Below are positions 1 to 64,000 of a DNA stretch of 64,000 nucleotides, one piece after another (positions within the stretch are counted from its first letter, which is position 1; the number at the start of each line of letters is the position of its first letter). The stretch covers positions 514,956 through 578,955 of the forward strand of contig NZ_CAJQTX010000004.1 of NCBI RefSeq assembly GCF_907163085.1. Reading direction: 5' to 3'. The translations under genes and the position numbers were made by a program. Origin of the DNA: Candidatus Accumulibacter sp. ACC003 (GTDB taxonomy: Bacteria; Pseudomonadota; Gammaproteobacteria; Burkholderiales; Rhodocyclaceae). The notes under the pieces are model-generated. The model had not been told where the DNA came from. It searched no databases and saw nothing but the letters and a program-made list of their open reading frames with translations.

Positions 1-806
1 ATGTTAGGGCCAGCGGTCGCTGCGCGATCGCTCGGCAGCGCACGTGTGACGGCCAGCATCGCGTACCAGGCGGGGTCGGGATCAACGCGCAGGCGCGCCC
101 CCCAGCTGCTGGTCGGATAGATCGACGGTCCGGCCAGGGTGCCGAAATCGCCCGCTTCGGCAGCCATCCCGAATGACGGATGGAGAAAGACGCCTGAGGA
201 ATTGGTGACGTAGAACTCGGAGTCGATAGGGTAGAGGCCAAGCCGCAGCGAAGCCTTGTCGTCAAGGAAGGATTGCTGCAGCCAGGCCCGGAAAATGCCG
301 CTGCGGTTGACCGGCGCTTCGATGTTGTCCACGCCCATCAGGCTGCCGACATAGTTCAGGTTAACGCGCTTGCCGCTGTTGCTGATCAGCTGCAGGTAGG
401 CCGATCCGCCCTGCCAGCCGAGCAGCCTCTCGCCGTCAAGCTGCAGGATCACGTCGACGTGGCCCATGTAGCCGCCACCGCGTTTTAACCCACCGCTGTT
501 GTTGCGCAGGTAGTCAGCCGTATAGAGGAGTTCGAGCTCAATGCCGGCGTCGTACAGGCGCTGACGTGCGCCGCCCCAATCGCCGCTGAGGGTGCTTTCC
601 GACCAGTTTGGCGCGACGCGGTCTGCTCTCTCGGCGGCGGTGGCCTCGCGCGCTGGTCCGCCGTCGCCTTCCCGGGGTTCTTCTGTCCCCCCGAACACCG
701 CCGGGTCATGCGCTGCGGCCGCTTGCGCTGCCGAAACTTGCGCGAAAAGAACAGCGATGAGCAACGCGCTGTGCGCGGCTCCGAATGTGTGCCTGGCAAT
801 GTACAT
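1..806 (-). CDS. OprB-type carbohydrate porin, 5' part (runs off the left edge)
   Basis: The minus-strand frame stays open from an ATG at 806 to the window edge, giving 268 codons without a stop. The start is preceded by GGAAGA about 6 bases upstream. Residues 1 to about 33 form a signal peptide (hydrophobic run around LLIAVLFAQVSAAQA). The mature part opens with the OprB-family motif LSGDWGGARQRLYDAG, followed by NSGGLKRGGGYMGHVD, NYVGSLMGVDNIEAP and LRLGLYPIDSEFYVTNSSG, all typical of the early beta strands of carbohydrate-selective porins of the outer membrane. The expected role is sugar or small-solute diffusion; substrate cannot be read from this part. The C-terminal portion lies outside the window. 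Confidence 0.85.
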   Translation of the reverse strand, partial: MYIARHTFGAAHSALLIAVLFAQVSAAQAAAAHDPAVFGGTEEPREGDGGPAREATAAERADRVAPNWSESTLSGDWGGARQRLYDAGIELELLYTADYLRNNSGGLKRGGGYMGHVDVILQLDGERLLGWQGGSAYLQLISNSGKRVNLNYVGSLMGVDNIEAPVNRSGIFRAWLQQSFLDDKASLRLGLYPIDSEFYVTNSSGVFLHPSFGMAAEAGDFGTLAGPSIYPTSSWGARLRVDPDPAWYAMLAVTRALPSDRAATAGPN

Positions 807-940
807 GTTTCTTCCAAATAAAAGAATGAGCGCCAGTCTCGCGCAACAGGGTGGATTTGTCCTCTCAGGCAACGCACGGGCAATCAAGCAGTTAGTTCTT
901 CCCCCTGGACATCTGCGCCGGAAGTCCGTATAAATGGCGC

Positions 941-2727
941 ATGGAAAGCGTTCTTGGTGCATTGCGTGTTCGCTTGGTGGGCAAGAGCGAAGAGGCTCGC
1001 TATCGGGAGTTGATGGCAGAGCATCACTACCTGGGCGACCTGGCGAAGATCGGGCACACGCTTTGGTACGTGGCCACCTACGGCGAAAAGTGGACGGCCC
1101 TGCTGAGTTTCTCTGCGGCGGCCTGGAAATGCGGCGTTCGTGACCGCTGGATCGGCTGGGACTATCGGCATCAGTACGATCGCTTGGGCCTGGTCGCCAA
1201 CAACAGTCGCTTTCTGATCCTTCCCGATTGGCATTACCCCAATCTCGGCTCCAAGGTGCTCTCGCTGTGCGAGCGACGGGTCGCCGAGGATTGGCAGGCG
1301 CATTTCGGGAAGCCGCTGTTACTGCTGGAGACCTTTGTGGACCCCTCGCGCTTCCAGGGGACCGTCTATCGCGCCGCGAACTGGACGCCTCTGGGGCTGA
1401 CGCAAGGCTTTCGCCGCACCCGAGAAGGCTACAGCGCCCACCCGACGTCGCCCAAAGTTGTCTTTGTTCGCCCCTTGCAGGCGGACGCTCGCGGCCAACT
1501 TTCCCGCTCGATACTCAACCCCCGCTATCGCACAGGAGCGCCCAGGATGATGCTCACCGCCGAACAGATGCGCACGCTTCCCGATTTCTTTGCCGGCATC
1601 GCCTACCCGCGGCGCGCGCAAGGAAGGCGTCACCCCCTTCCTGCCGTTCTGGCCATCGCCACGGCGGCGGTCTTGTGCGGAATGCGGGGCTACAAAGCCA
1701 TCGCCGGGTGGGCCAAAGACCTCACACCGAAAGCACGCGAGCGTTTCCGCTGTCGTCGCGAGAAGGGCGTTTACCGCGTACCCAGCGAGTTCATCATTCG
1801 TGACGTCCTGATCCGTGTCGATCCCATGGCGCTCGATCAAGCGTGTCAGCAGTGGAACAAGGCCTATGCTCAAGACGACCCCAGTCTGGCGGTCGACGGC
1901 AAGACCATGCGCAATGCCCATGACGAGCACGGTCAGCAAGCACACATCATGAGCGTGGTCGGGCATCAGACCGGCGTGTGTCACACCCAAAAAAAGTCGG
2001 CACCTTGCCCGTAAATGGCGGGGACGAGCTCAAGCAGACCAATGAAATCGGGATGTTCATACCCCTGCTCGATGCGATCGATATTCAGGGCAAGGACATC
2101 ACCGCCGACGCGCTACTGACACAGCGCAAGCTGGCGACCTACCTGGTGGAGCGCAAGGCGCACTATCACTTCACGGTCAAAGGCAATCAGCCAACACTGC
2201 AAGCCGATATCGCGCTCCTCTTCCAGGATCGGAAGGGGGCAGACTTCGTGGCGGTTTCGCCACCTGACCATGGTCGGATCGAGACTCGGCGTATTTGGTG
2301 CAGCAATGCCCTCAACGCCTATCTCGACTTCCCGTATGTCGGCCAGGTGTTCTTGATCGAGCGCGAAGTGCTGCACAAGAAGAGCGGCAAGCGGACGCAC
2401 GAAATCGCTCTCGGGATCACCAGTCGCCCTCCAGAACAGGCCAGCCCACAGCAAATCCTCGCCATCAATCGCGGCCATTGGTCGATAGAGAACCGCTGTC
2501 ACTACGTCATCGACTGGAACTACGACGAGGACCGTAGCCGTATTCGGACTGGTTACGGACCCGAGAACATGTCACGCCTGCGCCGCTTTGCCGTCGGAAT
2601 CCTGCACCACTTCTCCGACGGCAAAACCAGCATTTCCGAAAAAATGCGCCACCTCAACCGCAACATCCGATTGGTCTTCGACTACCTGCGCATGACCAAA
2701 AATTCTACAGGCCACGTATCACCTTGA
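941..2727 (+). mobile_element. ISAs1-family insertion sequence (coding part; ends not resolved)
   Basis: The two frames at 941-2014 and 1978-2727 together encode one ISAs1-type DDE transposase. I searched both flanks by eye for terminal inverted repeats and direct target repeats and found none I could defend, so only the coding part is delimited. The element sits between the promoter side of the porin gene and a gene-poor stretch, and its base composition is lower in GC than the flanking core genes. Confidence 0.7.
941..2727 (+). CDS. ISAs1-family transposase with N-terminal DruA-like (DUF4338) domain, joined by -1 frameshift
   Basis: Read with a -1 shift at 1990-1996, the product is about 595 residues. 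Residues ~10-200 match DUF4338, the family of Druantia DruA: HHYLGD, RDRWIGWDYR, NNSRFLILP, NLGSKVLSLCERRVAEDW, LLETFVDPSRFQGTVYRAANW. From ~203 (MMLTAEQMRTLPDFF) comes the ISAs1 N-terminal domain, then the DDE catalytic core: Asp in LAVDGKTMRNA, Asp in ITADALLTQRKL, Glu in WSIENRCHYVIDW. The first frame stops at 2012-2014, just past the catalytic Asp, so neither half is a full transposase. The shift restores Gln-Lys-Lys-Val-Gly-Thr-Leu-Pro, which fits the family. Either programmed frameshifting or a one-base loss in an A run explains the split. Confidence 0.85.
1990..1996 (+). other. Slippery heptamer A AAA AAG, candidate -1 frameshift site
   Basis: In the upstream frame the codons are CAA AAA AAG, which place a canonical X XXY YYZ heptamer (A AAA AAG) exactly where the reading frame must move back one base to continue into the catalytic domain. 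This heptamer is the well-known efficient -1 site of E. coli dnaX and of several insertion sequences. I did not identify a clear downstream stem-loop or upstream stimulatory Shine-Dalgarno element. A simple loss of one A from an original run of eight gives the same picture. Confidence 0.55.
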
Positions 2728-3188
2728 TCCCGGCACGAGAACAAATTTACCGTGTCTCGCGCAATACGACCCTGATCAGGGCTGCTCAAGCACTGCCCAA
2801 ACCCAAAGGAACTGGTTGTTATTGTAGATGAGAAGCATTCGCATTGGAATGTTCTGGTGAAACTTTCCTCATCAGGCCGACCGCCGCCAGGAAGATGCGG
2901 CCTGCCGCGCCGCTTCTCGTGCCGCACCGTCTCGGCTGTGCTCCGCAAGGTCAGGCTGGCAGTCCGGGCGAGTTCTCTTCCGACGTGCAAGCTCGCCGCC
3001 ACCGTAACCCCAGGCGCTTGCGGAATCGCGCCAGCGAAACGACAACCTGAAAGCGAACTGTCGGCGACCGGGGAAAAGCTTTTGGCGATAAAAGGCGAAG
3101 CTTATGGCCGTTATTGCGAATGATTCCCATTGCGAACAAGGCCAGCTGTGTCTATGATGAGAAGCAATTAAACAACCGGAGCGAGTTT
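2728..3188 (+). other. Gene-poor stretch with a Fur-like box
   Basis: About 460 bases without a convincing gene; short open frames on both strands have no recognisable protein features. It holds a perfect 12-base palindrome CCCTGATCAGGG at 2770-2781 and a Fur-like sequence at 2828-2845. A partly similar string (gatgagaagcaatt) recurs near 3154-3167, just before the micro-ORF. The GC content is visibly lower than in the surrounding core genome, as is usual for DNA near insertion sequences. Confidence 0.5.
2828..2845. promoter_or_regulatory. Candidate Fur box
   Basis: ATGAGAAGCATTCGCATT resembles the beta-proteobacterial Fur operator, with half sites TGAGAA and TTCGCA around a central AGC/ATT core. 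It lies about 340 bases upstream of the micro-ORF at 3189, farther than a usual operator, so the target gene is uncertain. Assigned by eye only. Confidence 0.3.
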
Positions 3189-3263
3189 ATGGACGGGCTG
3201 CTTGTCAATACTTTCCTGGCCGGCCTCCTGGTCTGGTTGTTCATGGTCGGTATTCTCCCTTGA
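3189..3263 (+). CDS. 24-residue hydrophobic micro-protein (single membrane segment)
   Basis: ATG at 3189 is preceded by CCGGAG with 7-8 bases of spacing. The predicted peptide is a single hydrophobic helix, starting MDGLLVNTF and ending WLFMVGILP, with an acidic second residue and almost no other charge. It ends 17 bases before the next start codon, so it could be translationally linked to the following small gene. It looks like the small helper subunits that sit beside membrane complexes, but I recognise no specific family. The ribosome binding site and the composition support a real gene; the short length keeps confidence moderate. Confidence 0.45.
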   Translation: MDGLLVNTFLAGLLVWLFMVGILP

Positions 3264-3280
3264 AACGCGCTGGAGTTGTC

Positions 3281-3589
3281 ATGCCGTCCACCGAGTTCTG
3301 GGCCGGCGCGCTGAGCCACCTTCTGATCCACGCGGAAACCGGATGCCCGCATTCCGCTCTCAATGCCGCGCGCCTGCTCGAATGCCAGGACGACATGGCG
3401 GCGATTGATGGCGATACGCGAAACCTCTGCGAACGCGCAAGTATCTGGCTGGGCGCTGCTCGCGAGGTGCCGAATGTTTGCCCTGTTTCGGATCGGCGCA
3501 GTTCTGGAAAGGGCAAGGTCACGACGCAACTGTTCTTGTATCAGGAGAAAACCGACTGCACCAACGAGCGCGCCGTGGACAGCTGTTGA
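3281..3589 (+). CDS. Small hypothetical protein, 102 aa
   Basis: The ATG at 3281 follows TGGAG with good spacing; an upstream in-frame TTG at 3260 overlaps the stop region of the micro-protein and is less likely. Residues 1 to about 65 look like a compact helical domain (FWAGALSHLLIHAETGCPHSALNAARLL, then ETRNLCERAS-like text), which reads as real protein. The last 35 residues are less protein-like and may be degraded. No family recognised. Its place directly before a DUF2325 gene suggests a functional unit. Confidence 0.5.
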   Translation: MPSTEFWAGALSHLLIHAETGCPHSALNAARLLECQDDMAAIDGDTRNLCERASIWLGAAREVPNVCPVSDRRSSGKGKVTTQLFLYQEKTDCTNERAVDSC

Positions 3590-3680
3590 CCGTCTCCTGG
3601 CCTCCAACATTGCCAGCCTGCTCTGGTCTGGCCTGGCGCACAGCCGGCCAGCAACGGGGCTCTCGCCGAGGAAAGCAAAC

Positions 3681-5008
3681 ATGCCCGATAGCCTCTTCCA
3701 CCTTGCCGGAGAAGCGTTTGACACCGCCGCGCAACTTCCCCAACGGGCTCTTGCCAAGCCACCGCACGCGCCACCCCCGGCTGTCGAGGGAATGACCCTG
3801 CCGCGAGGGTCACGACGGCGGAAGCTATGGGAGCTATCGCCGAAGTTCCATTGCCCGTTGATCGGCGTTTGTTTCGAGGTCGATGAGCTGCGCGCGCTCG
3901 TCTCCCGAGTGATGAGTGTTGCACGCGAGACGACTGATTTCGTCTTGCACACGACGACCGTCGGTGAATGCGAAACACGAACGCAATTGTCGTCCTTGTT
4001 GCACAAACAACTGGAAAAGCGTTTTCAAGCGCAGGTCCGTAAGCTGTCCTGCTCCAGGGGTGCACAAGAACTGCATGCGCTGTGGCGAGAATTCTGCGCT
4101 ACCGGCACTGATATCCCCGGCGCGCTTTGGGCCAGTTGGACGCACCCATCGTGTGACAGCACGCTGGAACAGCAGATATTTCGCGATATTCACATGATTC
4201 AGCACCAGGTTGGCAGCAGCACCCGTGCCGATCTGTCCAGGCTCCAGCTGCTCGGAACAGAGAACGCCGCGCTACGCCGGCAACTCCTGGAAGCTCGCTC
4301 CGAAACGGAAACGCAACGCGCGGAGAAATCCCGCGAACTGCATCTGCTCGGCGAGCAGATTGCCAGGCTGCGTGCCGACCTGGGTGGCAAAGATGGTCTG
4401 GTGGCGGTACTGACAGGCCAGCTCGACACTCTGCGCCAGAGTTTGCCAGATCTCAAGGACCGTCAGATGCTCGCGCGCCGTGCCAGGGACGCCGATGCGC
4501 GATCTGCGGCGCTGCGGGCCAAGGCAGTCGAGTTGGAGGGTGAAGTCGAAAGACTCCACAGGCTCGCCTGCCATGCCGAGTCGACCATCGAGTACCTGCT
4601 TGCGGTTGGCGAAGGCGGCGCCGACCAGCAGGATGCCGTGGCGAACCGGAGGCAGCCGACGCTCTCCGGGTTGCGCATCCTGTGCGTTGGTGGCCGCTCA
4701 GGCTCGATCGAGGCCTACGCAAGGTCGTCGAGCAGCGCGGCGGCAATTTCCTTCATCACGACGGGGGGCTCGAGGAGAGCCTGCACCGCATCGACGCTGC
4801 CCTTGCCGCCGCCGACCTCGTCGTCTGCCAGGCTGGCTGTATCAGCCACAACGCCTATTGGCGGGTGAAGGAACAATGCAAGCGTACGGGCAAGCAATGC
4901 GTCTTCCTCAAGAGCCCTGGTGTCGCCAGTTTTGGTCGCGTCGTCGGCGCCGTTTGCGCGCGGGAACGAGAAACGGCCGTCGACGCGACGGCGGCTAGTC
5001 CCGAGTAG
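3681..5008 (+). pseudogene. DUF2325 protein, single-base frameshift near 4719
   Basis: The start ATG at 3681 has GAGGAAAG upstream. The N-terminal part carries RRRKLWELSPKFHCPLIG and HTTTVGECETRTQLSSLLHKQLEKRF, typical of long DUF2325 proteins. Residues ~200-310 are a coiled coil, and the C-terminal DUF2325 domain begins LSGLRILCVGGRSGSIEAY. There the frame breaks: 4710-4725 reads GCC TAC GCA AGG where GCC TAC CGC AAG is needed, so one C is missing. The remaining domain (HHDGGLEE, AADLVVCQAGCISHNAYW, KQCVFLKSPGVASF) continues in the +1-shifted frame to the stop at 5008. Function of the family is not established. A sequencing or assembly error is possible because everything else looks intact. 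Confidence 0.75.
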
Positions 5009-5229
5009 AAGTCGTCGCTGGCTCGGCTGATTCGACAAGCGAGCGGCCATGCGCTTCTGGCGACGCCACTGGGAGACTGCTGTCGCGGCGCACCGCAGCA
5101 GGACGGCAGCCACTCCTGCGCCTCAGGCTTGACCGGAGAGGACATGCCAGTGATTGTCGAACCGCCAGCTACCTGATGCGCCAGAGCTGACCCTTGACCG
5201 GGCACCGCCTTCCTGCGATGCCTGGGTGC

Positions 5230-5777
5230 TCACCCGGTCTGCGCCTGCGGCCCAGACCTGGCCCTTGTCCAGTGCCAGCGGGCAGACATCGGGCTACCGC
5301 TGCAGCCCCAGGAACGCTCCGCTGACATCGAACCAAGCGGTGCCGCCGGATCGTCGTGCTCGGCCTGCAGGGCAATGCCGACCTGTGCCGAGACCCTGTC
5401 CCATGCCAGATGACAGATACTCGGGCGGGCATCGGCCAGGCGCTATTGCCCGAGGAGTTGCCCGTCCTTGCTGTCCAGCGCGACCAGCGACGAGTCCATG
5501 TCGGCGACGACTTTCTTGCCGCGACCGCTCTCGGCCTGTGTGGGGATGCCACCGTTGGCGACCAGCAGTGCGCCGGCGGGGATGCCCATCAGCGCTTGCG
5601 GCAGCACCAGCATCTGGTGCGGGTCCAGGCCGTGCGAGCGCCATTCGTCGAGCTTGCTCATGCTCTGTACGTCGCGCAGGCCGATCAGGCCCTGGCCACT
5701 GCCCTGAGTCGCTCGGACGACCTCCAGATGTCGGTGGCGAGCTTGTCGGGCTTGGCTTTGTGCAGAGTGAGAGACAT
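5230..5777 (-). pseudogene. Remnant of a DUF1513 protein
   Basis: Reading down from an ATG at 5777, the sequence shifts frame once near 5705 and then gives GLIGLRDVQSM, RSHGLDPHQMLVLP, GALLVANGGIPT and MDSSLVALDSKDGQLLGQ, the order of motifs seen in the middle of DUF1513 proteins (periplasmic beta-propeller-like, usually 350-380 residues). An in-frame TAG then replaces a Trp codon, followed by RLADARPSICHLAWDRVSAQVG and a stop at 5230-5232. The signal peptide, first blades and C-terminal blades are missing. DUF1513 genes normally accompany imelysin-like iron-regulated lipoproteins; none is present here. Confidence 0.7.
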
Positions 5778-5867
5778 CCGGGTGCCTTTCCTCTCGCAGG
5801 GCTTGCGATCGCCTGCCCGATTCCTCAGTTGCTCGCCGTTGCTTCTAACTGCGGTCGGGCTGTGGGC

Positions 5868-6677
5868 TCAGGCCTCCAGCCCCGGCGTCCGGTGGCTGTC
5901 GATCACCTGCAGCAGTTGCGCGAAGATTTTCGGCGTGCCGGCGACCAGGTTGCCCGATTGCAGGTAGGTCTCGTTGCCGGCGAGGTCGCTGACCAGGCCA
6001 CCCGCTTCCGAGATCAGCAGCGCGCCGCCGGCCATATCCCAGGGCGACAGGCCAAATTCCCAGAATCCGTCGAAGCGCCCACAGGCGACGTACGCCAGGT
6101 CGAGCGCCGCAGCCCCCGGGCGGCGCATGCCGGCGGTCTTCTGTGCCAGCTCCTTGAAGATTCGCAGGTAGGCGTCGATATGGTCATACACGCGATAGGG
6201 GAAGCCGGTGCCGATCAGGGCGCTCTCCAGTTTCAGGCACTTGCTGACGCGGATGCGCCTTTCGTTGAGGAAGGCGCCGCCGCCCTTGCTGGCGGTGAAC
6301 ATCTCGTTTCGGACAGGATCGTAGACTACCGACTGTGTGACTTGCCCGCGGTGTGCGAGGGCAATCGAAATCGCGTATTGCGGGAAGCCGTGGATGAAGT
6401 TCGTCGTGCCGTCGAGCGGGTCGATGATCCACTGGTACTCGCTGCCGCCGTCCTGACCGGCGGTCTGTCCCGACTCTTCTGCTAAAATGCCGTAGTCGGG
6501 ATAAGCCTCGCGCAGGATGTCGATGATCGCCGCCTCGGCGGCCTTGTCCACTTCGGTGACGAAATCGCTCTGGCGCTTGGTAGTGATCTGCAGATGCTCC
6601 AGATCCAGCGAGGCACGGTTGATGATCTGGCTGGCGCGACGCGCCGCCTTGATGATGATGTTGAGAGCTGGATGCAT
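5868..6677 (-). CDS. suhB: Inositol-1-monophosphatase SuhB
   Basis: A 269-residue inositol monophosphatase family member, the usual length. The start chosen is the ATG at 6677 ([16 protein letters not shown]); the frame is open further upstream but that part has no family similarity. Metal-binding motifs are present: EES in LAEESGQ, the signature [17 protein letters not shown], and the C-terminal [15 protein letters not shown]. It hydrolyses myo-inositol phosphates and in Proteobacteria also acts with the NusA/NusG antitermination machinery on rRNA transcription. It is divergent from trmJ with a 67-base gap, an arrangement often seen in Betaproteobacteria. Confidence 0.95.
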
Positions 6678-6744
6678 GGCCTTGAATAACGCGACGGGCG
6701 ACTGATGTCGCCCGCTTGCTGTGGTGGGGGACCCCGATTCTAAT

Positions 6745-7554
6745 ATGAACACGCCTGCCGGGTCGCATTCTTCCGCAGCGCCGCTCGATCGCATTCGCGT
6801 CGTCTTGTCACGTCCCAGCCATCCCGGCAATATCGGTGCGGCCGCGCGGGCGATGAAGACCATGGGTTTGTCGCGTCTGGTGCTGGTCAATCCGAAGTGT
6901 TTTCCAGACCCGCAGGCGGTGGCCCGGGCTGCCGACGCTGACGACATTCTCGCGCAGGCGCTGGTGTGTGGCAGTCTCGACGAGGCGCTGGCCGGGGCGA
7001 TCCATGTCTACGCACTGTCGGCGCGGCACCGCAACCTCGGGCCGTCCGCTCTGCCGGCGCGCGCAGCGGCGACCGAAATTGTCGCCCACGCCGGCGAGGC
7101 TGAAGTCGCCCTGCTGTTCGGCAACGAGACGGCGGGACTGTCGAACGCCGAAGTGCAGCGTTGTCAGCGAACGGTCTTCATCCCGGCCAATCCCGACTAC
7201 AGCTCGCTGAATCTCGCTTCGGCGGTGCAGCTGCTGTGTTACGAACTGCGCCTGGCGGCCTTCGACGGTCAGCCGCCGGTGGTCACCCGGGCAGTTGCCT
7301 TTGCCTCGCCGCTGGCGCCGCATCAGGACGTCGAACGCTTCTACCAGCACCTCGAACGGGTGATGGTCAGCAGCGGTTTCCTCGATCCGCAGCGGCCGCG
7401 GCGACTGTTGGCCAAGCTGCGGCGGCTGTTCGGGCGTGCCGAACTGGAGGGCGACGAGATCAACATTCTGCGCGGACTGCTCGACGCGGTTGAGCGGAAG
7501 CTAGCGCGTCAGGGCGCGATCACCGAACGTGCGGAAAATAGTGGACCAAAATAG
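6745..7554 (+). CDS. trmJ: tRNA (Cm32/Um32) 2'-O-methyltransferase TrmJ
   Basis: A SPOUT-class methyltransferase. The chosen ATG at 6745 gives 269 residues, as in the family; a GTG at 6721 in frame is possible. Motifs: [25 protein letters not shown] at the N-terminus, and the knot motifs [18 protein letters not shown] and [23 protein letters not shown] that bind S-adenosylmethionine. It methylates the ribose of nucleotide 32 in the tRNA anticodon loop. It stands directly upstream of cysE and the isc genes, the same order known from gamma- and beta-Proteobacteria. Confidence 0.95.
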
Positions 7555-7599
7555 TTGGGTATTGTAGGATCCAGGGCATCGCCCAAGGACTTTTTTCCC

Positions 7600-8352
7600 A
7601 TGTTCAGCCGTCTGCGCGAAGACATCCAATCGGTATTTGACCGAGACCCCGCCGCCCGCAACACCTGGGAGGTGCTGACCTGTTATCCGGGCGTGCACGC
7701 CATCGTCCTGCATCGCCTCGGGAATTGGTTGTGGACGCATCGCTGTCCCTGGTTGGGTCGTCTGGTCTCGCACCTGGCACGTTTTTTCACCGGTATTGAA
7801 ATCCATCCGGGGGCGACTGTCGGCCGTCGGATGTTCATCGATCACGGCATGGGCGTGGTGATCGGCGAGACGGCGGTGATCGGCGACGACGTGACGCTTT
7901 ACCACGGCGTGACGCTGGGCGGTACATCGTGGAACAAGGGCAAGCGCCACCCGACGCTTGAGCGCGGCGTGGTGATCGGCGCTGGCGCCAAGGTGCTGGG
8001 GCCGATTACCGTCGGTGCTGCGGCCAAGGTCGGCTCAAACGCGGTGGTTGTCAAGGACGTCCCGGCCGGCGCGACGGCAGTCGGCAACCCAGCCCGGATC
8101 ATCGATAGCGAGCAGGCGCGAAAACGCGAGCAGATGGCCGGCCAGTTGGGCTTTTCGGCGTACGCGTTGGCGGGCGATCAGGATGACCCGCTGGCCAAGG
8201 CAATTCATGGCTTGCTTGACCATGCGGTTGACGCCGACCGGCGCTTTGACTTGCTGCTCAAGAAGCTCGAAGACGCTGGCGTGCATGTCAATGGCGACCT
8301 GGTGACGGCTGATCGGTTCGACCCTCAATACCTGAGTAAAATAGTTGACTAA
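7600..8352 (+). CDS. cysE: Serine O-acetyltransferase CysE
   Basis: 250 residues from the ATG at 7600 ([21 protein letters not shown]). The left-handed beta-helix hexapeptide repeats are evident: [24 protein letters not shown], the catalytic His in DHGMGVV, and the KRHPTL loop, then VGNPARI. It makes O-acetylserine from serine and acetyl-CoA, the carbon acceptor for cysteine synthesis. Cysteine is the sulfur donor for the downstream desulfurases, so its place at the head of the isc locus makes metabolic sense. Its last codons contain the -35 element of the iscR promoter. The C-terminal tail of ~60 residues is typical of the shorter EpsC-like forms. Confidence 0.93.
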
Positions 8353-8373
8353 TCGGCGAGTCGTCGATATAGT
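8345..8373 (+). promoter_or_regulatory. iscR promoter with IscR half sites
   Basis: TTGACT (8345-8350), a 17-base spacer and TATAGT (8368-8373) form a near-consensus sigma-70 promoter whose -35 overlaps the 3' end of cysE. ATAGTTGACT at 8341-8350 fits one half of the type 1 IscR operator, and AGTC occurs at 8359-8362 and 8371-8374. AATAGTTGA (8340-8348) is repeated inverted as TCAACTATT (8393-8401). The layout fits autorepression by [2Fe-2S]-IscR; the exact operator spacing does not match the E. coli consensus. Confidence 0.65.
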
Positions 8374-8416
8374 CAATATCGCAGTAATCTAATCAACTAT
8401 TCATGGTGGAGGTAGC

Positions 8417-8908
8417 ATGCGACTGACGACCAAAGGGCGTTTCGCGGTGACGGCGATGATCGACCTGGCCTTGCGGTGCGCCGACGGCCCGGTGTCTCTG
8501 GCTGGTATCAGCGATCGCCAGAAGATCTCCCTGTCGTATCTGGAACAATTGTTCGGCAAGCTGCGCCGCTACCGGCTGGTCGATAGCGTGCGCGGTCCGG
8601 GCGGAGGTTACTGTCTGGCGCGCCCGACCAGCGAGATGACCGTCGCCGACATCATCCGCGCCGTCGATGAGCCGCTCGATGCGACGCAGTGCGGCGGTCG
8701 CGAGAACTGCCATGACGACGAGCGCTGCATGACCCATGACCTGTGGTCAACCTTGAACGTCAAGATGTTCGACTATCTGAGCTCGGTGACCTTGGCCCAG
8801 CTGGTAGATCAGCAGCTCAGCAGGCGCGGTGTCGACGTTTCCGTTTTGCACGACGCGCGCCGTAGCGGCGCGCGGCCGCGCGCCAAAGTGGTCGCTTTTG
8901 GCCGCTGA
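8417..8908 (+). CDS. iscR: Fe-S cluster regulator IscR (Rrf2 family)
   Basis: 163 residues with a strong GGAGG upstream. The N-terminal winged helix starts MRLTTKGRFAVTAMIDLAL; the cluster ligands Cys92, Cys98, Cys104 and His107 fall at exactly the E. coli IscR positions. IscR holds a [2Fe-2S] cluster and represses the isc operon when clusters are plentiful; the apo form controls other promoters. It is the first gene of the isc operon and faces its own promoter region at 8345-8401. The C-terminal tail of 30 residues is basic and poorly conserved. Confidence 0.96.
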   Translation: MRLTTKGRFAVTAMIDLALRCADGPVSLAGISDRQKISLSYLEQLFGKLRRYRLVDSVRGPGGGYCLARPTSEMTVADIIRAVDEPLDATQCGGRENCHDDERCMTHDLWSTLNVKMFDYLSSVTLAQLVDQQLSRRGVDVSVLHDARRSGARPRAKVVAFGR

Positions 8909-8964
8909 GTGTCTTTGCGCCTTGATCTTTGCTCAACGTCTGACTGTCTGGTCGTCCACTTACG

Positions 8965-10122
8965 ATGTTTGCGCCCGTCTATTTCGACCACAACGCGACG
9001 ACCCCTGCCGATCCGGCGGTGGTCGACGCGATGCTGCCTTATCTGTCGCTGCAGTGCGGCAACGCCTCGAGCCGGCATGAGTACGGTCGGGCGGCGCGGC
9101 GAGCGATCGATGAGGCGCGCAGCAAGGTCGCCGCGGCGCTTGGCGCACATGCCAGCGAAGTGGTGTTTACCAGCGGCGGTTCGGAAGCCAACAACCTTCT
9201 GCTCAAAGGCGCTGCCGGCTGTCTGAAGCCCGGTCTGCTGGCCGTCAGCGCGATCGAACACCCCTGCGTGCTCCGGCCCGCCGAGCAATTGCGCAAACGT
9301 GGCTGGACGCTGCACAAACTGACGGTCGATGCCGACGGCCGCGTAGACGCGGCGAATTTTCAGGCGGTGATGGCTGCGCAGCCACGCATCGTGTCGGTGA
9401 TGCTCGCCAATAACGAGACCGGCGTGATCCAGGACGTCGAGGCGTTGGCTGCCCTGGCGAGAGCGGCGGGTGCGTGTTTCCATACCGATGCGGTGCAGGC
9501 GGTGGGCAAGATCGCTGTCGATTTCAGGCGTCTCAACGCTGCTGGCGTGCAAGCTCTGAGCTTGTCGGCGCACAAGATCGGCGGCCCCAAGGGCGCTGCG
9601 GCTCTGGTCCTCGATAAACGGCTCGATATCGAGCCGCTGATTGCCGGTGGCGGCCACGAACGCGGCCTGCGTTCGGGTACCGAGAACGTCGCGGCGATCG
9701 TCGGCTTTGGCGTCGCGTGTGAATTGGCTGTCGCTCGCCTGGCGACGACGGCTGCTCGCCTGCTGGCCTTGCGCGGGCGGCTCGAGCGCGGTCTTCAGGG
9801 CCTTGGCGCGACGCTCTTCGGGCAGGCCGTTGAGCGCTTGCCGAACACCGTCTATTTCGCTTTTCCGGAACTTGACGGTGAAACACTCGTCGGACAGCTT
9901 GACCGTGCCGGCTACGCTGTGGCCAGTGGCGCTGCTTGTTCGAGTGCCAACCCGGAGCCCTCACATGTGCTGCAGGCGATGGGCGTGGCGCCCGAGCTGG
10001 CACGCGCTGCGGTGCGGATCAGTCTCGGCGGCAGCAATACGGTCGACGAGGTCGACGCTTTTCTGGCGACGCTGCAGGCCACCGTGCGCCGACTGCAGCA
10101 ACTGACCGCGATGGCCGTCTGA
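8965..10122 (+). CDS. Cysteine desulfurase, second NifS/IscS-type paralogue
   Basis: 385 residues of a fold-type I PLP enzyme: [11 protein letters not shown] at the start, the PLP lysine K204 in [12 protein letters not shown], and the active-site Cys325 in [17 protein letters not shown]. It differs from the canonical IscS that follows it (10199) by many substitutions and a shorter C-terminus without the IscS-type tail, so it may partner with another acceptor. It removes sulfur from cysteine as a persulfide. It lies 56 bases after iscR and 76 before iscS in the same orientation, so the two are probably cotranscribed. The family assignment is certain, the specific role is not. Confidence 0.92.
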
Positions 10123-10198
10123 GCGATCAGCCGCGCGGCGATCGACACGACGCAACAGGGTATCAACCGTACAACATGGTTCAAGTGGAGCAAGAGCA

Positions 10199-11410
10199 AT
10201 GCTGAAACTACCGATCTATCTCGATTATTCGGCGACGACACCGGTGGACCCGCGCGTCGCCGACAAGATGATCCCCTATTTGGTCGAGAAATTCGGCAAT
10301 CCGGCTTCTCGTTCGCATGCCTTTGGCTGGGAAACGGAGACGGCCGTCGAAGAAGCGCGTGCGGAAGTGGCCAAGCTGGTCAACGCCGACCCGAAGGAGA
10401 TTGTTTGGACCTCGGGCGCCACCGAGTCGAACAACCTGGCGCTCAAGGGCGCGGCTAATTTCTACGCCGGCAAGGGCAAACATCTGGTGACCGTCAAGAC
10501 CGAGCACAAGGCCGTGCTTGATACCTGCCGCGAACTCGAACGCCTGGGCTTCGAGGTCACCTACCTCGATGTCAAGGAAGATGGCCTGCTCGACCTTGAA
10601 GTCTTCAAGGCGGCACTGCGTCCGGACACCATCGTGGTGTCGGTGATGCTGGTCAACAACGAGATCGGCGTCATCCAGCCGATCGCCGAGATCGGCGAGA
10701 TCTGCCGCGCCAAGGGAATCGTCTTGCACGTCGATGCGGCGCAGGCAACCGGCAAGGTGGCGATCGACCTGACGGCGCTGAAAGTCGACCTGATGAGTTT
10801 TTCGGCGCACAAGACCTACGGGCCGAAGGGCGTCGGCGCGCTCTACGTGCGTCGCAAGCCGCGCATCCGCCTGGCCGCGCAGATGCACGGCGGTGGCCAC
10901 GAGCGCGGCTTTCGTTCGGGAACGCTGGCGACGCACCAGATCGTCGGCATGGGCGAGGCTTTCCGCCTGGCTCGCCTCGAAATGGGCGCCGAGAACGAGC
11001 GTGTCCGCATGCTCCGTGACCGCCTGTTGAAGGGGCTGTCGGACATCGAACACGTTTATGTGAATGGCGACATGGAACAGCGCGTTCCGCACAACCTGAA
11101 CATCAGTTTCGCCTACGTCGAGGGTGAATCGCTGCTGATGGCGATCAAGGATCTGGCGGTTTCGTCGGGATCGGCATGCACTTCGGCGTCGCTCGAACCC
11201 TCGTATGTCCTGCGCGCGCTCGGTCGCGAGGACGAGCTGGCGCACAGCTCGATCCGCTTCACGCTCGGTCGCTTCACGACCGAGGAAGAGGTCGATTATG
11301 CGATCCGCCTGTTGCACGACAAGATCGGCCGTCTGCGCGAGCTTTCGCCGCTCTGGGAAATGGTTCAGGAAGGCGTCGACCTGAGCACGGTGCAGTGGGC
11401 CGCTCATTGA
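10199..11410 (+). CDS. iscS: Cysteine desulfurase IscS
   Basis: 403 residues, the canonical IscS length. [14 protein letters not shown] opens the protein; PLP lysine K205 is in [12 protein letters not shown] and the persulfide Cys327 in [21 protein letters not shown]. The C-terminus ([21 protein letters not shown]) is the IscS-type tail that binds IscU. It supplies sulfur for cluster assembly on IscU and for tRNA thiolation. Followed by iscU after 23 bases, with a shared ribosome binding site region (AAGGAGAAG). Confidence 0.97.
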
Positions 11411-11433
11411 TAATGGTTTGAAGGAGAAGACAA

Positions 11434-11829
11434 ATGGCATACAGCGTGAAGGTTCTGGATCACTATGAAAACCCGCGTAATGTGGGTTCCTTTGGCAACG
11501 AAGAGGAGGGCGTGGCGACCGGTATGGTTGGTGCTCCCGCGTGTGGCGACGTGATGAAACTGCAGATCAAGGTCGGCAAGGGGGGCGTCATCGAAGACGC
11601 CAAGTTCAAGACCTACGGTTGTGGTTCGGCGATCGCCTCGTCGTCGCTGGTCACCGAGTGGGTCAAGGGCAAGACCGTCGAGCAGGCGCTGGACATCAAG
11701 AACACGCAGATCGCCGAAGAGCTGGCTTTGCCGCCGGTCAAGATTCATTGCTCGATTCTTGCCGAGGATGCGATCAAGGCGGCGGTCGCCGATTACAAGA
11801 AAAAACACGCCGAGCAGGCCGTCCCCTGA
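11434..11829 (+). CDS. iscU: Fe-S cluster scaffold IscU
   Basis: 131 residues. The three cluster cysteines C37, C63 and C106, the release residue D39 and H105 are present ([32 protein letters not shown]), as is the LPPVK motif (99-103) recognised by HscA. It is the scaffold on which IscS sulfur and iron are assembled into [2Fe-2S] and [4Fe-4S] clusters before transfer by HscB/HscA. Follows AAGGAGAAG closely. Confidence 0.98.
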
Positions 11830-11881
11830 GATGGCCAAAGTCCGATCAACGGTAGCAGACGCAAAACAGCAGGAGGTTTTC

Positions 11882-12205
11882 ATGGCAGTGACGCTTTCTG
11901 AACGAGCAGCTCGCCACGTCGCCAATTACATGGTCAAGCGCGGCAAGGGAATTGGCTTGCGCCTTGCGGTACGCACCAGCGGCTGCTCGGGAATGGCCTA
12001 CAAGCTCGAATTTGCCGACACCGCGCAGCCCGACGATATCGAGTTCGAATCGCACGGCGTCAGGGTCTTGATCGACCCGAAGAGCATGCCTTACCTCGAT
12101 GGCACCGAGCTCGACTACGCCCGCGAGGGGCTCAACGAGGGCTTCAAGTTCAACAACCCGAACGTCAAGGACGCCTGCGGTTGCGGCGAGAGTTTCAACG
12201 TCTGA
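11882..12205 (+). CDS. iscA: Fe-S assembly protein IscA
   Basis: 107 residues from the ATG at 11882, preceded by AGGAGG. An in-frame ATG does not precede it with a comparable binding site. The A-type carrier signature is complete: C35 in [14 protein letters not shown], and C99/C101 in DACGCGESF. It carries clusters or iron to [4Fe-4S] targets. Sits 52 bases after iscU in the same operon. Confidence 0.97.
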
Positions 12206-12292
12206 CCTTGCAACGCGCAGTCCTGGAAGCCGCGACGAGCGTGCCCAGGCGGCGCCTTTCCGCGTCGCCCGACGCTCGCGCTGGATCACCGA

Positions 12293-12820
12293 ATGGATTT
12301 CAACTCCGATCATTTCTCGCTTTTCGAGCTGCCGCCAACTTTCCGGATGGACGCGGCGCTGCTCGACGGCCGCTATCTGGAAATGCAGTCGCGCGTCCAT
12401 CCGGACCGCTTCGCCAGCGCCGGCAAAGCCGACCGGCGCTTGTCGCTGCAGTGGGCGACACGCGTCAATGAAGCGTATCAGACACTTAAGAAGCCGCTGT
12501 CGCGGGCGAGCTACCTGCTGCATCTGGCGGACCACGACCTGGGCAGCGAGAACAACGCGGCGATGCCCGCCGACTTTCTCGTCGAACAGATGGAGTGGCG
12601 CGAGGCAGTCGCCGAAGCGCGCACCGCTGGCGAGCACCATGAACTCGAGCACCTGCACCACCGCTTGCAACGTGAGATCGGCGAGCGCTACGACGAACTT
12701 GCGGTGCTGCTCGACGATCGGCGCGATCTCGAACAGGCCGCCGATCGTCTGCGGCGGCTGATGTTCATCGAGAAGCTGCTGATCGAAATCGACGACGCGA
12801 TGGTCGCCTGCGAGGAGTAG
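12293..12820 (+). CDS. hscB: Co-chaperone HscB
   Basis: 175 residues, a J-type co-chaperone. The J domain carries HPD within SRVHPDRF, and the C-terminal helical domain ([20 protein letters not shown]) is of the HscB type that binds IscU. It delivers IscU to HscA and stimulates its ATPase. 87 bases follow iscA, 64 precede hscA. Confidence 0.95.
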
Positions 12821-12884
12821 CCGCAGAGGCCGCCCTGGTAACCGTAACGCGTTCACTCACCAAAAGTACGTCTCAGGACTCTCA

Positions 12885-14786
12885 ATGGCCTTATTACAGA
12901 TAGTCGAACCCGGCGAGTCAGCCGCGCCACACGAACACCGGCTGGCGGTTGGTATCGATCTCGGAACGACCAACTCGCTGGTGGCGACGGTGCGCAGTGG
13001 CCTGGCCGTGGTGCTGCGCGACGAACTCGGCCGACCGCTGCTGCCGTCGGTGGTCCGCTACCTGGCCGACGGCAGCAGCGAAGTCGGCTACGAGGCGCAG
13101 GCCGGGCAGGCGCTCGACCCACGCAATACCATCGGCTCGGTGAAACGCTTCATGGGGCGCGGTATCGCCGACATTGCTGGCCGCGAGGCTATGCCCTACG
13201 TTTTCGACGACGCCCCGGGGATGCTGCGCATCGACACCGCCGGCGGGCTGAAAAGTCCGGTCGAGGTATCGGCGGACATCCTGCGGACGCTGCGTTTGCG
13301 CGCCGAGGCGTCGCTGGGCGGCGCGCTGCTGGGCGCGGTGATTACCGTTCCCGCGTACTTTGACGAGGCGCAGCGGCAGGCCACCAAGGATGCCGCAAAA
13401 CTCGCTGGATTGCCCGTCCTGCGGCTGCTCAACGAGCCGACCGCGGCGGCGATTGCCTACGGACTCGACAACTCCGCCGAGGGCATCTACGCGGTCTATG
13501 ACCTCGGTGGCGGCACCTTCGATATCTCGATCCTCAAGCTGTCGCGGGGAATCTTCGAGGTGCTGGCGACCGGTGGTGACTCGGCGCTCGGTGGCGACGA
13601 CTTCGACCACCGCATCTTCTGCTGGATTCTCGAGGCTGCCAAGCTGCGGCCGCTGTCCGTCGAGGACGCCAGCGTGCTGCTGGCGCGCGCCAGGGAAGCC
13701 AAGGAGTACCTGACCTGCCACGGTGTCGCGCCGATCAGCGGGAGGCTGAACAGCGGTGAGGTCGTCGACCTGCAGCTGAGCACCGAGATCTTCGCCGAGA
13801 TCACGCAGACGCTGGTCGCCAAGACCATGCAGCCGGTCAAGAAAGCGCTCCGCGATGCCGGCTTGTCGGTCAGCGACGTCAAGGGCGTGGTGATGGTCGG
13901 CGGCTCGACGCGCATGCCACAGGTGCAGCGCGCGGTCGGCAAGTTCTTCCGCCAGGACCCCTTGAACAATCTCGACCCCGACAAGGTCGTCGCCCTCGGT
14001 GCGGCGACGCAGGCCAACCTGCTGGCCGGCAATCGCGCTGCCGGCGACGACTGGCTGCTACTCGACGTGATCCCGCTGTCGCTGGGACTCGAAACGATGG
14101 GCGGTCTGGTCGAGAAGATCATCCCGCGCAATTCGACGATCCCGACGGCGCGCGCGCAGGAATTCACCACCTTCCGCGACGGTCAGACGGCGTTGGCCAT
14201 TCAGGTTGTTCAGGGTGAGCGCGAACTGGTCAGCGACTGCCGTTCGCTGGCGCGTTTTGAACTGCGCGGAATTCCGCCGCTGGTCGCCGGCGCGGCGCGC
14301 ATTCGGGTGTCTTTCCAGGTCGACGCCGACGGTCTGCTGGCGGTCAGCGCGCGCGAACAGACGTCTGGCGTCGAAGCCAGTATCGTCGTCAAGCCGTCGT
14401 ACGGATTATCCGACGACGAGATCGCGACGATGCTCAAGGACTCGCTGGCGCACGTCAAGGACGACGCGCTGCAGCGTGCCTTGAAGGAGTCGCAGGTTGA
14501 CGCGCGGCGTTTGCTCGAAGCGGTGCGGGCGGCGCTTGCCGCCGACGCCGACCTGCTCGCGGCCGACGAGCGCGCGCGGGTCGACAGCGACATCGCCCGA
14601 CTCGAGAGCGCCGCGCTGGCTGACAATCGCCGGCAAATCATGTTGGCGATGGACGATCTCGAGGCCGATACCAAGGATTTCGCCGCACGGCGGATGGACA
14701 AGTCGATCAGGCGGGCTTTTGCCGGTCGCCATATCAACGAACTCGAAGGCGATTCGGTGGCTGCGAAAACGGGGGAAGTGGCATGA
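12885..14786 (+). CDS. hscA: Hsp70-type chaperone HscA
   Basis: 633 residues. The Hsp70 signatures are clear: [28 protein letters not shown] and [14 protein letters not shown], with the substrate-binding domain from about residue 400 ([13 protein letters not shown]). The long stretch before the first signature ([20 protein letters not shown]) is typical of HscA. It drives cluster release from IscU. Its stop overlaps the fdx start by 4 bases (ATGA), so the two are translationally coupled. Confidence 0.97.
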
Positions 14787-15124
14787 CCCAGATCATCGTC
14801 CTGCCGCACCTCGAACTGTGTCCAGACGGCAGCGTCTTCGACGCCCGGCCAGGCGAGTCGCTGTGCCAGAATCTGCTCGAGAACGGCATCGCCATCGAGC
14901 ACGCCTGCGAGATGTCCTGCGCCTGTACGACTTGCCATGTCGTCGTTCGTGAAGGCTTCGACTCGCTCGATCCATCCGATGAACTCGAGGACGATCTGCT
15001 CGACAAGGCCTGGGGTCTCGAGCCGAACTCGCGCCTGTCGTGCCAGGTGATGGTCACCGCGACGCCATTAACGATCGAGCTTCCGCGCTACTCGATCAAC
15101 ATGACCAAGGAAGGCAAGCGATGA
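14783..15124 (+). CDS. fdx: ISC-type [2Fe-2S] ferredoxin
   Basis: 113 residues of adrenodoxin type. Cluster ligands C42, C48, C51 and C87 lie in [17 protein letters not shown] and RLSCQVMV, the same spacing as E. coli Fdx. It provides electrons for cluster assembly. Overlaps both hscA (4 bases) and iscX (4 bases). Confidence 0.97.
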
Positions 15125-15315
15125 AATGGACCGACATCAACGATCTCGCGGTCGAACTCGCCGAGGCGCATCCCGAAGTAGACCCACTGACGATCAACTT
15201 CGTTGACCTGATGAACTGGGTCATGGCCTTGCCGGGTTTCGCCGACGACAGCCGGCACTGCGGCGAGAAGATTCTCGAGGCGATCCAGCAAGCCTGGATC
15301 GACGAGCTGGCATGA
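15121..15315 (+). CDS. iscX: IscX (YfhJ) protein
   Basis: 64 residues from the ATG at 15121, overlapping the fdx stop by [26 protein letters not shown] and FADDSRHCGEKILEAIQQAWIDE are characteristic of the family: a small acidic protein that binds IscS and modulates desulfurase activity as an iron-dependent regulator. A longer upstream reading exists in the same frame but is the shadow of fdx. Confidence 0.95.
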   Translation: MKWTDINDLAVELAEAHPEVDPLTINFVDLMNWVMALPGFADDSRHCGEKILEAIQQAWIDELA

Positions 15316-15701
15316 AACCCGACGACACGGGTGGCCAGCAGCGCAACGTCCTCGGCGGCCTGCTTGGTTCGTGCAGCGAAAAGCCGATGACCGGTTTCTT
15401 CCGCGACGGCTGCTGCAACACCAGCGACGAGGATTTCGGCAGTCATACCGTGTGCATCGTGGCCACCGGCGAATTCCTCGAATTCTCGCGGGCACGCGGC
15501 AACGACCTGTCGACGCCGCGGCCGGAGTTCGGCTTTGCCGGCCTGCAAGTCGGCGACCGCTGGTGCCTGTGCGCCGAACGCTGGCGCGAAGCACTGCTCG
15601 CCGGCAAGGCGCCGCGGGTAGTCCTCAACGCCACCAACGAAGCGGCGCTGCTGATCGCCAGCCTCGACGACCTCAAGCGTCACGCCATCGATTTGAACTG
15701 A
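15312..15701 (+). CDS. DUF2237 family protein
   Basis: 129 residues, starting at an ATG that overlaps the iscX stop (ATGA). NVLGGLLGSCSEKPMTGFFRDGCCNT and the C-terminal ATNEAALLIASLDDLKRHAI match DUF2237, whose members have four conserved cysteines or more and are of unknown function. Tight coupling to the isc operon is notable: it suggests a role linked to Fe-S chemistry or a cluster-containing protein, but this is inference from position only. Confidence 0.85.
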   Translation: MKPDDTGGQQRNVLGGLLGSCSEKPMTGFFRDGCCNTSDEDFGSHTVCIVATGEFLEFSRARGNDLSTPRPEFGFAGLQVGDRWCLCAERWREALLAGKAPRVVLNATNEAALLIASLDDLKRHAIDLN

Positions 15702-15800
15702 AGCAGTCGCGGCAGCGGCGTCACGGGCTGCTCGCTCGGTGCTTCATGCCAGCGTGCTCGGCCATCGCTTCGACCGACATCGCCGTCTGCGGCTTTCTGA

Positions 15801-15820
15801 GCGGAGCACCGGTGCTCCGC
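15801..15820. repeat. Perfect 20-base palindrome
   Basis: GCGGAGCACCGGTGCTCCGC equals its own reverse complement. It lies in the 225-base gap between the convergent DUF2237 and sco genes. There is no T tract on either side, so it is not a classic intrinsic terminator, but it could act as a shared stop hairpin or be a REP-like element. The rest of the gap shows nothing else. Confidence 0.6.
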
Positions 15821-15926
15821 GTGCAATCCTTGAAGTGCCGCGTCAGCGCTACGCACTCGCCTGCGTGCGGCGGCCAGTGCGACGAGCGCGGCTAGAAGAC
15901 TGACGGTGTTCTCCTGTCATTGCCGA

Positions 15927-16562
15927 TCATGCGGGATCGCGTCGCGCCAGCTGCTGACGTATGGCAGCAAGGATTTCCGACGCCGGCGTGGCGTACGGCA
16001 GGCGCGTCGCCAATCGTCCGCGGGAGTCGACCACGTAGGTTTCAGTCGAGTGGTCGATGGTGTATTGGCCTTCGGCGTTGGCCGGCTGTTTTCGATAGCT
16101 GACGCCGTACTGCTTGGCGAGCGTTGCGATTTCCTCCGGCGTACCGCTCAGGCCGACGATCGCCGGGTGGAAAAAGGGCGCGTATTCTCGCAGAACGGCG
16201 GTGCTGTCGCGTTCGGGGTCGAGTGAGATGAAGATCGCCCGCACGCGCTTTGCCTCGGCCTCTGTCAATCCGGAAAGCGCTTGCGCGACCAGCGCCAGCG
16301 ACGTTGGGCAGACGTCGGGGCACGAGGTGTAGCCAAAGTAGATCAAGACCACCTGCCCGCGATAGTCGGCGAGCGCGACCGGCCCTTGCGGTCCCTGCAG
16401 CGTGAAGTCTCCCGCCGCCGGGCTGCTTGCCGGCGGCAAGCGGCTGTGCGACTGAATGGCGGTAACAGCCCGCGGCGGCAGCGGTTCCCAGAACGCGACG
16501 ACGAAGACCAGCGCAGCGCTCAGAACAACCAGCAAGGCCATCGGTGCCCAGCGTGTTTTCAT
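15927..16562 (-). CDS. SCO1/SenC-type copper chaperone
   Basis: 211 residues. One N-terminal membrane segment (MALLVVLSAALVFVVAFW) anchors a thioredoxin-fold domain in the periplasm. The copper site is complete: C81 and C85 in YTSCPDVCPTSLA and H171 in YTIDHSTETYVV. Sco proteins deliver copper to the CuA site of cytochrome oxidase, and in denitrifiers also to N2O reductase. It follows the FixH-like gene by 15 bases on the same strand and is divergent from the nos remnants, so it may once have served NosZ as well. Confidence 0.93.
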   Translation of the reverse strand: MKTRWAPMALLVVLSAALVFVVAFWEPLPPRAVTAIQSHSRLPPASSPAAGDFTLQGPQGPVALADYRGQVVLIYFGYTSCPDVCPTSLALVAQALSGLTEAEAKRVRAIFISLDPERDSTAVLREYAPFFHPAIVGLSGTPEEIATLAKQYGVSYRKQPANAEGQYTIDHSTETYVVDSRGRLATRLPYATPASEILAAIRQQLARRDPA

Positions 16563-16577
16563 CGCTGCCGCTTCGTC

Positions 16578-17039
16578 TCAGTGACCGATCAGGAAGCGGA
16601 ACGGCACGGCGACCAGCGCCTTGCCGGTATCGACGAGTAGCGTGGCGTGCCATTCCATGCGGCCGGTGATGCATACCGGCAGGCTGGCCTGCCCAGAAAA
16701 GCGGCCGTCAGGAAGTTTTTCCAGTGCCGGTCGGTTATAACCCATTTTCATTTCCGTGCCCGTGAAATCGACTTCGAGCTTGCGCACCTCACCGCCCCTG
16801 ATCGACGCCCGCAGCTGCAGTGCCTGCAGCGCCGGGATCGGCCGTGGTTCGATAGAGAACTCGATTTGCATGCCGTCGGGCAGCGTCGCCACACAGGCCT
16901 GCTCGCTGAGCTGGCAGCTCGACAGCGGCAGCGTGACGTCGGTCTGCGGGTTGAACAGTGGCGCCAGCTTGTAGGCGATGACGCCGAGGATGGCGAGCGC
17001 CAGCAGGATGGCAGTGTCGAGCAGCAGGTTCTTGGTCAT
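16578..17039 (-). CDS. FixH/YtkA-like membrane-anchored protein
   Basis: The ATG at 17039 gives 153 residues; the frame is open upstream but only this part has structure. An N-terminal membrane helix (ILLALAILGVIAYKLAPLF) is followed by a periplasmic beta-sandwich domain. The motif TGTEMKMGYNRPALEKL and the later SLPVCITGRMEW resemble YtkA/FixH-type proteins linked to copper enzyme assembly. It forms a two-gene unit with the sco gene. The exact name is uncertain. Confidence 0.75.
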   Translation of the reverse strand: MTKNLLLDTAILLALAILGVIAYKLAPLFNPQTDVTLPLSSCQLSEQACVATLPDGMQIEFSIEPRPIPALQALQLRASIRGGEVRKLEVDFTGTEMKMGYNRPALEKLPDGRFSGQASLPVCITGRMEWHATLLVDTGKALVAVPFRFLIGH

Positions 17040-17252
17040 CGAGCGGGCGGCGGTGTGATCGGTGTTGGCAGTGGGGCGGTGACAGTGGGGCCGGCGCTGT
17101 TGTGCAGGCCCGGCTTGGCGAAAATTGATGCACCTCGAATTATCGTGCAGCGCTTGTACGCACAATGTGCGGCATATTGCCGCAGTGGCGTCATGGCGTG
17201 GGGCAATGGAGAGGGCACCGCTAGCCGCCAATTGATCACGGGGAGAGGGGTG

Positions 17253-17505
17253 ATGGAGTTTCGAACGAAGCAGGTCGCGTCGATGCGGCTAGCCGGATTC
17301 GGCGTTGCCGCTGCCGGTAGCGTCCATGCTGCCGAGTCTCTGCAGGACGTGATGAAGCGCAGGTGGCTGTCGCAACAGACTTGCTGGCGGCATCAAAGAC
17401 CTATGTCTCGACTGGCAAACGCGACAAACTCGTCGCCTCTTCGTCCGGCGGTCAGTCTGGACAGGTCTGCGATTTCTCGAGCGCCGCCATGCAGTGCATT
17501 CGCGC
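17253..17505 (+). pseudogene. nosZ: nosZ remnant (N-terminal ~80 codons, frameshifted)
   Basis: The ATG at 17253 follows GGGAGAGGGG and opens a Sec-type signal peptide (ending around GSVHAAES) without a twin-arginine motif, as in clade II N2O reductases. LQDVMKRRWLSQQ then continues, after a frameshift near 17365, as DLLAASKTYVSTGKRDKL and SSGGQSGQV, a conserved part of the NosZ beta-propeller. After the degraded SAAMQCIR (normally VPSMR) the homology stops; the remaining ~550 residues, including all CuZ and CuA ligands, are gone. No active N2O reductase can come from this locus. Confidence 0.75.
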
Positions 17506-17526
17506 TGGCCGACACCAGGCCGTCGT

Positions 17527-17943
17527 TCCTGGAGATCTGTGCCGGGATGCTGCTGGCGCAGCCGCCGCTCCTCAAGGCCAAGGAAGACGACCCCGAACGA
17601 CCGTTCAATCTCGCGGAGCGCGCCGGTCTGGCGTACCCCGAGGTGTGCCTCGCGGTTCGGGGCAAGGGCTGCATCTGCCAGGCGCGTGGTCACCTGCCCT
17701 ACGCGGCGGTCGATCGCTGGCAGCTGCTGCCGGCGCGTGATCATCCCTACGAGTGAGTGCGACCTCTGTGAGCTCTGCGTCAGCGAGTGTCCGATCAAGG
17801 ACGCGATCCGCATGGGAGAGTGGATCGCCGCCGACGGTAGCAAGTAGTACCGACCGCAGCTTGTCGAACAGTGCGGCGAGATAGTCTACCCGGTCGAGCC
17901 GGTGGCGATCGTCGTCGATCAGCGCCAGCCCTGGAGAGTGTGA
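17527..17943 (+). pseudogene. Ferredoxin-like 4Fe-4S protein remnant (NosG/NapG-like)
   Basis: Three pieces follow each other in changing frames. KAKEDDPERPFNLAERAGLAYP through VDRWQLLPARDHPYE ends at a stop at 17754-17756; CDLCELCVSECPIKDAIRMGEW continues in the next frame up to an in-frame TAG at 17845-17847; then YRPQLVEQC and VYPVEPVAIVVDQRQPW to a stop at 17943. One CxxCxxC motif survives, but the second cluster motif is damaged: the expected CxxCxxxC..CP has lost residues and a Cys reads as Tyr. The place between nosZ and nosH fits the NosG position in clade II clusters, but the family name is tentative. Confidence 0.6.
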
Positions 17944-18387
17944 TGAGTCTTCTGGGTCGTTTTTGCCTTGTTGGAGGTGTGGTCAGTGGCTATGGCCTTT
18001 TCGAGACCATTTCGTCGGCCGGTATCGTGTCAAGGGCGCTGATCGACGGACCCTCGTTGGCGCTCGGCTGGCTCCTGCTGCTGGTCTTCGAAGTCGTCTA
18101 CTCGCGCCGCGCCTGCTGCCGCTACGTCAGCCCGATTGGCTTGACCTATGGTATCGTGGGCGCCGTTTCGTCGGTGCGCGCCCAGTACCGCCTGGACAAG
18201 TGCTTTCACGAAGGTAACTGCCGCACGGCCTGCCTGGTGGCGTACGCTCTCGACGTGCTGATCAAGGGCGGGGCCGCCGCTTGACCACCCCGGTCGGACC
18301 CAACTGCACGCGTTGCCGGCTGCCTGGCGACGTTTGCCCGAGCGGCACGCTGGTCTTGGACGCAAGGGCTTGAGCAAGCTGCGCTGA
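17943..18387 (+). pseudogene. nosH remnant (NapH-like membrane ferredoxin)
   Basis: Starts at the ATG at 17943 and covers about two membrane segments (FCLVGGVVSGYGLFETI, LALGWLLLLVFEVVY), then CRYVSPIGLTYGIVG and YRLDKCFHEGNCRTACLVAYALDV. Normal members have four membrane segments and about 270-290 residues. In the CxxxCP motif the second Cys is now Ser. A frameshift around 18283 separates the last cluster region (TTPVGPNCTRC, DVCPSGTLVLDA), and a second one separates the terminal GLSKLR. The protein would be a quinol-oxidising partner of the N2O reductase system; here it is inactivated. Confidence 0.7.
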
Positions 18388-18396
18388 AGGGTGCGA

Positions 18397-18940
18397 ATGA
18401 TCCGCTGCGAAAACGTCGCCAAGGACTACAGGATGATCGCTGTACTCGACGGCGTCGAACTCCACGTCGAGCCGCGACCCTTCAACTGCCTGTCCGGGGG
18501 GACGAAGCAGAAGCTGCTGAGCACCATCGCCCCTGGCCGTCATCCACAGGTGCTGGTGATGGACAAGCCGGCCGCCAATCTTGATCGCCGAGGTGCCGCA
18601 CATCTTCTTTGCGCGGCTCGCCGAGCGACTCGAGAACGCGACGATGATCATCGCCAGCCACCGTTTCGACGACGGCCTGGTGCTGGTCAACCGGGTGCTC
18701 GAAATGGGCAGCGGCAGAATTGTTCTCGACGATCGGGTTGCCGAAGACCAGAAGATTTCGGCGCTGTTCCAGGTGCCCCTGACGCTGGCGCGCGCCGACG
18801 CGGCAATGGCCTCGAGTGGCACGGTAGGTACGGTGTCTGGGCCGGACCGCCTGCGCTTCATGGGCATGGTGTCGCGCTACGTCGGTCTGCTGTCACGGAT
18901 CGAGATGAAGGAAGTCGACCCGGCGGTCACCTTGCAGTGA
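18397..18940 (+). pseudogene. nosF: nosF remnant (ABC ATPase, Walker A deleted)
   Basis: From ATG 18397, ENVAKDYRMIAVLDGVELHVEP reads as the start of a NosF-type ABC ATPase, then jumps directly to the signature region LSGGTKQKLLSTIA and Walker B (VLVMDKPAANLD, with Lys where Glu is expected). About 100 codons including Walker A are deleted. Near 18585 the frame changes and the C-terminal half continues as ERLENATMIIASHRFDDG and VNRVLEMGSGRIVLDDRVAE to the stop at 18940. NosF normally pairs with NosD and NosY for copper-site maturation; this copy cannot bind ATP. Confidence 0.75.
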
Positions 18941-18953
18941 GGTACGGATAGCA

Positions 18954-19427
18954 ATGAAACGACGACGTTTTCTTGAGGTTCTTCCGGCGGCGACGATCGG
19001 ACCCTGTTTGCGGCCGCTGCTCGGCGTCGGTGCGGCTTGGTCTGTGGTCGGCTGCAGCGGTGAGCCAAGCAGCGGTCCGGCCCAGGTCAAGTGGGATCGC
19101 GACGCCGACCCACGCTGCGGGATGATCATCAGCGACAAACGTTTCGCCGCGCAGATTCGCGATCCCGAGGGCCGGGCGTGGAAGTTCGACGATATCGGCT
19201 GTGCGATGTTCTGGCTGTCGCAAAGGCCGTTCAATGAGGAAACAGCGAACACCGAGTACTGGGTCGCCGATTACCGCATGGGCGGCTGGATCGACGCCCG
19301 CCAGGCACACTATCTGCCAGGCAAGAAGAGCCCTATGGGCTACGATTTTGCGGCGCTCGCCCGTCCAGAACCCGAGAGCGTGTCGTATCAGGAGATGAAA
19401 CAGCGCATCCTGGCACGCGGCAAGTGA
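18954..19427 (+). CDS. nosL: NosL-type copper lipoprotein
   Basis: 157 residues, the usual length, without interruption. A lipobox ends at C34 (WSVVGC), although the leader is basic (MKRRRFLE) and longer than usual. The copper-binding CGMIIS motif starts at C55, followed by FDDIGCAMFW (C83) and SPMGYDFAAL, all typical of NosL. It binds Cu(I) for the CuZ site of N2O reductase. It is the only open reading frame of apparently full length in an otherwise ruined nos cluster, and lies between the nosF and nosY remnants. Confidence 0.8.
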   Translation: MKRRRFLEVLPAATIGPCLRPLLGVGAAWSVVGCSGEPSSGPAQVKWDRDADPRCGMIISDKRFAAQIRDPEGRAWKFDDIGCAMFWLSQRPFNEETANTEYWVADYRMGGWIDARQAHYLPGKKSPMGYDFAALARPEPESVSYQEMKQRILARGK

Positions 19428-19437
19428 ACCGGGCGTA

Positions 19438-19785
19438 ATGAATTTCCTGCTCCCGACCGCCCGCCTGGACATCGTCGAGTCGCTGCGTGCGCGCCGGTTC
19501 ATGCTCTACAGCCTGCTTTTCGGCGGTATCGTCGCCTTGCTCTTCGCTTTCGGCCTGACCGAGTCGCGCGAGTTCGGCATCGGCATGCTGACTTCGACGC
19601 TGGCGCGTAGCACCGCTGTTGTGCAGGGTGCCGCCTTCATTGTCTGGCTGGGCATGCTGCTCTATCCTCTGGCCACGGCCTGCTTGGGGCGGCTAACCGA
19701 GCGGCCTGGCACGCGGCTGTTGAATGCTGGAATAATGGCAGGTGTAGGGGCGTGCCGAACGCACGGCAGGTACCGTTTTCGTTAA
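19438..19785 (+). pseudogene. nosY: nosY remnant (truncated ABC permease)
   Basis: The first ~50 residues (LPTARLDIVESLRARRFMLYSLLFGGIVALLFAFGLTESRE) match the start of NosY, which should reach about 270 residues and six membrane helices. The next part (STAVVQGAAFIVWLGMLLYPLATACLGR) looks like a later helix joined after an internal deletion, and the frame then ends in unrelated residues at 19785. 25 bases separate it from nirF, so decay or deletion has brought nos and nir genes together. Confidence 0.7.
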
Positions 19786-19810
19786 TGCGCCAATGGCGCC
19801 CGTTTGAGTG

Positions 19811-20983
19811 ATGAGCATGATGAGAAGACTTTTCGCCCTGTTGTCGATAGTGCTCGTTGCCGGCTGTGCCGCACCGCCGCTGCGTGGCACCGGCGACCTC
19901 GGGCTGGTGATCGAACGCGCCAGCGGCCACGTCAGCCTGGTCGACACCAGCCACGGCGTACCGTACGCACGTATCGCAGGACTGGGCGACCTCTCGCACG
20001 CCTCGGTCGTCTACTCGCGCGACGGGCGCTACGCTTACGTCTTCGGCCGCGATGGCGGCCTGACCAAGGTCGATCTGCTCGAGGCACGGATCGTCAAGCG
20101 CGTCCTGCAGTCGGGCAATGCCATCGGCGGCTCGATTTCACAGGATGGCCACATCGTCGTCGCCCAGAACTACAAACCAGGCGGCATCAAGGCCTTCGAC
20201 TCCGAAACGCTGGAGCTGCTCTCCGAAGTGCCCGCCGAGTACGCGCCGGGAAGTTTTTCCAAAGTTGTCGGCCTGACCGATCTTCCCGGCAACCGCTTCG
20301 CCTATGCACTCTTCGATGGTGGCGAGATCTGGGTCAGCGACTTTTCCGATCCCCGCCATCCGAGCACGCAGCGCTACCCGGCCGGTGTGCAGCCTTATGA
20401 CGGGTTGGTGACCCCCGACGGGCGCTATTATCTCGCCGGACTGTTCGGAGAGGATGGCGTGGTCCTGCTCGATACCTGGCAGCCGGAGAAGGGAACACGG
20501 CGAATTCTTGACAACTACGGGCGCGGCGAAGAGAAGCTGCCGGTGTTCAAGATGCCGCACCTGCGCGGTTGGTCGATGGCGCAGGGCAAGGCCTACCTGC
20601 CGGCGGTCGGGCGGCACGAGGTGCTGGTCGTTTCCGGCAGCAGCTGGCAGGAAGTCGGTCGCATCGAGGTCAAGGGGCAGCCGGTGTTCGTCATGGCGCA
20701 GCCCGATGGCCGGCAGGTGTGGGTCAATTTCGCCTTTCCCGACAATGGCTGGGTACAGGTGATCGACACGCTGAGCGGCAAGGTGGTGCGCAGCTTCGAG
20801 CCGGGCAAGGCGATCCTGCACATGGAGTTTACGCCGCGCGGCGAACACGTCTGGCTTTCCGCCCGCGACGACAACAAGGTGGTGATCTACGATACCGCGA
20901 CCTTCAGCAAGATTGGCGAGTTCGCCGCACAGGCGCCGAGCGGCATCTTCTTCACCAGCCGCGCGCAGCGGACCGGATTTTGA
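19811..20983 (+). CDS. nirF: Heme d1 biosynthesis protein NirF
   Basis: 390 residues from the ATG at 19811; a nearby ATG six bases on is also possible. The lipobox LVLVAGC puts the protein in the outer part of the cell envelope. The rest is an eight-bladed beta-propeller of cytochrome cd1 type: DGRYAYVFGRDGGLTKVDL, NAIGGSISQDGHIVVAQNY, GNRFAYALFDGGEIWVSDF, PDGRYYLAGLFGEDG, KMPHLRGW. NirF is needed for a late step in heme d1 synthesis (dehydrogenation of the propionate side chain region is NirN's part). It heads the intact nirF-nirDL-nirG-nirH series. Confidence 0.92.
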   Translation: MSMMRRLFALLSIVLVAGCAAPPLRGTGDLGLVIERASGHVSLVDTSHGVPYARIAGLGDLSHASVVYSRDGRYAYVFGRDGGLTKVDLLEARIVKRVLQSGNAIGGSISQDGHIVVAQNYKPGGIKAFDSETLELLSEVPAEYAPGSFSKVVGLTDLPGNRFAYALFDGGEIWVSDFSDPRHPSTQRYPAGVQPYDGLVTPDGRYYLAGLFGEDGVVLLDTWQPEKGTRRILDNYGRGEEKLPVFKMPHLRGWSMAQGKAYLPAVGRHEVLVVSGSSWQEVGRIEVKGQPVFVMAQPDGRQVWVNFAFPDNGWVQVIDTLSGKVVRSFEPGKAILHMEFTPRGEHVWLSARDDNKVVIYDTATFSKIGEFAAQAPSGIFFTSRAQRTGF

Positions 20984-20988
20984 GCGAA

Positions 20989-21969
20989 ATGAGCGAACAG
21001 GCGCTCGACTTCCGCCTGCTCAACGACTTCCAGAGAGACTTCCCGATCTGTCCGGCGCCTTTTGCCGAACTGGCGGCGCGGCTTGGTGTCGCCGAGAGCG
21101 CCGTTTTACGGCTGCTCGAGGCGTTGCGTCGGCAGGGCAAGATTGCCCGCGTCGGCGCCGTTTTCGCACCCAAGCGCATCGGCGCCAGCACGCTGGCGGC
21201 GATGGCCGTGCCGCCCGAGCGCTTGGCGGCGGTAGCCGAGACGGTCAATCGCTTTCCCGAGGTCAACCACAACTACGAGCGTGAGCACCGCTACAACCTC
21301 TGGTTCGTTGTTACCGCCGGTTCGGAAGGGCGCCTGCTGGCCGCCCTGGGAGCCATCGAACTGGCCACCGGTCATCCGTTGCTGCGCCTGCCCTTGCTGC
21401 AGGAATACCACATCGACCTCGGCTTTTCGCTCGACGACCCAACGCACAAGTCACCGCCAACCAGCGCTCGCCGGCAGGCTTTTGTGCCACCGCGACCGCT
21501 CGACGAGTTCGAGCGGCGCCTGGTGATGGCCTTGCAGGAAGGCCTGCCGCTGTTCATCAGACCGTTCTCGGTGCTCGCCAGCCGTGTCGGCTGCGACGAG
21601 AGCGAAGTTCTCGAACGCATCCGCCGTTGGTGCGCCGAGGGCATCATCAAGCGCTTCGGGGTGGTCGTCAGGCACCACGAACTCGGCTATACGGCCAACG
21701 CCATGCTGGTGCACGACATCCCCGACGACGCCGTTGGCGAGGTCGGCGAGGCGCTTGCCCGCGAGCCCGCCGTCACCTTGTGTTATCAGCGCCCGCGCGT
21801 GCCGCCGGAATGGCGCTACAACCTGTTCTGCATGATCCATGGTCGGCTCCGCGGCGAGGTCGAGGAACGCATCGCTGAACTGCGGGTCCGCTTGCGGCTT
21901 GGCGATTACGCGCACGACGTCCTTTTTTCGCTGACGCGTTTCAAGCAGGGCGGCGCACGTTATGCGTGA
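20989..21969 (+). CDS. Siroheme decarboxylase NirDL (fused NirD and NirL)
   Basis: 326 residues from the ATG at 20989. Two similar AsnC/Lrp-type modules lie in one chain: residues ~1-150 (NirD-like, LLNDFQRDFPICPAPFAELAARLGV, VNHNYEREHRYNLWFVVTA) and ~165-326 (NirL-like, LVMALQEGLPLFIRPFSVLASRVG, CYQRPRVPPEWRYNLFCMIHG). Such fusions are known from several denitrifiers. With NirG and NirH it removes two acetate carboxyl groups of siroheme to give didecarboxysiroheme. It begins just after nirF and overlaps nirG by 8 bases. Confidence 0.92.
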   Translation: MSEQALDFRLLNDFQRDFPICPAPFAELAARLGVAESAVLRLLEALRRQGKIARVGAVFAPKRIGASTLAAMAVPPERLAAVAETVNRFPEVNHNYEREHRYNLWFVVTAGSEGRLLAALGAIELATGHPLLRLPLLQEYHIDLGFSLDDPTHKSPPTSARRQAFVPPRPLDEFERRLVMALQEGLPLFIRPFSVLASRVGCDESEVLERIRRWCAEGIIKRFGVVVRHHELGYTANAMLVHDIPDDAVGEVGEALAREPAVTLCYQRPRVPPEWRYNLFCMIHGRLRGEVEERIAELRVRLRLGDYAHDVLFSLTRFKQGGARYA

Positions 21970-22450
21970 GCGTGCCGCCAGCGCCAGCATCGACGCCATC
22001 GATCGGGCGATCATCGATGGCCTGCAGGGTGGCTTTCCGATCTGCGAGAGGCCCTACGCGGCCGTCGCCGCACAACTCGGGATTGCCGAGAACGAACTCA
22101 TCGAACGTCTGCAGGCGATGCTCGAGGCGCGCGTGCTGACGCGCTTTGGCCCGATGTTCCAGGTCGAGCGTATGGGCGGCGCTTTCGTCCTCGCCGCGAT
22201 GCGCGTTCCCGAAGCCGATTGGCAGAGAGTGCTCGAGGTGGTCAATTCCTTCCCGCAGGTGGCGCATAACTACCGCCGCGAGAGCGACCGTAACTGCGAT
22301 TTCAACATGTGGTTCGTGCTCGCCACCGAGACCGCCGACGGCATCGCTGCCGCGGTTCGCGCAATCGAGGATGCCAGCGGTCTGGCGGTCTTTGCCTTCC
22401 CCAAGCTGCAGGAATACTTCGTCGAAATGAAGCTGGCGGTGCGGCCATGA
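21962..22450 (+). CDS. nirG: Siroheme decarboxylase subunit NirG
   Basis: 162 residues. One AsnC/Lrp-type module: DRAIIDGLQGGFPICERPYAAVAAQLG, then RFGPMFQVERMGGAFVLAAM and the paired motif VAHNYRRESDRNCDFNMWFVLATE, and LQEYFVEMKLAV. Assigned to NirG rather than NirH by the NYRRE...FNMWF form. Overlaps nirDL by 8 bases and nirH by ATGA, so the set is translationally coupled. Confidence 0.85.
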   Translation: MRERAASASIDAIDRAIIDGLQGGFPICERPYAAVAAQLGIAENELIERLQAMLEARVLTRFGPMFQVERMGGAFVLAAMRVPEADWQRVLEVVNSFPQVAHNYRRESDRNCDFNMWFVLATETADGIAAAVRAIEDASGLAVFAFPKLQEYFVEMKLAVRP

Positions 22451-22944
22451 ACGGCGCGCCCGCCGGCTCGGCGGATGCCATCGATCGCCGCCTCATCGTC
22501 GCCACACAGAGTGGTTTGCCGCTGGTCAGTCGCCCGTATCACCTCCTCGCCGAACAACTCGGGATATTGCCCGACGAGGTCATGGAACGTTTGGCGCGGA
22601 TGCTCGCCTGCGGCGTTATCCGGCGCATCGGCGCCGTACCCAACCACTATGCGATCGGCTACACCGCCAACGGCATGAGCGTTTGGGACGTCCCCGACGA
22701 GCGCATCGACGACCTTGGTGCGCGCGTCGGTGCGCTGGCTTTTGTCACCCACTGTTACCACCGGCCGCGCCGGCTGCCGCAGTGGCCGTACAACCTGTTT
22801 GCCATGGTGCATGGCGCTTCGCGCGCCGAGGTGCAGGCCAAGGTCGCTGAAATCGCCGCCTTGCTGGGGCCCGACTGCCGATCGAACGACGTCCTTTTCT
22901 CGACCGCCATACTCAAGAAGACGGGTCTGCGGATCGGCGTCTGA
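22447..22944 (+). CDS. nirH: Siroheme decarboxylase subunit NirH
   Basis: 165 residues, again one AsnC/Lrp-type module: DRRLIVATQSGLPLVSRPYHLLAEQLGI, RRIGAVPNHYAIGYTANGMSVWDVPDE, VTHCYHRPRRLPQWPYNLFAMVHG. The latter matches the NirL half of NirDL, as expected for NirH. Last of the heme d1 genes here; nirJ and nirE are not in the window, so the pathway must be completed elsewhere. The next 227 bases show no gene. Confidence 0.88.
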   Translation: MNGAPAGSADAIDRRLIVATQSGLPLVSRPYHLLAEQLGILPDEVMERLARMLACGVIRRIGAVPNHYAIGYTANGMSVWDVPDERIDDLGARVGALAFVTHCYHRPRRLPQWPYNLFAMVHGASRAEVQAKVAEIAALLGPDCRSNDVLFSTAILKKTGLRIGV

Positions 22945-23171
22945 AGCGCTTGCCGAGACCATCCGGAAGCGTCGCCGCAGTCCAGCGTGTCGTCGTGGCC
23001 GCGTCTCCCGAGAGGCGTGCCGCCGAGCAGCGCGCCCTTGAATCCAGTCGCTGCGCCAGCATTTGGGCAGCCGTTGATCCGTGAAGTCGTTCTGCTGGCC
23101 ATGAATCCATCGAAGATCGTCGTCTGCGCGCATTGCCGTGGCCTCGGACGCCTTGTTCGCGGCGCCCGCCG

Positions 23172-25175
23172 GTGAACTGGCTGCACGCCGCCGTGGCGGC
23201 CTTTGCCGGCGTCCTCGGCAGCTTCATTGCCTGGCATCATCCGCTGTCGCCGCTTTTGCTGTGCGGCGCTTTTCTGGCGTGGTCGGCGGCCGTCTGGCTG
23301 CGTCCGGCGATCTGGCCGTTCGTTGTCCCCGCTTTGCTGCCGCTTGCCGGGCTGGCGCCGTGGACCGGCTGGATCGGTGTCGAGGAGTTCGATCTGCTGC
23401 TTCTCGGCGCGGTGACGGGGTGCCACGGCCGTATGGCGGCCACGCTGCACAGGCAGCGGCCGGATCGTCAGCCGGCGGCATCGCGGCAGCAAAGGTGGTT
23501 TGCGCTGGCCGAAATCGGCCTCGCTCTGCTGGCCGGGTCATGGCTGCTGGCGTTGGTACGCGGTCTGGTCGATGCGGTGAGTGTCGGTGGTGGCGCTGGA
23601 GAGTTCGCGCTGGGCTGGTTCGCGGCTTACGAAGAACCCCTGAACAGCCTGCGCGTCGGCAAGAGCTTGCCCTTGATGCTGCTGCTCTTGCCATCCTTGC
23701 GCCGCCCGCTGCGTAGCGCGCCGGAGCTGCTGACGCACCGGCTCGCCGCCGGCATCGCCAGCGGACTGGCGATCGCCTCGCTGGCGATTCTCCAGGAGCG
23801 AGCCGCTTATCCGGGATTGTTCGATTTTTCGACCGCCTATCGGACGACGGCGCTGTTCTGGGAAATGCACGTCGGTGGCGCCGCGCTCGACGGTTTTCTC
23901 GCCCTGACGGTGCCGTTTGTGGTTTATGCGCTGCGGCGCGCGCCGGACCCGTGGCGCTGGGCGCTGGCCGCTGCGTTGGCCTTGATCGCCGCCTACGCGT
24001 GTCTGACCAGTTTCTCGCGCGGCGTCTATCTGGCTGTCGCGATTGCTCTGAGCGTCCTGGCGTGTCGCTTTTTCCTGGCCGCCGTGGGCGGCCCGCGCAC
24101 GGCTTGCACGGCCAGTCCGCGGCGATCCCAGCCGTGGCGGCTGTGGGGTGGCCGAGCGCTGGTGGTGCTACTGATCATCGAGGTCGTCGCGGTGCTTGGG
24201 CTTGGCGATTTCATGGGCCGGCGTCTGTCGGGTGGCGTGCGCGATCTGGGCGGACGCCTGCAGCACTGGTCAGAGGGGCTGCAGCTGCTGCGCGCGCCGT
24301 CGGAGATCGTCTTCGGCAGGGGGCTGGGGCGCTTTCCTGCCAACTACTCGCAGGCGGTTCCCGAACGCGAGCTGGCAGGTCATCTGCGCGTCATCGACGA
24401 AGACGGCCGGGATCAGCGACGCTATCTGCGTCTGTTCGGCCCGCATCACAGTGCCTACCTGCGCGGCGCTTTTGATCTCCTGCAGCGCGTCCCGGCGATG
24501 GCCGGCGGCGTCTACACGGTGCACATCGAGCTGCGCGCCGCGCAGTCGGCGCGGCTGCTCGTCGAGCTCTGCCCGCGGCATCTGCTGTATGCGATGCCTT
24601 GCAGCCGTGTGGTGGTGCTGCCGATCAAGGGCGACGAGCAATGGCAAGGCTGGTCGCTGGCGCTCACGGCCGCTGGCGGATCGACGGACTGGTGGCCGCC
24701 GCCGGGACCGGGATTCCTGACCATACGCCTGCTCGGGCCGGCCGCTTTCGTCGATATCGACAAGCTTAGCGTGGTCGGCTCGGATGGCCGCGAATGGCTG
24801 CGCAACGGATCATTTTCGGACGGCTTGCGGCATTGGTTCTTTGCCGGTCACGATTACTTCGTGCCCTGGCATATCGATAACCTGTTTCTCGAGATGCTGA
24901 TCGATCAGGGAGCGGTCGGGCTGGTGCTGTTGCTGGCGCTGCTGGCGCTGGCTTTTGCCAATCTGCTGTACGGTCCGGGCCGCACGCAGGTACTGGCGCC
25001 GTATCTGCTGGCGTCCTTGCTGGCTGGCCTGGCGGTCGGCGTATTTTCGAGCCTGCTGGACATGCCGCGGACTGCTTTCCTGTTCTTCTTGCTGCTATGC
25101 TCTGCCCTGTTCCTCGACGGGACTTCGTCTGAAGCCCTTCCCGGAACGTCTGTCGGTCCTCAGGAAAGGGCCTGA
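23172..25175 (+). CDS. O-antigen ligase/polymerase-like membrane protein with inserted extracytoplasmic domain
   Basis: About 667 residues from a GTG at 23172; an upstream TTG at 23133 is also possible and neither has a good ribosome binding site. Roughly ten membrane helices, with the polymerase core motif region LTSFSRGVYLAVAIALSVLA, resemble Wzy/WaaL-type proteins. Between about residues 400 and 555, a large hydrophilic segment (GPHHSAYLRGAF, YTVHIELRAAQSARLL, FVDIDKLSVVGSDGREWLRNGSF) looks like a beta-sandwich domain placed in the long periplasmic loop, before HIDNLFLEMLIDQGAVG. It stands just before the EPS genes, so it may polymerise or ligate that glycan. Confidence 0.7.
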   Translation: MNWLHAAVAAFAGVLGSFIAWHHPLSPLLLCGAFLAWSAAVWLRPAIWPFVVPALLPLAGLAPWTGWIGVEEFDLLLLGAVTGCHGRMAATLHRQRPDRQPAASRQQRWFALAEIGLALLAGSWLLALVRGLVDAVSVGGGAGEFALGWFAAYEEPLNSLRVGKSLPLMLLLLPSLRRPLRSAPELLTHRLAAGIASGLAIASLAILQERAAYPGLFDFSTAYRTTALFWEMHVGGAALDGFLALTVPFVVYALRRAPDPWRWALAAALALIAAYACLTSFSRGVYLAVAIALSVLACRFFLAAVGGPRTACTASPRRSQPWRLWGGRALVVLLIIEVVAVLGLGDFMGRRLSGGVRDLGGRLQHWSEGLQLLRAPSEIVFGRGLGRFPANYSQAVPERELAGHLRVIDEDGRDQRRYLRLFGPHHSAYLRGAFDLLQRVPAMAGGVYTVHIELRAAQSARLLVELCPRHLLYAMPCSRVVVLPIKGDEQWQGWSLALTAAGGSTDWWPPPGPGFLTIRLLGPAAFVDIDKLSVVGSDGREWLRNGSFSDGLRHWFFAGHDYFVPWHIDNLFLEMLIDQGAVGLVLLLALLALAFANLLYGPGRTQVLAPYLLASLLAGLAVGVFSSLLDMPRTAFLFFLLLCSALFLDGTSSEALPGTSVGPQERA

Positions 25176-25471
25176 CACGATCTGCGCAGAGTACAATAGT
25201 GGCATAATTCGCGCCAATTAAAAGACAATAACATGTTTTATCATCGGCTTATGGAAATTTCTGGATGCGATTCCTTTGTTCTGCCGTGGGATGGGGTTGC
25301 CGCTCGCGCAGCGTACTACTCGCTCCCTGTGCATTTGATCACGGTGTTCATTACCGTGCGCTGATAGCCTTCGTTTCATGAGATTCGCTGACTTTTCCTG
25401 GCCTCCAGGAGCTCTCGGCGAATCGGTCATCAACGAAAAGTGTTCAGCTTCGCGCTTGCAGGGGGTCTATC
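25176..25471 (+). other. Leader region of the EPS genes
   Basis: About 296 bases without a gene. TGGCAT-N5-GCGC at 25200-25214 keeps the GG-N10-GC spacing of sigma-54 promoters, but the -12 element is poor. TACAAT at 25192-25197 has no well-spaced -35. A GTG start for the glycosyltransferase closes the region, preceded by AGGGGG. Since the downstream regulator PrsR is a sigma-54 activator, the site is worth noting; I would not call it firm. Confidence 0.3.
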
Positions 25472-26854
25472 GTGATCAAGGTGTTCAATCATTGGTTTTA
25501 TCGGACAACCATTGCCCGGGTCGCGATCGATCTGATGTTCCCGGTTCTCTGTGTGATCCTTGCCGCGATCTGGATCGGCCGTGGAGGCCATCTGGCGCTC
25601 GAGAAAGCGGCTTTCTACGCGGTGATTTTCGCGCTGGCGACGATCGTCTTCAGCGCCTGGCTGGGTATCTATCAACGCGTTCACAGCCGCACTCGGGCCG
25701 AGACCCGGGCACGCGCCGTGTTGGCCCTGTACCTGGCGATTCCGCTCGCTTATGTCGTCTTCGCGCTGCTGTCGGTCGCCGAGGTGGATCGGGATTTCAT
25801 GTTGCTGTCCGGCCTGGCGGCGCTTTTTGCGACGCTGGTTCACCGTGTCCATTCGGCGCACAGCCGTACCGGTCAGTTGCTCAGCCATCGGGTGCTGGTC
25901 TTTGGTGCCGGCGAGGAGGCGGAAAACGTCGGGCGCGTGCTGCGCAAGTCGGATCCGGATATCCACATCGTCGGCTTTTATCCCAGCCCGACCGACGGCG
26001 AGATCGTCGTCCCGGCGCAGGTCGTCCTGCCGAGTGATCGCTCGCTGTCGGACACCGCGCATGCTCTGAAAGTCGATGAGATCATCGTCGCCGTCCGCGA
26101 ACGCCGCGGTGGTGCGCTGCCCCTGCGCGAACTCCTGGACTGCAAGCTGTCCGGCGTCAAGGTTCTCGACCTGGCCAGCTATTTCGAACGTGCTCTTGGC
26201 CAGATTCGTATCGATTCACTACGCGTCAGCTGGCTGATTTTTGGCGATGGCTTCCGGCAGAGCTGGCGGCGGACAAGCGTCAAGCGGCTGTTCGATATCC
26301 TTGCCGCATCGGTCCTGTTGCTTCTGGCGCTGCCAGTGATGCTGATTACCGCAATCCTGATTGTTATCGAGGATGGTTTTCCGGTCTTCTACCGGCAGGA
26401 GCGCGTTGGCCTCGACGGTCGCTTGTTCAATGTCATCAAGTTTCGCAGCATGCGTAACGACGCCGAAAGCGACGGCCGCCCACGCTGGGCAACGGCTAAC
26501 GACGATCGCGTGACGCGCGTCGGAAGAATCCTCCGCAAACTGCGTATCGACGAGTTGCCGCAGTTGTATAGCGTCCTGACCGGCGATATGAGCCTGGTCG
26601 GACCGCGGCCGGAGCGCCCGTATTTTGTCGATCACCTGACGCGTGACGTGCCCTTCTACGCCGTGCGCCACAGCGTCAAACCGGGTGTGACCGGTTGGGC
26701 GCAGGTCAGTTATCACTACGGTTCGTCGGTCGACGATTCGATCCAGAAGCTGCAGTACGATCTGTACTATGTCAAGAACCATAGCCTGTTCCTGGATATC
26801 GTGATCCTCTTCCAGACGGTCGGTGTCGTATTGACGGGAAAAGGCGCCCAGTGA
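25472..26854 (+). CDS. EPS glycosyltransferase of the PEP-CTERM/XrtA system (EpsB type)
   Basis: 460 residues from a GTG at 25472. Several N-terminal membrane helices and a nucleotide-binding-like middle (HRVLVFGAGEEAENVGRVLRKS) precede one more helix (ILAASVLLLLALPVMLITAILIV) and the bacterial sugar transferase domain: PVFYRQERVGLDGRLFNVIKFRSMRND, RKLRIDELPQLYSVLTGDMSLVGPRPERP, GWAQVSYHYG. It transfers a sugar phosphate to undecaprenyl phosphate, starting the EPS repeat unit. The family is the polyprenyl glycosyl-phosphotransferase found with prsK, prsR and prsT. Confidence 0.92.
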   Translation: MIKVFNHWFYRTTIARVAIDLMFPVLCVILAAIWIGRGGHLALEKAAFYAVIFALATIVFSAWLGIYQRVHSRTRAETRARAVLALYLAIPLAYVVFALLSVAEVDRDFMLLSGLAALFATLVHRVHSAHSRTGQLLSHRVLVFGAGEEAENVGRVLRKSDPDIHIVGFYPSPTDGEIVVPAQVVLPSDRSLSDTAHALKVDEIIVAVRERRGGALPLRELLDCKLSGVKVLDLASYFERALGQIRIDSLRVSWLIFGDGFRQSWRRTSVKRLFDILAASVLLLLALPVMLITAILIVIEDGFPVFYRQERVGLDGRLFNVIKFRSMRNDAESDGRPRWATANDDRVTRVGRILRKLRIDELPQLYSVLTGDMSLVGPRPERPYFVDHLTRDVPFYAVRHSVKPGVTGWAQVSYHYGSSVDDSIQKLQYDLYYVKNHSLFLDIVILFQTVGVVLTGKGAQ

Positions 26855-26916
26855 CGCTGTCGCGGTAGCGTGCGGGGCGTTGGCTGGTGTCGATTATCAG
26901 AGGAGCGTAGATCGTA

Positions 26917-29028
26917 ATGGACCGCAACATGGCACTTGTTTCCGCCTGGAGTTACGGCCTGGCCGGCGTGCTGGCTGCCATGCTGGCGCTCTACCTGGCG
27001 TCGGGTTGGCGGGCGGGCGGGCGCAGTCGCGCGATGTTCCTGGCCGTTGCCCTCTGTGCGCTGTGGGCAATGCTGGGGATGGCGTTCGCGCTCACCGGTC
27101 AGCTGATCTTCTATGCTGGCAGCTTGTTGGCCGACGCACTGCGCTTCGGCGGCTGGTATCTCTTCCTGCTCGTCCTGATGAAGCCGCAGGTCCCCGATGG
27201 CGAGCGTTCGACGGAGTCCTTCGGGTGGTTTACCGCGCTCGCCGTGTTGTTGTCGCTGGGCGGTTTCGGCTCGCAGCTTCTGGTCGTCTTCGGCATCGAT
27301 TTCCCGCTGCCGCCGCAGCGCGTGGCCTTGTTTGCCTCGCTGGCGATGAGTGTCTTCGGTCTGCTACTGCTCGAACAACTGTTCCGCCGGGTGTCGCCTG
27401 ATTTCCGCTGGAGCATCAAGCCCCTGTGCCTCGGGCTCGGCGGCGCTTTCCTGTTCGATATGTACCTGTATTCCGATGCCCTGTTGTTCAACCGGCTCGA
27501 CCTTGACGCTTTCAGTATCCGCGGTTTTGCGCACGCGGTGAGCTTGCCGCTGGTGGCCTTGTCGGCGATCCGCAGCCATGACTGGAAGCGCCGACTGGTG
27601 ATGTCGCAGCGCGCCGCGCTGCAGTCCGCGACGCTGGTGATCGTCGGCGCGTATTTGATTTTCATGGCTTCCGCCGGCTACTACGTGCGTTTCTTTGGCG
27701 GCGAATGGGGGCGGGCTCTGCAACTCGCGCTACTCTTTGCGGCCTTGTTGGTGCTTGTCGCGCTGACTTTTTCGGGTTCGATGCGGGCGCGCTTGCGGGT
27801 CCTGGTTGGCAAGCATTTCTTCAGCTACCGCTATGACTATCGTGAGGAATGGCTGCGCTTCACGCAGACGCTGGCCTCACAGGATGGCTTCTCGGACATG
27901 GGGCGCCACGCCGTACGCGGCCTGGCCGACATGGTCGAGAGTCCGGGCGGGGCGCTGTGGTTGAAAGATCCCTCGGGTCGTTTTTTTGCCCAGGCCGCGT
28001 GCTGGAACATGCCGGTATCGGCGGCCACCGAGGAAGATGGCAGTTCCTTGTGCAAGTTTCTGCTGGAGAGCGGCTGGGTGATCAACCTCGAAGAGTATCG
28101 GTCCCTGCCACGGCGCTACGACGGGCTCGCTTTGCCGTCCTGGCTGGTCGAGGTGCCGAACGCCTGGCTGGTTGTTCCCTTGACCACCGGCAACGAATTG
28201 ATCGCCTTCGTCGTGCTGGCCACGGCGCGCGCCAGAATCGACGTGAATTGGGAGGTGAACGATCTCCTGAAGACCGCCGCTCGCCAGGCCGGTGCTTTTC
28301 TCGGTCAGATGCAGGGCAGCGAGGCATTGCTCGAAGTCCGCAAGTTCGACTCGTTCAACCGCATGTCGGCGTTTGTCGTGCATGACCTCAAGAACATCGT
28401 CGCGCAGCTGTCGCTGATGCTCAAGAACGCCGAGCGCCATCGCGACAATCCCGAGTTTCAGAAGGACATGCTGATGACCGTCGAGAACTCGGTCGAGCGG
28501 ATGCGACAGCTGATGTTGCAACTCCGCGAAGGCGCGACGCCGCTGGATGGTCCGCGCGGCATCGAGCTGGCCGATGCCGTGCGGCGTATTCAGACCGCCA
28601 AGTCGGGCCAGGGACGCAAGGTCGAAGTGACGATCGAGGAAAGACTGGTTGCGCGCGGCCACGAGGATCGGATCGAGCGGGTGATCGGCCATCTGGTGCA
28701 GAACGCGCTGGAGGCAACGGAAGCGGGCGGTCGCGTGTGGGTGAGGATCGCCCGGCAGGGAAACAACGCGCTGGTCGAGGTCGGCGACACCGGCCACGGA
28801 ATGAGCCCCGAGTTCGTCCGCGAGCGGCTGTTCAAGCCCTTTCAGACGACCAAGCCGACGGGCATGGGAATCGGCGCCTACGAGAGCTTCCAGTACGTCA
28901 ATGAGTTGGGCGGCAAGCTGTCGGTCGACAGCGCTGTCGATGCCGGAACGCAGGTGAACCTGCTTTTGCCACTGTTCGACACGAGCGCGGGAATCGCTGC
29001 CGCTGCTGCTCCGAAGGAGTTGGAATGA
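26917..29028 (+). CDS. prsK: Histidine kinase PrsK
   Basis: 703 residues. Eight or so N-terminal membrane helices are followed by a GAF-like domain (about 330-460) and the kinase core. The phosphoacceptor is H489 in VVHDLKNIVAQLSLML, the HDLKN form typical of PrsK. The ATP-binding part includes LVQNALEATEAGGRVW, VGDTGHGMSPEFV and KPTGMGIGAYESFQYV. It is the sensor of the PEP-CTERM/exosortase system and pairs with PrsR, whose start overlaps its stop by ATGA. Confidence 0.94.
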   Translation: MDRNMALVSAWSYGLAGVLAAMLALYLASGWRAGGRSRAMFLAVALCALWAMLGMAFALTGQLIFYAGSLLADALRFGGWYLFLLVLMKPQVPDGERSTESFGWFTALAVLLSLGGFGSQLLVVFGIDFPLPPQRVALFASLAMSVFGLLLLEQLFRRVSPDFRWSIKPLCLGLGGAFLFDMYLYSDALLFNRLDLDAFSIRGFAHAVSLPLVALSAIRSHDWKRRLVMSQRAALQSATLVIVGAYLIFMASAGYYVRFFGGEWGRALQLALLFAALLVLVALTFSGSMRARLRVLVGKHFFSYRYDYREEWLRFTQTLASQDGFSDMGRHAVRGLADMVESPGGALWLKDPSGRFFAQAACWNMPVSAATEEDGSSLCKFLLESGWVINLEEYRSLPRRYDGLALPSWLVEVPNAWLVVPLTTGNELIAFVVLATARARIDVNWEVNDLLKTAARQAGAFLGQMQGSEALLEVRKFDSFNRMSAFVVHDLKNIVAQLSLMLKNAERHRDNPEFQKDMLMTVENSVERMRQLMLQLREGATPLDGPRGIELADAVRRIQTAKSGQGRKVEVTIEERLVARGHEDRIERVIGHLVQNALEATEAGGRVWVRIARQGNNALVEVGDTGHGMSPEFVRERLFKPFQTTKPTGMGIGAYESFQYVNELGGKLSVDSAVDAGTQVNLLLPLFDTSAGIAAAAAPKELE

Positions 29029-30386
29029 GTTCCGAGAAGTTGCCGCATTTGCTGATCGTCGAAGACGACCCGGCGCTGCAGAAACAGATCCGCTGGGCGT
29101 TCGACCAGTACGAAGCGCTGACTGCCGACGATCGCGAGAGCGCGCTGGCGCAGATTCGCCGCTACCAACCGCCGGTGGTGACCATGGATCTCGGTTTGCC
29201 GCCCGATGCCGATTCGGTCTCGGAAGGCTTCCGGCTGCTTGAAGAGATCCTGAATTTGGCACCGGACACCAAGGTTATTGTTCTGACCGGCCAGAATGAT
29301 CGGACCAATGCCTTGCGCGCCATTTCCCTCGGCGCCTACGATTTCTTCGCCAAGCCCTTCGAAATCGAGATGCTCGGCTTGACCATCGAACGTGCCTATC
29401 GTCTCTATGAATTGCAGCAGGAGAACCGGCGGCTGCAGTCGATGCAGCAGCCCGATGTGTTGTCTGGCCTGCTGACTCGCGATCCGGAGTTGTTGCGCGT
29501 TTGTCGAACGATCGAAAAGGTTGCCGTCAGCGATGCGACAGTGCTGCTGCTTGGTGAGAGCGGTACCGGCAAGGAAGTTCTGGCGCGGGCCGTGCATAAC
29601 GCGTCGCCGCGGCGCCGTGAGCGCTTCGTCGCGATCAACTGTGCGGCGATCCCGGAGAATTTGCTGGAAAGCGAGCTTTTTGGTTACGAGAAGGGCGCCT
29701 TTACCGGTGCTGCCAAGACGACTACGGGGAAGATCGAGACCGCCAACGGCGGCACCTTGATGCTCGACGAGATCGGCGATCTGCCGCATTCGCTGCAAGC
29801 CAAGTTGCTGCGTTTTCTGCAGGAACGGGTGATCGAGCGGATCGGTGGGCGGCAAGAGATCCCGGTCAACGTACGCATCGTCTGCGCGACGCACCAGGAT
29901 CTCAAGTCGCTGATCGCCGAGGGGCGCTTCCGCGAGGATTTGTACTATCGCCTGGCTGAAATTGTGGTAAACATTCCGCCCTTACGCGCTCGCTCAGGCG
30001 ATGCCACTTTGCTGGCGCACGCCTTCGTCAGGCGTTTCTCGGACGAACAGAATCGCGGCGCGATGACGCTGCGCGAAGATGCTTTGCGGGCGATCGAGTT
30101 GCACCCCTGGCCAGGTAACGTGCGCGAGCTCGAAAACTGCATCAAACGCGCGGTGATCATGGCCGATGGCAATCAGATCACGGCCGACGACATTGGCCTG
30201 GCGGCTGGCGACGCGAAACGCGACGCGGTGCTGTTGGATCTGCGACAGGCTCGTGACGACGCCGAAAGGCGGGTGATCATTACCGCCTTGGCGCACGCCG
30301 ATGGAAACGTCGTTCGGGCGGCCGAATTGATTGGCGTCAGCCGCCCGACACTCTACGACCTGATGCATCGATTTGGACTGAAGTAG
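29025..30386 (+). CDS. prsR: Sigma-54 dependent response regulator PrsR
   Basis: 453 residues, NtrC type. The receiver domain has the phosphorylation site D55 (VTMDLGLPPDA). The AAA+ domain carries GESGTGKEVLARAVH, the sigma-54 contact loop GAFTGA at 224-229, and the Walker B MLDEIGDLP. The Fis-type helix-turn-helix ends the protein (VRAAELIGVSRPTLYDLMHRFG). It should activate sigma-54 promoters of EPS and PEP-CTERM protein genes on a signal from PrsK. Confidence 0.95.
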   Translation: MSSEKLPHLLIVEDDPALQKQIRWAFDQYEALTADDRESALAQIRRYQPPVVTMDLGLPPDADSVSEGFRLLEEILNLAPDTKVIVLTGQNDRTNALRAISLGAYDFFAKPFEIEMLGLTIERAYRLYELQQENRRLQSMQQPDVLSGLLTRDPELLRVCRTIEKVAVSDATVLLLGESGTGKEVLARAVHNASPRRRERFVAINCAAIPENLLESELFGYEKGAFTGAAKTTTGKIETANGGTLMLDEIGDLPHSLQAKLLRFLQERVIERIGGRQEIPVNVRIVCATHQDLKSLIAEGRFREDLYYRLAEIVVNIPPLRARSGDATLLAHAFVRRFSDEQNRGAMTLREDALRAIELHPWPGNVRELENCIKRAVIMADGNQITADDIGLAAGDAKRDAVLLDLRQARDDAERRVIITALAHADGNVVRAAELIGVSRPTLYDLMHRFGLK

Positions 30387-30427
30387 CGGTTTTTGCTAGT
30401 CAACTTTTCCGTTCCGTGGGGACCCTC

Positions 30428-33223
30428 ATGAATACTCGTAACTCGATTCACTTGCTGCGCAAAGCGACTGTCTCCGGTCTGCTGGCCGCTCTGCTGCTGG
30501 TTGGCTGTAGCGGCGAAAAGCCCGAAGCCATGCTGGCATCGGCCAAAGACTACCTGGCCAAGCACGACCACAAGGCGGCTACCATTCAGTTGAAGAATGC
30601 CTTGCAACAGCAACCCGACCTGGCCGAGGCGCGTGTTCTGCTTGGCCAGGCGCTACTCGAAGCGGGCGACCCGGTCGGCGCTGAAGTCGAGTTGCGCAAG
30701 GCTCAGAGCTTGAAGTCTCCTGCCGATCAGGTGATCCCGCCCCTGGCCCGCGCCATGCTGGCGCTGGGTCAGGTACAGAAAGTGACCGACGACCTGGCCA
30801 AGTCCGAGCTGTCGACGCCGGCGGCGATCGCCGATCTCAAAACCTCGCTTGCGCAAGCCTATCTGATGCAAGGCAAGGCCGAGCTGGCTGATGCCGCCTA
30901 TGTCGCGGCCCTGGCGGCGCAGCCGGATTACCCGCCGGCGCTGATCGGCCAGGCAACGGTGAGCGCCAGCAAGGGTGATTTCCCCGGCGCGCTGGCCTTG
31001 CTCGACGCGGTAATCGCGAAATCGCCCAAGCAGCAAGACGCCTGGCAGCTCAAAGGCAACGTCTTGGCGGCCCAAGGTGACGCTGCTGGCGCCCTGCTGG
31101 CGTATCGGCAGGCGCTGGAAGTCAAGCCAAATTTTGTCCCTGCGCACGCGGCAGCGATCAAGATCCTGCTGGCCCAGGGCAAGCTGGACGAGGCCGCAAC
31201 GCAGCTCGGCGCGCTGCAGAAGATCGCCGCCAATCACCCCCAGACCTACTACTTGCGGGCGACGCTGGCGTATCAACAGAAAGACTACCCGGCCGCCCAG
31301 GAAGCCATTCTGCAGTTGCTGAAGCTTGCTCCGGACAGCCCGCTCGGCTTGCAGTTGGCTGGGCTTATCGAGTACGAACTGAAGGCCTACCCGCAGGCCG
31401 AGGCCTACCTGCTCAAGGCGCTTGCCAAGACGCCGCCGCTCGGCGTTGCCCGCCGCGTCCTGATCGCCAGCTACCTGCGCAACGCGCAGCCGGCCAAGGC
31501 CCTGAGCACCCTCGAACCGGTACTCGACAAAATCGCCAAGGACTCGAACATGCTGGCGCTCGCCGGCCAGGTCTATCTGCAGAACGGCGACGTCGAGAAG
31601 AGCGGCGAGTACTTTGCCAAGGCCGCCGCGCTGGACCCACAGAATGTCGGGAAGAAGACTTCGCTGGCATTGGTCAATCTGGCCACTGGCGACAGTGACG
31701 TCGCGCTTCGCGACCTGGAGGAGGTGGCGGCAGTCGATCCCGGTAATCAGGCCGATCTGGCTCTGATCGCGACGCATTTGCAGCGTCGCGATTTTGACAA
31801 GGCGCTCAAGGCGATCGCCGCTTTGGAGAAAAAACAACCCGACAACCCACTGATCCATAACCTGCGCGGCTCCGCGCAGCTTGGCAAGAAAGATGTCGGC
31901 GGCGCGCGCAAGAGCTTTGAGAAAGCGCTGTCGCTGGACCCGCTCTACTTTCCGGCGACCGCCAATCTGGCCAATCTGGATATGTACGAGAAGAAGCCCG
32001 AGGAAGCCAGAAAGCGTTTCGAGACGCTGCTGGTGAAGGATCCCAAGAACGTGCAGGCCTTGCTGGCGCTCGCCCAGATGAGCGCCAGAGCCGGTGGCTC
32101 GACCGAAGAAGTGGCTAGTCTGATCAAGCGCGCGGTGGTCGCCGATCCGACAGCACCGGCGCCGCGTCTGGCCTTGATCGGCCTTTATCTGGGCAAAAAA
32201 GACGTCAAGAGTGCGCTCTCCGCTGCCCAGGAGGCCGTTGCTGCGATGCCTGATCGGGCAGAGATTCTCGATGCCGCAGGACGCACCCAGCAGGCCGCCG
32301 GCGACTACAACCAAGCGTTGGCGACTTACGGCAAGATGGTCGCGCTGCAACCCGAAAATCCCTTGCCGTACTTGCGTATGGCCGAGGTCGAAGTCTCGGC
32401 CGAGAACAAGCCGGCGGCACTCGAGAGTCTGCACAAAGCACTGAAGATCAAGCCGGATTCGCTCGAAGCGCAACGCGGAATCATGATGCTTGAAATCAAT
32501 GCCGGGCGCTTCCCAGAGGCGCTCGCCGTCGCTCGCGAGGTGCAGAAACAGCGGCCCAAGGAGATCATCGGCTACGTTTTCGAGGGCGACGCCTACGTCG
32601 CCAAGAAGTCCTGGAGCGAAGCCGAGGCCGCTTACCGTGCCGGCCTCAAGGCAGTTCCCGGGGCGAGTGAGCTGGCGATCAAGGTGTACGCCGTGCTGAC
32701 CGCCGGCGGCAACGCCGGTGCCGCCGACAAATTCGGTGACAGTTGGCTGAAGGCCAACCCCAAGGACGGGCGTTTCCGTCTCTATATGGCCGAGGTCGCG
32801 ACCGCCCGCAAGGACTATGCGGGTGCCGCCAAGGACTACCGCATCTTGCTCGAGATGGAGCCCAACACGCCGGCGCTGCTCAACAATCTGGCTTGGGTTG
32901 CCGGCCAGATGAAGGATCCGAAGGCGCTTGAATACGCCGAGAAGGCAAACAAGCTGGCGCCGAATCAACCGGCGCTGATGGATACCCTCGCCGTTCTGCT
33001 GATCGACAAGGGCGATAAGGACAATAGGGCGCGCGGCCTCGAGCTGCTCAAGAAAGCTCTGGAAATCGCTCCGGAGGCGTCGCAGATTCGTCTCAACTAC
33101 GCCAAAGGCCTGATCGCCGCCGCTCAGAAGAGCGAGGCCAGGAAGGAGCTCGAGCAGCTGGCGGCGCTGGGCGACAAGTTCCCGGCGCAGGCTGAAGTTG
33201 CAAGCCTGCTCAAAGGGCTGTAG
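30428..33223 (+). CDS. prsT: TPR lipoprotein PrsT
   Basis: 931 residues from the ATG at 30428. The lipobox LLLVGC is preceded by a hydrophobic leader. The whole mature chain is made of tetratricopeptide repeats from about residue 35 to the end (for example AKDYLAKHDHKAATIQLKNALQ, LLNNLAWVAGQMKDPKALEYAEKANKLAPNQP cited only in part). It matches PrsT of the PEP-CTERM system in length and design, and probably acts as a scaffold for EPS assembly or export at the outer membrane. It is 41 bases after prsR. Confidence 0.92.
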   Translation: MNTRNSIHLLRKATVSGLLAALLLVGCSGEKPEAMLASAKDYLAKHDHKAATIQLKNALQQQPDLAEARVLLGQALLEAGDPVGAEVELRKAQSLKSPADQVIPPLARAMLALGQVQKVTDDLAKSELSTPAAIADLKTSLAQAYLMQGKAELADAAYVAALAAQPDYPPALIGQATVSASKGDFPGALALLDAVIAKSPKQQDAWQLKGNVLAAQGDAAGALLAYRQALEVKPNFVPAHAAAIKILLAQGKLDEAATQLGALQKIAANHPQTYYLRATLAYQQKDYPAAQEAILQLLKLAPDSPLGLQLAGLIEYELKAYPQAEAYLLKALAKTPPLGVARRVLIASYLRNAQPAKALSTLEPVLDKIAKDSNMLALAGQVYLQNGDVEKSGEYFAKAAALDPQNVGKKTSLALVNLATGDSDVALRDLEEVAAVDPGNQADLALIATHLQRRDFDKALKAIAALEKKQPDNPLIHNLRGSAQLGKKDVGGARKSFEKALSLDPLYFPATANLANLDMYEKKPEEARKRFETLLVKDPKNVQALLALAQMSARAGGSTEEVASLIKRAVVADPTAPAPRLALIGLYLGKKDVKSALSAAQEAVAAMPDRAEILDAAGRTQQAAGDYNQALATYGKMVALQPENPLPYLRMAEVEVSAENKPAALESLHKALKIKPDSLEAQRGIMMLEINAGRFPEALAVAREVQKQRPKEIIGYVFEGDAYVAKKSWSEAEAAYRAGLKAVPGASELAIKVYAVLTAGGNAGAADKFGDSWLKANPKDGRFRLYMAEVATARKDYAGAAKDYRILLEMEPNTPALLNNLAWVAGQMKDPKALEYAEKANKLAPNQPALMDTLAVLLIDKGDKDNRARGLELLKKALEIAPEASQIRLNYAKGLIAAAQKSEARKELEQLAALGDKFPAQAEVASLLKGL

Positions 33224-33271
33224 AAATCCCTTGTACTTGACAAGAAATTACTTTCGGAGGATCAGGAGTTC

Positions 33272-34552
33272 ATGACTATTATTGCTGTGGTGGGTTTGGG
33301 TTACGTCGGTTTGCCGCTTGCTGTCGAGTTCGGCAAGAGGCGCCGGACGATCGGTTTCGACCTGTCGGCGAGCAAGATTGCGCAGTATCGTCAGTACGTC
33401 GATCCGACCGGCGAGGTCAGCAGCGCCGACCTGCAGGCCGCTATCCATCTGGAAGTGGGTACCGATCCGGCGGCGCTGGCCGAGGCCGACTTCGTGATCG
33501 TCGCCGTGCCGACGCCGGTGGACCAGGCGCATCAGCCCGATTTCGGACCCTTGATTGGCTCGTCGGAAGCGGTCGGCAAGAACCTCAAGCGTGGCGCAAC
33601 CGTCGTTTTCGAATCGACGGTCTACCCCGGCGCCACCGAAGAGGTCTGCATTCCGATCATCGAGAAGCATTCCGGCATGAAGTGGCAGAAGGACTTCTTT
33701 GTCGGTTACTCGCCCGAGCGGATCAACCCCGGCGACAAGGAGCGGACGCTGACCAAGATCGTCAAGGTGGTTTCCGGCGATAGCCCGGAAACGCTGGCGC
33801 GCGTCCGGCAGGTCTACGAGGAGGTGATCACCGCTGGCGTCTATCCGGCGTCGAGCATCAAGGTTGCCGAGGCCGCCAAGGTCATCGAAAACACCCAGCG
33901 CGATCTGAACATCGCGCTGATGAACGAGCTGGCGATCATTTTCGATCGCATCGGCATCGATACGCTCGAGGTGCTCGAAGCCGCTGGCAGTAAGTGGAAT
34001 TTTCTGCCTTTCCGGCCAGGTCTGGTCGGTGGCCACTGCATCGGCGTGGACCCCTACTACCTGACGCACAAGGCCGAAATGCTCGGTTATCACCCGCAGG
34101 TGATCAACGCCGGACGGCGGATCAACGACGGGATGGGAAAATTCATTGCCGAGCAGACGGTCAAGCACCTGATTCGCAATGGCTGGCAGGTCAAGGGTGC
34201 GCCGATTATTGTCCTCGGTCTGACCTTCAAGGAGGATTGCCCGGACCTGCGCAACTCGCATGTCATCGATGTGATTCGTGAACTGGAATCGTACGGCGCG
34301 CAGGTGCTGGTCCATGAGCCCGTTGCCGATGCCGCTGAAGCAAGCCACGAGTACGGCGTCGAGCTGCGTAGCTGGGAACAATTGCCGCCAGCAGCGGCGA
34401 TCGTCGCTGCCGTCGCGCACCGCGAGTTCAAGGAGCGGCCCTTGGCCGATTATGTGGGCAAGTTGCAGGAGGGCGGCGTGCTGGCCGACGTCAAGGGAAT
34501 ATTCGACGCCGCGCAGCTGCGTTCGCAAGGGGTGACGGTGTGGCGCCTGTGA
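33272..34552 (+). CDS. UDP-N-acetylhexosamine dehydrogenase, TviB/WbpA type
   Basis: 426 residues. The NAD-binding site is [18 protein letters not shown], and the catalytic C256 lies in [47 protein letters not shown] closes the UDP-binding region. The closest type is Vi antigen TviB (VipA), which oxidises UDP-GlcNAc or UDP-GalNAc at C6. A good binding site (GGAGGATCAGGAG) precedes the ATG. Its partner epimerase follows with an overlap of 13 or 4 bases. Confidence 0.92.
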
Positions 34553-35619
34553 GTTCCCGCACTGCCGACTCGCCAGCGTTCGCCGCGCTTGGCCGGCGTT
34601 TGCAGACGCAACCGGCACGCTGGCTGGTGACTGGCAGTGCCGGCTTCATCGGCTCGCATTTGGTGCAGGCTCTGCTCGGACTCGGCCAGAGCGTCGTCGG
34701 TCTGGACAATTTCGCCACCGGGCACCGGCGGAACATCGACGAGGTGCGCGCGCTGGTGGCTCCCGAGCAGTGGTTGCGGCATCGCTTCATCGAGGCCGAT
34801 ATCCGCGATCTCGATGCCTGCCACGATGCGTGTCGTGATGTCGATTTCGTACTGCATCAGGCGGCGCTGGGTTCGGTGCCGCGCTCGCTGGCCAATCCCG
34901 TGCTGACCAACAGCAGCAACGTCGATGGCTTTCTCAATATGCTGGTCGCGGCTCGCGATGCCGGCGTCAAGCGCTTCGTCTACGCCGCTTCGAGTTCGAC
35001 CTATGGTGATCATCAGGCGCTGCCCAAGGTCGAGGAGTGCATCGGTCGGCCGCTTTCGCCGTACGCGGTGACCAAGCTGGTCAATGAACTCTACGCCGAG
35101 GTCTTTGCACGCTGCTACGGTTTTCAGTCGATCGGTCTGCGCTATTTCAATGTTTTCGGCGCCCGCCAGGATCCGGAGGGAGCGTACGCCGCCGTGATTC
35201 CGCGCTGGACGCGGGCGCTGTTGCTCGGTGAGCAGGTGACGATCAACGGCGACGGCGAGACCAGCCGTGATTTCTGTTTCATTGACAATGCCGTGCAGGC
35301 CAACCTGCTGGCCGCGTGCAGTGACGACGCGGCGGCGGTCAACGAGGTTTACAACGTCGCCGTCGACGGTCGTACCTCGCTGAATCGTCTGTTCGCGATC
35401 CTGCGCGACACGCTCTCGGAAATTCACCCCGAAGTGAGTAGCGCGCAAGCCGTGTACGGCGATTTCCGCGCCGGCGACGTGCGCCATTCGCAGGCCGACA
35501 TCGGCAAGGCCAGGCGCTTGCTCGGCTATCAGCCGAGCCACCGGCTCGAAGAGGGCGTGCGCGCGGCGATGCCCTGGTACGTGTCACGATTCGCCGTCGC
35601 CGACGAGGTTCGCCGATGA
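34549..35619 (+). CDS. UDP-sugar C4 epimerase, TviC/WbpP type
   Basis: 356 residues if the GTG at 34549 (overlapping the previous stop as GTGA) is used; GTG 34540 would add three residues. An extended short-chain dehydrogenase: [31 protein letters not shown], catalytic Tyr and Lys in [28 protein letters not shown]. It converts UDP-GlcNAc(A) to UDP-GalNAc(A). With the preceding dehydrogenase it should supply a galactosaminuronic acid precursor for the EPS. Overlaps the next gene by 4 bases. Confidence 0.9.
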
Positions 35620-36542
35620 AAGCCGCTGGCCTTCGCTGTCAGCTGTTGCGGCGCCGCGGCTCGCTGTTCTTTTGCGGATTGCTGGCGCTCACCGCGTCGT
35701 CGTTCGCGGCACACGCAGCCGTCGATGGCGCGGGCGAGCAGGATGGCGAACGGCGGCTGGCGATTCGCAGCGAGGCCTTGCGCTACGAGCATGGCGAAGG
35801 CGTTCCCAAGGATCCGCTGCGGGCGGCCAGCCTGTATTGTGACGCGGCGCGTCTCGGCGACGCCGAGGCGCAGTTCAGTCTCGGCTGGATGTACGCCAAC
35901 GGTCGTGGCGTCGACCGGGACGACTCGCGGGCCGCTTACTTTTTTGACCTGGCGGCCAAACAAGGGCACCCGCAGTCACAGAAGATGCAACGCTTTGTCG
36001 GCGAGCCCGGGTCGCTTGTGCCCGAGTGCATGCGGCCGCCGGTGCTGGCCGACGATGGCCACGATGTTCTGGTGGCCAGCAGTGAAGCGCAAAAAGTCGT
36101 CTTCGGGCTGGTCAATCAGTTGGCGCCGGAATATGGCGTCAGCCCACGCCTGGCGCTGGCCGTCATCAGGGCAGAGTCCAATTTCAATTCGCAGGCGCTG
36201 TCGAACAAGAACGCGCAGGGTCTGATGCAGCTGATTCCCGATACCTCGGCGCGTTTCAACGTCAAGAACCCGTTTAACCCGGAGCAGAACCTGCGCGGCG
36301 GCCTCGCCTATCTACGCTGGCTGCTGGCCTATTTTGAAGGCGACGTCAGCCTGGTGGCGGCGGCGTACAACGCCGGTGAAGGGGCAGTCAACCGTTACCG
36401 TGGTGTGCCACCCTACGCCGAGACGCGGGGTTACGTGAAGCGGATCATCAGCCTCTTCAAGCGCGATGACCATCCCTACGACGCCAGGGTGACGACGCCT
36501 TCGCCCGAGTTGTCACGGATCCGCTTGGCCAACGGCAGCTAG
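35616..36542 (+). CDS. Lytic transglycosylase with Sel1 repeats
   Basis: 308 residues. A signal peptide ([17 protein letters not shown]) precedes two Sel1-type repeats ([32 protein letters not shown]), then the SLT domain: catalytic Glu in [66 protein letters not shown]. It cleaves peptidoglycan and, at the end of an EPS operon, probably opens the wall for the secretion apparatus. The overlap with the epimerase gene (ATGA) shows it belongs to the operon. Confidence 0.92.
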
Positions 36543-36570
36543 CGGTCGGCAAGCGGCGACGGCAGGCGGC

Positions 36571-36596
36571 CGTGGCGATGGCAAGCCATCACCACG
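36571..36596. terminator. Strong hairpin after the EPS operon
   Basis: CGTGGCGATGGC, loop AA, GCCATCACCACG forms a 12-base stem with one C-A mismatch, 28 bases after the transglycosylase stop. There is no T tract, so it is a candidate for a weak terminator or an mRNA 3' stabiliser. Confidence 0.45.
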
Positions 36597-36630
36597 CCGG
36601 CAGAGCAGGCGCTGGCGCAGCGCATTTAAT

Positions 36631-36785
36631 GTGAAAGTCGCCTACGCGACTCTCGAAACTCCCGTCTCCCCTTGCGGGAGAAGGGCCAGGGGTGAGGCGG
36701 GGAATTCAGGGAGCCTGCTCCCTGCCCGGCGAACGATTCCGGCGTGCAAGCCGGAATGCGCACTGCAAGTGAGAGGGAAACGGTC
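36631..36785. repeat. Intergenic repeat, copy A
   Basis: The segment shares an ordered series of blocks with 56219-56382: AGTC..C..CGCGACTC.CGAA near the start, GAGAAGG, GAATTCAG, TCCCTGC, GTGCAAGCCGGAA (GTGCCAGCCGGAA in copy B) and GTGAG..GG.AACGGTC at the end. Inside it, 36736-36757 forms a hairpin with ATTCCGGC and GCCGGAAT arms around GTGCAA. It fills the 380-base gap between the EPS operon and the protease gene together with the hairpin at 36571; nothing else is seen there. Confidence 0.65.
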
Positions 36786-36922
36786 CTGAGTTTCATCATC
36801 CGCGGTGGTGCGACTCACCTGCCATAACGACCCTTGGACGCGGCAACAAGATCGTTGGCCGCTGCCGCTTTCTCGGGTTTCAACAGTGCTTTGCTGAGGC
36901 CTTTGATGGCCTGGGGAATAAC

Positions 36923-37792
36923 ATGAACTTCTGGTCCTTGCTCTTGGCCGCGTCGATTGACGCGCCGGGCGTGCTCGGCAGCGACGCCGGCAAGCCGCGT
37001 TCGGCGGCGCAACGGGGGTCGGCGCCGGGCCGCTTTTTGGCGGCGGCGGCGCTGCTTGGCTCGCTGCTGATCGCCGGGCCGGTCGCCGCCGACCTGCCGC
37101 AGGTGATCGAGCGGGTAAAGCCTTCGGTGGTCGTCGTCGGCACGTATCAGCGGACGCGCAGCCCGCAATTCATGATGCGCGGCACCGGCTTCGTCGTTGG
37201 CGACGGTCGCCACGTGGCGACCAATTCGCACGTCCTTCCGGAGAAGATCGACGAGGCGGCGGGCGAGGTCCTGGTGATCGTCGCGCGTTCGGCGGCTGCC
37301 AACGTGCAGCAGCGCGCCGCGCAATCGGTCGCCGTCGACAAGGAGCACGATCTGGCGCTGTTGCGGATCGACGGTGCGGCCTTGCCGGCACTGAGCTTGC
37401 AGGCGGCGGGCACGGTGCGCGAGGGGCAGTCGGTGGCGTTTACCGGCTTCCCGATCGGCGCCGTACTCGGCCTGTCGCCGGTGACGCACCGCGGCATCAT
37501 CTCGGCGGTGACGCCGATTGTCCTGCCCGGGGCGAACTCCAGCAAACTCAATGCCAAGGTGATCCAGCGGCTGCGCAGCGGTAGCTTCGACATCTATCAG
37601 CTTGACGCGACGGCGTATCCCGGTAACAGCGGTGGCCCCCTGTACGACGCTGGCGATGGCGAAGTCGTCGGCATCATCAACATGGTCTTCGTCAAGGAAA
37701 CCAAGGAATCGATCCTCAGCAAGCCCTCGGGAATCAGCTTCGCGATTCCCATTCAGTTCTTGCGCGAGCTGATGCAGGACGCAAACCAATAG
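36923..37792 (+). CDS. Trypsin-like serine protease (DegP-related catalytic domain)
   Basis: 289 residues. A long basic leader is followed by a membrane or signal segment (FLAAAALLGSLLIAGPVAA, about 38-56). The triad is H103 (ATNSHVLP), D143 (KEHDLALL) and S236 (YPGNSGGPL). There is no PDZ domain, unlike DegP. Probably a periplasmic protease; substrate unknown. It stands alone between the repeat region and dinG. Confidence 0.85.
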   Translation: MNFWSLLLAASIDAPGVLGSDAGKPRSAAQRGSAPGRFLAAAALLGSLLIAGPVAADLPQVIERVKPSVVVVGTYQRTRSPQFMMRGTGFVVGDGRHVATNSHVLPEKIDEAAGEVLVIVARSAAANVQQRAAQSVAVDKEHDLALLRIDGAALPALSLQAAGTVREGQSVAFTGFPIGAVLGLSPVTHRGIISAVTPIVLPGANSSKLNAKVIQRLRSGSFDIYQLDATAYPGNSGGPLYDAGDGEVVGIINMVFVKETKESILSKPSGISFAIPIQFLRELMQDANQ

Positions 37793-37859
37793 TCGAGCGG
37801 CGGCCACACGGCCAGCGCCAGCATCTGTTAGCATGCGCGCTGTTTCCGGTGAACAGCGC

Positions 37860-39806
37860 ATGACCACCTTGCTTTCCGAAGTCTTTGCTGCCGATGGACC
37901 GCTGGCTGCCGGCGTTCCCGGCTATCGCCTGCGTAGCGAACAGCTCGAGCTGGCCGAGCGCATCGCCGCGGCAATTGCCGACAATCTGGTGCTGATCGCC
38001 GAAGCCGGTACCGGCACCGGCAAGACCTATGCGTATCTGGTGCCGGCGCTGCTTGCCGGTGGCAAGGTGATCGTGTCGACCGGCACCCGCAACCTGCAGG
38101 ATCAGCTTTTCTCGCGCGACATTCCGACCATTCGCCAGGCGCTCAAGGCGCCGGTCAAGGTGGCCTTGCTCAAGGGGCGCGCCAACTACCTGTGCCACTA
38201 CCACCTCGAACGCGCGCTGGCCGACGGCCGTTTTCTGTCGCGCGACGACGCGGCGTACGCGCAGCGCATCGCGCGCTTTGCCAAACGGACCAGCAGCGGC
38301 GACAAGGCCGAGTGCGCGGACGTGCCCGAGAACGCGACGGTGTGGGCGACGGTCACTTCGACGCGCGACAATTGTCTCGGTCAGGACTGCCCCAAACACA
38401 AGGAGTGTTTCGTGCTCGCCGCGCGCCGCGAGGCGCTGGCCGCCGATCTGGTGGTGGTCAACCACCACCTGTTTTTCGCCGACGTGATGTTGCGCGATGA
38501 AGGTACCGCCGAGCTGCTGCCGGCGTGCAACACGGTCATTTTCGACGAAGCGCATCAGTTGCCCGAAGTCGCCAGCTTGTTCTTCGGCGAGAGCGTGTCG
38601 ACCGCGCAACTCGTCGAGCTGGCGCGTGATACGCAGATCGCCGGTCTGGCTTCGGCGCGCGACTGCCTGGACCTTCCCGGCTTGTGTGGCGCGCTCGAAA
38701 AAACGGTGCGCGATCTGCGCTTGACGCTGCCGCTCGAGCCGGCGCGTTTCGCGCTGCTGCAACTCGAAGGGCAAGCGGGCTTCGCCGGCGCCGTTGCCGC
38801 GGTAATCAGCGACATCGAAGCGCTGGCCGCGCTGCTGGAAACGCAAGCGCAGCGCTCCGAAGGGCTGGAGAGTTGCTGGCGGCGTGCCGGCGAGCTGCTG
38901 CTGCGGCTGCGCAGCTGGCAGGACGGCGCGCACGCCGATTTCGTCCGCTGGGGAGAAACGCATACCCATTCGCTGCAGCTCAACGCGACGCCGCTGGTGA
39001 TTGCCGAGATCATGCAAAAGCAGATGAGCGGTCATCCGCGGGCCTGGATATTCACCTCGGCGACGCTCGCCGTGCAAAACGATTTCACCCACTACTGCGC
39101 CGAGATGGGGCTTGCCGACGCCAGTTCGGCGCGTTGGGAGAGCCCCTTCGACTACCCGCGCCAGGCCTTGCTCTACGTGCCACGCAACGTGCCGGACCCG
39201 AATAGCCCGGCTTATACCGAGGCGGTCGTCAAGGCCGCGTTGCCGGTGCTCAAAGCGAGCGGCGGGCGGGCTTTTTTCCTGTGCACATCCTTGCGCGCGA
39301 TGCGTCGAACGCACGAGTTGCTGGTCGAGCAACTGGCGGCGGCGGGACTCGATCTGCCTTTGCTGCTGCAGGGCGAGCGCAGCAAGAACGATTTGCTCGA
39401 GCGCTTCCGCGGCCTTGGCAACGCCATCCTGATTGGCAGCCAGAGTTTCTGGGAGGGTGTCGATGTGCGTGGCGAAGCGCTATCGCTGGTGGTCATCGAC
39501 AAGCTGCCTTTTGCGCCCCCCGACGATCCGGTGCTCTCGGCGCGCATCGAGCGACTGAAGAGCGAGGGTCGCAACGCCTTCATGGAGTATCAGTTGCCGC
39601 GCACGGTAATCAACGTCAAACAGGGCGCCGGGCGGCTGATTCGTGACGAGAGCGACCGCGGTGTGCTGATGATCTGCGATCCACGGCTGATCAGTAAGCC
39701 CTATGGCAAGCGCATCTGGCGCAGCCTGCCGCCGATGAAGAGGACGCGCGAGCTCGCCGAGGCGCTGGCTTTCTTTGCCACGCCGCCGACTGCGGACGAC
39801 GAATGA
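37860..39806 (+). CDS. DinG/YoaA-family ATP-dependent helicase
   Basis: 648 residues from the ATG at 37860. A superfamily 2 Fe-S helicase: Walker A in AEAGTGTGKTYAYLVPALL, cluster cysteines in NYLCHYHLER, KAECADVP, NCLGQDCPKHKECF, the DEAH box FDEAHQLPE, and the C-terminal motifs GSQSFWEGVDVRGEAL and KQGAGRLIRDESDRG. The shorter length and motif form fit YoaA rather than full DinG. It unwinds 5'-3' during DNA repair or replication stress. Overlaps the next gene by ATGA. Confidence 0.92.
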   Translation: MTTLLSEVFAADGPLAAGVPGYRLRSEQLELAERIAAAIADNLVLIAEAGTGTGKTYAYLVPALLAGGKVIVSTGTRNLQDQLFSRDIPTIRQALKAPVKVALLKGRANYLCHYHLERALADGRFLSRDDAAYAQRIARFAKRTSSGDKAECADVPENATVWATVTSTRDNCLGQDCPKHKECFVLAARREALAADLVVVNHHLFFADVMLRDEGTAELLPACNTVIFDEAHQLPEVASLFFGESVSTAQLVELARDTQIAGLASARDCLDLPGLCGALEKTVRDLRLTLPLEPARFALLQLEGQAGFAGAVAAVISDIEALAALLETQAQRSEGLESCWRRAGELLLRLRSWQDGAHADFVRWGETHTHSLQLNATPLVIAEIMQKQMSGHPRAWIFTSATLAVQNDFTHYCAEMGLADASSARWESPFDYPRQALLYVPRNVPDPNSPAYTEAVVKAALPVLKASGGRAFFLCTSLRAMRRTHELLVEQLAAAGLDLPLLLQGERSKNDLLERFRGLGNAILIGSQSFWEGVDVRGEALSLVVIDKLPFAPPDDPVLSARIERLKSEGRNAFMEYQLPRTVINVKQGAGRLIRDESDRGVLMICDPRLISKPYGKRIWRSLPPMKRTRELAEALAFFATPPTADDE

Positions 39807-41134
39807 GCGAAGTTCTGCCCAACTCTGCCGCCGGGCCCCTGTTCGCGGATGGCGGTGCCGCCGAGTGGCTCAATCATGGTTGCGCGTGTATTTCAGTCGA
39901 TCACGGTTCGCTGAAGCAGGCGCTTGAAGAAGGCCAGGGAACGTTTTCGCACAGCGAGCTGCTGGCGACGCGACCGCATCTGTTTTCCGACAGCGTCGTT
40001 TTTGTCAGCGAGGCGCATCTGCGGCGGATGGCGCTGACCATCGCCGTGCTCGAAGAGGTGTTGGCGCTGCCGGCGTATCGTCAGCGGGTGCTCGCCTACG
40101 CACCGCCGATTGCGCGCTATTCGCCGGCCGCCGCCGGTGTTTTTCTCGGCTACGACTTCCATCTGGGCCCCGACGGCCCGCAGCTGATCGAGATCAATTC
40201 GAATGCCGGCGGCGCCCTGCTGAATTCCCGGTTGTTGCGCGCGCAGCGCGCGTGTTGCGCACCGGTGGCGCGGCTGATGCCGGTGCCGGCGCCACTCGAA
40301 GCGAGCTTCGTCGCGATGTTCCGCGACGAGTGGCGCTTGGCGCGGGGCGACTCGCCCGGTCGGCCACTGGCGCGCATCGCGATCGTCGACGAGCGGCCCG
40401 ACGAGCAGTATCTGGCGCCCGAATTCGAGCTCTTTCGCCAGCTCTTCGAGGCGCACGCGATCGCCGCCGTCGTCGCCAGCCCGGCCGAGCTGTCGTTCGA
40501 TGGTCGGCAGCTGTACTGTCGTGGACAGGTCGTCGACCTGGTCTACAATCGTTTGACCGACTTCGCCCTCGATGAGCCGCCGCAGGCGCCGCTGCGCGCC
40601 GCCTATCTGGCCGATGCGGTGGTCGTCACGCCGCATCCGCAGATGCACGCGCTGTACGCCGACAAGCGCAATCTGGTGGTCCTTGGCGACGCCCGCTGGT
40701 TGGCCGAAATCGGCGTCGGCGAGCCGCAACGACAGTTGCTGGCGAGCAGCATCCCGCACACCGAGGAAGTCGTCCCGGAAAACGCACAGGCCTTCTGGAG
40801 CAGTCGTCGGCAGTGGTTCTTCAAACCATCGGCGGGTTTTGGCGGCAAGGCGGCGTACCGCGGCGACAAGCTGACGCGCAGCGTTTTCGCGCAGATTGCG
40901 CGCGGTGGCTACGTCGCGCAGGCGCTGGTCAGGCCGTCGGAGCGGCGTCTGCTGGTCGACGGCGTCGAGCAGGACTTCAAGCTGGATTTGCGCAATTACG
41001 TCTATCGGGGCGCCGTGCAACTCGTTTCGGCGCGCGTTTACCGCGGCCAGACGACCAACTTTCGCACCCCGGGCGGCGGCTTCGCCGCGGTCCTGTCGGT
41101 ACCCGATCAGATGCGGCCGGGGAGTTGCCGTTGA
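39803..41134 (+). CDS. ATP-grasp-like hypothetical protein
   Basis: 443 residues. FLGYDFHLGPDGPQLIEINSN and, near the C-terminus, WFFKPSAGFGGKAAYRGDKLT and DFKLDLRNYVYRGAVQLVSARVYRGQTTNFR look like an ATP-grasp ligase, with the metal-binding EINSN motif placed early in the chain, so the order may be permuted. Substrate unknown; this is not glutathione or D-Ala ligase as far as I can tell. Coupled to dinG upstream and mobB downstream by overlapping stop and start codons. Confidence 0.65.
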   Translation: MSEVLPNSAAGPLFADGGAAEWLNHGCACISVDHGSLKQALEEGQGTFSHSELLATRPHLFSDSVVFVSEAHLRRMALTIAVLEEVLALPAYRQRVLAYAPPIARYSPAAAGVFLGYDFHLGPDGPQLIEINSNAGGALLNSRLLRAQRACCAPVARLMPVPAPLEASFVAMFRDEWRLARGDSPGRPLARIAIVDERPDEQYLAPEFELFRQLFEAHAIAAVVASPAELSFDGRQLYCRGQVVDLVYNRLTDFALDEPPQAPLRAAYLADAVVVTPHPQMHALYADKRNLVVLGDARWLAEIGVGEPQRQLLASSIPHTEEVVPENAQAFWSSRRQWFFKPSAGFGGKAAYRGDKLTRSVFAQIARGGYVAQALVRPSERRLLVDGVEQDFKLDLRNYVYRGAVQLVSARVYRGQTTNFRTPGGGFAAVLSVPDQMRPGSCR

Positions 41135-41658
41135 ATATTTTCGGCATCGCCGGCTATTCCGGATCGGGCAAGACGACCTTGCTCGAGAAACTGCTGCCAT
41201 TGATCGGCGCGCACGGCCTACGGGTGTCGGTGCTCAAGCATACGCACCACAAGTTCGATATCGATAGCCCCGGCAAAGACTCGTTTCGTCACCGTCAGGC
41301 GGGCGCCAGCGAAGTCTTGCTGGCCAGTGCTTCGCGCTGGGTGTTGATGAACGAGTTGCGCGGCGCTCCCGAGCCGTCGCTGCGCGACTACGTCGCGCAC
41401 TTTGCGCCGTGCGACCTGGTGCTGGTCGAGGGCTTCAAGGGCGAGGCCATCCCGACGCTGGAAGTCTATCGGCCGGCCAACGGCAAGCCGCCGTTGTGGC
41501 CCGAACATCCTCAGATTATCGCCGTCGCCTGCGACCGGCCGCTGCCGTCGAAGCTGCCGGCGCATCTGGTGGCACTTGATCTGAACGACGCGCCGACGAT
41601 CGCCCGCTTCATTCTCGCTACCATCGATGCCGGAGGGAAGAGCCATGCTGTCCTTTGA
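41131..41658 (+). CDS. mobB: Molybdopterin-guanine dinucleotide biosynthesis protein MobB
   Basis: 175 residues from a TTG at 41131 that overlaps the previous stop (TTGA). The P-loop is GYSGSGKTTLLEKLLP; KHTHHKFDIDSPGKDS and LVLVEGFKG are typical of MobB. It is a GTP-binding protein that assists formation of the bis-MGD cofactor. Its end overlaps moeA by 14 bases. Confidence 0.92.
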   Translation: MNIFGIAGYSGSGKTTLLEKLLPLIGAHGLRVSVLKHTHHKFDIDSPGKDSFRHRQAGASEVLLASASRWVLMNELRGAPEPSLRDYVAHFAPCDLVLVEGFKGEAIPTLEVYRPANGKPPLWPEHPQIIAVACDRPLPSKLPAHLVALDLNDAPTIARFILATIDAGGKSHAVL

Positions 41659-42850
41659 ACTGGCGCTGACGCGCCTGCTGGCGGCCGCGCCGGTGCTGAC
41701 CGACGTGTCGCTGCAGCCAACGCTGGCGGCCGCCGGACGAGTGCTCGCTGAAACGCAACGCTCGACACTCGATGCGCCGCCGCTCGACAACTCGGCGATG
41801 GACGGCTATGCCGTCGCCGTCGCCGATCTGGCCAGCTTGCCGGCGCGTTTGCCGGTCAGCCAACGCGTCGTCGCCGGCAGCGTCGGCAAGCGACTGCAGC
41901 CGGGAAGCGCCGCGCGCATCTTTACCGGCGCGCCGATCCCCGTTGGTGCCGACGCGGTACTGATGCAGGAACGCTGCCAGCGGCTGGGCGACGAGGTCTT
42001 GATCGACCATTTGCCCGCACTTGGCGAGCACATCCGGAGAGCGGCCAGCGACATCGCCGCCGGCAGCGATATCCTCGCCGCCGGGCAACGCCTGCGGCCA
42101 CAGGACACGGCGCTGGCGGCGTCGGTCGGCATCGCCAGGCTGCCGGTCTATCGTCGCTTGCGGGTGGCGGTATTTTTCACCGGCGACGAACTGCGGATGC
42201 CCGGCGAGCCGCTGCCGGCGGGTGCCATCTACAATGCCAATCGCTTTCTGCTGACCGCTCTGCTTGGGCAACTCGGCTGTGAGGTCCGCGACCACGGCCA
42301 GGTCGCCGACGACCTGGCGGCGACGCGACAGGCACTGCGCGACGCGGCGCAGGACAACGATCTGATCGTCACCTCGGGCGGCGTTTCGGTAGGCGAGGAG
42401 GATCACGTCAAGGCCGCTGTCGACGCCGAGGGTCGGCTCGAGATGTGGCAGATCGCCATCAAGCCGGGCAAGCCGCTGGCTTTCGGGCAGGTGGCGACGG
42501 CCGTGCGCGCGGTGCCGTTCATCGGCCTGCCGGGCAACCCGGTATCGAGCTTCGTCACCTTCGTGATGCTGGTGCGGCCTTTCGTTCTGCAGATGCAGGG
42601 CGCCCGCCAGACGGCGCCGGCGAGCTATCCACTGCGCGCCGATTTCGACTGGTTGCGGCCCGACGCGCGGCGCGAGTTCCTGCGCGCGCGGGCCAGCGCC
42701 GACGACGGCGTCGAGTTGTTCCCGCAGCAGGGTTCCGGCGTGCTGACGTCGGCGGTGTGGGGCGACGGCCTGATCGACAATGCGCCGCAGCAGGCGATCC
42801 GGCGCGGCGACACGGTGCGCTTCGTGCCGTTTTCCGAGTTGCTGGCTTAG
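41645..42850 (+). CDS. moeA: Molybdopterin molybdenumtransferase MoeA
   Basis: 401 residues from the ATG at 41645, which follows GGAGGGAAG. MoeA signatures: PPLDNSAMDGYAVAVADL, GAPIPVGADAVLMQE, FFTGDELRMPGEPL, TSGGVSVGEEDHV, FIGLPGNPVSSFVTF. It inserts molybdenum into adenylylated molybdopterin. Together with mobB, moaD and moaE it makes cofactor for enzymes such as nitrate reductase. Confidence 0.95.
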   Translation: MLSFELALTRLLAAAPVLTDVSLQPTLAAAGRVLAETQRSTLDAPPLDNSAMDGYAVAVADLASLPARLPVSQRVVAGSVGKRLQPGSAARIFTGAPIPVGADAVLMQERCQRLGDEVLIDHLPALGEHIRRAASDIAAGSDILAAGQRLRPQDTALAASVGIARLPVYRRLRVAVFFTGDELRMPGEPLPAGAIYNANRFLLTALLGQLGCEVRDHGQVADDLAATRQALRDAAQDNDLIVTSGGVSVGEEDHVKAAVDAEGRLEMWQIAIKPGKPLAFGQVATAVRAVPFIGLPGNPVSSFVTFVMLVRPFVLQMQGARQTAPASYPLRADFDWLRPDARREFLRARASADDGVELFPQQGSGVLTSAVWGDGLIDNAPQQAIRRGDTVRFVPFSELLA

Positions 42851-42863
42851 CCAGGAGACGATC

Positions 42864-43112
42864 TTGAAGATTCTCTATTTCGCCGGCTTGCGCGAGCGAC
42901 TCGGCGTCGGTTGTGAGGAGCTCGAGCTGCCGGCCGGCGTCAGCGACGTCGCCGGCCTGCTCGCCTTTCTGTCGGCTCGCGGCGGTCAGTGGGCGGCGCT
43001 GGCCACGGTCAGGAACCTGCGCTACGCGGTCAATCAGGAGATGGCACGGCCTGACTCGCCGCTCGCTGCCGGCGACGAAGTCGCTTTCTTCCCGCCAGTG
43101 ACCGGCGGCTGA
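42864..43112 (+). CDS. moaD: Molybdopterin synthase sulfur carrier MoaD
   Basis: 82 residues from a TTG at 42864, which has AGGAG 8 bases upstream. A ubiquitin-like fold with the essential C-terminal Gly-Gly (FFPPVTGG) that is thiocarboxylated. It donates sulfur in molybdopterin synthase. Directly before moaE. Confidence 0.93.
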   Translation: MKILYFAGLRERLGVGCEELELPAGVSDVAGLLAFLSARGGQWAALATVRNLRYAVNQEMARPDSPLAAGDEVAFFPPVTGG

Positions 43113-43116
43113 GGCG

Positions 43117-43569
43117 ATGCGCGTCGTCGTCCAGGAAGGCGATTTCGACGTTGGCGCCGAACTGCAGGCGCTGCGTCAGGGTGATCCGCGGATCGGCGCG
43201 CTGGCGTCCTTCGTCGGCTTGGTGCGCGACGTCAACGACGGTAGCGGCGTGACCGAAATGACGCTCGAGCATTATCCGGGGATGACCGAGAAAGCGCTGA
43301 CGGCGATTGTCGACGAAGCCGCGCGGCGCTGGGCAATCCTTGACGCCCTGGTGATCCACCGTGTCGGCCGCCTGTTGCCAACCGAGCAGATCGTTCTGGT
43401 GGCCGTCGCCGGTGGGCATCGCGGCGAGGTCTTCGCCGCGTGTGAATTCATCATCGACTACCTCAAGACGCGGGCACCGTTCTGGAAGCGCGAGCTGGGC
43501 AGCAGCGGTGCGCGCTGGGTAGACGCGCGCCAGGCCGACGATCAGGCGGCCGAACGCTGGCGCGATTGA
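43117..43569 (+). CDS. moaE: Molybdopterin synthase catalytic subunit MoaE
   Basis: 150 residues. GALASFVGLVRDVN, MTLEHYPGMTEKAL, HRVGRLLPTEQIVLVAVAGGHR and the catalytic Lys of LKTRAPFWKRE are present. It converts precursor Z (cPMP) to molybdopterin with MoaD. Last gene of the Mo-cofactor unit; 152 bases separate it from clpB. Confidence 0.95.
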   Translation: MRVVVQEGDFDVGAELQALRQGDPRIGALASFVGLVRDVNDGSGVTEMTLEHYPGMTEKALTAIVDEAARRWAILDALVIHRVGRLLPTEQIVLVAVAGGHRGEVFAACEFIIDYLKTRAPFWKRELGSSGARWVDARQADDQAAERWRD

Positions 43570-43654
43570 GCCGCCACCAGCGCGGGTGATTCGCGGGTGC
43601 CGACTCGAGTCGATCGCTGCCGAGCCAACAAACGGAAAAGATCGGAGCCTTGAC

Positions 43655-43685
43655 GCGTTGACTTGGCGGCCGCTCGCCCCCATCT
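43655..43685 (+). promoter_or_regulatory. Sigma-32-like promoter of clpB
   Basis: GCGTTGA (43655-43661), 16 bases, and CCCCATCT (43678-43685). The -10 matches the heat-shock consensus CCCCATNT perfectly; the -35 core TTGA agrees. It lies 36 bases upstream of the clpB start. Confidence 0.65.
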
Positions 43686-43721
43686 GTAGCGCATGGACAA
43701 ACTTATCCGGAGGGTAATCGC

Positions 43722-46301
<2,580 letters not shown>

Positions 46302-46314
46302 GCGATCGCCGACA

Positions 46315-46548
46315 ATGAACGTTGTCTACAACAGCGCCAATTACGCGATCGTCGCCTACCCGCCGCAGCACGGCTTCGAACTGGTCGACAAGACGGCCAG
46401 TCGCAGCCTTTACGTTCAGGGGTCGGTGGCCAGGGAACTGCGCCGAACGCTGGACGAGATCCCCGGCAAAGAGCGTGACGAAGAGGCGATCGACGCCGTT
46501 CTCGATGCTTACTGCGCTGGTGCCGCCCGGCCGATCGTCGTCCATTGA
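46315..46548 (+). CDS. DUF3567 family protein
   Basis: 77 residues starting 13 bases after clpB. MNVVYNSANYAIVAYPPQHGFELVDKT (quoted in part) and the acidic C-terminus fit the beta-proteobacterial DUF3567 family of unknown function. It could be cotranscribed with clpB. Confidence 0.75.
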   Translation: MNVVYNSANYAIVAYPPQHGFELVDKTASRSLYVQGSVARELRRTLDEIPGKERDEEAIDAVLDAYCAGAARPIVVH

Positions 46549-46611
46549 CGGCCGCCGGCGCTGGCCACTGTTGGCGGGCATGCTGGGGACCATCCAGCCA
46601 TTTCGTGAGCG

Positions 46612-46617
46612 TATAAT
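46612..46617 (+). promoter_or_regulatory. Candidate -10 element before the DUF3460 gene
   Basis: A perfect TATAAT lies 58 bases before the start at 46675. I see no good -35 at 16-18 bases upstream, so it may depend on an activator. Confidence 0.35.
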
Positions 46618-46674
46618 TTGCCTCTTGTCGCTGTCTGCCGGCGTCAGCCGGCCAATCTTTTGGGAGTTGGCCAG

Positions 46675-46872
46675 ATGGCCTTGTACGAATCCGAACACAC
46701 CCTATTCATCCGCGAAATGCTCGCCAGGAATCCCGAATGGGTCGAGGATCAGCGCCGCGGTCGGGCGATCTTCTGGGACCGCAAGTCCGACCTGAACGAG
46801 CAGAAATCCTACAAGGAAGCGGCCGAACGACATCGTTCGTATCCCTACGACGTCAATTTCGAGCAGGAATAG
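46675..46872 (+). CDS. DUF3460 family protein
   Basis: 65 residues with TGGGAG in front of the ATG. The pattern LYESEHTLFIREMLARNPEW and AIFWDRKSDLNEQ matches DUF3460, a small family confined to Betaproteobacteria with unknown function. Convergent with the acetyltransferase gene that follows. Confidence 0.8.
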   Translation: MALYESEHTLFIREMLARNPEWVEDQRRGRAIFWDRKSDLNEQKSYKEAAERHRSYPYDVNFEQE

Positions 46873-46962
46873 GCGAGCCGGGCGTCGCTTCGGCACGGGC
46901 GGCCGGAGCGGCCTGGCAGCCTGACCGGGCGCCGCCAGGCCGGCCGCGTGCAGGCGTCGGCG

Positions 46963-49653
46963 CTAGCTGTTCAAGGGCTTGATGACACGCTTGACAGCCG
47001 GATCGTCGGGGTGCGGGTGGATGGTGAACCCGAGCTTGCTCATCAGGTTGAACATCTTGGTATTCATCGACAGGACGTCGCCGACGACGGTGCGGTAGCC
47101 TTTGGCGCGGGCAGCGGCGATCAGCGCACCCATCAACTTGCGGCCGACGCCGTGTTTCTGCCAGTCATCGGCAACGGCCAGGGCAAATTCGACTGATTCG
47201 CCGTCCGGATTGGTGACGTAGCGCGCGACGCCGATCTGGACTTCCTTGCCATCCTTGTTGATGATCGTCGCCACCAGCGCCATCTCGCGGTCGTAGTCGA
47301 TCTGCGTGAAGCGCACCAGCATCGCCTGCGTCAGTTCGCGGATGGTATCCATGAAGCGGTAGTACTTGCTTTCGTCGGATAGCGAGATGACGAACTCGTG
47401 TTCGCGCTCGGCGTCTTCCGGGCGGATCGGGCGAATGGTCACCACCCGGCCGTCGGGGAGTTCCCAGTCCTGGATCAGATGCACCGGGTAGGGATGGATC
47501 GCCATGTGCGAATAGCGGTCGCCCGACGGCGCTGCATAGTCGATCACGATACGCGCGTCGGCGGCGATGGCGCCGTTTTCGTCGACGATCAGCGGGTTCA
47601 GATCGAGTTCCTGCAGTTGCGGCAGTTCGCAGATCATCTGCGACACGTGCAGCAGGACGTCTTCGAGCGCTTCGAGGTTGACCGGCGGCATGTTGCGAAA
47701 CTCGCCGAGCAGTTTCGACGCGCGCGTCGACGCGATCAGGTCGCGCGCCAGGAAGCGGTTGAGTGGCGGCAGCGCGACCGCGCGGTCGCTGAAAACCTCG
47801 ACTTCGGTACCGCCAGCGCCAAAGGTGATAATCGGACCGAAGATCGGGTCGCGCGAGACGCCGATCATCAGCTCACGGCCATGCGGGCGCGCCAGGTAGG
47901 GTTCGATCGATACGCCGTTGATACGTGCGGTCGGGTGCCGCTTCTTGATGGTTTCGATGATGTCGTGATAAGCGTTGCGGACCGCCGGGGCATTGGTGAT
48001 GTTCAGTCGCACGCCGCCGACTTCGCTCTTGTGGATGATGTCTGGCGAATCGATCTTCATGGCGATCGGGAAGCCGATCTGTTCGGCGAGGAGCAGCGAT
48101 TCGGTCGGCGTGTGGGCGACCATGGTCTGCGCAACGGGGACGCGGAAGGCGCGCAGGATGGCCTTCGATTCCATTTCGGAGAGCACCTTGCGGCGTTCGT
48201 GGAGGACCGCGTCGATCAACATCTTGGAACCTTCGGTCTCCGGTCGGGCATCTTTCGATAGCGGCGCCGGGGTTTGCAGCAGGAGCTTTTGGTTCCAGTA
48301 GTAGGTCGAGATGTGGTAGTAGAGCTCGACGGCGGTTTCCGGCATCCGGAACGAAGGAATGCCGGCCTGTTCGAGCATGCTGCGCGCTTCACCGACCTGT
48401 TCTTCGCCCATCCAGCAGGTGAGGATTGGTTTGGCGGTCAGCAAGTCGACGTCGACGACCGCTTTGGCGACTTCCATCGGCTGCGTCATCGCCTGTGGCG
48501 AAAGCATCACCAGAACGCCGTCAACCTGCTCGTCCTCGGCGACCGCGAGGATCGCATCGTGATAGCGTTTTGGCGTTGCGTCGCCCTCGATGTCGACCGG
48601 ATTCCTCTGCGACCAGGTCGACGGCATCGCCGCGTTGAGCGCCTGCATGGTGCTGGCCGACAGTTCGGCGAGAGGGATCTCGAGGTCACCGGCGCGGTCG
48701 GCGGCCATCGCCCCCGGACCGCCACCGTTGGTGATGATCGCCAGGCGTTTGCCCTGTGGGCGAAACTTCGACGCCAGTGCCTTGGCGGCGTAGAACAACT
48801 GCCCGATGTTCTTGACCCGGACGACGCCAGCGCGGCGGACGGCGGCGTCGAAAACGACATCGGAACCACCAGGCATTCCCGAGTGCGTCTCGACTGCCGC
48901 CATCCCGCCGGCGTGGCGACCGGCCTTGAGCAGGACGATCGGCTTGATGCGCGCTGCCGAGCGCAGGGCGCTCATGAAGCGGCGGGCGTCACGAATCCCT
49001 TCGACATAGAGCAGGATGTAGTGGGTGCGGTTGTCGTAGATCAGGTAATCGAGGATTTCGCCGAAATCGACGTCGGCGGTGCCACCCAGCGAGATGACGC
49101 TGGAAAAGCCGATGTGGTTGCTGCTTGCCCAGTCGAGAACCGCCGAGCAGATGGCGCCGGACTGGGCAACCAGCGCCAGATTGCCGGGGTGCGCGTGGAC
49201 GCTGGCAAAGGTGGCGTTGAGGCCGAGATTGGGGCGAATGATTCCCAGACAGTTCGGGCCCAGGAGGCGGACGCCGTAGCTCCTGGCAATCTCCATCATC
49301 TTGCGCTCGAGCGCGGCACCCGAATGACCGGCCTCGGCAAAACCAGAGGTGATGACGATCGCGTTCTTGACGCCGCTGCGCCCGCATTGCTCGATCAGCC
49401 TGGGGACGGTTTGCGGTCTGGTGACGACGACCGCCAGTTCGACGCGGGCGCTGATCTCTTCGATCGACTTGTACGCCGGCACGCCCTGCACCGTCTCGTG
49501 CGACGTATTGATCGCGTAGAGGCGCCCCTTGTAGCCTGAATCGAGGATGTTCTTGAAGAGCACGGCTCCGACCGAACACTCGCGGTCGGAGGCGCCGATG
49601 ACAGCGACCGACTTGGGTTCAAACAGGGTGGTGAGGTAGTGATGTTCTAGCAT
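46963..49653 (-). CDS. Pat-type lysine acetyltransferase (acyl-CoA synthetase NDP-forming plus GNAT)
   Basis: 896 residues. I chose the ATG at 49653, which has GAGGTG 9 bases upstream; a GTG four codons earlier is possible. Domain order: CoA-binding (VAVIGASDRECSVGAVLF), succinyl-CoA-synthetase-like (GPNCLGIIRPN, THSGMPGGSDVVFDAA), ATP-grasp (FPIAMKIDSPDIIHKSEVGGV), then from about 735 a GNAT acetyltransferase (VVTIRPIRPEDAE, DDWQKHGVGRKLMGALIAAA). This is the design of E. coli PatZ/YfiQ, which acetylates lysines of metabolic enzymes such as acetyl-CoA synthetase. It is monocistronic. Confidence 0.9.
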   Translation of the reverse strand: MLEHHYLTTLFEPKSVAVIGASDRECSVGAVLFKNILDSGYKGRLYAINTSHETVQGVPAYKSIEEISARVELAVVVTRPQTVPRLIEQCGRSGVKNAIVITSGFAEAGHSGAALERKMMEIARSYGVRLLGPNCLGIIRPNLGLNATFASVHAHPGNLALVAQSGAICSAVLDWASSNHIGFSSVISLGGTADVDFGEILDYLIYDNRTHYILLYVEGIRDARRFMSALRSAARIKPIVLLKAGRHAGGMAAVETHSGMPGGSDVVFDAAVRRAGVVRVKNIGQLFYAAKALASKFRPQGKRLAIITNGGGPGAMAADRAGDLEIPLAELSASTMQALNAAMPSTWSQRNPVDIEGDATPKRYHDAILAVAEDEQVDGVLVMLSPQAMTQPMEVAKAVVDVDLLTAKPILTCWMGEEQVGEARSMLEQAGIPSFRMPETAVELYYHISTYYWNQKLLLQTPAPLSKDARPETEGSKMLIDAVLHERRKVLSEMESKAILRAFRVPVAQTMVAHTPTESLLLAEQIGFPIAMKIDSPDIIHKSEVGGVRLNITNAPAVRNAYHDIIETIKKRHPTARINGVSIEPYLARPHGRELMIGVSRDPIFGPIITFGAGGTEVEVFSDRAVALPPLNRFLARDLIASTRASKLLGEFRNMPPVNLEALEDVLLHVSQMICELPQLQELDLNPLIVDENGAIAADARIVIDYAAPSGDRYSHMAIHPYPVHLIQDWELPDGRVVTIRPIRPEDAEREHEFVISLSDESKYYRFMDTIRELTQAMLVRFTQIDYDREMALVATIINKDGKEVQIGVARYVTNPDGESVEFALAVADDWQKHGVGRKLMGALIAAARAKGYRTVVGDVLSMNTKMFNLMSKLGFTIHPHPDDPAVKRVIKPLNS

Positions 49654-49865
49654 GGGGATTTTCACCTCGTGTTTGAGAGGCGCTTTTCGGGTTATTGGTG
49701 CACTGCATCAATTTACCACGGATTGCCCTTCAGGTCTGCAGCTTGATGGTTGCGGTAGCGGCATTTTGTCACGCTCTCGTGCTCGGTGATGACTTCCATG
49801 ATCGACGATGCTCATGACGGTTTGGTGAACAGAGTACGCGGCGCGAGGTGCTCACGGGGCGTCGC

Positions 49866-50315
49866 TTAGCTGCTCATCTCTGCCGCGCAGCCGTTGGCCA
49901 GGACGCTTTCGATCAGCATCGTCGAGTGTAAGGTGCGATACATCGGGCATTTGTTGGCGATGGCCAGGAGGCTGTCGCTCTGGGCGCGCGTCAAGTCGCC
50001 TTGCAGGGTGATCTTTCTCGATATTCGATCGCGTTTGCCGTGGCCCGCGACGTCGATCTGGTCGTGCGTCAACTCAACGCTGACGCCTGCCAATGGTAGC
50101 TGCTTGCGTTCGGCGTACATGCGCAGGGTGATCGAGGTGCAGGCGCCGAGGCTGGCGAGCAGGAGATCAAAGGGCTCGGGACCGGCGTTGTCGCCGCCCA
50201 GGTGCTCGGGCTCGTCGGCGATCAAGCGGTGCTTGCCGACGCGAACGCTCTGCTGGTAAGGTCCGAGGCCGTTCTCGCTGACGACGACGCCCTGCTGGTA
50301 GTGGTCTTGTGGCAT
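49866..50315 (-). CDS. OsmC family protein
   Basis: 149 residues from the ATG at 50315; the frame is open much further upstream but only this part is OsmC. The two redox cysteines lie in ASLGACTSITLRMYAERK and IANKCPMYRTLHS. The family reduces organic hydroperoxides. Shares the 50-base interval with the divergent methyltransferase gene. The 212 bases after its stop toward the acetyltransferase gene show no feature. Confidence 0.88.
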   Translation of the reverse strand: MPQDHYQQGVVVSENGLGPYQQSVRVGKHRLIADEPEHLGGDNAGPEPFDLLLASLGACTSITLRMYAERKQLPLAGVSVELTHDQIDVAGHGKRDRISRKITLQGDLTRAQSDSLLAIANKCPMYRTLHSTMLIESVLANGCAAEMSS

Positions 50316-50365
50316 GCGTTCATTCTCGAAAAACAGCGACCATGATAAATGAAGGAGGGCCCGGC

Positions 50366-50911
50366 ATGACAATTTCTCCCGAGGAATCTCGAGCTTCCGT
50401 CTGGGTGCAGCGCTTTGCCGGGCTGATTCCGGCAGCGGGTGAGGTGCTTGATCTGGCTTGCGGTACGGGCCGCCATGCACGCTTTCTGGCTGGCCTCGGC
50501 TACCGCGTTGAAGCGGTCGATCGGGATTCACAGGCACTTGTTTCGCTGCACGGCTTTGGCCGGGTGTCGGCGCGACGCGCCGACCTCGAAGCCGGCGCCT
50601 GGCCCTACGACGGTCAGTCATTTGCCGGCATCGTCGTCAGCAATTACCTGTTTCGCCCACGCCTGGACGAACTGCTGGCTTGCCTCGCCGACCCTGGGGT
50701 ATTGATCTACGAGACCTTCATGATCGGTAACGAGCGTCACGGCAGGCCGTCGAATCCAGAATTTCTGCTGCGCTCGCAGGAACTGCTCGGCCGCGTGCAA
50801 CAGCGGGGCTGGCGGGTGCTCGCTTTCGAGGAGGGCGAGATCGAACGGCCACGGCCAGCGATCGTCCAGCGTCTGTGCGCCGCGCGCGGCGCCATTGCCG
50901 GGCGACTTTGA
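50366..50911 (+). CDS. Class I SAM-dependent methyltransferase
   Basis: 181 residues. The ATG at 50366 follows AAGGAGG at proper distance and is preferred over the ATG at 50342. Motif I is VLDLACGTGRHARFLAGLGYRV, with the acidic end of strand beta 2 in EAVDRDSQAL. Family members of this size and form include tellurite-resistance-like methyltransferases; substrate unknown. Convergent with selU, 10 bases apart. Confidence 0.85.
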   Translation: MTISPEESRASVWVQRFAGLIPAAGEVLDLACGTGRHARFLAGLGYRVEAVDRDSQALVSLHGFGRVSARRADLEAGAWPYDGQSFAGIVVSNYLFRPRLDELLACLADPGVLIYETFMIGNERHGRPSNPEFLLRSQELLGRVQQRGWRVLAFEEGEIERPRPAIVQRLCAARGAIAGRL

Positions 50912-50921
50912 CATGCTCCGA

Positions 50922-51974
50922 TCAGCGGCCGCAGAGCGCCAGCGCCAGCGCCTCGACGCCAGTGGGCGTCAGGTCGTCGCTGACGAAGTTTGCCGGCGCG
51001 GCGAAGCCGCTGTAGTTGCGCGCCTGCGAGCGGCTGTACAGCGGGTCGTAGTGCAGGGCCAGCAGTTCGCTGACAAGATCACGCCACTGGCCGTCGCGCG
51101 CGTAGTCCTGCCAGCGGCCGATCGTTTCGCTGCTTTGCAGATTGCGCAAGGGACGCAGGCAGGCGTTCAGGCGTTCGGGAGCGGCCAGGAAATAGTCATA
51201 GTCGCGCAGCAGAAAATCGACCCGCGCGGCGAACGAGGCGTTGATGTTGAAGCACTCGGCGGCACGCATCGTTTCGATCAGCGCCGCCGGCACCTGCAGC
51301 GAACCGATCTTGCGGCTTTCTGCTTCGACAAAGAGCGGGCGTTGTGGGTCGAGCGCCTGTAGAGCGGTCAGCAGGTGCGACTCGAACATTTTTTGTGAAG
51401 GCTGTGGCGAGTCGGGCAGGACGCCGAGCACCGAACCTTTGTGACAAGCGAGCTCCTCGAGGTCGAGCACCTGTTCGCCGAGCCGTCCGATGGCCTGCAG
51501 GACGCGGCTCTTGGCGCTGCCGGTCGCACCACAGATGACCTTGAGCCGGAATTGACGCGGCAGTTCGGCGAGATTCTCGACGACCAGCCGGCGATAGCTC
51601 TTGTAGCCGCCTTCGAGTTGCTGCACGTCCCAGCCGACGCGCCGCAGGACGTAGGTCATCGAACCACTGCGCTGGCCGCCGCGCCAGCAGACGATCAACG
51701 GCCGCCAGTTCTTCGGGCGGTCGAGGAAGCGCGCGCGCAGATGTCTGGCAATACTTTCGGAGACGTAGGCCGCGCCCAGTTTCTTGGCGTCGAATGGCGA
51801 CACCTGCTTGTAGAGCGTGCCGATTTCGATACGCTGCTGGTCGTCGAGCACCGGGCAGTTGATCGAGCCCGGGATGTGGTCTTCGGCGAACTCGGCCGGC
51901 GAGCGAACGTCGATGATCTCGTCAAACGCGGCAAGTTGGCCGATGCGTTCGATGGTCGCGATGTCGTGTTTCAT
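50922..51974 (-). CDS. selU: tRNA 2-selenouridine synthase SelU
   Basis: 350 residues. The rhodanese domain has C96 in VCWRGGQRSG and the start IDVRSPAEFAEDHIPGS; the P-loop domain has GATGSAKS at 149-156. It replaces sulfur by selenium at the wobble 2-thiouridine of tRNAs, through a geranylated intermediate. selD, which would give selenophosphate, is not in the window. Confidence 0.93.
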   Translation of the reverse strand: MKHDIATIERIGQLAAFDEIIDVRSPAEFAEDHIPGSINCPVLDDQQRIEIGTLYKQVSPFDAKKLGAAYVSESIARHLRARFLDRPKNWRPLIVCWRGGQRSGSMTYVLRRVGWDVQQLEGGYKSYRRLVVENLAELPRQFRLKVICGATGSAKSRVLQAIGRLGEQVLDLEELACHKGSVLGVLPDSPQPSQKMFESHLLTALQALDPQRPLFVEAESRKIGSLQVPAALIETMRAAECFNINASFAARVDFLLRDYDYFLAAPERLNACLRPLRNLQSSETIGRWQDYARDGQWRDLVSELLALHYDPLYSRSQARNYSGFAAPANFVSDDLTPTGVEALALALCGR

Positions 51975-52003
51975 GCGGCGGCATTTCCCTCGATGGCAAC
52001 CCG

Positions 52004-52621
52004 CTATTCTAGCAGTGGCGCCAGACCGCGCCAGACATTGTCGAGCAGCTGGGCTTGTGCTTCGGCGGTCGGATGCAGGTTGTCGGACTGAAAAAGCTGC
52101 GGCTGCGTGGCGACGCCGTCGAGCAGAAAATCGACCAGCGCGGTCTTGCGGGTCCTCGCCACTTCGCCGAAGACCTGCTGAAACGCGCTCGCATAAGCGC
52201 CATAGTTGGGAGGTATGCGCTGGCCAACCAGCAGCACCCGGGCCTTCTGCCGCTGCGCGCTGGCGACGATGGCGGTGAGGTTGTCGCGCAGCTGGCCCAG
52301 CGGTAGCCCACGCAAGCCGTCGTTGGCGCCGAGGGCGACGACGACGACCTTCGGCGAGTACTTGCTGAGTGCGGCGTCGATGCGCGCACGGCCGCCGCTG
52401 CTGGTTTCTCCGGAGATACTGGCGTTGACGACGCTATAATCGAGGCTTTTCTCTTGTAGGCGGCGTAGGAGCAAGGCTGGCCAAGCGGCATCCTGGCGGA
52501 TTCCGTAGCCTGCTGACAGCGAATCACCGTAGATCATGATGGTTGGCGCGGCCCTGGCAGCTGGTGCCAGCAGCAGCAGTCCGGCGAGCAGCAAACAACG
52601 GCAGTTCAGGAAATGGAGCAT
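52004..52621 (-). CDS. tesA: TesA-type arylesterase/lysophospholipase (SGNH hydrolase)
   Basis: 205 residues from the ATG at 52621. A signal peptide (RCLLLAGLLLLAPAARA) precedes the SGNH blocks: IMIYGDSLSAGYGI (Ser), SGETSSGG (Gly), ALGANDGLRG (Asn) and SDNLHPTAEAQ (Asp, His). It is a periplasmic thioesterase/esterase. Its start codon shares bases with that of the divergent ABC gene, a very compact form of the tesA-ybbA pair known from E. coli. Confidence 0.93.
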   Translation of the reverse strand: MLHFLNCRCLLLAGLLLLAPAARAAPTIMIYGDSLSAGYGIRQDAAWPALLLRRLQEKSLDYSVVNASISGETSSGGRARIDAALSKYSPKVVVVALGANDGLRGLPLGQLRDNLTAIVASAQRQKARVLLVGQRIPPNYGAYASAFQQVFGEVARTRKTALVDFLLDGVATQPQLFQSDNLHPTAEAQAQLLDNVWRGLAPLLE

Positions 52622-53321
52622 GGTCCCAGACGGTGAGATGGTGATTGAAGTTCGTGGGCTGAGTAAACGTGTCGATAACGGCGGCCAGCCGTTGACCATT
52701 CTGCACGAGATTTCGTTCGCCGTCGCGGCCGGAGAGACGGTGGCGATTGTCGGCGCATCGGGCTCCGGGAAGTCGACGCTACTGGGCCTGATCGCCGGCC
52801 TGGACCAGGCGAGCAGTGGCTCGGTGGTCGTTGCCGGCGAGCACCTGGAGGGGCTCGATGAGGACGCGCGGGCGGTATTGCGCGGGCGGCTGCTGGGTTT
52901 TGTCTTCCAGACGTTTCAGTTGCTGCCGTCGCTGAACGCCATTGAAAACGTGATGTTGCCGCTCGAACTGGCGGGTGCGGCCAACGCTCGCGGCGAGGCC
53001 GAGCACTGGCTGCAGCGCGTCGGCCTGGCGCACCGCCTGCGGCATTATCCGAAGCACCTGTCGGGCGGTGAACAACAGCGCGTCGCGCTGGCCCGTGCCT
53101 TTGCTCCCGGGCCGCGGCTGCTGCTCGCCGATGAGCCGACCGGCAATCTCGACGCGCTTACCGGGCATCAGGTCATTGAGCTGATGTTTGCGATCAACGC
53201 CGAGAGTGGCACCACGCTGATTCTGGTTACCCATGACGAGGAGATTGCTGCACGTTGTGCTCGACGGCTACGGATGGACGTCGGGAAGCTCGAAGAAGTC
53301 AGCACCAGACCTGTGCGCTAG
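52620..53321 (+). CDS. ABC transporter ATPase YbbA type
   Basis: 233 residues from the ATG at 52620, with AGGA 8 bases upstream. Walker A is [17 protein letters not shown], the signature [14 protein letters not shown] and Walker [13 protein letters not shown]. The family (LolD/MacB-like ATPases) normally works with a FtsX-like permease, YbbP, encoded next to it. No permease gene follows here; the next gene is unrelated. The ATPase may use a partner encoded elsewhere. Confidence 0.9.
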
Positions 53322-53417
53322 GCGTGTCGAGCAGGTCTGAACATCAGGCGGCCAGGAACGAGTCCTTTTACTCTGACCGCCGTGAAGCAGCAACTACATC
53401 AATATCTGAGGAATTTT

Positions 53418-53873
53418 ATGTCGCTTATGGCCGAACGAGTAGCAAACTTCAAGACGCCCGAAGAGTGCACCATCTTCGAGAAGAACGTGCTGGAAAGAGG
53501 GCGCCCTGATCTGGCGGTTGCTGCTCGTAAGCGAGCGCTCGAGTTGCGGGCGCTGAAATATGGCGCCAGCACCGACCCCGAACGTGAGTGCCTGGAGGCC
53601 GTCTATGCCTACGAAGGCGTGCTGGCGATCAAAAACGGCAAAGCGACGCGCGCCGTGCATACCTGGCAGATGATCCGGCGGCATGGCATCATCGGTGCCG
53701 TCGAGCGCGCCGTGAACCGCGACGCTGAAAGCCTGGGCTACACCACGCTGCAGGCGCTGGGTCTTGAGGACTATGCCTTCGAGGTCGTCGTCGTCCGTCA
53801 CCCAGAGTTGTTTTCGGCAGGCGCCGTCCAGTGCGCGCAGGTGCGCATCGATGAATGGAACAGCGCCAGCTGA
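53418..53873 (+). CDS. Conserved hypothetical protein, 151 aa
   Basis: The ATG at 53418 with GAGGAA upstream is preferred; a GTG at 53382 would add 12 residues. A helical N-terminal half (AVAARKRALELRALKYG) is followed by a well-formed domain: THTWQMIRRHGIIGAVERAVNR-like text, TTLQALGLEDYAFEVVVVRHPELFS. I have the impression that this C-terminal block recurs in hypothetical proteins of many bacteria, but I cannot name it. Nothing in the neighbourhood gives a clue to function. Confidence 0.7.
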   Translation: MSLMAERVANFKTPEECTIFEKNVLERGRPDLAVAARKRALELRALKYGASTDPERECLEAVYAYEGVLAIKNGKATRAVHTWQMIRRHGIIGAVERAVNRDAESLGYTTLQALGLEDYAFEVVVVRHPELFSAGAVQCAQVRIDEWNSAS

Positions 53874-54054
53874 CGGCGCCTTGGCGGGCAAGCCGCGTCG
53901 GCGACTGACAAATCGCCCTGCTTCGCCGTGGCGAGAAGCGTCGGCAAAGACGAAAACGGTCGTCACTTTGACGATTCGGCATCTCTCGACAAGTCCAGAC
54001 CGTTCAGGCAGCGGCTGCCCGAATGGTCTGGACCGCGCCGCGGTCGAGCGCGCG

Positions 54055-55368
54055 TCACGCGCTGCGGAGGATTCCCCGCGCGGCGGTGACGCCGCTACGT
54101 ACGGCTGCTTCGAGCGTTGCCGGATAATCGGCACAGACGTAATCGCCGGCCAGCCACAAACCGGTCCGCGCGCTTCTGGCGCTCGGGCGGCGCAGCCCGG
54201 GGCGGCACGAGAAGGTCGCCCGCCGTTCGCGGATCACCTGCTGCCAGACGACAGTCGGTAGCGTGCGTTGCAGCGTCGTCGCGAGTTCGCCGTCGAGCGC
54301 GGCAACCAGCGCCTGATTGTCGAGCGCCTCCCAGGCGCCATGGCCGCTGAGCACGAAGGCCATCAGCCCCGGCGTGCCGCACAGTGTGCCGCGATCGAAG
54401 ACCCATTGACCGATCTGTCCGTCATCCTGCGCGGCCAGGCCGAGCATCGGGAAGGGTAGGCGCAGCTCTGGCGGATAGGCGCAGTAGACCGTGCCGATCG
54501 GCTCGAAACGGTAGTCGGCGAGCAACTGCGCAACGCTTGCCGTTGCCGGATGCGGCGCCAGCAAGGTGGCCGCATGCGTCGGGTCGACGGCGACGACGAT
54601 GGCGTCGTAGCGCTCGCCGGCGATGCTGAAGCCGTCGTCGATCGCCTCTACACGCGTGCGCAGGCGAATTTCGCCGCCACGCGCGCGGATGAAAGCAGCG
54701 GCAGCGACCGCGAAGAGCTGGTCGAGGTCGACAGCCGGCAGCAGCAGGTCGGTTGCCGCAGGGCCACCGCCGAGGCTGTCGCGCAGCGTGTTCAGGAAAA
54801 TCTGTGCCGAGGCATCTTCCGGCGCCGTGTTCAGAGCCGCCAGACAGAGTGTTTCCCACAGGTAGCGGCGCAGGTTTCCATGTTGCTGGTGGCGGTCGAG
54901 CAGCGCGGCGACGCTGCAGTCGTCGGCGATCCGGTAGCCGTTGTTCTGCAGAAAGCGCATGAAACGCGCTGCGCCGATCTTTTCGGCAAAGCTCGCGCCG
55001 CGGGCGGCGAGCAGCCCTGCCGCCAAATTCCAGGGCGCTGGCAGGCGTCGCAGGCGCAGCCGGAAAGGCCTTGGCCGGCAGCCCGGAAAGCTCACTTGCA
55101 GCGGCAGGCGGTGCAGTACGCGCGCCGGGGCAACGCCGACTTGCTGCATCAGGCGCAGTGTTTCACGGTAGGCGCCGATCAGGATGTGCTGGCCGTTGTC
55201 CAGCCGCTGTCGCTGGCCGCTCAAGGTGACGCTGCGCGCGCGTCCGCCGAGCTGTTTCGCCGCCTCCAGGACGGTGACGCGGGTTCCCGCAGCCGCCAGT
55301 TCGACGGCGGCTGCCAGGCCTGCCCAGCCACCGCCGACGATCGCTACGCGCACGCTACTCTCAGGCAC
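54055..55368 (-). CDS. hpnE: Hydroxysqualene dehydroxylase HpnE
   Basis: 437 residues from a GTG at 55368. The FAD site is VAIVGGGWAGLAAAVELAAAG; TRVTVLEAAKQLGGRARS and the C-terminal GLWLAGDYVCADYPATLEAAVRSG complete a flavin amine oxidase-type fold of the squalene-associated desaturase group. It removes the hydroxyl of hydroxysqualene to give squalene for hopanoids. Its start overlaps the stop of hpnD by 8 bases. Confidence 0.9.
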   Translation of the reverse strand: MPESSVRVAIVGGGWAGLAAAVELAAAGTRVTVLEAAKQLGGRARSVTLSGQRQRLDNGQHILIGAYRETLRLMQQVGVAPARVLHRLPLQVSFPGCRPRPFRLRLRRLPAPWNLAAGLLAARGASFAEKIGAARFMRFLQNNGYRIADDCSVAALLDRHQQHGNLRRYLWETLCLAALNTAPEDASAQIFLNTLRDSLGGGPAATDLLLPAVDLDQLFAVAAAAFIRARGGEIRLRTRVEAIDDGFSIAGERYDAIVVAVDPTHAATLLAPHPATASVAQLLADYRFEPIGTVYCAYPPELRLPFPMLGLAAQDDGQIGQWVFDRGTLCGTPGLMAFVLSGHGAWEALDNQALVAALDGELATTLQRTLPTVVWQQVIRERRATFSCRPGLRRPSARSARTGLWLAGDYVCADYPATLEAAVRSGVTAARGILRSA

Positions 55369-56194
55369 GCACCCAGGTCCGCCAGGCGATCCACAGCTTG
55401 CGAATCGGCGTCAGCGAAGTCCGCTGGCTGAGAACCCGGCAGCGATCATTCTTGATCTCTTCGAGCAGCGTCCGGTAAATCGCCGCCATCACCAGGCCCG
55501 GACGCTGCGCTCGCCGGTCGCTGGCCGGCAGCGCTGCGAGCGCTTGCGCGTAGTAGCTCTCGGCGCGCTCGATCTGAAAGCTCATCAGGCGCTCGAAATT
55601 TTCGCTGTGGCGCGCGTTGAGAATGTCGGCCGCAGTGACCTCGAAACGTTGCAGATCGTCGATCGGCAGGTAGATCCGCCCCATGCGTGCGTCTTCGCCA
55701 ACGTCGCGGATGATATTGGTCAGCTGGAAAGCGACGCCGAGATCGTGCGCGTACTTTTGCGTTCGCCGATCCTGGTAGCCGAAGATCTCGGCGGCGAGCA
55801 GGCCGACGACGCTGGCGACGCGGTAACAGTAAAGCGAAAGCGCCTTGAAATCGAGATAACGCGATTGCTGCAGGTCCATCTCCATGCCGTCGATGATTTC
55901 CTGCAGCTGCTCTTCGGGCAGATTGAATTCGGCGCTCGCGGCCTGCAGCGCCTGCGTTACCGGATGCTGTGCCTGGCCGCCGTAGACGTTGCGCAACTCG
56001 TGCCGCCACCAGGCCAGCTTGGTGGCGGCGATCTGCGGATCCTGACACTCGTCGACGACGTCGTCGACTTCGCGACAGAAGGCGTAGAGTGCGGTGATCG
56101 CTCGCCGCTGGTTCGGCGGCAGGAAGAGAAAGCTGTAGTAGAAACTCGAGCCGCTGCGGGCAGCTTTCTGCTGGCAATATTCGTCTGGTGTCAT
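55361..56194 (-). CDS. hpnD: Presqualene diphosphate synthase HpnD
   Basis: 277 residues. Trans-isoprenyl diphosphate synthase of the squalene/phytoene type: the aspartate-rich YAFCREVDDVVDE and QLTNIIRDVGEDARMGRIYLP. It condenses two farnesyl diphosphates to presqualene diphosphate. The next enzyme, HpnC, is not adjacent, unlike in many hopanoid clusters, so it must be elsewhere. Confidence 0.9.
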   Translation of the reverse strand: MTPDEYCQQKAARSGSSFYYSFLFLPPNQRRAITALYAFCREVDDVVDECQDPQIAATKLAWWRHELRNVYGGQAQHPVTQALQAASAEFNLPEEQLQEIIDGMEMDLQQSRYLDFKALSLYCYRVASVVGLLAAEIFGYQDRRTQKYAHDLGVAFQLTNIIRDVGEDARMGRIYLPIDDLQRFEVTAADILNARHSENFERLMSFQIERAESYYAQALAALPASDRRAQRPGLVMAAIYRTLLEEIKNDRCRVLSQRTSLTPIRKLWIAWRTWVRA

Positions 56195-56218
56195 TGGCGA
56201 TCTCGTGAGGTGCTTATC

Positions 56219-56382
56219 GTAAGAGTCACGTCCGCGACTCCCGAATCTCGCTAATCTGCGCGTTACGCGCTGTTGGAGAAGGAGCGGAGTGAGCGACGGA
56301 GAATTCAGCGATCATCGTCCCTGCGCGTAAAACGCTTGCGGCGTGCCAGCCGGAAAATACACGGCCGGTGAGGGCAACGGTC
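56219..56382. repeat. Intergenic repeat, copy B
   Basis: Same order of blocks as 36631-36785, with about 20 kb between the two: AGTC.C.TCCGCGACTC.CGAA, GAGAAGG, GAATTCAG, TCCCTGCGCG, GTGCCAGCCGGAA, GTGAGGGCAACGGTC. The central hairpin is weaker than in copy A. The element lies in the gap between azlC and hpnD on the minus strand, at the place where azlD would normally be. Confidence 0.65.
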
Positions 56383-56389
56383 ATCCGCT

Positions 56390-57118
56390 TCATGGTCGGG
56401 CGTTTCGCGATCGCTGATGACGCTCAGCGCAAAGTTTTTCAGCGCTGACGCCGACCGCGACGCCGATCAGCGCGGCACCGATCAGATTGAGCTTCAAGGG
56501 CAGCACCAGGAGCACCGACGCCAGGCCGCCGGCGGCCGCGGCCAGGCGCATGGCACGGTCGCTGAGCAGCGGCACGACCATCGCGATGAAGGTCAGCGGC
56601 ACGATGAAATCAAGCGACCAGCTCGGCGGTACCAGGCTGCCAAGCAGGATGCCGGCGATCGTTGCCAGTTGCCACGACGCCCAGGTGGCGCCAGCCAGAC
56701 CGAGATAGAACCAGTGCAACTGCAGGTGGCGCTCGGGATGCTGCGCGCTGTGCACGACGGTCAGTGCGTAGGCCTGGTCGGTCAGTAGGTAGGCGATTGC
56801 TGCCTGCCAGCGGCGGTCGAGTGAGCCGAAGTGTTGGGCCAGTGAGGCGCCGTACATCAGAAAGCGCAGGTTGACGATCGCGCCGGTGGCGAGAATGACC
56901 AGCAGTGGCGCGCCGCCGGCGAACAGCTGCGTGGCGGCGATCTGCGCCGAACCGGCGAAAATTACCCAGCTCATGGCGAAGGCCTGCAGCGGCGTCATGC
57001 CGGCGGTGCTCGCCGCGGCGCCGCAGACGATGCCAAAAGGGATGATGCTCATGCTCATTGGAGCAAAGGCGCGGACACCGGCAACAAACTCTGTGCGCGC
57101 GTTCGGGACTTGCGGCAT
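56390..57118 (-). CDS. azlC: AzlC-type branched-chain amino acid exporter subunit
   Basis: 242 residues from the ATG at 57118. GVRAFAPMSMSIIPFGIVCGAAAS, FAGSAQIAATQLFAGGAP and LRFLMYGASLAQHF are AzlC signatures; about eight membrane helices. AzlC works with the small protein AzlD; no azlD lies downstream, where an intergenic repeat is found instead. The exporter may be incomplete or use a distant partner. Confidence 0.88.
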   Translation of the reverse strand: MPQVPNARTEFVAGVRAFAPMSMSIIPFGIVCGAAASTAGMTPLQAFAMSWVIFAGSAQIAATQLFAGGAPLLVILATGAIVNLRFLMYGASLAQHFGSLDRRWQAAIAYLLTDQAYALTVVHSAQHPERHLQLHWFYLGLAGATWASWQLATIAGILLGSLVPPSWSLDFIVPLTFIAMVVPLLSDRAMRLAAAAGGLASVLLVLPLKLNLIGAALIGVAVGVSAEKLCAERHQRSRNARP

Positions 57119-57185
57119 GGGCGGCTTTTTACGAATAGAATAGAGGGTCAAATTGTTACGTGGGAACACCGCCAGGAGGAGGCAG

Positions 57186-57506
57186 ATGGTTTATCACATT
57201 ATCGTTTCGTTTGGGCGGGACAGGGAATTTGAGTTCAAATTCCCCCATACCGAACTCGCAGCAGGGTCTCCCGAAGAAGCGCGCCGGTGGTTTGACAAGG
57301 AGTTCGCCGACCTGGAATGCGAACCCAGCAACCCGATGGGCAAAGTCCTGATCATCGACAAGATCCTCAACGTGGCTCGTTACGGCGGCGAGCAGCGCTT
57401 CGTCGACCGGCAGGAATGGGCCACGCGTTTCGCCCGCTACACGGCACTGGCGCTGGGACGCGACACGGTCCGCATCGACGTCGCCGCTTTCAATATCGGC
57501 TACTGA
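57186..57506 (+). CDS. Small hypothetical protein, 106 aa
   Basis: An excellent AGGAGGAGG binding site precedes the ATG. The protein is soluble, with alternating strand-helix text (VYHIIVSFGRDREFEFKFPH, SPEEARRWFDKEF, LIIDKILNVARYGGEQRF, ALALGRDTVRIDVAAFNIGY). I recognise no family. An intrinsic terminator follows, so it is probably transcribed alone. Confidence 0.75.
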   Translation: MVYHIIVSFGRDREFEFKFPHTELAAGSPEEARRWFDKEFADLECEPSNPMGKVLIIDKILNVARYGGEQRFVDRQEWATRFARYTALALGRDTVRIDVAAFNIGY

Positions 57507-57528
57507 TCGACCAGCGGCGCAGGTTGGC

Positions 57529-57563
57529 GGCGCAGGTTTCCCGACCTGCGCCGTTTCTTTTTT
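57529..57563 (+). terminator. Intrinsic terminator
   Basis: GGCGCAGGT, loop TTCCCG, ACCTGCGCC gives a perfect 9-base GC-rich stem, followed by GTTTCTTTTTT. It ends transcription of the 106-residue gene just before greB. Confidence 0.9.
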
Positions 57564-57602
57564 GGCTTGGCATTCTTGGCCAGTTTCCGTGGCAGGAGCG
57601 GC

Positions 57603-58178
57603 ATGAGCAAAGCGTTCACCAGCGAGTCGGCAGCTGACGATGATGACGGCGGCGAGAGCGAAGGCGTCGATCCTTCGTTCCGGCTGCCGGCGGGAACGCG
57701 CAACTACATCACGCCGGCTGGGCACGCGCGGCTGAAGGCCGAAGTCGATCAGCTGCTGCGCGTCGAGCGGCCGCAGCTGGTCGGCGTCGTGCAGTGGGCG
57801 GCGTCGAACGGCGATCGCTCGGAGAACGCCGACTACATCTACGGCAAGAGGCGTTTGCGCGAGATCGACCGCCGGATTCGCTTCCTGACCAAGCGGCTCG
57901 ATCTTGCCGACGTCGTCGACCCGTCTGGCCGCCAGGATACCGAGCAGGTCTTCTTCGGCGCAACGGTGACGCTCTGCGACGAGCACGGAGTCGAGCAGAC
58001 CTACCAGATCGTCGGCGTCGACGAGACCGATTCTGGGCGTGGACGGATCAGCTGGGTGTCGCCACTGGCGCGCGCGCTGCTCAAGGCACGCGCAGGTGAT
58101 ACGGTACGTTTTCAGAGTCCGGTGGGTGTTCGTGAGGTCGAGGTGGTGGCGGTGGCCTATCGGGCGATCGACGGCTGA
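57603..58178 (+). CDS. greB: Transcript cleavage factor GreB
   Basis: 191 residues. An acidic N-terminal extension of about 25 residues ([10 protein letters not shown]) precedes the GreA/GreB coiled coil: [17 protein letters not shown], the tip loop [21 protein letters not shown] with the catalytic acidic pair, and the C-terminal FKBP-like domain ([18 protein letters not shown]). GreB form is shown by [11 protein letters not shown]. It rescues backtracked RNA polymerase. Confidence 0.95.
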
Positions 58179-58244
58179 GGCCGTGCGCCTGGCTCGCATT
58201 TGCATCGACGCTGGTGCCTGCGCACGAGCGCGCGGCTTCAGCAG

Positions 58245-58274
58245 GGCTTGAAATCGACGCGACGGCCCCCACCT
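58245..58274 (+). promoter_or_regulatory. Sigma-32 promoter of htpG
   Basis: GGCTTGAAA (58245-58253), 13 bases and CCCCACCT (58267-58274). The -35 is a perfect heat-shock element and the -10 differs from CCCCATNT at one base. It lies 78 bases before the htpG start. Confidence 0.75.
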
Positions 58275-58351
58275 GCAGCTTCATTGCGCGCTGGCGCGCT
58301 GCCACTTCGTTCGATCCAATCCTTTCATCAACGCTATTCACGGAGTCTTCA

Positions 58352-60271
58352 ATGGGTGCACAAAAAGAAACACTTGGTTTTCAGGCAGAAGTCAAACAGC
58401 TGCTGAATTTGATGATCCACTCGCTGTACAGCAACAAGGAGATCTTTCTGCGCGAGCTGATCTCCAACGCCTCCGACGCCTGCGACCGGCTGCGCTTCGA
58501 GGCCTTGAACAACGCCGGCCTGTACGGCGACGACGGCGAGCTGAAGATCCGCGTCGCCTTCGACAAGGAAGCACGGACGATCACCATCAGCGACAACGGT
58601 ATCGGCCTGTCGCGTGACGAGGCGGTGCAGCACCTCGGAACGATCGCCAAGTCGGGTACCCGCGAATTCTTCTCGGCGCTGACCGGCGACCAGGCCCGCG
58701 ACGCGCACCTGATCGGCCAGTTCGGCGTTGGTTTCTACTCGTCGTACATCGTCGCCGACAAGGTGACGGTGACCTCGCGTCGCGCCGGCCTCGAAGCCGA
58801 TCAGGGCGTACGCTGGGAATCGGGCGGCGAGGGCGACTTCACCGTCGAGATGGTCGAGTGTCCGCAGCGTGGTACCGAGGTAGTCCTGCACCTGCGCGAA
58901 GGCGAGGACGAGTTCCTGTCGAACTGGAAAATCCGCGAGACGGTGCGCAAGTACTCGGACCACATCACGCTGCCCATCGTGATGAAGAAAGAGACGTGGG
59001 ACGAGGAGAAAAAAGAGCAGGTCGTTAGCAACGAAGACGAAACAGTCAACCAGGCGTCGGCGCTGTGGACGCGTCCCAAGTCGGAGATCAGCGACGAGCA
59101 GTACAACGAGTTCTACAAGCACGTCGCGCACGACTTCGAGGACCCGCTGGCGCACGCGCATGCGCGCGTCGAGGGCAAGCAGGAGTACATCCAGCTGTTG
59201 TACATCCCGTCGAAAGCGCCCTTTGACATGCTCGACCGCGGTGCCCGCCATGGCATCAAGCTCTACGTCCGGCGCGTCTTCATCATGGACGACGCCGAGC
59301 AGCTGATGCCGCTGTACCTGCGCTTCGTACGCGGCATCGTCGACTCCAACGACCTGCCGCTGAACGTCTCGCGCGAGATCCTGCAGCAGTCGCGCGACAT
59401 CGAGGCGATTCGTGGTGGTTGCGTCAAGCGCGTCCTCGGCTTGCTCGAAGGCTTCGCCGGCAGCGAGGAAGCCGCCGACCAGGAGAAGTACACGACCTTC
59501 TGGAAGGAGTTCGGCAAGGTCCTCAAGGAGGGCGTTGGCGAGGACTTTGCCAACAAGGACCGTATCGGCAAGCTGCTGCGCTTCGCTTCGACGCACGCCG
59601 ACACCACCGAGGAGAACGTTTCGCTGGCCGCCTACGTGGCGCGGATGAAAGAGGGGCAGGAAAAGATCTACTACGTCACCGCAGAGACCTTCACCGCCGC
59701 CAAGAACAGCCCGCACCTCGAGATTTTCCGCAAGAAAGGCATCGAAGTCCTGCTGCTCTCCGATCGCGTCGACGAGTGGGTCACCAGTCACCTCACCGAG
59801 TTCGACGGCAAGCCCCTGCAGTCGGTGGCCAAGGGCGGGCTGGACCTCGGCAAGCTCGAGGATAGCGCCGAGAAGGAAGAGGCCGAGAAGGCCGCCGACG
59901 AGTACAAGGAGTTGCTCGAGAAGATCAAGAACACGCTCGGCGACAAGGTCAAGGACGTTCGCGTCACGCATCGCCTGACCGATTCGCCGTCGTGCCTGGT
60001 CGCCGACGAGTACGACCTTGGCGGCAACCTGCAGCGCATCCTCAAAGCAGCCGGCCAGCAGGCGCCGGCGAGCAAGCCGATCCTCGAGATCAACCCCAGG
60101 CACCCGGCGGTGCAGCGCCTCAAGTACGAAGAAACGCGCTTCGACGACTGGGCCAACCTGCTGCTCGAGCAGGGAATTCTGGCCGAAGGCGGCTCGCTCG
60201 AAGACCCGGCTGGTTTCGTCAAGCGGATCAACGACCTGATGCTGGCCCTGTCGGCCGGCAGCGGCAGCTAG
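58352..60271 (+). CDS. htpG: Hsp90 chaperone HtpG
   Basis: 639 residues from the ATG at 58352. GHKL ATPase motifs: [46 protein letters not shown] and GTEVVLHL; middle domain [11 protein letters not shown] and [16 protein letters not shown]. An upstream in-frame extension (to 58214) has no Hsp90 similarity and overlaps the promoter, so it is not used. Its stop shares a base with the GTG of the next gene. Confidence 0.97.
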
Positions 60272-60780
60272 TGAGCGGCGGCAGACCCGAAATTCTGCTG
60301 GGCCTGCCGCCGATTTTCGATGCCGAGGTCAGAACGCTGATTCTCGGCAGCTTCCCGTCGCCGGCCTCGCTGGCGGCGCAGCAATACTACGGGCACCGTC
60401 AGAATCAATTCTGGCGCTTGCTCGGCGAGCTGCTCGACGAGCCCCTGCGCGAACTGGACTACGCCGCCCGGCAGCGTCGCCTGCTGGATCATCAGCTCGG
60501 CGTCTGGGACGTCTATCGCCGCTGTCGGCGGCAAGGAGCGCTCGACTCGGCGATCGAGTCGCCCGAGCTCAACGACTTCGCGAGCTTGCCAAGCCAGGCG
60601 CCACGACTGCAACGCGTCTGCTTCAATGGCCAGACCGCAGCCAGGGCTAGCGCCTGGTTCCTGGCGCAGGGCTACGAAACGCGGCTCCTGCCGTCGAGCA
60701 GCCCGGCGTATACGCTGGCCTTCGCCAGCAAGCTCGAGCGTTGGCGGGCCGCGTTGCTGGGCACCGCTAGCGGCGGCTGA
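60271..60780 (+). CDS. Uracil-DNA-glycosylase-fold enzyme (DNA-deoxyinosine glycosylase type)
   Basis: 169 residues from a GTG that overlaps the htpG stop (TAGTG). TLILGSFPSPASLAAQQYYGHRQNQFWRLLGEL (quoted in part) contains the GSFPS motif of mismatch-specific Mug/deoxyinosine glycosylases, and CFNGQTAAR and LLPSSSPAYT mark the C-terminal active-site loop. It should excise deaminated bases, a fitting companion of a stress chaperone, although cotranscription with htpG may be fortuitous. Confidence 0.85.
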   Translation: MSGGRPEILLGLPPIFDAEVRTLILGSFPSPASLAAQQYYGHRQNQFWRLLGELLDEPLRELDYAARQRRLLDHQLGVWDVYRRCRRQGALDSAIESPELNDFASLPSQAPRLQRVCFNGQTAARASAWFLAQGYETRLLPSSSPAYTLAFASKLERWRAALLGTASGG

Positions 60781-60893
60781 AATCCCGCCGGTCCGAGCTG
60801 CGGATCGTGCCGACCCTTACACGCGGTGGTGGCGGTAGCCGCGACGGCTTTTCCTGGTCGCCTCAAGGCCCGCCACGTCGCGCGCTGCAGGCT

Positions 60894-62558
60894 TCAGATC
60901 GACCACGAATCCTCACCCTGCAAGGCGCGGAAGGCGTCGGCGGTACTGAGAAATATCTGCCCACTCAGTTGCTTGCCGACCAGGTCGCTGTGCTGCAGGC
61001 GATCCATTACCGGCCCCTTGACCTCGGCCAGGTGGAGCGTGATCTGTTCTGCCCGGAGGCTGTCGTTGATCTCGCGCAAGGCGTAGAGGCCGGTGGTATC
61101 GATCAGGCTGACGGCTGACATCACCAGCAGCACGTGCCGGGTTGGCCGGTGAGCAGCGGTGCGCGCCTTGAGCAGCAGCTCGAGGTGGCTGACCACCGCA
61201 TCGACGTTGCCGAAAAAGAGGTCGGCGTCGACGCGCACGGCGAGGACGTCGGAGAGCGTTTCGACCTGATGCCGTTCGACATTACGGAAGTGCTCGCTGC
61301 CGGGGATACGGCCGATGACCGCGATATGCGGCCGGCTGGCGCGCCAGATGACGGTCGCCAGCGACAGCACGACGCCGAGTATCACGCCTTGTTCGACGCC
61401 GACCAGCAACACCCCGGCGGTGGTCGCCAGCAAGGCCGCGGCGTCGCCGCGGTCGTAGCGCCAGGAGTCTTTCAAGGTGCTGAAATCGATCATCCCGAGC
61501 ACCGCCAGAATGATCGTCGCGGCCAGCGCCGGCAGCGGCAACCAGGACACCCAGCTGGTCGGCACCGACAACGCCAGCACGATCAATGCCGCCGAAATCA
61601 CGCTGGCCAGCGGCGTGTTGGCGCCGGCCGTGTAATTCACGGCCGACCGCGAAATACTGCCGGTGACCGGAAAGCCACCCGACACCGCGCTGGCCAGGTT
61701 GGCGGCGCCCAGTCCGAGCAGTTCGTGGTTGGTGATGATCCGTTCGCCGCGGCGGTGCGCGAGCGATTGCGCCGCGGCCTGGCTCGAGAGAAAGATCATG
61801 AAGGCGATCAGCAGCGCGGGCATGAACAGCGGCCGCCAGTGCTCGCCGGAAACCAGCAGGGTGATCGCCGGCATGCCGGCCGGAATCTCGCCGACGATCT
61901 TGACACCCACCTGCGTCAGGTCGAGGAGTGCGACCGCTGTCGTCGCGACGACCAGAACGAACACCGGCGCCAGCTTGGCGAGCGTCTCGGCCAGTCTGGT
62001 CGATAACCCGAGAGCGCTGAGGCCCTTGCTCAGATATTGTTTCGCCAGCCACAGCGCGAGCAGCGAAGTCAGGCCGATGATCGTGCTCGGTCCATGCATC
62101 GCCGCCAGCGGACCGCCGACGAGCGGCTCGAGCTGGCCGCCGGTAATCAGCAGGGCGGCACCGGTGGTGAAACCGCTCATCACCGGGCGGCTGAGAAAAC
62201 TGGCGACGAAGCCGAGGCGGAAGATGCCGCTGACGAACAGCAGGGCGCCGGCGATCAGCGCCATCTGGGCGGCCAGGACGACGCTCAGCGCCGAGCCGGG
62301 CGGCGCCAAGGGCGCCAGTGAGGTGCTGATCATCAGCGAGGTAATGGCCATCGGCCCAACCGACTGCACCATGCTGCTGCCGAATAGCGCATAAGCGATC
62401 GGCGGCAGGATGCTGGCGTAGAGCCCGGTCACCGGCGGCAGGCCGGCGACGATGGCGTAGGCCATTCCCTGCGGAATCAGCATCATGGCGACGATGATGC
62501 CGGCACCGATATCACCGGCCAACAAGTCACGTCGGTAGTTCTTCAGCCAGATCAGCAT
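60894..62558 (-). CDS. SulP-type anion transporter
   Basis: 554 residues. About twelve membrane helices begin with GDIGAGIIVAMMLIPQGMAYA; the sulfate transporter signature region NLASAVSGGFPVTGSISRSAVN and NTPLASVISA are present. A STAS domain closes the protein (about 430-540: VRVDADLFFGNVDAVVSHLELLL, LLVMSAVSLIDTTGLYAL). It may carry sulfate, bicarbonate or another anion; the sequence does not decide. Divergent from pepD across 184 bases with no clear promoter. Confidence 0.92.
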   Translation of the reverse strand: MLIWLKNYRRDLLAGDIGAGIIVAMMLIPQGMAYAIVAGLPPVTGLYASILPPIAYALFGSSMVQSVGPMAITSLMISTSLAPLAPPGSALSVVLAAQMALIAGALLFVSGIFRLGFVASFLSRPVMSGFTTGAALLITGGQLEPLVGGPLAAMHGPSTIIGLTSLLALWLAKQYLSKGLSALGLSTRLAETLAKLAPVFVLVVATTAVALLDLTQVGVKIVGEIPAGMPAITLLVSGEHWRPLFMPALLIAFMIFLSSQAAAQSLAHRRGERIITNHELLGLGAANLASAVSGGFPVTGSISRSAVNYTAGANTPLASVISAALIVLALSVPTSWVSWLPLPALAATIILAVLGMIDFSTLKDSWRYDRGDAAALLATTAGVLLVGVEQGVILGVVLSLATVIWRASRPHIAVIGRIPGSEHFRNVERHQVETLSDVLAVRVDADLFFGNVDAVVSHLELLLKARTAAHRPTRHVLLVMSAVSLIDTTGLYALREINDSLRAEQITLHLAEVKGPVMDRLQHSDLVGKQLSGQIFLSTADAFRALQGEDSWSI

Positions 62559-62742
62559 CGTTGCCGTCTCCCGGTGATCAGCGCTGCGCGATGGCGCGCA
62601 GCCGGCATGGTACTACCCGTTTAACTGCGGCGCTGCTGGCGGCGCGTGCAGCACCGCAGGTACGCATTCTGGAGCGGCGGGCCAGTAAGGCGTATGCTGC
62701 TCGCCGCACGCCGCCGACCATCGACCACCGCACAGGAGCGCA

Positions 62743-64000
62743 ATGAAGAACATGCCGCCAGCCACTCTTGACGCCGTCTTTTCCGACCTGCAACCGGCAG
62801 CTGTCTGGGCGCATTTTGCGACGCTCTGTCGGATCCCCCGCCAGTCCAAAGCAGAAGCGCGCTTGCGCGATCACCTCCGGCAGTGGGCACTCGCCCGCGG
62901 CTTGGCGGCGACGGTCGATGTCGCCGGCAATCTCCTGCTCCGTAAAGCGGCCAGTGCCGGCATGGCAACGGCGCCCGGCGTCGTTCTGCAGGCGCATCTG
63001 GACATGGTCTGCCAGCAGGCATGCACCAAGGGCCCGGCGGCGGCGCACGATTTTTCCCGTGATCCGATTCGACCGCTTCGTCGCGACGACTGGCTGGTCG
63101 CCGATGCAACGACGCTCGGTGCCGACAACGGCATTGGCGTGGCCTTGATCCTGGCGCTGCTCGAAGACGCGTCGCTGACGCACGGACCGATCGAAGCCCT
63201 GCTGACGGTCGACGAGGAAGCCGGCATGGGTGGCGCGCGCGGCCTGCCGGCGGGCCTGCTGCAGGGTCGCCTGCTGCTCAACCTCGATACCGAGGAATGG
63301 GGCGAATTTTTCCTCGGTTGCGCTGGCGGGCTCGACGTCAATGTGCACCGCGATGGCATGGCCGAGCCCTTGCCCACCGCTTTCAAGGTTTGGCGAATCG
63401 ATTTACAAGGCCTGCGTGGCGGTCATTCCGGCGTCGACATTCACCAGCAACGCGGCAACGCGATCAAGCTGCTGGTGCGCGTCTTGCGCGACCTGGAGAG
63501 CCATTTCGCGCTGCGCCTGGTCGATCTGAACGGCGGCTCGGCGCGTAATTCGCTGCCCAGGGAGGCGTCGGCGACGGTTGCCGTGCCGGCCGCCGACGGC
63601 GATCGCCTGGCGGCCAGTCTGGCGGCGTGGCAGTCGCTGCTGCGCGACGAGTTGCCGGGCGTCGATGAGCGACTGTGCTTGCATGGCGCGCCGGCATCGG
63701 CCGAGCGGGTGTTGTCGGCGGCCGATCAGGCCGTCTGGCTGGCGTCGCTGCACGCCGCGCCGCACGGCGTTCGGCGTTGGAGCCCGAGCGTCGCCGGCGT
63801 CGTCGAAACGTCGAACAACCTCGGCATGGTCGCGCTCACGGCAAAAGGCGGCGGCTGCAACTTCATGGTTCGCTCACTGCTCGAGAGTGGCAGCAGCGCG
63901 CTGGCCGACGAGATCGTCAGCCTCTTTGCCCTGTCGGGCACCGTCGCCGAGAAGGCCGGCGCTTATCCGGGCTGGGCGCCGAATCCTGCTTCGCCGCTGC
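62743..64000 (+). CDS. pepD: Aminoacyl-histidine dipeptidase PepD, 5' part (runs off the right edge)
   Basis: 419 codons are visible from the ATG at 62743, preceded by CAGGAG. M20-family motifs: LQAHLDMVCQ (metal His, Asp), TTLGADNGIGVA (bridging Asp), TVDEEAGMGGARGL (catalytic and metal Glu), LLNLDTEEWGEFFLG (metal Asp). The lid domain (LRGGHSGVDIHQQRGNAIKLL) is of the PepD type. Full length should be about 485 residues, so the last ~65 are missing. It cleaves Xaa-His dipeptides. Confidence 0.93.
   Translation, partial: MKNMPPATLDAVFSDLQPAAVWAHFATLCRIPRQSKAEARLRDHLRQWALARGLAATVDVAGNLLLRKAASAGMATAPGVVLQAHLDMVCQQACTKGPAAAHDFSRDPIRPLRRDDWLVADATTLGADNGIGVALILALLEDASLTHGPIEALLTVDEEAGMGGARGLPAGLLQGRLLLNLDTEEWGEFFLGCAGGLDVNVHRDGMAEPLPTAFKVWRIDLQGLRGGHSGVDIHQQRGNAIKLLVRVLRDLESHFALRLVDLNGGSARNSLPREASATVAVPAADGDRLAASLAAWQSLLRDELPGVDERLCLHGAPASAERVLSAADQAVWLASLHAAPHGVRRWSPSVAGVVETSNNLGMVALTAKGGGCNFMVRSLLESGSSALADEIVSLFALSGTVAEKAGAYPGWAPNPASPL

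Follow-up and report, generated by a model that had tools for sequence, protein, structure and literature searches.

The window, a stretch of 64,000 nucleotides from the genome of Candidatus Accumulibacter sp. ACC003 (5.39 Mb in 13 contigs, listed as 100% complete), carries directly upstream of nirF a decayed clade II nos operon in which one gene, nosL, has probably been retained by selection, most likely for a copper client other than N2O reductase. The decay of the operon is well shown and unexceptional in this genus; what merits further attention is the constrained orphan nosL.

Remnants of a nos operon upstream of nirF

The intact nos operon of a congener (locus L093, genome G013) was used as the reference. 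Its gene order is nosZ, cytochrome c, diheme cytochrome c, NosB-like, nosD, nosG, nosH, nosF, nosL, nosY, ResA/TlpA-like and nirF, where the NosB-like membrane protein, which has no informative family match, is presumably NosB by its position and length. By blastn of positions 15000-22000 and tblastn with the L093 proteins, six nos genes were found in order in the window: nosZ, nosG, nosH, nosF, nosL and nosY. The best tblastn E-values per gene span 2e-17 (nosY) to 5e-92 (nosL) and the matches are colinear across 2.5 kb, far past chance expectation. An earlier note, made from the DNA letters alone, had named five of these remnants (nosZ, nosG, nosH, nosF and nosY), and tblastn recovered all five on the plus strand in operon order. 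Its description of the cluster as ruined holds for these five broken genes and fails for nosL, which is whole and constrained and had been overlooked.

The nosZ remnant (17253..17467, plus strand) comprises approximately codons 1-72 with one frame change, the remainder being deleted. The tblastn match (17256-17503; E 7e-22), which covers codons 1-42 in one frame and 43-84 in a second, slightly overruns the deletion junction at 17462-17467. Since only about 70 codons are left, the remnant falls far under the cut-off of the TIGR04246 profile (625 bits), matching positions 1-38 with E 7.7e-4 in the genome search and 1.1e-4 when searched alone. The remnant of nosG, encoding a NapG-like ferredoxin (17462..17943, plus strand), lies in three frames (codons 125-139, 140-235 and 237-299; 17462-17934) and has lost several of the cluster cysteines, as had been noticed before. 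The C-terminal part of the NapH-like nosH (17947..18372, plus strand; TIGR02163 E 1.1e-18) is preserved in two frames (codons 183-284 and 280-314; 17976-18367). The nosF remnant (18397..18940, plus strand) has a changed frame and lacks approximately 300 bp, and tblastn aligns codons 1-24 in one frame and 162-290 in another (18397-18937). Approximately codons 22-123 are deleted and with them the Walker A motif, the loss of which is confirmed by the alignment with L093. In the nosY remnant (19438..19669, plus strand; tblastn extent against L093 19438-19665), codons 1-47 are joined to codons 155-184 through a deletion. It is followed by a scar (19670..19781, plus strand), where the end of nosY and the ResA/TlpA-like gene are gone and about 90 bases have no match in L093.

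Compared with L093, the window has five deletions of about 6.3, 0.5, 0.3, 0.3 and 0.8 kb, plus frame changes inside nosZ, nosG, nosH and nosF detected by tblastn. According to blastn, a single 6.3-kb deletion (L093 3623 to 9971) removed the 3' part of nosZ, both cytochrome genes, the NosB-like gene, nosD and the 5' part of nosG, which accounts for the absence of nosB, nosD and the cytochrome genes reported earlier. In L093 the ends of this deletion have in common a short near-repeat around GCAGG, which would fit slippage or microhomology repair. The others correspond to L093 10508 to 11023 (about 0.5 kb, blastn), 11541 to 11845 (about 0.3 kb, nosF with Walker A), 12998 to 13306 (about 0.3 kb, nosY) and 13419 to 14216 (about 0.8 kb, the end of nosY and the ResA-like gene, leaving the unaligned bases of the scar).

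The ferredoxin partners NosG and NosH, typical of a clade II nos operon, are thus present as remnants, and NosB, NosD and the c-type cytochromes are absent in the window and present in L093. The clade II layout proposed in the earlier note is borne out by intact congeners and by the nosG and nosH remnants, the nosZ piece itself giving only the weak TIGR04246 match. Judged from its sequence, the block is a remnant of a clade II operon and no longer a working one.

Counts of gaps in DNA alignments were dropped as a measure of frame damage, as blastn scatters gaps in intact flanks too: two intact upstream genes have 10 and 22 gaps against L099 and L093, and nosL has eight non-triplet gaps against L099 and none against L093 or L098. 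Frame damage was judged from tblastn frames instead. It is scarcely credible that the operon is intact in the cell and only its assembly is faulty. Frame-broken COX1 copies on contigs C3 and C13 of the same genome reveal indels elsewhere, and hence the single-base shifts in the nos remnants may be sequence errors. The kilobase deletions are of another kind: base-calling can produce neither these nor the drifted substitutions. Moreover, nosL and nirF are each in a single frame within the same stretch, and the contig is 630 kb long.

Both flanks of the block are preserved. The nirF gene for heme d1 synthesis (19808..20983, plus strand; PF02239, Cytochrom_D1, E 1.7e-102) is intact; the heme d1 genes had been described as untouched, and nirF, the sole nir heme d1 gene tested, is indeed one open and constrained frame. 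Each of the 28 genomes has a close homologue, which is broken into two pieces in G003, G008 and G026; in G003 the gene is interrupted by approximately 110 extra bases (L118 12524-12637). Upstream, on the minus strand, lie a divergent gene for a SCO1/SenC-family copper chaperone (15927..16562; PF02630 E 1.2e-39) and, beside the nos promoter, an unnamed conserved gene (16578..17051) that was aligned in ten congeners and matches nothing in Pfam or NCBIfam at E-values up to 0.1.

A script scan and alignment revealed an FNR-like box upstream of nosZ, TTGATGCACCTCGA (17125..17138, plus strand), which has two mismatches to the FNR consensus, and only one in G013, G010, G015 and G022. The palindrome TGCGGCATATTGCCGCA (17168..17184), which lies between nosZ and the divergent genes and may be a regulator site, has its only exact copy in the window genome here. 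Its core ATTGCCGC is identical in 20 aligned regions out of 27 examined, the other seven having no alignable match, and also occurs in the nosZ-less genomes G007, G011 and G022. An FNR motif upstream of nos in UW-LDO-IC, and conserved flanks of nosZ, are mentioned in a passage of PMC6446978. No FNR-like box with at most two mismatches was found by the script scan for nosL itself, the sole one in 15500-21100 being that upstream of nosZ; promoter support for nosL is poor.

Constraint on nosL between decayed neighbours

The nosL gene (18954..19427, plus strand) lies between the dead nosF and nosY genes and is complete, with a single frame of 157 aa that is 84% identical to its L093 counterpart (tblastn). 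Its product is a predicted lipoprotein-type copper chaperone. It narrowly passes the gathering cut-off of Pfam PF05573 (24.3 against 24.0 bits), has no match in the NCBIfam profile search, and gives nothing useful in a sequence comparison with solved structures (best E 0.78). The alignment of NosL proteins shows that the window protein keeps the CGM motif, of the copper-binding CXM type, and, at its N-terminus, a hydrophobic stretch with a final Cys, as expected for lipidation. Only one of 67 columns invariant among 15 congeners is altered in it, from K to R. In the nosL tree the window copy has a branch of 0.12 and its nearest row is that of G022 (support 90/83), which argues against recent import from a sampled nosZ-bearing congener.

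Selection on the genes of the block was assessed by counting window-private changes at codon positions 1, 2 and 3, at sites on which six or seven relatives all agree. Columns absent in any relative were excluded, which drops most of the signal-peptide part of nosL in the main count and in three of the repeats with other sets of relatives; the fourth repeat retains it. The numbers of changes at the three positions are 17/127, 18/137 and 6/54 in nosG; 22/129, 8/131 and 6/64 in nosH, elevated at position 1 only; 22/148, 22/162 and 11/70 in nosF; and 3/67, 8/76 and 3/41 in nosY. The nosZ piece (5/58, 2/63, 4/23) is too short for a verdict and was kept outside the pool. Pooled, the four neighbours have 120/977 changes at positions 1 and 2 versus 26/229 at position 3 (p=0.82). 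This absence of third-position bias, beside a constrained nirF (3/320, 3/346, 6/114), agrees with the loss of selection at the locus suggested in the earlier note.

The nosL gene has a different profile (3/95, 3/109, 12/54). Its 18 changes in all are distributed as 6/204 at positions 1 and 2 versus 12/54 at position 3 (p=1.6e-5), and at positions 1 and 2 it differs from its dead neighbours with p=1.7e-5. The latter contrast was reproduced in four other sets of relatives (p=8e-6, 5e-5, 3e-6 and 3e-5). In the fourth of these, with the signal peptide kept, nosL has 15/286 changes at positions 1 and 2 versus 28/102 at position 3 (p=1.3e-8), the neighbours have 145/1056 versus 61/371 (p=0.20), and the two differ with p=3.3e-5. 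By single positions, the window nosL in this set (11/141, 4/145, 28/102) resembles the nosL of the nosZ-bearing genome G015 (10/118, 7/121, 19/82), and hence appears to be constrained about as much as nosL in an intact operon. The G022 nosL is also biased to position 3 (7/204 versus 7/54, p=0.012). The yardstick is not clean, as loose patterns were observed in two genes that are presumably in use, nosL of the nosZ-bearing genome G012 (13/108, 5/114, 9/63) and the SCO gene of G013 (16/87, 15/108, 14/56). Nevertheless, a gene that stays open and third-position-biased while nosF and nosY drift is likely to be still selected as a protein.

nosZ and nosL across the genus

No complete nosZ over cut-off was found elsewhere in the window genome with the profiles TIGR04246, TIGR04244 and NF052460, which cover the clade I, clade II and L-type enzymes; the search for a second nosZ recommended in the earlier note thus came out in favour of its reading. 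Matches to NosZ positions 501-576 on contigs C3 and C13 are not NosZ: that on C13 is a cupredoxin-like protein of 183 aa just upstream of a broken COX1 gene, and that on C3 is in the equivalent place next to a broken COX1 copy. With the nos cluster wrecked and no other nosZ over cut-off, respiratory N2O reduction has almost certainly been lost, a loss observed for the genes and deduced for the phenotype.

Among the 28 genomes, including that of the window, 13 have a full nosZ over the TIGR04246 cut-off, three (G003, G008 and G018) have a nosZ that is interrupted by the end of a contig or by a break in the frame, and 12 have none. The joint tree of nirF and hscA requires a minimum of six changes of nosZ state, both when the three split genes are counted as nosZ-bearing and when they are omitted, and so gain is not distinguishable from loss. 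G013 has two hscA genes on different contigs (L220 and L246), which share 91% and 90% identity with the hscA of the window genome. The nos operon of G021 (contig C43; L095 and L123) is in two parts about 26 kb apart, with nosZ to nosD at approximately 73.8-79.8 kb and nosG to nirF at approximately 42.1-48.0 kb.

By tblastn, nosL was found in only two of the 12 nosZ-less genomes, that of the window and G022, and is therefore not generally retained, with the proviso that a missing match in a draft genome is no proof of absence; G011 has a 34% homologue. Conversely, G002 has nosZ and no nosL was found in it; the contig that carries its nosZ (C191) stops within nosH or right after it. In G022 nosL is full-length, the breakpoints differ from those of the window, and the diheme cytochrome gene is retained; tblastn found no remnant of nosZ, nosG, nosH or nosF there. 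The two genomes are not sisters in the joint nirF and hscA tree, yet their nosL genes group together; they may share a first inactivation.

Homologues of the diheme cytochrome c (67-85% to L093) occur near nirF in six of the 12 nosZ-less genomes (loci L106, L108, L109, L110, L113 and L115), directly upstream of it in G005, G007, G011, G020 and G027, and with nosL between in G022 (L106). The G022 gene evolves faster than those of nosZ-bearing relatives (11/206, 8/220, 9/99), still with proportionately more changes at position 3. A perfect FNR-like box is situated just 5' of the diheme cytochrome gene in intact operons (L093 6183, L098 6301, L099 11990). This internal box may explain why the gene often outlasts nosZ.

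Phosphorus removal in wastewater plants is driven by Accumulibacter, a genus whose denitrification is debated. The text of PMC8407102 cites Gao 2019 for some type II genomes having lost nosZDFL, PMC12766714 reports that 40 of 136 MAGs carry nosZ and puts missing denitrification capability down mostly to gene loss, and nosZ as listed species by species in PMC9238405 is patchy in the genus. The window resembles these cases in that nosZ is gone and the nir cluster kept. Unlike such presence/absence scores, as given in those passages, it displays a half-way decay with breakpoints and one gene still constrained. A broken nosZ is on record for Accumulibacter too: PMC8407102 cites Wang 2021 for a strain of clade IC whose gene contains an internal stop codon. 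That strain is described with a single stop, in contrast to the five deletions across the operon here. As nos loss is both recurrent in the genus and published, the decay itself is ordinary. The locus illustrates how the last step of denitrification disappears while nir genes remain.

NosL is termed a 'dedicated copper chaperone' for CuZ of N2O reductase in a passage of PMC6530538, and its dedication to CuZ assembly is repeated in PMC7558416; as worded in PMC6769254, NosL is found mostly, and so not only, in betaproteobacteria with N2O reductase. The window protein is similar to the NosL described in PMC6530538 in its Pfam family, N-terminal lipidation-type signal and CXM copper motif. It differs in being kept without nosZ, nosD and working nosF and nosY, and both it and its congeners lack the extra Cys of CXXCXM, the motif given there for clade II. 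In the open-licence literature we found no paper pairing Accumulibacter with nosL, and, among the matches listed for nosL without nosZ, no title plainly on point. The surviving gene raises the question of what a 'dedicated' CuZ chaperone does in a cell without NosZ; given that description, a second client is testable.

We propose that a Sec-type (clade II) nos operon was inherited directly upstream of nirF and that the lineage then inactivated it stepwise by deletions and frame changes, nosL probably remaining under selection as a protein inside the dead block while nosF and nosY on either side drifted. A membrane-anchored, Cu(I)-binding NosL, as predicted from the motifs, could now have a client that is not NosZ; candidates would be a haem-copper oxidase or the general traffic of copper in the periplasm. 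A broader version is more tentative: NosL in this genus might be no dedicated N2O-reductase chaperone, having been kept for a second copper client both in the window genome and, with different breakpoints, in G022.

Ordinary decay throughout, with nosL whole by luck or the last gene to lose its use and bound to decay, would fit the ten of 12 nosZ-less genomes in which tblastn found no nosL ortholog, suggesting that the gene is dispensable in the long term. We regard it as unlikely, since luck does not produce a third-position bias and the neighbours, in the same lineage, accumulated changes at positions 1 and 2 so much more freely. That recombination replaced nosL with the copy of a nosZ-bearing relative once the operon was dead, so that its constraint was acquired elsewhere, seems more improbable still. 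It is hinted at by the nirF and hscA trees, which place clade members differently, and by the grouping of the window nosL with that of G022, unlike the joint tree; against it, the exchanged tract must span nosL and end within both dead neighbours, and the window nosL has no close counterpart in any sampled nosZ-bearing congener. Constraint would equally result if nosL alone had come from an unsampled lineage. Retention by selection for another copper client has its own weak point, in that the main test rests on 18 changes in nosL, and is nevertheless the explanation that we favour.

Nitric oxide as the expected denitrification product

The nirS gene of the window genome is intact, with a 634-aa frame containing Cytochrom_D1. 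A qNor protein of G010 (NorB cytochrome c-like domain E 6.8e-69) used as a query had no match in the window genome. The same query matches ten of the 28 genomes searched, seven with near-full-length copies of 80-100% identity and three with matches of 29-32% only, which may be cNor. The PF00115 profile, which also finds the G010 qNor, recognised no qNor or cNor in the window genome; it detected CtaD and CcoN, a third oxidase in two frame-broken copies and, below cut-off, a COX1-like protein of 477 aa. A respiratory NO reductase of the qNor or cNor kind, necessary for a complete denitrifier or N2O emitter, was thus not found, and N2O as a respiratory product is unsupported. NO would be the expected end product of NirS in this genome.

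The earlier note had argued that with the loss of nosZ the strain may emit N2O. The loss of nosZ while nirS and nirF are intact speaks for this, but the queries that detect qNor in relatives found neither qNor nor cNor here, the two kinds of NO reductase that the search covered, and we consider the N2O emitter reading very doubtful. Loss of nosZ alone need not make an N2O source when a recognised NO reductase is missing as well.

We do not claim that qNor and nosZ are associated in the genus, as independent pairs are too few (4 pairs, median p 0.25); all seven genomes with a strong qNor match also have nosZ, the copy in G008 being frame-broken. The two frame-broken COX1 copies of the window genome lie near the ends of contigs C13 and C3 (L213 and L214). 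Their breaks are at differing profile positions, approximately 245 and 210, and each copy adjoins a cupredoxin-like frame of 193 aa.
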